Origin: Saprospiraceae bacterium
GTDB lineage: Bacteria; Bacteroidota; Bacteroidia; Chitinophagales; Saprospiraceae
Reading direction: 5' to 3'
NCBI GenBank assembly: GCA_020629845.1
Contig: JAHDCQ010000005.1
Coordinates: 23,744-56,642, forward strand
Length of the DNA stretch: 32,899 nucleotides
The translations under genes were made by a program, and so were the position numbers. Every line of letters begins with the position of its first letter. Within the stretch, counting starts at the first letter, position 1. The notes below the pieces were generated by a model. It saw nothing but the letters and a program-made list of their open reading frames with translations, did no database searches and was not told the origin of the DNA. This document shows, in pieces, positions 1-32,899 of this stretch.

Positions 1-21
1 TACTACCAAATGACTTTAATG

Positions 22-55
22 ATGAGTAGTTCCATAAAAATTATGGAATACTCAT
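22..55. terminator. Stem-loop, probable terminator of an upstream gene
   Basis: A hairpin of about 15 paired bases: the left arm (22-37) and right arm (41-55) are complementary except for one bulged G, around an AAA loop. It lies upstream of the first complete gene and is followed by an AT-rich stretch. It most likely ends a gene outside the window. No long T run follows, so strand and efficiency are uncertain. Confidence 0.5.
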
Positions 56-91
56 TATTCAATTATACACATAATGTTAAATTAAACGGAT

Positions 92-718
92 ATGGAAAAT
101 GATAATTTTATAAAAAAAGACAAGTATCAAATTTTAATATATAGTATAGTATTTATATACTTTGGTATTGTAATTATCAACTGCTTCGGATATTGTACAT
201 ATAATTATTTTCATAATAGAGAACTTCCATATAAATACAATAAATTTATTTTTCCTGTCTTCAATCAAGCATGGGATATGTATGGAAATCCTCCATCTAC
301 AAATACAGAAATATATTATCGTTATGAGGTATATAATAGTGAAGGAAATTGCTTGTCGAACTGGAAGAAAGTAATGACACCTCTAATTAGTAAAAAAAGA
401 GAAAATTTTATTGCAGGTAATACGGTGGGTGATATGGCTTACATGTTATGGCATGGAGCTAGTGATTTAGGGGTAGGTATTGCTAGGTGTTATCTTGAAA
501 CAGCAGCAGATTCTACTCAAACTTGCCACGATGTTATTTATCCAGGAGATAAAATTATTGCAAGACATCTAGAAATAATGCAGTTGAAAGAGATAACTAA
601 TTTTGATTCCATTAGAATTGATTACCAAGTTGTTTTTGATCCTGTTCCAAAATATCGAACAGGAGAAAAGAAAGAGAAACTAGTTATTAATAGAATGCCA
701 CATAAAATTATAAAATAA
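92..718 (+). CDS. One-TM DUF5819/SdpA-like protein, partner of the HTTM protein
   Basis: A 208-residue protein with a hydrophobic N-terminal segment (about residues 13-38) and a predicted extracytoplasmic domain. Residues 54-68 carry a motif of the type F-x-Q-x-W-x-[LM]-[FY]-x-x-x-P (here FNQAWDMYGNPP), which resembles DUF5819 and SdpA-family proteins that sit next to HTTM proteins. The stop and the next start share one base (TAATG), so the two are probably translated together. In Bacillus subtilis SdpA and SdpB are both required to mature the SdpC toxin; whether this pair does something similar is inference. The gene is very AT-rich. The family assignment is from a short motif plus gene order and is moderate at best. 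Confidence 0.55.
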   Translation: MENDNFIKKDKYQILIYSIVFIYFGIVIINCFGYCTYNYFHNRELPYKYNKFIFPVFNQAWDMYGNPPSTNTEIYYRYEVYNSEGNCLSNWKKVMTPLISKKRENFIAGNTVGDMAYMLWHGASDLGVGIARCYLETAADSTQTCHDVIYPGDKIIARHLEIMQLKEITNFDSIRIDYQVVFDPVPKYRTGEKKEKLVINRMPHKIIK

Positions 719-1569
719 TGAAATTATTAACAGCTTCCCGGACTATTGGATTATCAATATGCATAGCCATTATAGTATTGACAATTATTAATGATTTTGT
801 ATATTATATACCAATTGCAGATGAATTATATGGTATAAATAGGGTTTATGATACTGCTTCTTATGATTATTTAGCTAGTATAATAGCACCTAATGTAAGC
901 AGTTTAGTTCCCCTTATCATTGTATTATTTCTGATATACTTATTTTTTGACAATAAAAAAGTTAAATTAATATTAGTTCTAATATATCCTATTTACTATT
1001 TGGTGCTAAACTTGAATGTACTTGCTTTGGATTCATCTAATGTCATCATATTCAATGTTCTCTTTTTCGCGATGTTATATCATATATTTGATTTTCTCTA
1101 TCCTAGAAAAAATTATCGAAATATTTTTACAGGAGCCATATTGATTCAAATATGTATTGTTTATTCATTTACATTCTTAGGAAAGCTTTCTTATCCTGTT
1201 TGGTGGGATGGTGGTGCACCAATATATTATGCTTTACGAACAGATTTTCCAGGTACCAGTGCCTTTAACTGGTGGTTGAGTAGTAGTGATTTTTTTGTAC
1301 GTAGTGCTACCTACATGACCTTACTTTTTGAGGGTTTGTTTGTGTTTCTTGTTTTTTTCAGGAAAACAAAGCTTCCAATTTTAGCTTTCGGTGTATTATT
1401 TCATGTGGGGATATATATACTGATGCGAATTGAGGACTTTTCTTGGGTAATGATAGCAACTTATTTTGTCTTTATTACCGATAAAGAATACAAAATTTTC
1501 TTTGAATATATAAAAAAATGGTATTTCAAAACCAATAATCCTCTTCTTAATAATATGTCAAGTATGTAG
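718..1569 (+). CDS. HTTM-domain (SdpB / vitamin K-dependent carboxylase-like) membrane protein
   Basis: A 283-residue polytopic membrane protein with six or more hydrophobic segments. It has HTTM hallmarks: K156 followed by a WW-D-GGAP-x-YY-A stretch (162-172) between helices and a histidine inside a late helix (H229, FHVGIYIL). HTTM proteins include the membrane part of vitamin K-dependent gamma-carboxylase and bacterial SdpB. The ATG overlaps the stop of the upstream DUF5819/SdpA-like gene by one base. The pairing of a one-TM protein and an HTTM protein is the known arrangement. Its substrate is unknown; the small secreted protein encoded next is the obvious candidate, by inference only. 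Confidence 0.72.
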   Translation: MKLLTASRTIGLSICIAIIVLTIINDFVYYIPIADELYGINRVYDTASYDYLASIIAPNVSSLVPLIIVLFLIYLFFDNKKVKLILVLIYPIYYLVLNLNVLALDSSNVIIFNVLFFAMLYHIFDFLYPRKNYRNIFTGAILIQICIVYSFTFLGKLSYPVWWDGGAPIYYALRTDFPGTSAFNWWLSSSDFFVRSATYMTLLFEGLFVFLVFFRKTKLPILAFGVLFHVGIYILMRIEDFSWVMIATYFVFITDKEYKIFFEYIKKWYFKTNNPLLNNMSSM

Positions 1570-1632
1570 TCTAATTAAAGTCAAACATATTTAACAAAAC
1601 TTATTTCTATCAAATTTATAAAATATAACAAT

Positions 1633-1968
1633 ATGAAAACGGTATTATTTTTTGTTTTGTCAATTGGGTATATGATTCCTACACAAGAAATAGCCAACCC
1701 TGTAAACGTTAATCTTTCTTACTTAATAAGTGATAGTGATTATGCTACTATTGAGCAAGAATTGATAGAGTCCGCAAAAATGTATTCGTCGCTATCACTA
1801 AAAAACACAAAAAATGGTATTGTCTTATCAACTAAATATGATACTCCTTATCGTTATTCTATTGAACTGAGGAGTTATAAAGTAGTGTTCAAGTATAAAG
1901 GAATAAGGAGTGGAAGGGATACGGTGAGTGATATTTTCTTTAAATTATTGCAGGTATATGATGGTTGA
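1633..1968 (+). CDS. Small secreted protein of unknown function
   Basis: A 111-residue protein with a hydrophobic N-terminus (residues 3-16) that could be a signal peptide, followed by a soluble region with mixed charge and no cysteine. I recognise no family. It starts 63 bp after the HTTM gene on the same strand and shares its low GC. By position it is the best candidate substrate or product of the SdpA/HTTM-like pair, but it lacks the sequence features that would show this, such as a Glu-rich carboxylation region or a hydrophobic toxin core. It could also be an independent periplasmic protein. Confidence 0.5.
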   Translation: MKTVLFFVLSIGYMIPTQEIANPVNVNLSYLISDSDYATIEQELIESAKMYSSLSLKNTKNGIVLSTKYDTPYRYSIELRSYKVVFKYKGIRSGRDTVSDIFFKLLQVYDG

Positions 1969-1969
1969 T

Positions 1970-1998
1970 AAGGAGTGTGCGTCAAATTTTTACTCCTT
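1970..1998. terminator. Weak stem-loop after the small secreted protein
   Basis: A 7-bp inverted repeat (AAGGAGT at 1970-1976, ACTCCTT at 1992-1998) with a 15-base loop lies immediately after the stop codon of the small secreted protein and before the TonB-dependent barrel gene. It may be a terminator or an intercistronic processing hairpin. The stem is short, so the call is tentative. Confidence 0.3.
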
Positions 1999-2043
1999 TA
2001 ATTTAACCTCAAAAAAAATTACATACAGTTCAATACTATAATA

Positions 2044-4326
2044 ATGAAAAATAATATTTATAAATTATTTCTACTGATAATGGTAGGAATGAGCGGAACA
2101 CTTATAGCCCAAGAAACACAACCTTTTCAGGTACAAATACAAAGCAAGTTCTATGATTTTGAGTTTGTACGACTTGAAGTACAAGATTTAAGCACTACGG
2201 AAAATATAGAAGTACAAAAACAAGAACCTACGAAGTGGATGTGTAATATTTCACCTAATCAGCCCTATACTTTTACAGTATTCTATGGAGTGGCTGAAAT
2301 ACATAGTCAAGTAACTATTCCCGAATCGAGTAGTTTATTGATAGACCTAGATGTAGTTTTATTAGATGAAGTTACTGTTACTTCAACCAAGGTAGAGCGA
2401 CCATTTGAGATTAAGGATAACACCTTAGTAGTTAATGTGGAATCAGAAGAACTTAAGAGTTTTACTAATGCAATGGAAGTGATTCAAAATGCACCTGCTG
2501 TGAGCTTAGATGAACTTAATGGTACACTAGAAATAACTGGAAAAACCGCTACTATCTTTTTGAATGGAAAAGAGGTCAATCTTTCAGGCAGCTCACTAGT
2601 AGATTTCCTAAGTAATATGGATAAAAATAATATCAAGAATATTGAAATTATCACTAATCCAAGTGCTGCATATGATGCTCGAATAGATAGAGTAATCAAT
2701 ATTACTTTGAATAAAGTAAAGAATGGCAAAGACTTGACTACTGTAAAAACGGTATCGGGTACTAGAACAAATCCTTACACCAAGAATACGATAGGCTATC
2801 AAATGCAAAAGTCTAAAGTGAGATTAAACGCAGACTTTACACAAGATTATAACAGAATGTTTTCTAATGCTAATATTACGGCAGATGATACCTATAATTC
2901 TATTAGTAAAAATACAACTAATAGCTATCAAGGACAACTTTTTCTTGATTTTGACTTATCCGAAAAGAGCCTAGTAGACTTATCAATCTATTACAAAAAA
3001 AATGATGAAGTAATCAATCAACAGACGGACGGTTTATTGAATAATCAAGGTTTTTCTGTGGATACTCAGGACGAAAATGATGTCTTAAATGCAAACATCC
3101 TCTACCAAAATAACTTAAATGATAGCACCACATTAAAACTTACAGCGGATTATGCGTACTTTGAAGGACAAACGCTAAATACCATTACAAATACAGATAG
3201 CCGTACTTTACAAACTTTACCTACTCAAATACCTATTTTCAGAGTAGGTGGTGATTTTATTAAAGATAAGCAAAATGGTGGTTATACTTTTGGCTATAAA
3301 TATTCAAATGTAAATGTGACAAATGATAACCGTCAAACCTTTGCTCAAGGTACGGTTTTATCAGATTTCAAATACAAAGAAGATGTGTTTGCATTGTATT
3401 TCAACAAAGATTATGCTTGGAAAAATTATTCCTTATCCGCAGGTTTGCGAGCAGAGTATTCTTTGCTTAATGCGAATTACGAAACAGAGGAGTATACAAG
3501 TACTTCGGAATCTGATTTATTGAACCTTTCTCCAACATTAACCTTTTCTATTTTTACAGAAAAACAGAGATATTTTGAATTTAGTCTAACAAGTCAGACT
3601 ACTCGTCCGTCTTATGCCTTACTGAATCCATTTAACCAATACGATTCAGATATTACAACTTTTGAAGGAAACGCAGAACTGAAACCACAACAAGAATATA
3701 ATTTTTCGTTCAATTATGCATATGGTAATACCTTTTTAGGACTCAATAGTAGCTATTATAATAATTTTATCTCTACTTATTTAGATAATGTTGATGGTAA
3801 TTTCGTGAATAAATACAATAATTTTGATCATGTATTTGTCAGTTATCTAGCTCAATATCAAAAATTCAATATATCAGAGAAAGTAAACTTGAGTTTTCAA
3901 AATGTAATTGGATTTACCTTAGTAAATGAAGAAGGTTTTGAATTACCTAAAGGAACACCATTTTTTCAAAATGCTACTTCCTTAATATACAACCCAACTT
4001 CTAAGTTGTCATTTACTTCATCTTTTAGTTATTCTTCACCTTTTAAAGATGGATTCTTCAGGCACAGAGGTTATGGATTTTTGAATTTATATGCTAAATA
4101 TCAATTTGAGAAGCCAAATATTCGTTTATCTCTATTTGCAAAGGATGTCTTTAAATCTCGTATGGAAGGAGCAGATGTAATTTTACCTGGTGTTAATTAC
4201 CAAGTACAACAATACAATGATGCTTTTAATATTGGTTTGTCCTTTACTTGGACTATAGGTGAGGTGTTTAAGCATCGTAGAAAGAATACAGACACTTTCG
4301 ATGAATTTGATAGAATTAGTAATTAA
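2044..4326 (+). CDS. TonB-dependent receptor / outer-membrane beta-barrel family protein
   Basis: A 760-residue outer-membrane protein. Residues 1-22 form a signal peptide ending near LIAQ. A short beta-rich N-terminal domain follows (about 25-105), then the DEVTVTST linker typical of SusC/TonB-box proteins, a plug domain (about 125-225) containing the conserved IEIITNPSAAYDA stretch, and a long C-terminal barrel with alternating aromatic strands, as in the OMP_b-brl_3 family. The N-terminal domain is shorter and less typical than the usual CarboxypepD_reg-like domain. It probably takes up or passes a specific ligand across the outer membrane with TonB energy. It is AT-rich like the three genes before it, and a clear hairpin follows it. 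The substrate cannot be read from sequence. Confidence 0.85.
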   Translation: MKNNIYKLFLLIMVGMSGTLIAQETQPFQVQIQSKFYDFEFVRLEVQDLSTTENIEVQKQEPTKWMCNISPNQPYTFTVFYGVAEIHSQVTIPESSSLLIDLDVVLLDEVTVTSTKVERPFEIKDNTLVVNVESEELKSFTNAMEVIQNAPAVSLDELNGTLEITGKTATIFLNGKEVNLSGSSLVDFLSNMDKNNIKNIEIITNPSAAYDARIDRVINITLNKVKNGKDLTTVKTVSGTRTNPYTKNTIGYQMQKSKVRLNADFTQDYNRMFSNANITADDTYNSISKNTTNSYQGQLFLDFDLSEKSLVDLSIYYKKNDEVINQQTDGLLNNQGFSVDTQDENDVLNANILYQNNLNDSTTLKLTADYAYFEGQTLNTITNTDSRTLQTLPTQIPIFRVGGDFIKDKQNGGYTFGYKYSNVNVTNDNRQTFAQGTVLSDFKYKEDVFALYFNKDYAWKNYSLSAGLRAEYSLLNANYETEEYTSTSESDLLNLSPTLTFSIFTEKQRYFEFSLTSQTTRPSYALLNPFNQYDSDITTFEGNAELKPQQEYNFSFNYAYGNTFLGLNSSYYNNFISTYLDNVDGNFVNKYNNFDHVFVSYLAQYQKFNISEKVNLSFQNVIGFTLVNEEGFELPKGTPFFQNATSLIYNPTSKLSFTSSFSYSSPFKDGFFRHRGYGFLNLYAKYQFEKPNIRLSLFAKDVFKSRMEGADVILPGVNYQVQQYNDAFNIGLSFTWTIGEVFKHRRKNTDTFDEFDRISN

Positions 4327-4340
4327 TATGTTAAGATGTG

Positions 4341-4360
4341 CAAGTCCTATTTAGGACTTG
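4341..4360 (+). terminator. Perfect 9-bp stem-loop after the TonB-dependent barrel
   Basis: CAAGTCCTA, two T bases, then TAGGACTTG form a perfect 9-bp stem 15 bp after the stop codon of the barrel gene and 20 bp before the DCC gene start. The T run is poor, so it may be a terminator or an intercistronic hairpin. It also marks the edge between the AT-rich upstream island and the DNA that follows. Confidence 0.55.
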
Positions 4361-4379
4361 TACTTATAATATTTCGATA

Positions 4380-4799
4380 ATGAAAAACACAATTGACTCA
4401 CAACTCCCCATTATACTTTTCGATGGTGTTTGCAATCTCTGTGACGGTTTTGTGCAATTTGTGATACGCCACGATAAGAAACAACAATTCAAATTTACTT
4501 CTCTACAATCTGATGTAGGGCAAGATTTGAGAACAAAATATTTTCCAACAGTCCGTGATTTAAGCACGATTGTTCTGATAGATGAACACCATAATACATA
4601 CACACAATCGGATGCCATCCTGAAAATACTATCTACATTTGGTGGGCTATGGCGATTTACTAAGGTTGGGTTTATTATACCAAAAAAATGGCGTGACTAC
4701 ATGTATAACTGGGTAGCAAAGAATCGCTACCGTTGGTTTGGGCAGAGCGAACAATGTATGCTACCTACACCTGTATTGAGAAGTCGTTTTTTGAATTAG
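4380..4799 (+). CDS. DCC-family thiol-disulfide oxidoreductase (DUF393, YuxK-like)
   Basis: A 139-residue protein with the family signature near the N-terminus: ILFDGVCNLCDGFVQF, giving the D-G-x-C-x-x-C motif with two thiol cysteines, then an R-H-D segment and an F-x-S-L-Q-S motif. It is a small thioredoxin-like protein presumed to act in redox chemistry; the physiological partner is not known. A GTG codon at 4338 would extend the frame, but it lies upstream of a hairpin and adds residues not typical of the family, so the ATG at 4380 is preferred. It converges with the nitroreductase gene and their stop codons overlap. Confidence 0.85.
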   Translation: MKNTIDSQLPIILFDGVCNLCDGFVQFVIRHDKKQQFKFTSLQSDVGQDLRTKYFPTVRDLSTIVLIDEHHNTYTQSDAILKILSTFGGLWRFTKVGFIIPKKWRDYMYNWVAKNRYRWFGQSEQCMLPTPVLRSRFLN

Positions 4800-5365
4800 C
4801 TATCTACCCACTCCACCTTATCCGCAATAGCTCGGCGCGTACTTGTAAGGATTACATCCTGCGCGTAGCCCATATAAAATAAGCCCAAACAACGTTCTCC
4901 CTCCTTCAAAGCTAGAAACTTATTGGCGGTAATGATGGATTTCGGTGAACTCCAATAGCTCCCAATGCCATAGGCACTGCAGGTGAGCCACATATTCTGC
5001 ACAGCACAAGCCACCGCTGCAATTTCTTCCCATTCGGGGAGTTTTTCATCGGGGTCGCGCTGCATACAGATGGCAATTACGCAGGAAGATTGTAAGGGTT
5101 TTTTACGGATTTTCTTAAGCTTTATGTCAGAAAATTTTGCTTCAGGCGTATTCGTTTCATACCAATCACCCAAGTAATCACTCAATCGCTGAAGTGCTGC
5201 ACCTTGAAATACCTTGAATCGCCAGGGTTCGGTTTTGCGGTGGTTGGGAGCCCAATTTGCATTCTCCAAAATTTCCTCAATCACTTCCTGTTCGATAGGT
5301 TTATCCGTATATAAATTCGGCTGTATGGAGCGTCGGTTGCGTATAATGGTGCTTATTTCCTTCAT
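4796..5365 (-). CDS. Nitroreductase family protein (FMN-dependent, YdjA-like)
   Basis: A 189-residue single-domain nitroreductase. The N-terminal RNRRSIQPNLYTDKPI segment is the FMN-phosphate-binding RRSx motif, followed by ENANWAPNHRKTEPWRF, the conserved A-P-x-x-x-x-x-x-P-W-R stretch, and the late G-x-x-x-x-G-Y-A region. Such enzymes reduce nitro, quinone or related acceptors using NAD(P)H. The ATG at 5365 is chosen over an upstream TTG at 5389 that would overlap the preceding gene. It is the third gene of a leftward run after the flippase and sulfotransferase, but a functional link to them is not evident. Its stop overlaps that of the convergent DCC gene. Confidence 0.88.
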   Translation of the reverse strand: MKEISTIIRNRRSIQPNLYTDKPIEQEVIEEILENANWAPNHRKTEPWRFKVFQGAALQRLSDYLGDWYETNTPEAKFSDIKLKKIRKKPLQSSCVIAICMQRDPDEKLPEWEEIAAVACAVQNMWLTCSAYGIGSYWSSPKSIITANKFLALKEGERCLGLFYMGYAQDVILTSTRRAIADKVEWVDS

Positions 5366-5382
5366 TATTATGATACGTTTCT

Positions 5383-6174
5383 TTACCAATTAGAATTGGT
5401 AGCATAGCCAAATTGTTCTAATAGGTATTGTGCTTTAGCTTTGAAAATGTCTTTTTCTGCTTCACTCATTTCTTCTTGCCAACGGGAAGTGCTTTTTTTT
5501 AGCGGCTGATTAATTTGCCAATTGCGCCGCTGCGAATGTTGATTTTCCCCTGTATCGCCTTTGGAATAGCTGATTTTTTGATCATAAAAAAATCGCTTTT
5601 GTTCGTGAAATGTCAGCATTTCTTCCTCAAATGGAACTTCTAAAAATTGCATCAATTGCTGTAGAATTTGCGCTGTATTAACTTGCAAGTCTTCTAGCTT
5701 CAAGATGTAGGTTTGTGGATGTTGCCAATAGGGGAGGGCGGCTTCGTTATCGTTTATCCAGCGTTGTGTCCCTTGCTCAAAGTCGCCATATCTTCTGCGT
5801 ATGGAGCAAGCTACATCGCGTCCATCGCGGAGCATAATAATGATTTTTGCCTCTGGAAAAATGCGAATTATTTTTTCGATATGATGGACATGACGTGGCG
5901 TTTTTTCTATCCAACGTGCTTTCGTAAATCTCTTGACGCGCTGATGCAGTTTCCAGCGTATGATAGTGGGATTAGTCTCGTATTGCAAAATTTGAGTCTC
6001 TTCACCAATAGCTTGTATTTGAGAATGACTATCCAAGATTGCAAGCAACACCGATGTACCACTATGTCCACAGCCTACTATAAAAATGGGCTTTGCCGCC
6101 CCTAATTGTTGCTGCATGTTGGGGTGAAATACCGTGTAGGTTTTTGCAATAAAGTATTTTATAAGTTGTTTCAA
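5383..6174 (-). CDS. Sulfotransferase family protein (Sulfotransfer_1/3 type)
   Basis: A 263-residue cytoplasmic enzyme expected to transfer sulfate from PAPS. The 5'-phosphosulfate-binding loop is at residues 34-43 (GCGHSGTSVL). The 3'-phosphate-binding region is at 113-124 (IMLRDGRDVACS) with R116 and S124 in the expected places, and the conserved EKTPRH segment at 90-95 fits the family. The gene starts 11 bp after the flippase stop, so the two are very probably cotranscribed; a carbohydrate or lipid acceptor exported by the flippase is likely by inference. A second sulfotransferase of another subfamily lies on the other side of the flippase. Confidence 0.85.
   Translation of the reverse strand: MKQLIKYFIAKTYTVFHPNMQQQLGAAKPIFIVGCGHSGTSVLLAILDSHSQIQAIGEETQILQYETNPTIIRWKLHQRVKRFTKARWIEKTPRHVHHIEKIIRIFPEAKIIIMLRDGRDVACSIRRRYGDFEQGTQRWINDNEAALPYWQHPQTYILKLEDLQVNTAQILQQLMQFLEVPFEEEMLTFHEQKRFFYDQKISYSKGDTGENQHSQRRNWQINQPLKKSTSRWQEEMSEAEKDIFKAKAQYLLEQFGYATNSNW
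5384..5401. repeat. 18-bp palindrome between sulfotransferase and nitroreductase genes
   Basis: TACCAATT and AATTGGTA form perfect 8-bp arms around AG, covering the stop codon of the sulfotransferase and lying about 20 bp upstream of the nitroreductase ATG. It could be an intercistronic hairpin or a protein-binding site. No further support is visible. Confidence 0.35.
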
Positions 6175-6185
6175 ACAATCCTAAT

Positions 6186-7526
6186 TTATAACCACTTACG
6201 AATCCGCGTTAGGAACAAAGCGCGCGTAATTAAGCGATTCAAATGATATAATTTCGGGAAACACCAGCTCGCAAAATACACAGAAATACCGTAAGAAAGC
6301 AAGGAGGCATAGCAGGCACCCATGATACCGTATTGGGGTATAAGCATTAAGTTGGCTATAACATTAATACTCGCAGCCAATACGGAGAAGAGTAATTTCA
6401 AGCTTGTCCAGTTTTGAATGATAAGGTAACTGTTTTTGATGACATTCATACTGGAAAATATAAGCAAAATAGATAGTACTCGTATAGCGGGAGCAGCTTC
6501 GGCATAAGCTTCTCCAAAAAGCAAAACGATGATAATATCCGCAAAGAGAAACATAGTTATAATAACCAAATAGGATAATCCGTAAAGTAGATTAATGATT
6601 CTTTCTAGTTTTTGATAAAAGATAGGTCGAGCATTAGCGAACTCTTTTACAATATTAGGAAAAACAGCTTGATGCATAATGGTAGGGATGAAAAATAAAA
6701 TACTCAGCAATTGGATGCTAACAGCATAAACTCCTGCTTGTGCATCGCCTGCCATTTCGCGGAGCATAACTTGGTCAATACGTGCATTAACTACCACCAT
6801 CATACCAGAAAAAATTAGTGGTGCGCCATCTTTAAATAATTGAGTCGCAATCCGTCTGCTAAATGTCCAATTCCATAGTTGATAACCTTTGTAATGGTAG
6901 ATAAAGGCTAAACCTAAGAGACCAAGCACCATTTCTGCTAAAAACAAACCTACAAACACCATCAAGTCTGCTTGTAGTAGTATGAATAGTACTTTTAGGG
7001 CATTGATGAAGAGGTAGGAAATGATAGTAGCGATTACAATATATCGAAACTGGTTTTCTGCTTCGAAGAAATACATAATACTTTCAAAGGCGCAAAATAC
7101 AAATCGTAATCCCACTATAGTTACAATCCAGAAAGAAGTACTATCATCCTGATAGAGCCAAGCTGCTGTCAAGACGGAAAGTCCCCACGATAAGATTCCA
7201 GACACACTCAATAGACCAAAGGCACTACCCAAGATGGCTTCTTTCTGTTCAGGCTGGTGTATCAATTCGCGTATCACTACCCGTCTAAGCCCCAAATTGG
7301 CAAATGTTCTAAATAGTACAGACAGCGCAATAGCGGAAGCATAGATACCAAACTGTTCAGGAGCTAAATAGCGCGCCAACCAAGCCCCTACGAATAAGCC
7401 AACGGGGAGTCGAATTATTTTATCCAACGCCAGCCAAAAAACACTATCCGTAATTTTTTGTAGGTTTGGACTTTTGGATAAATATTCTTGGATACGCTTT
7501 ATAATGCTCCTAAACAAATTCATCAT
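6186..7526 (-). CDS. Oligosaccharide flippase (Wzx-like, MOP superfamily)
   Basis: A 446-residue integral membrane protein with about 12 hydrophobic segments along its length and few charged residues. The N-terminal LARYLAPEQFGIYASAIALS stretch is typical of polysaccharide biosynthesis proteins of the RfbX/Wzx type (the xLxPxxFGxY signature). It should flip a lipid-linked glycan across the inner membrane. It opens a leftward operon with the sulfotransferase and nitroreductase. Two ATG codons (7526 and 7523) are possible. The start lies only 11 bp from the start of the divergent sulfotransferase. No glycosyltransferase or polymerase is present in the window. Confidence 0.87.
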   Translation of the reverse strand: MMNLFRSIIKRIQEYLSKSPNLQKITDSVFWLALDKIIRLPVGLFVGAWLARYLAPEQFGIYASAIALSVLFRTFANLGLRRVVIRELIHQPEQKEAILGSAFGLLSVSGILSWGLSVLTAAWLYQDDSTSFWIVTIVGLRFVFCAFESIMYFFEAENQFRYIVIATIISYLFINALKVLFILLQADLMVFVGLFLAEMVLGLLGLAFIYHYKGYQLWNWTFSRRIATQLFKDGAPLIFSGMMVVVNARIDQVMLREMAGDAQAGVYAVSIQLLSILFFIPTIMHQAVFPNIVKEFANARPIFYQKLERIINLLYGLSYLVIITMFLFADIIIVLLFGEAYAEAAPAIRVLSILLIFSSMNVIKNSYLIIQNWTSLKLLFSVLAASINVIANLMLIPQYGIMGACYASLLSYGISVYFASWCFPKLYHLNRLITRALFLTRIRKWL

Positions 7527-7537
7527 TCAAAAGTAAG

Positions 7538-8227
7538 ATGATTATATCACATCAGCATAAATTTATATTCATTAAAACGGAAAAAACCGCAGGTACTTCG
7601 CTTGAAATCGCACTTTCTAGCATTTGCGGAGAGCAAGACATTATTACGCCAATTAGCGCAAAAGACGAACAAGTACGTCATGAGCTAGCTTATCGAACTG
7701 CTCAAAATTATTTTATTCCATATACTCAATATACGCGCCTCGATTGGATGAAGTTGCTACTGAAACGCCAACGCCTGAAATTTTATAACCATATAGCCGC
7801 TTCGGAAATACAGCAATATATTGCCCCTGACATTTGGGATACCTATTATACGTTTTGTTTTGAGCGCAACCCCTGGGATAAGGTCATTTCTTGGTATTAT
7901 TGGGCAGGTGGAGCAGACAAGTATCCAAGCATCAGGGATTTTATTTTGAGTGGTAGAGCAGGGGAGGTGAGAGGCTTCGATTTATATAGTAAAGGTGGTA
8001 TTCCAATGGTAGATAAAGTATATAAACTAGAGGAAATGGATGCTGCATTAGCAGATATTACCACACAATTGCAACTCTCCAAGCCTTTAGTCTTGCCTAC
8101 CTATAGAGCCAAATCGGATAGCCGAAAAGATAAACGCCACTACCGAGAAATTCTAACCAAAGAAGAAGCTCACCTTATTGCGCAGGTGTTTGCCCGCGAA
8201 ATTCAATATTTTGATTATAAATATTAG
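7538..8227 (+). CDS. Sulfotransferase family 2 protein (Sulfotransfer_2 type)
   Basis: A 229-residue protein with the PAPS-binding loop in a near N-terminal position: FIFIKTEKTAGTSLEIAL, that is the K-T-x-K-T-A-G-T-S pattern of Sulfotransfer_2 proteins. FCFERNPWDKVISWYYW (about 107-124) is the matching R-x-P-x-x-R-x-x-S-x-Y/W 3'-phosphate region with N-P-W-D. It probably sulfates a glycan or other surface molecule. It is transcribed away from the flippase and ends overlapping the convergent propeller gene by four bases. Its acceptor is not known. Confidence 0.82.
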   Translation: MIISHQHKFIFIKTEKTAGTSLEIALSSICGEQDIITPISAKDEQVRHELAYRTAQNYFIPYTQYTRLDWMKLLLKRQRLKFYNHIAASEIQQYIAPDIWDTYYTFCFERNPWDKVISWYYWAGGADKYPSIRDFILSGRAGEVRGFDLYSKGGIPMVDKVYKLEEMDAALADITTQLQLSKPLVLPTYRAKSDSRKDKRHYREILTKEEAHLIAQVFAREIQYFDYKY

Positions 8228-10017
8228 TCTATTGTAACCGTAGTCTGCGTCATCACCCCAAGATGATTACGGTGCTTTACGGCAATGTGATACTCTCCTG
8301 CTGCTACTCCTTTAAAATTCATCGGAATACCGTCTGGCTCTACAATGTTGCCATCACGTTGTACTAAGCCTGCTCGTGTTGCAATTACATTATTCGTAGC
8401 ATCACGCAGTTCTACCAACACCCAATCTACTAAGGCATTATTTCCTTCCACACTCAGCATATTATCAGTAACTCTTGCCCCTGCATTTTGTATGCCAGTA
8501 CGACCTAGTGTAGTGTAAGGTTCTGTAGATGGGATTACGCTTGCTGTACGTAAACCATCATTCATCATACCATCAGTAGTTTCATATGCTCCTTGTAAAA
8601 ATACTTTGATAGTAACAGGTAAGGTATGTGTAAAATGCAGTTTGGCTACCCCTATAGCCTCTTCACCTTCACCTGTATAAAATAGATAAAGTTGTCCGTC
8701 GGTGTCTTTAAATACATAGGGGTCACGCAGTTGTCGTCTATTGATAGCGGAGCCTCCTGCGGAGTATGTAATATCCAAGTCTGCGCCTTCCCAATCTTCC
8801 TCAGGTTCTAGTATGAGGTCTTCCATATTCATTCTACGTGTCCATTTAGTAGGGTCAAGTCGTTCTTCTTCTGTCAATCCAGCTAAATCGAAAACTACCA
8901 ATACAACACTTTCAGGCGCATCACCTCTACCTGTATAAAGTAGATAAATCCTATCTCTATCATTTACTGGGTCGTGGTAGATGGCAGAATGCCGAGGACT
9001 ATCATAAGAAGTGCCCGTAATACGTCTTAAATCCCCGTCGGGGCGTATGGCTAAGGAGGCTTCAATTTGATATAAAGGATTCTGACTATTCGGAATGCGT
9101 GTCCACCACGGATTAGCGAGTGGGTCAGTAGGATTCCAAAGTCCTCCTTCTTCCTCTCCATTGGAAATAAGCGCAGGCGCATCTCCAAGTGTTAAAGAAG
9201 GAGCTTTGTAGAGGTCGCCTCTATTAGCGAAAGCAAAGGTTTGCATGATAGATTGTCCATTTGCTTCTCCTTCTATTTCAAAGGTACGGAAGTAAAAAAA
9301 GCCTGGTATCACTGGAAAAGGACCTTGGCCTACTTCTCCGCCTTCGGTTTGTATATTAAAGTTAAGTCCAAATTTGGAACTAGCTACAAAGGTTTCCTGT
9401 ATGAACGTACCTACACCATAACGGTAGCCATGGAAATACATAATAATACGTTCATTTACATTATCTACCACCACATCAGGCGATGCTATGTGTTGGCCAA
9501 ATGTATAGTCTTCGTTAATGGTTAAAGTACTGCTATTATCTCCTAGACTTAAGTCTAATACTCCATCTCCAGGGCTATAAAATCCCGTATAGTCGCCTGT
9601 AAAGCCCCAACCTTGGTCAGGGGCAAAGCCATAATTGAATAGATGCCAAGGACCATCTATGTATTGCGCCCAAGCTAGGCGAATAGATTTGCCGCCATGA
9701 TGTCCAAAATACATATAGTAATTAGCATCCTTATGTGTTTTAGCATATTCTGGTATCCAATCTGGTACTCGAATGACTGAAGGGCCATTGATGTTTAGCA
9801 AGCTGCTAGTAGCACTAACATTGGAGTTCACCCCAGCACTAACCATAAAGGTGTTTTCGTCAATAATGGGATCATTAATGGTCATAGTGGACGGATCACC
9901 ATCTAGGCGTTCCACTTCAAACGTTTGACCAAATAAGTTAAATGATAGCAGTGAAAAGATAATTAAAACATTAGCTTTAACATGGAAACAAATGTTTCTT
10001 TTCATTATACTTTGCAT
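8224..10017 (-). CDS. Secreted five-bladed beta-propeller-like protein with C-terminal Saprospira-type beta domain
   Basis: A 597-residue secreted protein. A signal peptide covers roughly residues 1-31 (hydrophobic core then LFGQ). Residues about 35-460 have recurring aspartate- and tryptophan-rich strands, including SPDVVVDNVNERIIMYFHG, SPRHSAIYHDPVNDRDRIYLLYTG and LRDPYVFKDTDGQLYLFYTGEGE. These look like blades of a glycosyl-hydrolase family 43/117-type propeller. Residues about 470-597 (VFLQGAYETTDGMMNDGLRT, then NALVDWVLVELRD and HRNHLGVMT) form a domain common at the end of Saprospiraceae surface proteins. A catalytic role on a polysaccharide is inference; no complete catalytic set was confirmed. 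A second ATG at 10005 is an equally good start. No clear T9SS sorting tail is present. Confidence 0.72.
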   Translation of the reverse strand: MQSIMKRNICFHVKANVLIIFSLLSFNLFGQTFEVERLDGDPSTMTINDPIIDENTFMVSAGVNSNVSATSSLLNINGPSVIRVPDWIPEYAKTHKDANYYMYFGHHGGKSIRLAWAQYIDGPWHLFNYGFAPDQGWGFTGDYTGFYSPGDGVLDLSLGDNSSTLTINEDYTFGQHIASPDVVVDNVNERIIMYFHGYRYGVGTFIQETFVASSKFGLNFNIQTEGGEVGQGPFPVIPGFFYFRTFEIEGEANGQSIMQTFAFANRGDLYKAPSLTLGDAPALISNGEEEGGLWNPTDPLANPWWTRIPNSQNPLYQIEASLAIRPDGDLRRITGTSYDSPRHSAIYHDPVNDRDRIYLLYTGRGDAPESVVLVVFDLAGLTEEERLDPTKWTRRMNMEDLILEPEEDWEGADLDITYSAGGSAINRRQLRDPYVFKDTDGQLYLFYTGEGEEAIGVAKLHFTHTLPVTIKVFLQGAYETTDGMMNDGLRTASVIPSTEPYTTLGRTGIQNAGARVTDNMLSVEGNNALVDWVLVELRDATNNVIATRAGLVQRDGNIVEPDGIPMNFKGVAAGEYHIAVKHRNHLGVMTQTTVTID

Positions 10018-10090
10018 TATAAGCGTAAAGAAGTTAAATTAACATCACAAATATAAAAAAAATCTATCTAATTATTTTGTATGTCTATAA

Positions 10091-10123
10091 GTTGTTTATT
10101 AACAATTACTTGTCTTAACTTTG
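10091..10123 (+). promoter_or_regulatory. Possible Bacteroidota-type promoter upstream of the PorU-like gene
   Basis: A GTTG at 10091-10094 is followed 21 bp later by TAACTTTG (10116-10123), matching the TAnnTTTG -7 consensus. The 200-bp divergent region between the propeller and PorU-like genes must hold promoters for both. The -33 element is imperfect, so the call is weak. Confidence 0.3.
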
Positions 10124-10218
10124 ACAATCTTTTGAAACATTTGTTGTCGCTTATAGATATAAGTAAGTATACCTTTATCGTTACATTTTATATAGAGACA
10201 TTACTAGAATAAAAATAT

Positions 10219-13200
10219 ATGAAAAAAATTACCCTCATCCTAGTTGTATTGTCCTATTGCTACACGTACAGTCACGCACAAATGCCGATTGGTGGAGATA
10301 CCTATTACGGAAATGAGTGGATTGATTATGAGCAGCAATATGTCAAGATTAATTTAGCAGAAAATGGCATTTATCGTATAGCTTACGATGAACTCGTCCA
10401 ATCTGGCGCTTTTAGTGGAGGCGTATTACCTAGAGGGAATCAATTGCAACTTTTTTATATGGGGCAGGAAGTGCCGCTATTTGCTAGTTCGACAGGCCAA
10501 TTAGATGAGACAGATTATATAGAATTCTATGGAGAAAAATTGGATGGCTGGCTCGACCAGTTTTTATATCCTAACTCTGAGCATCAAATAAATCCTGCTT
10601 ATAGTCTTTTCACAGATACTTCTGCTTATTTTCTGACATGGCGTGAAGAGGCATCCAATATTCGTTATCAAAATACCATTAACGACCTTTCTAATCCACC
10701 AAGCAAAGAAGCATTTTGCCGATATACTTCTGAGCTTGTTTTTAAGGATAGATATGAGAATGGACAAGGATCAAGTGAGGCTATTTCGTGCCGTTACGAT
10801 TTAGCCGAGGGCTACACTAGTCCTAAGTCTACACGACGAAACTTAGATTTTTCTACGCCACATATTCATACTACTAATCATCAGGCAAACTTATTTTTAC
10901 AACTGTCTACAGCTAGTAGAGGGACGCATGATTTGGCAGTCGTTTTGGAGGGAGATACTTTGTTGAATGATAATTTCTTTGACTGGGATTTGAAGAAATA
11001 TACAATCGATTTCAATTCTGATAAGCTTAGTTCTGCTACGAATACTATATCCACACTACTACAAGCAGAAGGTGGCAGGTTAGTTGTAGGTATGGCAAAC
11101 TTAGAGTATAATAGGACTTTTGAGTTTGATGATGAAGATTATGCGACCTTTACACTAACGGCAAGCAACGCTCGCCAATATCTTGAAATAAATGACTTTA
11201 AGCACGAAGGAGTAGCACCGATACTCTATGATATAAATAATGATATCCGAATAGTACCTACTATAGATAATGGAGTGCTGAAAGTAGTACTTCCCGCTAC
11301 TGAACAAGCTAAAAAATGTATTTTAATAGGGCAACAGGCACTAAAGCAAGTGAGCAAAATAGAAGCTGTTGAAATGATTCCATTCGATTTTGAGCAGGGT
11401 GACTACGATTACATTATTCTTACTCACCCACTACTTTTTGATGATGGGAATGGTGTGAATTATGTACAACAATACGCTGATTATAGAGCAAGCCAGCTAG
11501 GAGGTGGATACAAGCCAATCATTGTAGATGTGACGCAACTCTACGATCAGTTTGGCTATGGTATTGATAGGCATGAAGTGTCCATGCGAAATTTTTTGAA
11601 ACTAGCTTCCGAAAACTGGGAGAGCGAGCATTTATTTATTCTTGCTAAAGGCATGGATAAACATAAAATGCGCATCAATCCTGAACAATGGCAACGTTTT
11701 AGTCTAGTACCTACCTTTGGTTTTCCCCATTCGGATTATCTAATGGTGATGGATAACGATAGCTCCATACCCTGGATGGCAGTAGGACGTATAGCTGCTT
11801 ACACCCCTCAACAAGTAAAACTTTACTTGGATAAAGTAAAAGAGTTTGAAAATGCAGGCAGAAATGCCCCACAAACAATAAAAGATAAGGCCTGGCAAAA
11901 ACGCGTATTGCACTTTGGTGGAGGTGATATTGATATTCAGAACTTTATTCGTAATGATTTAAACAGAATAAAAGACACCATTTCTCAAGGGCAGTATGGA
12001 GCAGATGTAATCTCCTTTTTCAAAAACTCAACTGATGTATTACAAGATGCCCCCGCCGACGAAGTGGAAGCTTACATAGAAAATGGCGCAGGAATGCTTA
12101 CTTTCTTTGGACACTCTGCACCAAATACCCTAGACTTCAATATTGCGAATCCGAGAGTGTATCAGAATAAAGGGAAGTATCCTATTTTTTATGCGATTGG
12201 TTGTAATACGAATAGAGTGTTTGATTTGGAATCAACACTTAGTGAAGATTATGTATTGATTAAAGATCAGGGAGCAATCGCTTTCTTTGGTTCTACCTGG
12301 GTAACGCAGCTAGGGTTATTGAGCCGTTATGCAGGCTTTTTATACAGCAATTTAGCAAATGAATTTTATGGCGAACCCATAGGTACTGTTATCAAAGAAA
12401 GTATAAAGGATTTTGGAACGAATTCTTTCTTTAGTGTAGAACAAATCCGACAAGTACTGATGCTACATGGCGATCCTGCCTTAAAAATTTACCCACATGC
12501 TGCACCCGACTATTTAGTAGATGTAGAAAAAAGTAATGTATACCCTGATTTGGTGAATCTAAAATCAGATAGTTTCCAACTCAATCTTACGATTACAAAT
12601 ATAGGAAAAGCTATAGCTGATTCTATTAATGTGCGGCTAGAGCATTTGCTTCCATCAGGTAAATTAGTACCCTTGCAGACGCTTCGATTAGCCGCGCCTG
12701 CCTTTGAGTTGCAACAAAGTATTACATTACCGTTTTTAGAAAAAGTAGGCGCAATTGGGAGAAATCAAATTGTTGTTACAGTAGACGTAGATGATGAGAT
12801 AGTAGAACGTCCTATCGCTGCAGAGGATAATAATCAAGACCGTATTCCATTTTTTGCTATTTCGGATGATATAGAACCAGTCTATCCTGCTGAATTTAGC
12901 ATTGTCAATGTAGAAGATATAACGCTTACAGCATCCACTAATAATGCTTTTTCAGAAGTATTTCAGTATTATTTTGAAATAGATACTACTACCAATTTCA
13001 ATAGTTCATTAAAGCAGGATGCAATCATAAGTGACTCAGGAGGTGTAATAGAATGGACACCCAATATAAACTGGGAATCGGAGCGGGTATACTATTGGCG
13101 TGTCAGCATTGATAGTACAAGTACGAATGGGAAAGGTTTCAATTGGAAAAATAGCTCTTTTACCTATATCCTAAATGGTAGTGAAGGCTGGAATCAAGGA

Positions 13201-15225
13201 CATCATTATCAATACCTAGCTGATGACTTTGAAACACTAGTTATTGACTCTTTGACTAGAGCATGGAAATTCGGAGAATTCACCAGAAATGTACTCATTA
13301 GAGCTAGTGCTTTTCAAAATGGTGTTGCCCCTGGTGGTTTGGACTTGTTAGAAGTAGCTTTATTTGAGAATGGATTTCGGCAGTTTTCAGCTACACCTGG
13401 GCCATGTGCTACGCCTGAACAGATTTTACTAGTTGAATACGATCCCGTTTCCTTAGAACGTGATATTTATCTACCACCATTAGGAGAAACGCCAAACTGT
13501 AAGAATAAAGAAATTAATTGGTACATCTTTCATCCGAAAAAGCAGGAAGATCGTGCAAAATTCATAGAGACTATCCAAAATATTGAATCAGGTCGCTATG
13601 TTGCACTCTTTACAGCACAACGGATGAATAGTGATTATGGCGCACACGAATGGGAGTTGGATGCTTCAGTCTTGGGTACAGATATTTTTACCGTTTTAGA
13701 AGAGCAAGGTGCACGTCAGGTGAGAGCCTTAATAGATAATCAAACACCCTATATTTTTATATTCAAAAAAGATGATCCTAGTTTCTTACCCGTAGAACGT
13801 CATGCTACAGAGCGCGGGGATATTATAGAAGGAAGCACGGATTTGAAAGGAATAAATTCTAAAGGAAGTATTCGTTCTACTTTAATTGGACCAACTCAAG
13901 AGTGGAATCGTTTAGAATGGAGTGTTGGGCAGCAAGACAAGAGCGATAAGGTTTTTGTAAATGTGTATGGTGTTAAAGAAGATGGTACAGAAGATCCGCT
14001 TAATCTACTTGTGGAAGAAAGAGTTGTAAGCCTGAGTTACATAAATGCAGATACCTACCCTTACCTACGTTTAGAAATGGTATTCGAGGATGAAGGATTT
14101 CGCACGCCTACACCCATCAATTATTGGAGAGTCTTCTATAAACCACTCTTAGATTTGGCCTTAGCACCAAATAAGCATCTGGTTTTCAACTCAGATACTT
14201 TAGCGCAAGGCGATCCATTACAATTGGAGTTAGCAGTAGCTAACATAAGTGCTATAAAATCAGATAGTCTTTTGATGCAATATGCTATCATTGATTCACG
14301 CAACAATGAGTTGAAATACCTCACACGCGAACGGCCGTTGCAGCGAAAAGATAGCTTAATCGCTCTCTTTGAAACCTCTACGAGTGATTTGAAAGGGCCA
14401 CATCGCTTGATAGTAGAAACGAGTTCTATAGATGGACAAAAAGAACTCAATACGTTCAATAACATAGGCGCAAAAGAGTTTTATGTCCAATCAGATAGGC
14501 GCAACCCTTTATTAGATGTGACTTTCGATGGCGTACGGATTATGAATGGCGATATTGTTTCCGCAAAGCCTGAGATTATGATTTATCTGCGCGATGAAAA
14601 TAAGTTTCTGGCCTTGAATGATACCTCCTTGATGGAAGTGAAAGTAGTTTTCCCCTCAGGAGAAGTACGGGCGTTTAATTTTGATCATCCAGATGTTAAT
14701 TTCTATCCGCCCACTCAGGCAGAGTTAGAAACGCGAAATGAAGCACGGGTGAGTCTTCGACACGAATTTCCTGAAAATGGTACCTACCAATTGCAAGTGC
14801 AAGCAGAAGATCGCTCGGGTAATGATGCAGGAGACTATATGTATACTGTAGATTTTGAGATTATCCGTGAAAATAGAATCTCGAATGTCTTGAATTATCC
14901 GAATCCGTTTTCTACCTCCACGCAGTTTGTATTTACACTTACTGGTGAGGAAGTACCACAGGATTTGAAAATTCAAATCATGACCGTATCTGGTCAAGTG
15001 ATTCGGGAGATAGATGCTGCAGAACTTGGCGCGCTCCGTATCGGAAGAAATATTTCAGAATTCCGTTGGGATGGCACAGATCAATTTGGTGATAAATTGG
15101 CGAATGGTGTTTACCTCTATCGTGTAATGATACGGGATGCAAATGGCGAAGCTTACGAAAAATTTGATACGCAAACCGACCAGTATTTCTTCCAAAATAT
15201 TGGGAAGATGGTGATTTTGAGGTAG
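10219..15225 (+). CDS. PorU-like gingipain-family (C25) peptidase with type IX C-terminal domain
   Basis: A 1668-residue exported protein. Residues 1-20 are a signal peptide. The N-terminal region has the YVKI-x-GIYRIAYDEL and DYIEFYGEKLDG motifs of PorU. The C25 peptidase domain (about 390-790) keeps the catalytic pair: H632 in FFGHSAPN and C662 in YAIGCNTNRV. Long Ig-like regions follow, and the C-terminus (YPNPF at 1560, then a FlgD-like WDGTDQFGDKLANGVYLYRV fold) ends in IGKMVILR. PorU is the T9SS sortase that removes sorting domains and attaches cargo to A-LPS. This one is longer than the roughly 1150-1300 residues of standard PorU and resembles the long paralogue sometimes called PorU2. 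No porV lies beside it, so it may be a paralogue with a specialised role. Confidence 0.82.
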   Translation: MKKITLILVVLSYCYTYSHAQMPIGGDTYYGNEWIDYEQQYVKINLAENGIYRIAYDELVQSGAFSGGVLPRGNQLQLFYMGQEVPLFASSTGQLDETDYIEFYGEKLDGWLDQFLYPNSEHQINPAYSLFTDTSAYFLTWREEASNIRYQNTINDLSNPPSKEAFCRYTSELVFKDRYENGQGSSEAISCRYDLAEGYTSPKSTRRNLDFSTPHIHTTNHQANLFLQLSTASRGTHDLAVVLEGDTLLNDNFFDWDLKKYTIDFNSDKLSSATNTISTLLQAEGGRLVVGMANLEYNRTFEFDDEDYATFTLTASNARQYLEINDFKHEGVAPILYDINNDIRIVPTIDNGVLKVVLPATEQAKKCILIGQQALKQVSKIEAVEMIPFDFEQGDYDYIILTHPLLFDDGNGVNYVQQYADYRASQLGGGYKPIIVDVTQLYDQFGYGIDRHEVSMRNFLKLASENWESEHLFILAKGMDKHKMRINPEQWQRFSLVPTFGFPHSDYLMVMDNDSSIPWMAVGRIAAYTPQQVKLYLDKVKEFENAGRNAPQTIKDKAWQKRVLHFGGGDIDIQNFIRNDLNRIKDTISQGQYGADVISFFKNSTDVLQDAPADEVEAYIENGAGMLTFFGHSAPNTLDFNIANPRVYQNKGKYPIFYAIGCNTNRVFDLESTLSEDYVLIKDQGAIAFFGSTWVTQLGLLSRYAGFLYSNLANEFYGEPIGTVIKESIKDFGTNSFFSVEQIRQVLMLHGDPALKIYPHAAPDYLVDVEKSNVYPDLVNLKSDSFQLNLTITNIGKAIADSINVRLEHLLPSGKLVPLQTLRLAAPAFELQQSITLPFLEKVGAIGRNQIVVTVDVDDEIVERPIAAEDNNQDRIPFFAISDDIEPVYPAEFSIVNVEDITLTASTNNAFSEVFQYYFEIDTTTNFNSSLKQDAIISDSGGVIEWTPNINWESERVYYWRVSIDSTSTNGKGFNWKNSSFTYILNGSEGWNQGHHYQYLADDFETLVIDSLTRAWKFGEFTRNVLIRASAFQNGVAPGGLDLLEVALFENGFRQFSATPGPCATPEQILLVEYDPVSLERDIYLPPLGETPNCKNKEINWYIFHPKKQEDRAKFIETIQNIESGRYVALFTAQRMNSDYGAHEWELDASVLGTDIFTVLEEQGARQVRALIDNQTPYIFIFKKDDPSFLPVERHATERGDIIEGSTDLKGINSKGSIRSTLIGPTQEWNRLEWSVGQQDKSDKVFVNVYGVKEDGTEDPLNLLVEERVVSLSYINADTYPYLRLEMVFEDEGFRTPTPINYWRVFYKPLLDLALAPNKHLVFNSDTLAQGDPLQLELAVANISAIKSDSLLMQYAIIDSRNNELKYLTRERPLQRKDSLIALFETSTSDLKGPHRLIVETSSIDGQKELNTFNNIGAKEFYVQSDRRNPLLDVTFDGVRIMNGDIVSAKPEIMIYLRDENKFLALNDTSLMEVKVVFPSGEVRAFNFDHPDVNFYPPTQAELETRNEARVSLRHEFPENGTYQLQVQAEDRSGNDAGDYMYTVDFEIIRENRISNVLNYPNPFSTSTQFVFTLTGEEVPQDLKIQIMTVSGQVIREIDAAELGALRIGRNISEFRWDGTDQFGDKLANGVYLYRVMIRDANGEAYEKFDTQTDQYFFQNIGKMVILR

Positions 15226-15243
15226 CATGAAATAAAAAATAAG

Positions 15244-15426
15244 GTAACTATTTAGAGGAGAGAGCAGAGACCGTCCTTTGGACTGAGAGAACAGAGAATT
15301 ACAAGCATTTTTTCTTTTCTCCTTAGTAGTATTTGGAATATCCTGTCTCTCTTCTCTCAATGAGCAAATCGAATGGTCTCTCCTCCCTGCCCGACGGCAG
15401 GCGGGTCTGCTCTACTAAATAGTTAC
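15244..15426. mobile_element. 183-bp MITE-like element with 12-bp terminal inverted repeats and 8-bp target duplication
   Basis: Perfect 12-bp terminal inverted repeats (GTAACTATTTAG at 15244-15255 and its complement at 15415-15426) enclose 159 bp without a credible gene. The identical octamer AAAATAAG directly abuts both ends (15236-15243 and 15427-15434), as expected of a target-site duplication. The arms continue with imperfect complementarity (GAGCAGA-rich), and the element contains a small GTCC/GGAC hairpin and a CCTGCC/GGCAGG hairpin. It encodes no transposase, so it would be a non-autonomous element mobilised in trans. It sits between the PorU-like gene and that gene's terminator. Confidence 0.72.
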
Positions 15427-15451
15427 AAAATAAGATTTTTATAAAAGAGTG

Positions 15452-15482
15452 AAAGCCAAAGCTAGGTATTAGCTTTGGCTTT
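15452..15482 (+). terminator. Strong rho-independent-type terminator
   Basis: A perfect 13-bp stem (AAAGCCAAAGCTA, loop GGTAT, TAGCTTTGGCTTT) ending in T residues lies 23 bp upstream of the epimerase ATG. It most likely terminates the PorU-like transcript, now separated from it by the MITE-like element. Its closeness to the next start leaves almost no room for an epimerase promoter, so partial readthrough or attenuation is possible. Confidence 0.8.
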
Positions 15483-15505
15483 TATTGTTGTACTTAACTT
15501 TCTGA

Positions 15506-16528
15506 ATGAAAATACTCGTAACAGGAACAGCAGGGTTCATAGGTTTCCATCTAGCCAAACAATTACTAGAGCAAGGCCACGAAGTAGTAGGCCTCGACCG
15601 CATCAATGACTATTACGACCTTAATCTGAAATATGCCCGTCTAGCACAAACAGGCATTGCAAAAGACCAAATTCGCTACAACCGCATCGTAGAGAGTGAA
15701 AAGTATCCCAAATATCGTTTTATCTCTATTAACCTAGAAGATGCCTTGCGTGTGAGTCTGCTTTTTCAGCAAGAAAAATTCGATGCGGTTTGCCACTTAG
15801 CTGCTCAAGCGGGTGTGCGCTATAGTATCGAAAATCCGCATACCTATATAGAGAGTAATATCACAGGCTTCATTAATATCCTAGAAGCTTGTCGCTACAA
15901 TCCTGTGCAACACCTCGTGTATGCGAGTAGCTCTAGTGTATATGGGGCAAATAAAAATATCCCTTTCACCACTTCGGATAGAGTAGATAAACCTGTTTCC
16001 CTTTATGCAGCTACTAAAAAAAGCAATGAACTGATGGCGCATACCTACAGCCATCTTTTCAAAATACCGACTACAGGACTGCGTTTTTTTACTGTATATG
16101 GGCCATGGGGCCGACCCGATATGGCTTACTTCCTGTTTGTGAATGCCATACTGAAAGGCAAACCCATCAAAGTATTTAATCATGGCAATATGGCGCGCGA
16201 TTTTACCTATGTAGATGATGTGGTAGAAGGCGTAATAAAAGTATTGCACCAAGCACCCAAAGCAGATAATCCTTTGCCCTATCGTATTTATAATATCGGT
16301 AATAATGCGCCCGTACGCTTACTAGATTTTATAGAAGCTATTGAGAACGCGCTTGGGCAAAAAGCAGAAAAGCAATTTCTACCCATGCAGCCAGGAGATG
16401 TAGAACAAACCTACGCCGATGTGCAAGCCCTTATGGAAGAGTTTGACTATCGCCCAAGTACACCGATTCAGGATGGAATCAATAAATTTGTAACTTGGTA
16501 TAAGGATTTCTACAAAATAGATGACTAA
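15506..16528 (+). CDS. UDP-glucuronate 4-epimerase (extended SDR family)
   Basis: A 340-residue NAD-dependent sugar-nucleotide epimerase. It has the Rossmann motif GTAGFIG (7-13), the D31 that selects NAD, the catalytic SSSSVYG region (141-147) and the Y167-x-x-x-K171 pair. FFTVYGPWGRPDMAYF and the NDYYDLNLKYARL region are diagnostic of enzymes converting UDP-glucuronate to UDP-galacturonate, rather than of GalE. The product feeds surface polysaccharide or LPS synthesis, in keeping with the flippase and sulfotransferases upstream. Its stop overlaps or abuts the start of the DUF1214 gene, so the two are coupled. Confidence 0.88.
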   Translation: MKILVTGTAGFIGFHLAKQLLEQGHEVVGLDRINDYYDLNLKYARLAQTGIAKDQIRYNRIVESEKYPKYRFISINLEDALRVSLLFQQEKFDAVCHLAAQAGVRYSIENPHTYIESNITGFINILEACRYNPVQHLVYASSSSVYGANKNIPFTTSDRVDKPVSLYAATKKSNELMAHTYSHLFKIPTTGLRFFTVYGPWGRPDMAYFLFVNAILKGKPIKVFNHGNMARDFTYVDDVVEGVIKVLHQAPKADNPLPYRIYNIGNNAPVRLLDFIEAIENALGQKAEKQFLPMQPGDVEQTYADVQALMEEFDYRPSTPIQDGINKFVTWYKDFYKIDD

Positions 16529-17135
16529 TATGCGGTTGAAAGCTATTCTTATTCCCTTGCTTATTGTTATAACTGCTGCTTTCCTAGGCAGCGGCTACGC
16601 TATACATAGCTTACGAAGCACAAAACAAGAGTACACCATTCAAAATGCTTGTTGGCGGGTGAATAAAAAGATGGATTTACAAGACTCTCATCAACGTGCC
16701 TTAGTTGCTATGATTGGACTATTTGCCCTACGAGAAAGTGAAGTACTCTATTTTGTCGCCAGCGAAGATAGCGAAGGACGACCGCTTGATGCCCAATACG
16801 ATTATGTGCTAGAAGGCTTAGAAATGGATGCGCGCTACTGGAGCTATACGCTGTATGGAGCAGACTTTTTTTTAGTAAAAAATGAAGCAAATAAGTTCGG
16901 TTTCAATATGGATAATGTGCAATACGATGAAGCTCCTGCACATGAGGAATACCCAAGCAATAGAAAGAAAACCTACACTATTCAAATCTCATCTACACCG
17001 AAAACGCATAATTGGTTGCCATCCAGCAAAGAAGGGCAATTTCATATTAATTTGAGAATGTATAATCCAGAGAAAAGTGTGTACGAAAACCTTGACAGCA
17101 TTAGTTTGCCCACCATCAGAAGGATAGAACAATGA
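16521..17135 (+). CDS. DUF1214-domain membrane-anchored protein
   Basis: A 204-residue protein with one N-terminal membrane segment (about 6-27). Its C-terminal half fits DUF1214: ARYWSYTLYGADFFLVKN, then NWLPSSKEGQFHINLRMYNPE, matching the family's R-x-W-S-x-T-x-Y and N-W-L-P-x-P-x-G-x-F signatures. The ATG at 16521 overlaps the epimerase stop by eight bases; an in-frame ATG at 16530 directly follows that stop and is equally plausible. Its stop overlaps the next gene by ATGA, so the DUF1214 and DUF1254 halves are translated as a pair. The biochemical function of these families is not established. Confidence 0.8.
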   Translation: MTNMRLKAILIPLLIVITAAFLGSGYAIHSLRSTKQEYTIQNACWRVNKKMDLQDSHQRALVAMIGLFALRESEVLYFVASEDSEGRPLDAQYDYVLEGLEMDARYWSYTLYGADFFLVKNEANKFGFNMDNVQYDEAPAHEEYPSNRKKTYTIQISSTPKTHNWLPSSKEGQFHINLRMYNPEKSVYENLDSISLPTIRRIEQ

Positions 17136-17671
17136 AACGACTTGCTACATATGTGCTACTAGGAATTGCCACAAGTGTATTGGCGTATTATCTCACCATT
17201 TTATATTTGCCTAATGCAATTTATGCAGGTTTATCGTATCGTTTGCAGCAGAGTAGGGGAGTAGCTTCAAATGAACTTATATACGTTGATTTACCTACTG
17301 ATACATCGCGGAATGTAGTAATGCCGAATCCCGATTTTTTATATATCGCTTGCTTTTATGATGTCTCCGAATGTCCGCAGCGCATCACAGGCACGATGCC
17401 TGATGCCACTTATTGGTCATTAGCATTCTATCAACCCAATACAGTGAATTGGTACATCAAAAATGATAGGCAATTTGGCACACCCCAACTAGATGTCACG
17501 ATTAGCAAAGCAGGCGATAGGTCTATGGAGTCAAGTAGTGAAATTGCCTATTCGCCTGTAGATAAAGGTTTTATGCTGATTCGGATTTTAGTCACAGATA
17601 ATGCGCCTGAACGTTTAGCTGCTTATAAAGCTTTGCAAGCTTCGGTGCGATTAGAGGACGTTTGTGAGTAA
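17132..17671 (+). CDS. DUF1254-domain membrane-anchored protein
   Basis: A 179-residue protein with an N-terminal membrane segment (about 5-27), followed by VVMPNPDFLYIACFYDVSECPQRITG and ATYWSLAFY, matching the DUF1254 pattern of N-P-D-x-L-Y then R/T-Y-W-S-x-x-x-Y. It overlaps the DUF1214 gene by four bases (ATGA). In many bacteria DUF1254 and DUF1214 are fused in one protein; here they are separate partners. It ends convergently inside the last codons of the beta-propeller lipoprotein gene, overlapping by about 21 bp. Function unknown. Confidence 0.78.
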   Translation: MKRLATYVLLGIATSVLAYYLTILYLPNAIYAGLSYRLQQSRGVASNELIYVDLPTDTSRNVVMPNPDFLYIACFYDVSECPQRITGTMPDATYWSLAFYQPNTVNWYIKNDRQFGTPQLDVTISKAGDRSMESSSEIAYSPVDKGFMLIRILVTDNAPERLAAYKALQASVRLEDVCE

Positions 17672-18892
17672 GGTTTTGATTTGCTCCTTTTCCACATCCG
17701 TCCAAACGATGAAAAGTTGCTCACCTAGCCGTTCCATACGCGGAAAACCACTTCCTCTACCAGCACTTATAGCAGCAAGTTGGATGCGTTCTACAAGACC
17801 CGTGTCGGGATGAATTTTGGCTAAATTTAATTGTCCTGCTTCGTTTTCTAGCCCTATCCATGAAATTATAGCCGTATCATCTTGCCCAAATAGCACATCT
17901 ACACGCCCCACAGGATTATCGGCATCTACAACAATGGGTGCTTGAAAAGTTTCGCCTGCATCTGAGGAAAAAGCAAGCTTCACTTGTGCTGTATTACTAG
18001 CAGCCGTAAACCAAGCAAGGGCTACCCGATTTCCAGTAGCAGCTATAGCAGGCCCATTCACAGGGCAACCTTTGATGAGCCAATTATCCTCATGGACTAT
18101 TTTAGGCGCAGTCCAAATACCAGCTATTTTCCGTACCACAGCAATATCGCGCACTTCTTCTTCTGAGCGGTCGCGGTAGGCAATAATCGGGCCTTGTGCC
18201 GTCAAAGCTGCGGCTGTTTGACAACAATCACAAATGCGATTATCCAGTTCCGCTGCTTCAAAAAGTTGCCCTGTGCTATCAAATTCTGTGGTGCGAAGCG
18301 TCATCGCGCCTGTGTGATGCTCGTGTGCTTTGGTATGCTTGTCATGTTGATGGTCTTTGGTTTTGGTATTGCGTCCATCGAGCCAAGTAGCAAAAAAACG
18401 TCCATTGGGGAGTGGCAACATACTGACAAAACCATGCTCTGCTGCGATGCTATCGGTATGTGGCACAAAGGAAGGCGACCAAGTGTTGCCTGCATTTAAG
18501 GACTGAGCAATGTGGACATCATAGTCATACGTACCACTAGCACTTTTTTGTAGCCAATGCGCTGCTAGATGCTCTCCATTTGCTACTAAAGCGGGAAAAT
18601 CTGCCCAATTCACGAACCAATCCGTACCACTTGCGATAGTTTGTGGCTGTGTCCATTGTTCATTTTTCCAATGCGCAAAACGCAGTTCATCCAAAGAATC
18701 ATTCACATATTCTACCCATGAAAGATAGAGTTCGCCTTCAGGGGTAGCAAAGAGATTACCTTCGCCTCCTTTCTGGCAAGGGGTGTCTATGATTTGTATA
18801 TTCGGACTACTTGCCACCGACTTTGGTGCATCCAAATTACAAGCAGCAAGTAATAAACTTAACAGCAAACAACAACTAGTGCGAATGCCCAT
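17651..18892 (-). CDS. Sialidase-fold beta-propeller lipoprotein with CDCC motif
   Basis: A 413-residue lipoprotein. The signal has the lipobox LAAC with C18. The body is a six-bladed BNR/sialidase-like propeller with a family-specific cysteine set: C39 (TPCQKGG), C221-D-C-C224 (RICDCCQTA), then YRDRSEEEVRDIAVVR and C276 in GCPVNGPA-x-x-x-WFTA. A His-rich insertion (about residues 177-196) occurs in one blade. The cysteine motifs and the adjoining metal-binding lipoprotein suggest a role in copper or other metal handling rather than sialic acid cleavage; the Asp-box and catalytic set of true sialidases is not evident. The ATG at 18892 is chosen because it gives a lipobox; the longer frame reads through the upstream His-rich gene. 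Confidence 0.75.
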   Translation of the reverse strand: MGIRTSCCLLLSLLLAACNLDAPKSVASSPNIQIIDTPCQKGGEGNLFATPEGELYLSWVEYVNDSLDELRFAHWKNEQWTQPQTIASGTDWFVNWADFPALVANGEHLAAHWLQKSASGTYDYDVHIAQSLNAGNTWSPSFVPHTDSIAAEHGFVSMLPLPNGRFFATWLDGRNTKTKDHQHDKHTKAHEHHTGAMTLRTTEFDSTGQLFEAAELDNRICDCCQTAAALTAQGPIIAYRDRSEEEVRDIAVVRKIAGIWTAPKIVHEDNWLIKGCPVNGPAIAATGNRVALAWFTAASNTAQVKLAFSSDAGETFQAPIVVDADNPVGRVDVLFGQDDTAIISWIGLENEAGQLNLAKIHPDTGLVERIQLAAISAGRGSGFPRMERLGEQLFIVWTDVEKEQIKTLLTNVL

Positions 18893-19217
18893 CGTGACTA
18901 TGGTTGTGTCCGTCATGGCTATGGTCATGTCCGTGATGATGGTCGTGCCCATCATGATTATGGTTATGGTCATGATTATGACCACCCTGTTGCAATTGTG
19001 GCGTACTGTGCATTTCATGCTCTTTGTTCGCTACATAATCCATCTTGCAGACGGGGCATTTTCCCATCTTATCGCTACCGCTACCTGTACAGTGCATCGG
19101 GCAAATATAGGCTGCGGTGTATTCCTGACCTGTGGTGTCGGCTGCGGCATTGCTTCCACATCCATAGGCTATTAACATCATAAAGGCGGCTAGGCTTAGT
19201 ATTTTTATGCTATTCAT
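18876..19217 (-). CDS. His-rich heavy-metal-binding lipoprotein (HMBD)
   Basis: A 113-residue lipoprotein with lipobox C20 (IAYGC). Residues 37-62 match the heavy-metal-binding domain: YICPMHC, then GKCPVCKMDYV, giving paired C-P-M-H and C-P-x-C ligands. Residues 70-113 are a tail of HD/HG/HS repeats with more than 15 histidines. HMBD modules occur in CusB-type efflux adaptors and copper chaperones, so periplasmic copper, zinc or nickel binding is likely. It precedes the CDCC propeller lipoprotein, overlapping its start by 17 bp, and probably forms a two-gene operon with it. Confidence 0.85.
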   Translation of the reverse strand: MNSIKILSLAAFMMLIAYGCGSNAAADTTGQEYTAAYICPMHCTGSGSDKMGKCPVCKMDYVANKEHEMHSTPQLQQGGHNHDHNHNHDGHDHHHGHDHSHDGHNHSHDGHSH

Positions 19218-19296
19218 TACGTTTGTTTTTGCTGTTCTAACCCAATAGTCAAACAGTATGAATTTTCATCAGCAAAGATAGTACAATCCTACTTTC

Positions 19297-19528
19297 CTAA
19301 TTCAAGTACTGTAAAAAAGCTCCTTCATACTGGGACACTTCCGTTAAAGTCCACACTATACAGATAGATAAAACAATTAAGGGAGCAGGCAAAAAATAAC
19401 CTACCCATAATTTGGATTCGTTATTTTTTCCAATGGCAAGGCGCGAAGAAGGCGCATAGCTGGTTCTGTAACTGATGAGCAACGATGCAATTGGTAAAAA
19501 GAACAAGACAAATGGGTAGGTTATTTTT
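19297..19528 (-). pseudogene. Remnant of a small membrane protein, no ATG
   Basis: An open frame of about 77 codons on the minus strand lacks an ATG and begins after a TAA that lies in the right arm of a 27-bp inverted repeat. It encodes two hydrophobic stretches (FVLFFLPIASLLI and VGYFLPAPLIVLSICIVW) separated by a basic segment. I recognise no family. It looks like the 3' part of a membrane protein gene whose 5' end was lost in the rearrangement that made the inverted repeat. A functional short protein starting at TTG cannot be excluded. It fills most of the 338-bp gap between the metal-binding lipoprotein and DUF4412 genes. Confidence 0.35.
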
Positions 19529-19539
19529 TACCTGCTCCC
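19381..19539. repeat. 27-bp inverted repeat with 105-bp spacer
   Basis: The left arm (19381-19407) and right arm (19513-19539) are reverse complements with one mismatch in 27 bases. The left arm, read on the minus strand, encodes WVGYFLPAP inside the membrane-protein remnant; the right arm encodes the same nine residues on the plus strand, followed by a stop. This means a coding piece was copied in inverted orientation. A very long hairpin or an invertible segment are alternatives. Confidence 0.8.
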
Positions 19540-19555
19540 TAAAAACGCTTGAGTT

Positions 19556-20485
19556 ATGCAACGACTAATCGCATTATGTATCTGTATGATAGTGGCATTT
19601 GCTGCCGATGCCCAATTTAAGGCTTTACGAAAAGCTAAAAACCGCTTAGTAGATAGGGTAGTAGACCGCACTATTGACAAAGCTGCGGACAAGGTAGCAG
19701 AAAAAGCAGCCGATAAAATCATCGCTAGTATGGATGATTTATTCAATGCTGATGGCACGCCCAAAGTAGACGAAAATGGTAATCCCAGGATAGGTATATT
19801 AGGGACTTTGCAAGGCCCACCTAGCGTGGTTCATCCAAACCCACAAGTAGTGTCTTTCCAGATGAATATGGAACTTACAGATAGCAAAGACAATGGCACG
19901 GTTATCATAGACTATGCTTTTGATACGTGGAAAACAGGCGTGCAAATGCAGATGACTGGAGAAAACGCGGAGACCGCAGAAATGAAAATCTACCACGATT
20001 TAGAAGCCAAGAAAACCACTACTGCTATGAAACAAGATGGGGAATGGAAAGCCTTTCGTACATGGCTACCCAATTTTACGGTTCTGCTCAATGAAGAGGC
20101 GAGTGGCAATACCGTCGAAGCTACGCCTACGGGCAATACCAAAACCATAGAAGGCTATCTCTGTAAAGAGTATGCAGTAAAAACACAGGATAGCGAAGGT
20201 ACTATCTGGGTGACGGAAGATATTGATATTAATATGGTGGCTTTGGCGCAATCCATGGGCTTACATAGCCAACGCAATGGGCAGCGTTTAACACAAGGAC
20301 TCAACGCGACCTTCGATAAAGGTTTTTGGCTAGAAAGCGACCTTCGTATGGAAGATGGCAGCCGTGTAAAGTCCACGATGCGCCAAATCCGAATGGATGG
20401 CAATATCAACCGTGTACCTTTTGATATGGCAGGCATTCCTATTGAATATGATTTGACAGAACGTACAAGTATGGAAGGCAATTAA
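19556..20485 (+). CDS. Secreted DUF4412-like protein
   Basis: A 309-residue exported protein with a signal peptide (1-20, ending AADAQ). An Arg/Lys/Ala-rich amphipathic segment (22-58) follows, then a beta-rich domain from about 90 to 300 with W-K-T-G, MKIYHDLEAKKTTTAMKQDGEWKA and a central GNTKTIEGYLCKEYAVKT stretch. That G-x-x-C-x-x-Y pattern (C at about 207) is common in Bacteroidota DUF4412/GLPGLI-like periplasmic proteins. Function is not known. It stands alone, and its 3' end is convergent with truA across a shared stem-loop. Confidence 0.65.
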   Translation: MQRLIALCICMIVAFAADAQFKALRKAKNRLVDRVVDRTIDKAADKVAEKAADKIIASMDDLFNADGTPKVDENGNPRIGILGTLQGPPSVVHPNPQVVSFQMNMELTDSKDNGTVIIDYAFDTWKTGVQMQMTGENAETAEMKIYHDLEAKKTTTAMKQDGEWKAFRTWLPNFTVLLNEEASGNTVEATPTGNTKTIEGYLCKEYAVKTQDSEGTIWVTEDIDINMVALAQSMGLHSQRNGQRLTQGLNATFDKGFWLESDLRMEDGSRVKSTMRQIRMDGNINRVPFDMAGIPIEYDLTERTSMEGN

Positions 20486-20492
20486 AGGGTTT

Positions 20493-20535
20493 CTTAGGAT
20501 TGTGTATGAAATTTTATTTTGTACACAATCTTAAG
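20493..20535. terminator. Shared convergent terminator hairpin
   Basis: Arms CTTAGGATTGTGTA (20493-20506) and TACACAATCTTAAG (20522-20535) pair over 14 bp with one G-U type position and a 15-base AT-rich loop. It lies between the stops of the convergent DUF4412 and truA genes and so could terminate both transcripts. Confidence 0.6.
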
Positions 20536-20554
20536 ATGAATTTGTCAATAGTTC

Positions 20555-21352
20555 TCATTCTTCTAAGTCAAGTTTCAACATCCTAATCAAATGATGTGTA
20601 TTCTTCAATTCCAAAAATGGATATTCCACTTTACTCAAAAAAAGACCATTTGGAAAGGCAGGTTGCTTTTGTTTCAATTCTTTTTCTTGATTCAAAATTT
20701 CCTGAAAATCGGCTAAAGTTATTTCCCCACTTCCTACTTTCAATAAAAAGAACACGCAAAAGCGAACCATTCCTCGGAGAAAGCGATTGCTGGTGATGCT
20801 GAATCGTAATCGCCCCTGTTTTTCATTGACGAACAACTCACATCTACTGACTTGGCACAAGGTATTGTCGTACAAATCGGCTTGCTTGCACAAGGCTTTA
20901 AAGTCTTTGGTTTCAAGGATAAGTGCTGCCGCTTTCCGCATTAGGTTGAAGTCTAAGGTTAAATCTTCATAGAAGGAACTGTACCGAAGGAGTACGGGGT
21001 CTTTCTTCCAATGAATGAAATAGTCGTAGGTGCGTGCAACTGCATCATACCGACAATGTTGTGCTTCGGTGACTTCGATGATTTCAAAAACGGCGATGTC
21101 ATCGGGTAAATTTTTGTTCAGTCGAAATTTTAAATCGAACCTAGGAGCTTTCTCCAAATTGATATGAATGACATATTGACTAGCGTGTACGCCAGCATCA
21201 GTACGCCCACAACCGTAGACCGTTACGGCTTGCTTAAAAAGCTGAAAGAGTGTTTGCTCTACCACTTCTTGAACCGTGTTTAGCGTATTTTTTTGCTTCT
21301 GCCAACCACTGTAGTTGCTCCCATCGAATCCTAAGTGTAAGAAATATCGCAT
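20555..21352 (-). CDS. truA: tRNA pseudouridine synthase A
   Basis: A 265-residue housekeeping enzyme that isomerises uridines 38-40 of the tRNA anticodon arm. The catalytic aspartate is D52 in GCGRTDAGVHA, the invariant TruA motif. RYFLHLGFDGSNYSGWQKQ at the N-terminus, the RTYDYFIH segment, SNRFLRGMVR and a C-terminal GLFLSKVEYP all fit the family, and the length is normal. The ATG at 21352 begins the conserved domain; the frame upstream to 21409 adds unrelated residues. It is convergent with the DUF4412 gene and divergent from the oxidoreductase gene. Confidence 0.95.
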   Translation of the reverse strand: MRYFLHLGFDGSNYSGWQKQKNTLNTVQEVVEQTLFQLFKQAVTVYGCGRTDAGVHASQYVIHINLEKAPRFDLKFRLNKNLPDDIAVFEIIEVTEAQHCRYDAVARTYDYFIHWKKDPVLLRYSSFYEDLTLDFNLMRKAAALILETKDFKALCKQADLYDNTLCQVSRCELFVNEKQGRLRFSITSNRFLRGMVRFCVFFLLKVGSGEITLADFQEILNQEKELKQKQPAFPNGLFLSKVEYPFLELKNTHHLIRMLKLDLEE

Positions 21353-21474
21353 TTGTGAATTTAAGGTAAGATTAAGTTGATAAAGGTTATTTTGGTGAAA
21401 TTTCTGCAAAAAAATTATCCTACAAAGTTTTTATCTTTAGCATTGGTACTGCAATTCTAGATAAAAACGTAGAT

Positions 21475-22956
21475 ATGGATAAGCAAAAGCATACATCACG
21501 GCGCAAATTTCTTAAAAATAGCGCGCTCATGGGGAGTGGTATTTTCATAGTGCCACGCCATGTATTGGGCGGCAAAGGCTATACTGCCCCAAGCGATAAA
21601 CTCAACCTTGCAGCTATTGGTGCAGGTGGTAAAGGACATTCTGATATTATGAATTCCTATCATAAAGGCGCGAATAATGTAGTCGCGCTTTGTGATATAG
21701 ATAGCAATCAAGCCAAGCGTTCCGTAAATAAATTTCCAAAAGCCAAGTTCTACAAAGATTTCCGTGTAATGCTAGAGGAAATGCGCGACGACATTGATGC
21801 CGTCACGATCTCTACGCCCGACCATGTGCATGGCATAGCAGCCATGAGCGCGATGCAGTCAGGTATGCACGTCTATGTACAAAAGCCCCTTACCCACAAT
21901 ATTTACGAAGCCCGCCAACTCACCGAAGCCGCTCGCAAGCACAAAGTAGTTACCCAGATGGGCAATCAAGGAGCGTCCAATCCAGCGCAGACCTTGATGG
22001 TAGATTGGATGCAGCAAGGCTTAATCGGTACGGTACATACCGTAGAAATTTGGACAAATCGCCCCGTGTGGCCACAAGGTATTCCTGTGCCTAATGGACA
22101 AGAACTCCCCAAGCACTTAAGTAAAGAAGATTGGGATTTATTCATCGGGCCAGCCAATTATGTGGACTATGACCCACTCTATCATCCCTTCAAGTGGCGG
22201 GGCTGGTGGGATTTCGGTACAGGCGCACTCGGTGACATGGGCTGCCACCTGATTGACCCTGCTTTTCGGGTGCTGCAATTGGGCTATCCTACTGAAGTGG
22301 AGTGTAGTGTAGGACAAGTCTTCACCCGCGATTGGGTGCCAGAGCATATTCCAGAAGGTTGTCCGCCCTCCTCTAAAGTGAAAATTAAATTCCCAAAAAC
22401 AGCCGTTAATGATGGCGACATTACGCTCAATTGGTACGATGGCGGTATGCGTCCCTTCCATCCCGATTTGATTCCGACAGACGAATATCTAGGTGAAGAA
22501 GGTAGCTACAATGGCGTACTGATGATAGGTGATAAGGGCATTATTTCCTGCTCCACCTATGGCAGAAATCCAAGACTCTATCGCAAAGGGGAAGAGACAC
22601 TGAGCATGCCGAAAGATTATGAAAAAGTCTTCCCAAATGTGGATTTACCAGAATGGGGACACCAAGTGGCTTGGACGGAGGCTTGCAAAGCGGGTTTTGA
22701 TAGCAAAGCTCATCGTGCACTCACTTCTTCTTTCGATTATGCAGGGCCACTCAATGAAACGGTACTCATGGGTAATCTTGCGATTCGTAGCTATGCCTTG
22801 AAAAAGGAAAAGCTCGACAAGCGCGGTCGCAAACGTACGGACTTCTACGGCCGCAGAAAACTCCTTTGGGATGGTGAAAAGATGACCATCACGAATTTTG
22901 AAGCTGCGAATCAATTCGTGGGGCGTACGTATCGTGAGGGGTGGAAATTGATATAA
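21475..22956 (+). CDS. Tat-exported Gfo/Idh/MocA family oxidoreductase
   Basis: A 493-residue secreted dehydrogenase. The N-terminus carries a twin-arginine signal (SRRKFLK at 8-14, hydrophobic stretch to about 27). The Rossmann motif AAIGAGGKGHSD (46-57) follows, with a TISTPDHVHG segment (111-120) and VYVQKPLTHN (134-142), where the usual E-K-P is Q-K-P. Members oxidise or rearrange sugars and inositols with NAD(P); these exported, long forms are common in Planctomycetes and Bacteroidota and are often linked to carbohydrate catabolism. The substrate is unknown, and it is a single-gene unit here. Confidence 0.88.
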   Translation: MDKQKHTSRRKFLKNSALMGSGIFIVPRHVLGGKGYTAPSDKLNLAAIGAGGKGHSDIMNSYHKGANNVVALCDIDSNQAKRSVNKFPKAKFYKDFRVMLEEMRDDIDAVTISTPDHVHGIAAMSAMQSGMHVYVQKPLTHNIYEARQLTEAARKHKVVTQMGNQGASNPAQTLMVDWMQQGLIGTVHTVEIWTNRPVWPQGIPVPNGQELPKHLSKEDWDLFIGPANYVDYDPLYHPFKWRGWWDFGTGALGDMGCHLIDPAFRVLQLGYPTEVECSVGQVFTRDWVPEHIPEGCPPSSKVKIKFPKTAVNDGDITLNWYDGGMRPFHPDLIPTDEYLGEEGSYNGVLMIGDKGIISCSTYGRNPRLYRKGEETLSMPKDYEKVFPNVDLPEWGHQVAWTEACKAGFDSKAHRALTSSFDYAGPLNETVLMGNLAIRSYALKKEKLDKRGRKRTDFYGRRKLLWDGEKMTITNFEAANQFVGRTYREGWKLI

Positions 22957-23006
22957 TATTTAGCCGTTGGAGTGGTTTAGATGCTTCGACGGCTGCTTCG
23001 CTTTAA

Positions 23007-23272
23007 TGCTGCTACGAAATCCCCATTGAGTTATCCGTAGAAGCTACGGACTGCTTACCTAACATTTACGTCCCCACCGCCTTTTCACCCAATGATGATG
23101 GAAAAAATGACCGTTTGGGGGGCTTTATCAAGGAGAATCAGTTTGAAGTAGCAGATTATGCGTTAGCATCTATAATCGTTGGGGCGGATTGGTTTTATCC
23201 ACGAATACTCCATCGGATTCTTGGGATAGGCGCGTGCATAATAAGCTTGTTTCCGAAGGGCTTTATATTTGA
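23007..23272 (+). pseudogene. Decayed T9SS type-B (CHU_C) sorting domain
   Basis: The frame starting at 23007 reads ELSVEATDCLPNIYVPTAFSP up to the NDDGKND core (23061-23111) and continues to FEVADYALA at about 23168, where one base is missing. The next frame (from 23168) resumes the same domain with IYNRWGGLVLSTN, SDSWD and LVSEGLYI before TGA at 23270. Those are the ordered motifs of the CHU_C/gliding-motility C-terminal domain that directs proteins to type IX secretion. A stop at 23004 and the frameshift show it is dead. The parent cargo gene is gone. The 3' part overlaps the opposite-strand two-TM protein gene. Confidence 0.75.
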
Positions 23273-23570
23273 AAAATTCTGGAGAGTCTTTGATATAGCG
23301 ATAGCGTGTGGGAAAGAGCGCGAAAAAGGACAAGACCACCGCCAGCATCCATAAACCACCGATGATGGGGATGAGTAGCTCATCCATTGGCTGTGGGATA
23401 TTAGGTATTTTGTCGAAGCAAATAGTTAGGCAGATGGATACAATAGCCGCTAGATATTTAGCTGCTTCCTCAATGCGTTCTGGGGCTTTTTGTTGCTCTT
23501 CTTGGGCGTGTTTGAGCCATGCGAGTTCTTCCGCGCTAGGGGCTTGCCCTTGTAGTTTTTCTTTTGCCAT
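23163..23570 (-). CDS. Two-TM membrane protein coupled to the CHAT protein
   Basis: A 135-residue protein. Residues 1-38 are charged and helical. Two hydrophobic segments follow (about 37-53 and 64-85) separated by a Pro-rich link, then a basic cytoplasmic tail. The ATG shares its first base with the last base of the CHAT gene stop (TAATG), so its synthesis is probably coupled to the CHAT protein. That layout suggests a membrane partner or effector, like the two-TM effectors paired with other bacterial immune sensors; this is inference. Residues from about 100 onward are encoded antisense to the dead CHU_C remnant, so the original C-terminus was probably replaced. Confidence 0.6.
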   Translation of the reverse strand: MAKEKLQGQAPSAEELAWLKHAQEEQQKAPERIEEAAKYLAAIVSICLTICFDKIPNIPQPMDELLIPIIGGLWMLAVVLSFFALFPTRYRYIKDSPEFFKYKALRKQAYYARAYPKNPMEYSWIKPIRPNDYRC

Positions 23571-26500
23571 TAGCTAGTGCTGTTTTGTGCTTGGATTTGT
23601 TGTAGGATTGCTTGGAAGCGGGCTTCGCCTATTTTTTCGATGATTGCGTTTAAATAGCTCGCAGATTTTTTTGCATTAGGCGAACCAATACGCTCAAGAA
23701 TTTGATAGGCTTGGAAGATAGGAGCGATAGCGGCTTCATATTGGTCTTGCTCGAAATATGCAATACCGATTTTATGCAAAGTCTTTGCTATGCCACTTTG
23801 GTCTCCAATCTCTTTCCTTATTTTAAGAGACTGCTTTAAATATCCTAAAGTTTTATTATAATCTCCTTTGTTACGAGCTACAGATGATAAATTATTCAAA
23901 GTCGTACTCTCGTTTTCGCGATCTCCAATTTCTTGCTGGATATTTAAAGACTGTTCTAAGTAATCTAATGCTTTGTTATAATATCCTTTATCGATGGCAT
24001 TAGTAGCTAAATTATTTAAAATAACTCCCTTTCCTTTAACATCTCCAATTTCTTGCTTTATTACTAAGGATTTTTCTAAATAATCTAATGCAATATCATA
24101 ATTTCTCTTAGCACGGGCAACACTTGCTAAATTATTTAATATTGTACTTTCAAATTGGCGATTTCCTGTTTGTTGTTGAATTTTTAGAGCATACTCTAAA
24201 TAACGTAATGATGTGTCATAGTCTCCTCTCAGTTTAAAGATTAGACTTATGTTGTTCAAAGTTGTACCCTCATTCTCACGATCGCCAATTTCCTGTTGAA
24301 TTTTTAGAGCTTGTTCTAAGTAATTTAATGCTGTATTGTAGTCTCCTTTTGTATGATAGATTTGACTAATATTATTCAAAGTAACCCCCTTCCCCTTATG
24401 ATTAGCGGTTTCTTTTTCTATTTTTAGGATCTGTTCTAAATAAACTAATGCTTTACTACAATCTCCTTTGTGGTGAAAAATAGTAGCTATGTTATTGAGG
24501 GTGCTACTTATGCTCTTATAGTCATCAATTTTTTGCTGAATTTTTAAGGCTTGTTCTAGGTAATCTAATGCAATATCATAATTGCCTTTAACTTTAGCTA
24601 TTGTTGATAAAACATTTAGAACATTACTTTTCCCCAGACTGTCATCAATTTTTTGCTGAATTTTTAAGGCTTGTTTTAGGTAATCTAATGCAATATCATA
24701 GCTTCCTTTAGCAATAGCTATTTTTGCTAAATGATATAAAGCCTGACTCTCTCCTTTGTAATCACCTAGTTTTTGATTATTAATTAGTAATTTCTGTTGG
24801 TAATGCAAGGCATGTTCTAACTGGCCTCTCATCTTAAAAATAATACCCAAATAATTCCAAATTCTACCATCTGTTTTTTCTTGTGAGATTTCCTCTGTCC
24901 GTAAACCATATACCAAAGACAAACGAAACTGCTGTACTCTATAATAAAAGTCGTTCAAGCGCCATCCAACTCTATTAATCTCGTCCACTGCTTGTACTTG
25001 GTAGTAAAATTCAAAAGCTTCAATCTCTTCACTTATAATATCTAAATATAATTTCTCATCAAAAACATACTCATGATACGCCCCCGCTTGCAAAGTATCA
25101 AAAGGCGTTTCCTCAAATTGTACTTGTTGTAGTAGCTCCTTCACTAAAGGAATCACATAATAGCGGCTGCGTCTATCGCTGCCCACTTGTTTTTCTGCTA
25201 GGGTGAGTTGGGTCAGTTTTTGTAGGGCATTACTAGGGTTTATGCCTGTGCGTTGGTAGCCTATCGCCATCGGTAGCACGGGTATATTAAAGCGCGTAAG
25301 TAAGGAGAGTACATCGCGGGCAGGGGCATCCAAATAGGCTAGGAGTTGCTCAAATACTAAGTTCTCGCTCATGCGGTGTAGCACTTTACCTGTCGCTTTG
25401 CTTTCTTTTAGGTTAGCAAGTTCTTGTAGTAATTTAAAAATACCCGCCTTGTCCTTTTGGTAGGCTTCATCAAAAAACTCTAAGGCGCGGTAGTTGCCGC
25501 CTAGCGTATCGTATAGTAGGCGTACTACTTGCTCAAAATTCGCGCTTTTTTGGTCTGCATTTTTAAAAGGTCCAGTGGCTTTTTCGCTGCGCAATTGCTG
25601 GGCTATTTCATAAAAGTGCAATTGGCTACACTTTTTAAAAAAATCGCCAAAAGGCGCGCTATTCATATTCACCAGCGTCCAATCAGGGAATTCCGCTAGT
25701 GGGTAGCGTCCTGTCACCAGCATCGGAAAATCGCTGTATTGGTCAAGCAATTGCAGCAGGGTAAACACATCTTCGTGTTGGTTTATATTCCAAGCCCAAG
25801 CCGCCTGTGTTTCGTCGTAGCTTTGGAAGCTTTCCACATTATCAAAAATGAAAAGTGGCTCACAATGCTTGGCTACTTTAGCTAGCAAGTAAAGGAATTT
25901 ATCAGTAAGTTTTTCTTTCAAACTTAACTCACTCACTACTTCAAATTGCTTATGCTCTTTCGTAAGATATTCGGTCATTTGTTTTAATAGGCTATCCGCA
26001 GCAGGGACTTTTTCGCTATGCGTAAATACCTTCGTGCGTGGGTCGCGCACCAATAGGCGTATCGCCAAATGCTCTGCCAAAGCGGTTTTTCCTACGCCGC
26101 CTTGTCCGCGTAGCAGTACGCTTTTGCCTTCCTTCAGGGCATTAAAAGCCGTACGTTTTTCCTTTCGTCGTCCTACAAATACATAATTTTTCGGGCGCAC
26201 GCGCAATTCTAATAAACCCTCATCGCCTTTCACTACGCTCATGTTTTTGGAGAAATCGAGTTCACTTCTAGGCGCGTTTTTATCCACCAAATGCTCTACG
26301 ACTTGGCTCATCAGTAGTTGTGGTATCAGCCATTGCCCTGCGGCTACATTGGCTTGCTGCATTAAGTTTCCAAAAGTCGCAATTTCAAAATCACGCACCG
26401 CCCAACAGCTTTGCTGAAAGGCGTAGGGTAATTTATAGCCTTCGGCAATGCGCTTGTAAAAATCGGCAGCAAAAAAACTCGCGATATTATCCAATACACT

Positions 26501-27301
26501 CGCCGACATCGCCAGCACCGCAGGAATACCGCCTTCTAGCAAGGTATCGGCTATCCCTGTGACATCGCCTGCTGTGCCTTGCGCAGTTTGGCAAGCCGAT
26601 AGCAAGACCATATCGGGGCGGTGTCCTTTTTGGTGCGCTTCCTTGAAAACAGCATTGAGTTCGTGGGCAGTAGCTAGGTGTAGGTTACCCGTCAAAGCAT
26701 CCTCTAGCGCGAGTGTCCCAACTTGTTTATCCTCATCAAACTTCCCATGCCCCGAAAAGTGCAGGATGTGGTATTTGTTTTCGAGCAGTTTTTCTGCTAA
26801 GGTTTCCAAAGCGCCATCTTCAGTAAAGTGGATTTTTACCAAGCCTTTGCTCATCAAAGGCGAGAAAGCTTTGAGGAGTTCGAGTTCTTCTTTTTCGTAG
26901 TCTAAGCGTGTCACGCCTTCGGGTGCAGCCACCATTATCAGCACTTTCAACGGGTAACTCTGCGATGCCTCATGTGGCGCGAGTGCTGCTGCCTTACTTT
27001 TCACTAATGGTAAAGCACGATTGCCTTCCAATGCCAACTGCCAGGGCAAATTCCGCACTTCCGTGGACGTATGTATGATTTGTAGAGGCAGCAACTCGTG
27101 TCCGAAACTGCCTGTGAGCCAAGTTGCTTCAAAGCCATCTTGGGCTTGTAAGGCTTGGGTTAGAGCTTGTTTTAAATCGCGCAAGGTGGTGGGATTGGGG
27201 AAAGGTGTGCGTCTGCGCTCCAATTCTGTGTAGAATTGTTTGCCGAGTTGTAGGAGTTTTTTCTCTTGTGTTTTGCTGAGTATTAGCTGTAGTTGTGTCA
27301 T
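23570..27301 (-). CDS. CHAT protease - STAND-type NTPase - TPR repeat protein
   Basis: A 1243-residue cytoplasmic multidomain protein. The N-terminal CHAT caspase-like protease (about 70-330) keeps both catalytic residues: H185 in HFSGHGKFD and C237 in LLSACQTAQG. The NTPase (about 370-700) has Walker A GQGGVGKT (399-406, K405) and a Walker B-like LFIFDN, followed by a winged-helix-like region. Ten TPR units of 40 residues run from about 814 to 1213 and should form the sensing superhelix. This is the architecture of signal-transduction ATPases of the NB-ARC/NACHT class used in bacterial immunity and programmed death. The 5' half is GC-richer than the TPR half. It is followed at TAATG by a two-TM protein and preceded by a zinc-ribbon gene. 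Confidence 0.9.
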   Translation of the reverse strand: MTQLQLILSKTQEKKLLQLGKQFYTELERRRTPFPNPTTLRDLKQALTQALQAQDGFEATWLTGSFGHELLPLQIIHTSTEVRNLPWQLALEGNRALPLVKSKAAALAPHEASQSYPLKVLIMVAAPEGVTRLDYEKEELELLKAFSPLMSKGLVKIHFTEDGALETLAEKLLENKYHILHFSGHGKFDEDKQVGTLALEDALTGNLHLATAHELNAVFKEAHQKGHRPDMVLLSACQTAQGTAGDVTGIADTLLEGGIPAVLAMSASVLDNIASFFAADFYKRIAEGYKLPYAFQQSCWAVRDFEIATFGNLMQQANVAAGQWLIPQLLMSQVVEHLVDKNAPRSELDFSKNMSVVKGDEGLLELRVRPKNYVFVGRRKEKRTAFNALKEGKSVLLRGQGGVGKTALAEHLAIRLLVRDPRTKVFTHSEKVPAADSLLKQMTEYLTKEHKQFEVVSELSLKEKLTDKFLYLLAKVAKHCEPLFIFDNVESFQSYDETQAAWAWNINQHEDVFTLLQLLDQYSDFPMLVTGRYPLAEFPDWTLVNMNSAPFGDFFKKCSQLHFYEIAQQLRSEKATGPFKNADQKSANFEQVVRLLYDTLGGNYRALEFFDEAYQKDKAGIFKLLQELANLKESKATGKVLHRMSENLVFEQLLAYLDAPARDVLSLLTRFNIPVLPMAIGYQRTGINPSNALQKLTQLTLAEKQVGSDRRSRYYVIPLVKELLQQVQFEETPFDTLQAGAYHEYVFDEKLYLDIISEEIEAFEFYYQVQAVDEINRVGWRLNDFYYRVQQFRLSLVYGLRTEEISQEKTDGRIWNYLGIIFKMRGQLEHALHYQQKLLINNQKLGDYKGESQALYHLAKIAIAKGSYDIALDYLKQALKIQQKIDDSLGKSNVLNVLSTIAKVKGNYDIALDYLEQALKIQQKIDDYKSISSTLNNIATIFHHKGDCSKALVYLEQILKIEKETANHKGKGVTLNNISQIYHTKGDYNTALNYLEQALKIQQEIGDRENEGTTLNNISLIFKLRGDYDTSLRYLEYALKIQQQTGNRQFESTILNNLASVARAKRNYDIALDYLEKSLVIKQEIGDVKGKGVILNNLATNAIDKGYYNKALDYLEQSLNIQQEIGDRENESTTLNNLSSVARNKGDYNKTLGYLKQSLKIRKEIGDQSGIAKTLHKIGIAYFEQDQYEAAIAPIFQAYQILERIGSPNAKKSASYLNAIIEKIGEARFQAILQQIQAQNSTS
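23800..24870 (-). repeat. Tandem 120-bp repeat array encoding TPR units
   Basis: The 3' part of the CHAT gene is built of about nine to ten 120-bp units. Two neighbours are almost identical in DNA: 24521-24580 and 24641-24700 match at 59 of 60 positions at exactly 120-bp spacing. The other units are more diverged. This indicates recent unit duplication or gene conversion, and the array could vary in length between strains. Confidence 0.8.
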
Positions 27302-27325
27302 GTTTTGATTTTAATGATATTTCCC

Positions 27326-27432
27326 TGTAGAGGCGACATGCCTGCCGCCTCCTGTCGCTTATGAAAATCCTATTTACGCGACAAAGTGTAGCAGCATATA
27401 GGATAGGAGGCGGCAGGCATGTCGCCTCTACA
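27326..27432. repeat. Imperfect-loop palindromic repeat with perfect 28-bp arms
   Basis: Perfect 28-bp inverted arms (27326-27353 and 27405-27432, beginning TGTAGAGGCGACATGCCTGC) enclose a 51-bp loop with its own GTCGC/GCGAC stem (27354-27358 and 27378-27382). The GC-rich arms contrast with the surroundings and resemble dispersed REP/MITE-like elements. It lies between the zinc-ribbon gene and the CHAT gene, so a long hairpin would form in a shared transcript. No clear target duplication was found. Confidence 0.75.
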
Positions 27433-27438
27433 AGGGGA

Positions 27439-27636
27439 TTATTCTAATCCTCGAAAGATAACATCACTTTCACCTGTATAGCCTTCGGGCAAGGTGAATT
27501 TATTAGGCGTGGCGCAGATGATGCAGCGTTTTACGACGGCTGTGCCGCCTTTGCTGTCTTCATCTTTCAAGGCAGGGTAGGTGTTTTCAGAATCGCACTT
27601 ATAGCACGTAAATTTAAAGGAAGTGGTGTCGGACAT
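27439..27636 (-). CDS. Small zinc-ribbon-like protein
   Basis: A 65-residue protein with four cysteines in two CxxC pairs: FTCYKCDSE (C11, C14) and KRCIICATP (C38, C41). That spacing is typical of a zinc ribbon. The ATG at 27636 is used because it directly precedes the compact domain; a longer frame begins at 27675. It reads in the same direction as the CHAT gene, 137 bp away, with a palindromic repeat between them. Function unknown; it might be a DNA/RNA-binding or regulatory partner of the CHAT module, or an unrelated gene. Confidence 0.55.
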   Translation of the reverse strand: MSDTTSFKFTCYKCDSENTYPALKDEDSKGGTAVVKRCIICATPNKFTLPEGYTGESDVIFRGLE

Positions 27637-27780
27637 AGTATCTGTGTTTTTGTAATGCTGCCTAAGATACGGCAATTGCAGGGATTTTGAAAACCCTTCG
27701 GATGGAAGTCGAGCTTTTTTCGATAAAGTTCAAGTTGATTCCGCATAAATCGCACTTTAAATAAACCTCAAATGTTAAAA

Positions 27781-27796
27781 TACTACACTTGTAGTA
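27781..27796. promoter_or_regulatory. BlaI-type operator 1
   Basis: TACTACACTTGTAGTA is a 16-bp dyad with 6-bp arms around ACTT. It fits the TACTACA-n-TGTAGTA operator recognised by BlaI/MecI repressors. It lies upstream of the -33 element of the blaI-like promoter. Confidence 0.75.
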
Positions 27797-27803
27797 AATA
27801 AAA

Positions 27804-27835
27804 TTTGCATCTACTACACAAGTAGTATATATTTG
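27804..27835 (+). promoter_or_regulatory. Bacteroidota-type promoter of the BlaI-like gene
   Basis: TTTG at 27804-27807 and TATATTTG at 27828-27835 (TAnnTTTG) are separated by 20 bp, an excellent match to the Bacteroidota sigma-ABfr -33/-7 consensus. The second BlaI-type operator sits exactly between the two elements, so a bound repressor would block polymerase. Confidence 0.7.
27812..27827. promoter_or_regulatory. BlaI-type operator 2, between -33 and -7
   Basis: TACTACACAAGTAGTA is a second 16-bp dyad, identical to operator 1 in both 6-bp arms and different only in the four-base centre. It is centred 31 bp downstream of operator 1, close to three helical turns, and occupies the spacer of the promoter. 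It implies autorepression of the blaI-M56 operon. Confidence 0.75.
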
Positions 27836-27906
27836 CAGCAGGTTATGATCATATCCTGTTTTTTACCAATCTAAGGATGATTGGAAAAGCAATAAAATCT
27901 ACATTC

Positions 27907-28293
27907 ATGGAAAATTATCAGCCTTCCGAGGTGGAATTAGAAATCTTGCAATTGCTTTGGGAACATCAGCCGACTACGGTGCGCTTTGTGTTCGAGCAAA
28001 TGAATGAAGGGCGCGAAAAGCCCTACAGCTATACCACTATTTTGACCTACTTCCAACGTATGGCAAAAAAGGAGGTAGTGACATTCGAGAAGCAAGGCAA
28101 AACGCACTACTACCGCGCTGTGCCACAAGAGCAAGCCGTGAAGCAAAGTCTTTCGCAACGGATGTTGGACAATGTATTTCAAGGTTCTGCGAAGAAGATG
28201 ATAATGCACGCATTGGGACAGAAAAAGGTGTCTCAAGAAGAATTGGACGAGATTCAACAATGGTTAGAAGCAAAAAAGCAAGAAAATGAATAG
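27907..28293 (+). CDS. BlaI/MecI/CopY family transcriptional repressor
   Basis: A 128-residue winged-helix repressor: VELEILQLLWEHQPTTVRFVFEQM is the N-terminal helix region of the family, YSYTTILTYFQRMAKKEVV the recognition helix and wing, and the helical C-terminus (LSQRMLDNVFQ then EELDEIQQWLEAKK) the dimerisation part cleaved in the classic system. It should bind the two dyads upstream and repress its own operon. The start at 27907 gives the usual length; an ATG at 27877 would add 10 residues. It overlaps the M56 gene by eight bases, so the pair is coupled. Confidence 0.92.
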   Translation: MENYQPSEVELEILQLLWEHQPTTVRFVFEQMNEGREKPYSYTTILTYFQRMAKKEVVTFEKQGKTHYYRAVPQEQAVKQSLSQRMLDNVFQGSAKKMIMHALGQKKVSQEELDEIQQWLEAKKQENE

Positions 28294-31200
28294 TATCAAT
28301 TGGCTAGAATGGATTCCCTACGGAAACGCGATTGGTTGGACGGTGCTACACAGCGTTTGGCAAATTGGTTTAGTGGCTATCGCGCTGCGTTTGATACTGT
28401 TGGCTGTGCCGAGGAAGCGACCAAATTTGCGCTATTCGCTATTGCTTTTGAGCCTTTTTGTTTCGCTGATTTGGGTAGGTCGAACCTTCCAACAGGAGCA
28501 AGGAAAAATAGCAGCAACACCAGCAATTACAACTACTAATACCAGTAATTCATCAGAACAAGTCGCGCAAAATCATCCGACGACAATGGTCAATCCGAGC
28601 GAAGAATCGCTTAAAATCACCCGATTGACAGAAACACAAGATAGCGCAATTCCGTTGAGTACGAACGCTATCAAAAATCAGTTCGCGCCTTATGTTCCGA
28701 TGGTGGCTTTGGCTTGGATAATTGGAGTGTTGCTGCTTTCCATTGCGATGCTTTTGGGCTTTGTACAACTGCATCGTCTGAGGACGAAAAATATCGTCGA
28801 AATAGACGAAGATTGGCAATACTTATTCAAGCAATTGAAGCAGCAAATGGGCATTTTCAAAACGGTGCAATTTGCCATTTCTGAAAAAATTCTTGAACCG
28901 GTCACGTTCCATTTCTTCAAGCCCGTAGTCTTAGTGCCGATTGGCTTTTTCAATGGACTAAGTCCTGAACAAGTGGAAGTGGTGCTGCTGCATGAGTTGG
29001 CACACATCCGACGACAGGATTATCTCGTCAATACGCTGCAATCCATTATTGAGATTTTGTTCTTTTATCATCCTGCGATTTGGTGGATTTCGGGTAAGAT
29101 TCGCGAAGAGCGCGAGCATTGTTGCGATGACCTCGTATTGAAGGTACGCAATAATCCGATGCTCTACGCGGAGGCTCTTACTCGCTTACAGATTTTTCAT
29201 CAACCACTAAAATTTAGATTAGCGATGTCTTTAAATGGAAAAAATGGAGCATTTAAGAAGCGAATTTTTAGATTGTTTGGGCAATATGATCGCCCTACTT
29301 CTTTTCTCAAAAGCGGTTTGTTAGGTGCGTTGCTGTTGCTTGCGATTTTGACGCAAGCATTCATCCAAAGCGATGCTAAAACGCATATAGAAGAAGCTTT
29401 TATAACAGAAAATACAGACTCGGCAATAGAGAAAAGTGATGCGATAGCAGAAGCAACTACAAGCGAATATCAGGTACAAGTTTCTTCGAGCAATACACCT
29501 GAAAAGGAGGATTTTGTGACACAAGAAGTTACCGAAGTGCTGAAAGAAGCAGAAGAAAACGCAGAACTAAACACCAGTAATGATTTCAAAGCCTTGATGA
29601 AGGCAATTGAAGAGAATGATATTGAGACTGTAAAAGCACTACTGGATAAGGGCGTAGATATTTATGGTGCAGATGAACGTGGCTATACGCCTTTGCTATT
29701 AGCTGCTTCTTTAAAGCATGAAGCGATTGCCAAATTACTCGTTCGCCGAACGCTAGAACACGCTGGTCTTAACCCCGATTTGGCAGAGGGTTCAGGGATA
29801 CAAATTAGAGATGAAGAAGGCAATATCAAGGATGTTTTGGATGTGTACCATAATGTCGAAGGACATGGTGATTATGAGGAAGACCATTCCTACAATCCTT
29901 ATTTCAATCACGATGATAGGTCGCATTATGATGATGAATGCAAATCACTCATCAAGGCGATATTGAAGGAGGACATCGCGGAAGTGAAACGATTAATTCC
30001 AACAATGAAAACGGATTGCGTTGATCCGAACCCAGATAGAAAAAGAGTGGAAGAAGGTGTTTATGATTATTATACTTCTGAGCCTAGAACGCCTCTAGTG
30101 GCAGCGGCACATGTTGGAAATATAGAAATTGCAAAAATATTGTTAAAAGCAAGAGCAGATATTAATTACAGCGCACACGGCGACCCATCTCCCTTGATGG
30201 AAGCAGCAGATGAAGGGCATTTGGCATTCGTGAAATATCTTCATTCCGCAGGTGCAGATATTCATATCAAAAGACGAAATGATGGCACTGCTTTAACGGT
30301 AGCAGCCAGAGAAGGGCAAGTAGCAGTGATGAAATACCTCATCGAACAAGGGGCGGACATCAATGCAAGAGCGATGGGTGAAAGTACACCACTCGCACAG
30401 GCAGCAAGAAGCGGCGAGTTAGAAGCGGTTAAGTTTTTACTTGCTAAAGGCGCGGATATTCATGCCAATGCACGTGGGGAGGGGACACCACTTTCCCTTG
30501 CAGCGCGTAGTGGACATCCAAAGGTAGTAGAGCTTCTACTTGCCGCAGGTGCAGACTTAGAATCGAAGACCATGGGCGAAGGCACACCGCTTTCGCTTGC
30601 AGCCCGTAGTGGACAGCCAAAAGTAGTGGAGCTTTTGCTTTCTAAAGGCGCAAATTTAGAATCTAATACACGTGGCGAAGGCACACCACTCTCCCTTGCG
30701 GCGCGTAGTGGACACCCAAAAGTGGTGAATCTTTTGCTTTCTAAAGGAGCTGATTTAGAATCTAATACACGCGGTGAAGGCACGCCACTTTCATTGGCTG
30801 CGCGTAGTGGAAATGAAGAAGTTATCACACTTCTGCTTGCCAAAGGCGCAGATTTAGAATCCGAAACACGGGGCGAAGGCACGCCGCTTTCCCTTGCAGC
30901 CCGTAGCGGAAATATGAAAGCTATCAAGCTTTTACTTTCCAAAGGCGCGGATATAGAGTCTGATACACGCGGAGAGGGAACGCCACTTTCCCTTGCAGCA
31001 CGTAGTGGACACACGCGCGTATCGCAATTGTTGCTTTCCAAAGGCGCGGATATAGAAGCAAACACACGCGGAGAAGGTACACCGCTTTCGCTTGCAGCGC
31101 GTAGTGGAGATGATAATATGGTCAAGTTCCTATTGGAGCAAGGCGCGAATATCGAATCTAACACCACAGGCGAAGGCACGCCACTTACTTTAGCGGCACG

Positions 31201-31684
31201 AAGTGGCAGTTTGGACTGTGTAAAAATATTGTTAGAAGAAGGTGCAGATATTAATTCTGGTAATCAATTGGATGCAACACCGCTTGCAATTGCTATGCGA
31301 AGTGGACATAGAGAAATAGCGCGTTATTTGGTCTCCAAAGGCGCAAGCGAAGATGTTTTTTCTACAAAAGGCGGCACAACTGCAAAGTCATTTGACAAAA
31401 AGGATTTGCCTAAAGATGTAACAATTGATATTAACTCGCCAATAGGAACGGAATTGAAGGTATTCCTAACGATGAAAAAATCTCATCATGTAAAAATAGA
31501 GGTTCGTAGTCTGAATAATCGTCTTATTGAAAAATTATCAGACCTTACTTTTAAAGGCGATCTTACTACCGCTTGGGATATTCCCGATTCAAAGAGACAA
31601 GGGAATTACCTAGTGTATATCACACTAGATGATGAAGTTTGGACACAAAAAATCGGAGACGGCACGGACTATCCGTGGAAATAA
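28286..31684 (+). CDS. M56/BlaR1-type membrane metalloprotease fused to ankyrin repeats
   Basis: A 1132-residue membrane protein. The M56 part has membrane segments at about 14-41, 50-66 and 137-161, the zinc motif HELAH (236-240) with the third ligand E277 in REEREHCCDD, and a fourth membrane segment at about 345-364. The extracytoplasmic part has no penicillin-binding sensor domain. Instead it has about 16 ankyrin repeats (about 432-1024), including eight nearly identical 33-residue units with GEGTPLSLAARSG (731-994). A final beta-rich domain (about 1040-1132) is like FlgD/T9SS tail folds. It probably senses an envelope signal and cleaves the BlaI-type repressor. What it senses is unknown. 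Confidence 0.9.
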   Translation: MNSINWLEWIPYGNAIGWTVLHSVWQIGLVAIALRLILLAVPRKRPNLRYSLLLLSLFVSLIWVGRTFQQEQGKIAATPAITTTNTSNSSEQVAQNHPTTMVNPSEESLKITRLTETQDSAIPLSTNAIKNQFAPYVPMVALAWIIGVLLLSIAMLLGFVQLHRLRTKNIVEIDEDWQYLFKQLKQQMGIFKTVQFAISEKILEPVTFHFFKPVVLVPIGFFNGLSPEQVEVVLLHELAHIRRQDYLVNTLQSIIEILFFYHPAIWWISGKIREEREHCCDDLVLKVRNNPMLYAEALTRLQIFHQPLKFRLAMSLNGKNGAFKKRIFRLFGQYDRPTSFLKSGLLGALLLLAILTQAFIQSDAKTHIEEAFITENTDSAIEKSDAIAEATTSEYQVQVSSSNTPEKEDFVTQEVTEVLKEAEENAELNTSNDFKALMKAIEENDIETVKALLDKGVDIYGADERGYTPLLLAASLKHEAIAKLLVRRTLEHAGLNPDLAEGSGIQIRDEEGNIKDVLDVYHNVEGHGDYEEDHSYNPYFNHDDRSHYDDECKSLIKAILKEDIAEVKRLIPTMKTDCVDPNPDRKRVEEGVYDYYTSEPRTPLVAAAHVGNIEIAKILLKARADINYSAHGDPSPLMEAADEGHLAFVKYLHSAGADIHIKRRNDGTALTVAAREGQVAVMKYLIEQGADINARAMGESTPLAQAARSGELEAVKFLLAKGADIHANARGEGTPLSLAARSGHPKVVELLLAAGADLESKTMGEGTPLSLAARSGQPKVVELLLSKGANLESNTRGEGTPLSLAARSGHPKVVNLLLSKGADLESNTRGEGTPLSLAARSGNEEVITLLLAKGADLESETRGEGTPLSLAARSGNMKAIKLLLSKGADIESDTRGEGTPLSLAARSGHTRVSQLLLSKGADIEANTRGEGTPLSLAARSGDDNMVKFLLEQGANIESNTTGEGTPLTLAARSGSLDCVKILLEEGADINSGNQLDATPLAIAMRSGHREIARYLVSKGASEDVFSTKGGTTAKSFDKKDLPKDVTIDINSPIGTELKVFLTMKKSHHVKIEVRSLNNRLIEKLSDLTFKGDLTTAWDIPDSKRQGNYLVYITLDDEVWTQKIGDGTDYPWK
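30476..31267 (+). repeat. 99-bp tandem repeats encoding ankyrin units
   Basis: Eight consecutive 99-bp units encode 33-residue ankyrin repeats that share GEGTPLSLAARSG, LLLSKGADLES and related stretches with high identity. Neighbouring units are also similar at DNA level. The array is in frame and should change in copy number by recombination or slippage without breaking the gene. Confidence 0.85.
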
Positions 31685-31702
31685 TATTTGTAGAGGGTAA
31701 AA

Positions 31703-31763
31703 GGTAGAGCGTAGAGGGACTTTTAAAGTCTATCCCTCTACCAATTATCCTCTACGCTCTACC
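31703..31763. repeat. 15-bp inverted repeat between M56-ankyrin and TonB receptor genes
   Basis: GGTAGAGCGTAGAGG (31703-31717) and its complement (31749-31763) are perfect arms around a 31-base centre that itself contains a TAGAGGGA/TCCCTCTA stem. It lies 19 bp after the M56 stop. A terminator or a dispersed palindromic repeat are both possible; no T run follows directly. Confidence 0.6.
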
Positions 31764-31791
31764 AATTTTCAATCACCTAATTGTTTTTAAA

Positions 31792-32899
31792 ATGAGAATC
31801 TTATGCCTATTGGGCGTACTGGCTTTTGCTAGTTCGCTCCTAGCAAATCCTATTGCTATACAATACCGTATTCAAGGACAAATCACAAGCCAAAACGCCA
31901 ATCAGCCACTAGAATATGCCACGATTTCTGCTTATACCACCGACTCGACTTTAGTGGATGGTACGATTACAGACGAGTCGGGCAAATTCCAATTACAATT
32001 GGAAGCAGGCGCGTATCGCTTGCAGATTGATTTTATTGGTTTTGAAGGACAATCGCTTGATATTGACTTGCAAGCAGATAAGGATTTAGGCACAATTCAG
32101 CTTTCGAGTGAAAGTCTTGCGCTAGATGCCGTAGAAGTAACCGCCGAGCAAAGTCAAATGAATTTACAATTGGACAAAAAGGTCTTTAATGTAGGAAAAG
32201 ACTTACTTTCCAGAGGTGGCACGGCTACTGAAATATTGGATAATGTACCTTCTATTGCCGTCGAACCGAATGGTACGGTGAGTCTGCGCGGCAGAACAGG
32301 CGTGACAATTTTGATAAATGGTAAACCTTCTGCACTAGCAGATAACAATGCGCTTTCAACGATTCCAGCATCGAGTATTGAAAAAGTGGAAGTCATCACC
32401 AATCCATCGGCACGTTATGAAGCGGCAGGAAATGCAGGTATTATCAATATTGTTTTGAAAGCAAATCGTAAGCGTGGATTTAATGGTACGGCTACCGTCA
32501 CGGCAGGTCTCCCTGCGGATTATCAGCCTTCATTTAGCTTTAATTTTAGACGCGAAAAGTTTAATTTCTTTGGCAATATCGGTGCGCGTTATGCAAATTT
32601 CATTGGACGAGGCGATGCAAATCGCATAAGCACTTTAGCGGATATAACTTCCTCCTTCGAGATGGAATACAATCAAGACCGCAATGATAAAGCCGCTTTT
32701 GGTTTCGTAGGTATGGATTATTTTTTGGATGATGAACAAACTTTAACCGCTTCTTACTCCAATTATAGCGTGGTGAATACAGACCAAAACATTACGGAGT
32801 TTTTATACAAAGATGGCGCAGGCGAATTGACGCAAGCCATAGAACAAACCTACAATTACCGAGAACCTGAATCTTATAATCAATTGGATTTGACGTATA
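31792..32899 (+). CDS. TonB-dependent receptor, 5' part only
   Basis: A gene that runs off the window with at least 369 codons and no stop. The ATG at 31792 starts a signal peptide (hydrophobic core to about residue 21). A CarboxypepD_reg-like beta domain follows (about 27-105, RIQGQITSQNANQPLEYATI), then LDAVEVTAEQ and a plug domain with LSRGGTATEILDNVPSI, GVTILINGKPSALADNN and VEVITNPSARYEAAGNAGIINI, and then the first strands of an OMP_b-brl_3-type barrel. It lies 107 bp after the M56-ankyrin gene and may be its target or unit partner. The substrate is unknown. Confidence 0.88.
   Translation, partial: MRILCLLGVLAFASSLLANPIAIQYRIQGQITSQNANQPLEYATISAYTTDSTLVDGTITDESGKFQLQLEAGAYRLQIDFIGFEGQSLDIDLQADKDLGTIQLSSESLALDAVEVTAEQSQMNLQLDKKVFNVGKDLLSRGGTATEILDNVPSIAVEPNGTVSLRGRTGVTILINGKPSALADNNALSTIPASSIEKVEVITNPSARYEAAGNAGIINIVLKANRKRGFNGTATVTAGLPADYQPSFSFNFRREKFNFFGNIGARYANFIGRGDANRISTLADITSSFEMEYNQDRNDKAAFGFVGMDYFLDDEQTLTASYSNYSVVNTDQNITEFLYKDGAGELTQAIEQTYNYREPESYNQLDLTY

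Follow-up and report, generated by a model that had tools for sequence, protein, structure and literature searches.

The BlaI/BlaR1 pair is taught as an antibiotic-sensing switch. What such a switch may sense where an ankyrin solenoid stands in the place of the penicillin-binding sensor, and which gene it may control, is the question raised by a locus of a Saprospiraceae bacterium. The window, by which we mean the whole stretch of DNA analysed, comprises 32,899 nt (GCA_020629845.1, contig JAHDCQ010000005.1, positions 23,744-56,642, forward strand) and contains the following features.

27781..27796, unstranded: upstream operator-like dyad TACTACACTTGTAGTA, a perfect 6+4+6 dyad
27804..27835, plus strand: -33/-7-like promoter TTTGC...TATATTTG, a pattern match; similar layout 5' of blaI in relatives, as judged by eye
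27812..27827, unstranded: operator-like dyad TACTACACAAGTAGTA in the promoter spacer, a perfect 6+4+6 dyad; similar placement in relatives, as judged by eye
27877..28293, plus strand: BlaI/MecI-family repressor, 138 aa; Pfam PF03965 (Penicillinase_R), E 2.6e-27
28286..31684, plus strand: M56-ankyrin membrane protease, 1132 aa; PF05569, E 1.4e-33; Ank_2, E 2.4e-132; AlphaFold2 model, mean pLDDT 70
28991..29005, plus strand: HELAH zinc motif at residues 236-240; matches H201EXXH in the alignment with S. aureus BlaR1 and is invariant in 18/18 aligned M56-ankyrin proteins
29576..31357, plus strand: ankyrin region, residues about 431-1024, predicted periplasmic; Pfam, model, PDB ankyrin solenoid matches and charge rule
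31394..31654, plus strand: C-terminal Ig-like beta sandwich, residues 1037-1123; AlphaFold2, separate fold and Foldseek
31689..31756, plus strand: strong hairpin in the gap that separates the M56-ankyrin gene from the receptor gene; folding energy of 31680-31800, -35.1 kcal/mol (z -4.7)
31792..32899, plus strand: TonB-dependent receptor, 5' part, 369 aa; CarbopepD_reg_2, E 6.1e-16; Plug, E 1.6e-8; member of the cassette receptor clade

The BlaI and M56-ankyrin genes lie where the initial annotation had placed them, as the PF03965, PF05569 and Ank_2 matches confirm. The start of the M56-ankyrin gene overlaps the end of blaI by 8 bases, and the receptor gene is incomplete, the end of the window at 32899 being the end of the contig. 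The genome as a whole gives 5 BlaI and 6 M56 matches.

The reading towards which we lean, by a modest degree, is that the three genes, for BlaI, the M56-ankyrin protein and the TonB-dependent receptor, make up a single signalling operon which represses itself and is opened via the ankyrin sensor. We infer that BlaI dimers on the promoter-overlapping dyads hold the operon low, and that the M56 protein exposes a BlaR1-type zinc protease to the cytoplasm and extends a long ankyrin solenoid into the periplasm. Upon meeting a partner, for which the likeliest candidate is the neighbouring receptor's periplasmic portion or a protein or peptide imported by the receptor, the ankyrins would free the protease, BlaI would be cut, and the operon would be turned on, with transcription running on into the receptor gene. 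Counting against this reading, as detailed below, are the operator-free gap with its hairpin, the ankyrin loci that have no receptor, the receptors that stand alone, the lack of STN in L069 and L070, an M56 tree compatible with one ankyrin clade, the mixed comparison of the ankyrin arrays, and the operator-like sites of relatives at 15 versus 9 in the control.

M56-ankyrin proteins are recurrent in Saprospiraceae/Lewinellaceae and account for 24 of the 80 nearest M56 loci. A TonB-dependent receptor is found directly 3' in 17 of the 21 testable ankyrin loci versus 1 of 51 non-ankyrin M56 loci, counts which reflect few independent events since most cassettes are related. The former set excludes L078 and L089, in which the downstream DNA is too short, and the latter excludes five short loci; L099, located near a contig end, has a receptor downstream too and is counted apart, and the receptor of L091, missed by the ORF-based count, was found by tblastn. 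The ankyrin loci devoid of a receptor are L083, L097, L100 and L112 (4/21), and the single non-ankyrin locus followed by one has a receptor of another clade. The 17 cassette receptors and that of the window form one clade against 32 paralogues (support 100), in a tree that excludes L165-L169, the cassette receptors of five G genomes, of which four are duplicates of rows already in the tree and L168 is not.

The association is also seen in the reverse direction. Among 27 receptors scoring at least 297 bits, 23 have an upstream ankyrin ORF, 1 a BlaI-M56 pair without ankyrins and 3 nothing; BlaI, M56 or ankyrins occur in 0 of 9 paralogue receptor controls, anywhere in the fetched DNA (these nine exclude G373, the best paralogue). 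Twenty-five of the 27, which were chosen by score, were placed in a later tree that leaves out those of G282 and G147, and G403, a truncated receptor with an upstream M56-ankyrin gene (L216), lies below the score gap and outside the 27. L212 and L267 are clade receptors standing alone; L209 stands alone as well and is put by the tree outside the cassette receptor clade. In L215, an M56 protein with IHG-type repeats as its sensor precedes a clade receptor. Synteny conserved in both directions supports the downstream receptor, which the initial annotation had named as a possible regulated target, as the likely one, and the recurrence of M56-ankyrin genes before one particular receptor gene suggests a protease-based switch over uptake via that receptor. 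A structure match to the siderophore receptor 5fr8 (97 residues, E 3e-6) was considered as an indication of the cargo and was set aside as weak, with nothing certain to be drawn from it.

The BlaI-M56 half and the ankyrin-receptor half can be followed separately. In the trees, the window's BlaI and M56 fall together with a pair from the same genome that has no ankyrins, yet the window receptor falls inside the cassette clade. The gene order is shared by L207, whose M56 is remote and matches PF05569 with 47.1 bits versus 116.8 for the window; the Pfam score was used in this comparison because our own M56 profile had the window in it. Trees and scores together are suggestive of apparently three BlaI-M56 lineages beneath the ankyrins and receptor, and of exchange of the BlaI-M56 half under that pair. 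A single ankyrin-M56 clade is not firmly excluded by the M56 tree (AU p 0.097), and the M56-ankyrin proteins may have a single origin or several; a second M56 tree excludes ownC124, L140 and L149 as long branches.

We advance a more specific proposal tentatively and at somewhat less than even chances: a receptor-coupled signalling system of Bacteroidota in which a dedicated TonB-dependent receptor contacts the ankyrin solenoid, either by its periplasmic portion or by way of its cargo, and the solenoid opens the transmembrane M56 protease and so destroys BlaI. The ankyrin-receptor pair would be conserved and the BlaI-M56 half beneath it exchangeable, and the system would be the protease-repressor counterpart of FecA-FecR-FecI. 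Alternatively, the ankyrins may sense a signal unrelated to the receptor, such as an envelope protein, stress or a secreted partner, the receptor being merely the regulated output. We consider this rather unlikely. It draws on the receptor-less M56-ankyrin loci, which include L097 and L100, together sister to the other 22 members of the ankyrin clade, and on the other repeat sensors of other M56 proteins, with L215 as the example before a clade receptor; a free sensor would however be expected with varied outputs, so that the co-occurrence of ankyrins and receptor clade while the BlaI-M56 half varies counts against it.

Regarding autoregulation, the two dyads which the initial annotation had described in blaI's own promoter, one of them in the -33/-7 spacer, stand as operator-like sites, and by eye the promoters of relatives show the same layout. 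Dyads TACTACACTTGTAGTA and TACTACACAAGTAGTA are spaced by 31 bp, and the second sits within the promoter-like string 27804-27835, whose TTTGC...TATATTTG motif we take to be of the Bacteroidota promoter type. The sequence TACTACnnnnGTAGTA occurs just twice in the window, at these dyads, and a pair of perfect 6+4+6 dyads, whatever their sequence, appeared in 0 of 400 Markov-1 random sequences of 300 bp each. Upstream of blaI in relatives 23 dyads were observed versus 3.95 expected (23 regions), which locates the candidate operators of the relatives at blaI promoters; dyad operators at the own promoter, a trait of BlaI/MecI/CopY regulators, are thus predicted here too.

The search for TACTACA-n(2-4)-TGTAGTA sites that had been proposed to define the regulon was run and yielded no wider regulon: exact sites in the whole genome are those of the window and one within the 5' end of a coding frame. 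Allowing up to 2 mismatches, TACTACnnnnGTAGTA gave 408 sites genome-wide versus 571 in the reversed control, without enrichment, and its third exact match (C15) is inside a long open frame. A wider BlaI regulon was rejected, both further exact window-type sites in the genome being within coding frames; the receptor, if controlled, is therefore most likely controlled via the shared operon. In six relatives the motif YTACGAn6TCGTAR gave 20 sites versus 14 in the reversed control. The five cassette genomes contribute 15 versus 9; of these 15, the promoter of the cassette accounts for 9, and 2 lie close to a different M56 gene. The sixth relative, which has a lone receptor, contributes 5 versus 5.

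The gap between the M56 and receptor genes contains no relatives-type operator in 18/18 cassettes and no window-type operator in the window; given these operator-free gaps and the hairpin of the window, control of the receptor would depend on read-through. It could be argued that the receptor is an inherited neighbour with its own promoter and that BlaI-M56-ankyrin regulates itself or unlinked genes only, as the hairpin, the absence of gap operators and the gaps of certain relatives, which reach 530 bp, would allow. We regard this as improbable, in view of the gaps of only 7-25 bp in L086, L087, L093, L094 and L095 and of 11 bp in L091 (tblastn), of a pairing that recurs with different BlaI-M56 halves, and of a site search which finds no other promoter site in the window's genome. 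A 14-base piece of the gap hairpin has two further copies elsewhere in the genome.

The M56 domain of the window aligns with S. aureus BlaR1 (8exp) with an E of 5.5e-14, and the protease motif is found as HELAH at residues 236-240, as annotated initially. In the alignment BlaR1 H201, E202, H205 and D210 correspond to H236, E237, H240 and D245, and E242, D246, Y261 and R294 to E277, D281, Y294 and R326; all eight are invariant in 18/18 aligned M56-ankyrin proteins. The HExxH, ExxxD and conserved D, Y and R of an M56 BlaR1-type peptidase are all present, the roles of H201EXXH, E242XXXD, D210, Y261 and R294 being those given in excerpts of PMC9834060. Hydropathy indicates four TM segments in 20 of 25 proteins, that of the window among them, and its AlphaFold2 model shows helices. 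The TM1-TM2 and TM3-TM4 (protease) loops are net positive in 20/20 four-TM proteins, and the charge after the last TM is negative in 16, zero in 3 and positive in 1. Hydropathy, charge and modelled helices thus predict four TM segments with the protease cytoplasmic and the sensor outside, and the topology prediction asked of the ankyrin region puts it, by the charge rule and BlaR1 homology, on the non-cytoplasmic side.

The claim of a BlaI/BlaR1-type pair whose M56 partner has no penicillin-binding domain is likewise upheld by the Pfam matches and the BlaR1 alignment. That an ordinary beta-lactam sensor was overlooked is most improbable, even though BlaI and M56 are of that family, as no penicillin-binding or transpeptidase Pfam match is obtained at E<=0.001 across the 1132 residues, the C-terminal half is ankyrin by sequence and model, and the NCBIfam BlaR1/MecR1 models reach the protease part only, far under their cut-offs. 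The fold search with the whole model lists ankyrins throughout and is uninformative on the protease part.

The locus resembles BlaR1/BlaI and MecR1/MecI of staphylococci and bacilli in its BlaI-family repressor with own-promoter dyads and in its M56 gluzincin with every checked catalytic residue, four predicted TM segments and a sensor after the last of them; it differs in bearing an ankyrin solenoid and no penicillin-binding sensor, and in having a TonB-dependent receptor gene as partner instead of beta-lactamase or PBP2a. Other Bacteroidota BlaI-M56 pairs with non-PBP C-termini share the two-gene base, but their C-termini are not ankyrins and a receptor, of another clade, follows 1 of 51 tested loci. 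Other M56 proteins bear other repeat sensors.

FecA/FecR/FecI are the names attached to cell-surface signalling with a TonB-dependent receptor, and STN is the N-terminal signalling domain of FecA-type receptors. Unlike this sigma/anti-sigma system, the window has a repressor and an M56 protease; no Pfam match to STN is obtained at E<=1 for L069 and L070, the two complete receptors that were scanned, nor at E<=0.001 for the partial receptor of the window. On the reading proposed here, the likeness to TonB-receptor cell-surface signalling (as treated in the excerpted parts of the review PMC7593790) would lie in an outer-membrane receptor beside an inner-membrane transducer acting by proteolysis on a transcription regulator. 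The full-text literature, with subscription journals mostly outside its reach, gave no description of an M56-ankyrin/BlaI/TonB receptor system, and "M56 family metallopeptidase" was co-mentioned with "TonB-dependent" in one line of a methylation table, in an excerpt of PMC10470040. Here a BlaI-protease core is joined to a solenoid of protein-binding type, beside a dedicated outer-membrane receptor. If our proposal is true, outer-membrane receptors could have a second proteolytic means of regulating the genes that encode them, and the question of what is sensed by the many Bacteroidota M56 proteins of the non-penicillin kind would gain a concrete handle.

Within the putative sensor, 13 ankyrin repeats are counted by a strict pattern and 14 by a home-made profile. 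The "FlgD-like" domain of the initial annotation was not confirmed: the last 108 residues give no FlgD_ig or sorting-domain Pfam match at E<=1, their sole Pfam match being at chance level (E 0.05), and the domain is better described as a generic Ig-like sandwich, as modelled. Folded separately, these residues form a beta sandwich with a mean pLDDT of 75. Its top Foldseek hits are segments of sugar hydrolases, with E about 0.001 at best, and the sandwich is absent in 17/17 aligned relatives. Comparison of the ankyrin arrays gives a mixed picture, in which part of the window array is closest to L207, and the whole array and a search starting from L207 both favour L097.

The initial annotation described a BlaI repressor with an M56-ankyrin protease, and the observation is real, since the genes, the domains and the dyads are all present in the window. 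Together with the adjoining TonB-dependent receptor gene they form a cassette laid out as follows.

27877-28293, + strand: blaI, the repressor gene
28286-31684, + strand: M56-ankyrin protein of 1132 residues (M56 peptidase domain plus ankyrin repeats), overlapping blaI by 8 bases
start 108 bp after the M56-ankyrin gene, + strand: TonB-dependent receptor gene, 3' part lost at the contig end

The FlgD-like label attached to the M56-ankyrin protein was not confirmed. Upstream of blaI there are two perfect dyads at a spacing of 31 bp, the second inside a TTTGC...TATATTTG string. At 30467-31108 the ankyrin units recur at the DNA level with a 99-bp period and 76% matches (Tandem Repeats Finder), which suggests that the array expanded in tandem. 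Full-text literature searches on this gene set found no description of the M56-ankyrin/receptor arrangement.

Genome contigs were scanned with the M56 part of the window protein, and the best 80 of 562 loci, the slice most like the ankyrin-type M56, were taken. Ankyrins are present in 24 of these 80, which come from Neolewinella and Lewinella and from metagenome bins assigned to Saprospiraceae or other Bacteroidota. Requiring at least 700 bp of downstream DNA and counting receptors of the window's type within 1.5 kb, we found a receptor in 17 of the 21 testable ankyrin loci of this slice (and in L099, nearer to a contig end) versus 1 of its 51 non-ankyrin M56 loci (L149, 27% identical); most cassettes are kin, and the counts represent few independent events. 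The four exceptions, named by eye except the last, are L083, with a transposase-like ORF further downstream, L097 and L100, where a thioredoxin-like ORF and a divergent gene respectively take the place of the receptor, and L112 (scanned as L068, 3990-8319), where a TPR-bearing protein of beta-lactamase fold (PF00144, E 8e-64) comes next; the genome of L112 has, besides this M56-ankyrin protein, another one in a full cassette.

The receptors themselves form a dedicated group. In a 50-receptor tree, a branch with support 100 separates the 17 cassette receptors and that of the window from the rest: 6 other receptors encoded in the window's genome, 25 from five relatives, and that of L149. A search of 398 family genomes with the window receptor showed a score gap: 27 places score at least 297 bits and the remainder at most 283. 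An ankyrin-bearing ORF lies upstream in 23 of the 27 (in L264 and L256 the contig start truncates it, leaving only ankyrins in view), and three (L209, L212 and L267) have neither ankyrins nor a BlaI-M56 pair there. The remaining one, L215, has an IHG-type BlaI-M56 pair and a separate 335-aa repeat protein upstream of its cassette-clade receptor; long arrays of these 'IHG'-type repeats, recognised by eye, replace the ankyrins in the M56 proteins of L073, L076 and L215. A second tree of 82 rows placed 25 of the 27 receptors, 24 of them in a 38-row clade (support 97) and that of L209 outside it beside a control; holding all 39 receptors together is not rejected (AU p 0.63). Around the nine next-best receptors the fetched DNA holds no BlaI, M56 or ankyrin match. 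The downstream association, the upstream ankyrins and the single clade strengthen the earlier suggestion that the receptor is the target.

Hydropathy gives the window protein four TM segments, starting at 23, 50, 139 and 343, with HELAH between TM3 and TM4 and loop charges of +4 (TM1-TM2), +1 (TM2-TM3), +4 (TM3-TM4) and -5 (after the last TM). Four segments are likewise found in 20 of the 25 proteins checked; of the others, the partial L099 has two, and a fifth candidate appears just past HExxH in L077, L078 and L081 and past the last TM in L083. Both cytoplasmic loops are positive in all 20 four-TM proteins, the TM2-TM3 loop ranges from -3 to +2, and the charge after the last TM is negative in 16, zero in 3 and +1 in one (L092). 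Because of these charges, read with BlaR1 as a model, the ankyrins are predicted to be periplasmic. In the AlphaFold2 model of the window protein, ankyrin helices are predicted with confidence at roughly 431-490 and 601-1020; residues 500-600 and the linker (361-430) have low confidence.

S. aureus BlaR1 (8exp) aligns to residues 140-331 of the window protein with E 5.5e-14. The active-site and surrounding residues of BlaR1, whose named motifs are taken from passages of PMC9834060, have eight counterparts (H236, E237, H240, D245, E277, D281, Y294 and R326), all invariant in 18 aligned M56-ankyrin proteins. Where BlaR1 has its autocleavage loop (HSFNGK), the window protein reads MSLNGK, so it may be able to cleave itself.

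Parts, gene order, conservation, catalytic residues and operator-like dyads are thus visible at the sequence level, and a working scheme can be proposed. Given the ankyrin-receptor pairing, the ankyrins might sense the receptor or its cargo, and upon such a signal the M56 protease would cleave BlaI, as modelled on BlaR1. The nearest logic is cell-surface signalling, in which, according to a passage of PMC7593790, the periplasmic domain of a TonB receptor acts on an anti-sigma factor. The cassette may work alike, although it is not a member of that system, because the two full receptors scanned have no STN domain.

Perfect dyads with 7-bp arms number 23 upstream of 23 ankyrin loci versus 3.95 in mononucleotide shuffles, and 54 upstream of 56 non-ankyrin loci versus 9.6; as judged from this excess in both, own-promoter dyads are therefore characteristic of such BlaI-M56 pairs in general. 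A 6-bp listing gave none upstream of L112. Many relatives have TACGA/TCGTA halves, their dyad often standing by eye between TTTGC and TAnnTTTG, as in the window. All 18 cassettes examined lack a dyad of this type between the M56 and receptor genes, and within the window its own dyad type is found only before blaI. Of the 15 operator-type matches in five cassette genomes, 9 fall at the cassette promoter; the reversed control gives 9 in total. With no operators in the gaps, the receptor, if controlled at all, would therefore be driven by transcription from the blaI promoter; the regulon proposed initially narrows to the operon. The gap is 7-25 bp in L086, L087, L093, L094 and L095, and the 108 bp of the window contain a strong hairpin that may attenuate or protect.

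Ankyrins and the cassette receptor clade occur jointly with three kinds of BlaI-M56; either the front half (BlaI and the protease part) may have been exchanged, or ankyrins may have been fused to it repeatedly. The M56 tree joins the domain of the window protein to a paralogue without ankyrins from the same genome (support 100) and places it outside the 24-member ankyrin clade (support 93); a constraint that unites all ankyrin rows lowers the likelihood by 34.5 log units, with an AU p of 0.097, so this separate placement is only suggestive from the tree. The BlaI tree, of few columns and long branches, pairs the same two loci with support 99. In L207 the genes follow the cassette order, the M56 domain is remote (47.1 bits to PF05569 versus 116.8 in the window), and the receptor, of the cassette clade, is 49% identical to that of the window. 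Its ankyrins match window residues 551-732 at 46.7% and 147 bits (next L097, 98 bits), including by eye a stretch that is not plain repeat. Pointing the other way, the whole ankyrin region of the window scores highest with L097 (237 bits; L207 171), and L207 as query ranks L097 (197 bits) ahead of the window (172) and L100 (173) about equal to it. Scores of this kind are hard to read owing to the repeats.

L016 (6808-10010), the closest paralogue of the M56 protein in the window, shows by eye, after the protease, stretches similar to the plug motifs of TonB receptors (ILDGK...GVVEI), with a run of N between them; the first part of this protein has no Pfam plug match at E<=1. Another BlaI-M56 pair of the same genome (L018, 4976-8269) has by eye a C-terminus of formylglycine-generating-enzyme type. 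Elsewhere in the window, 23570-27301 (- strand) encodes a 1243-aa protein with a CHAT protease domain, an AAA/STAND-like NTPase and TPR repeats, which adjoins a 135-aa ORF without Pfam match and gives weak PADLOC matches (SAVED_CHAT, E 8e-7). At 10219-15225 (+ strand) there is a 1668-aa C25 (gingipain-family) peptidase (PF01364, E 4e-55), with a FlgD_ig match near its C-terminus (PF13860, E 1e-6), which we take to be a likely T9SS cargo.
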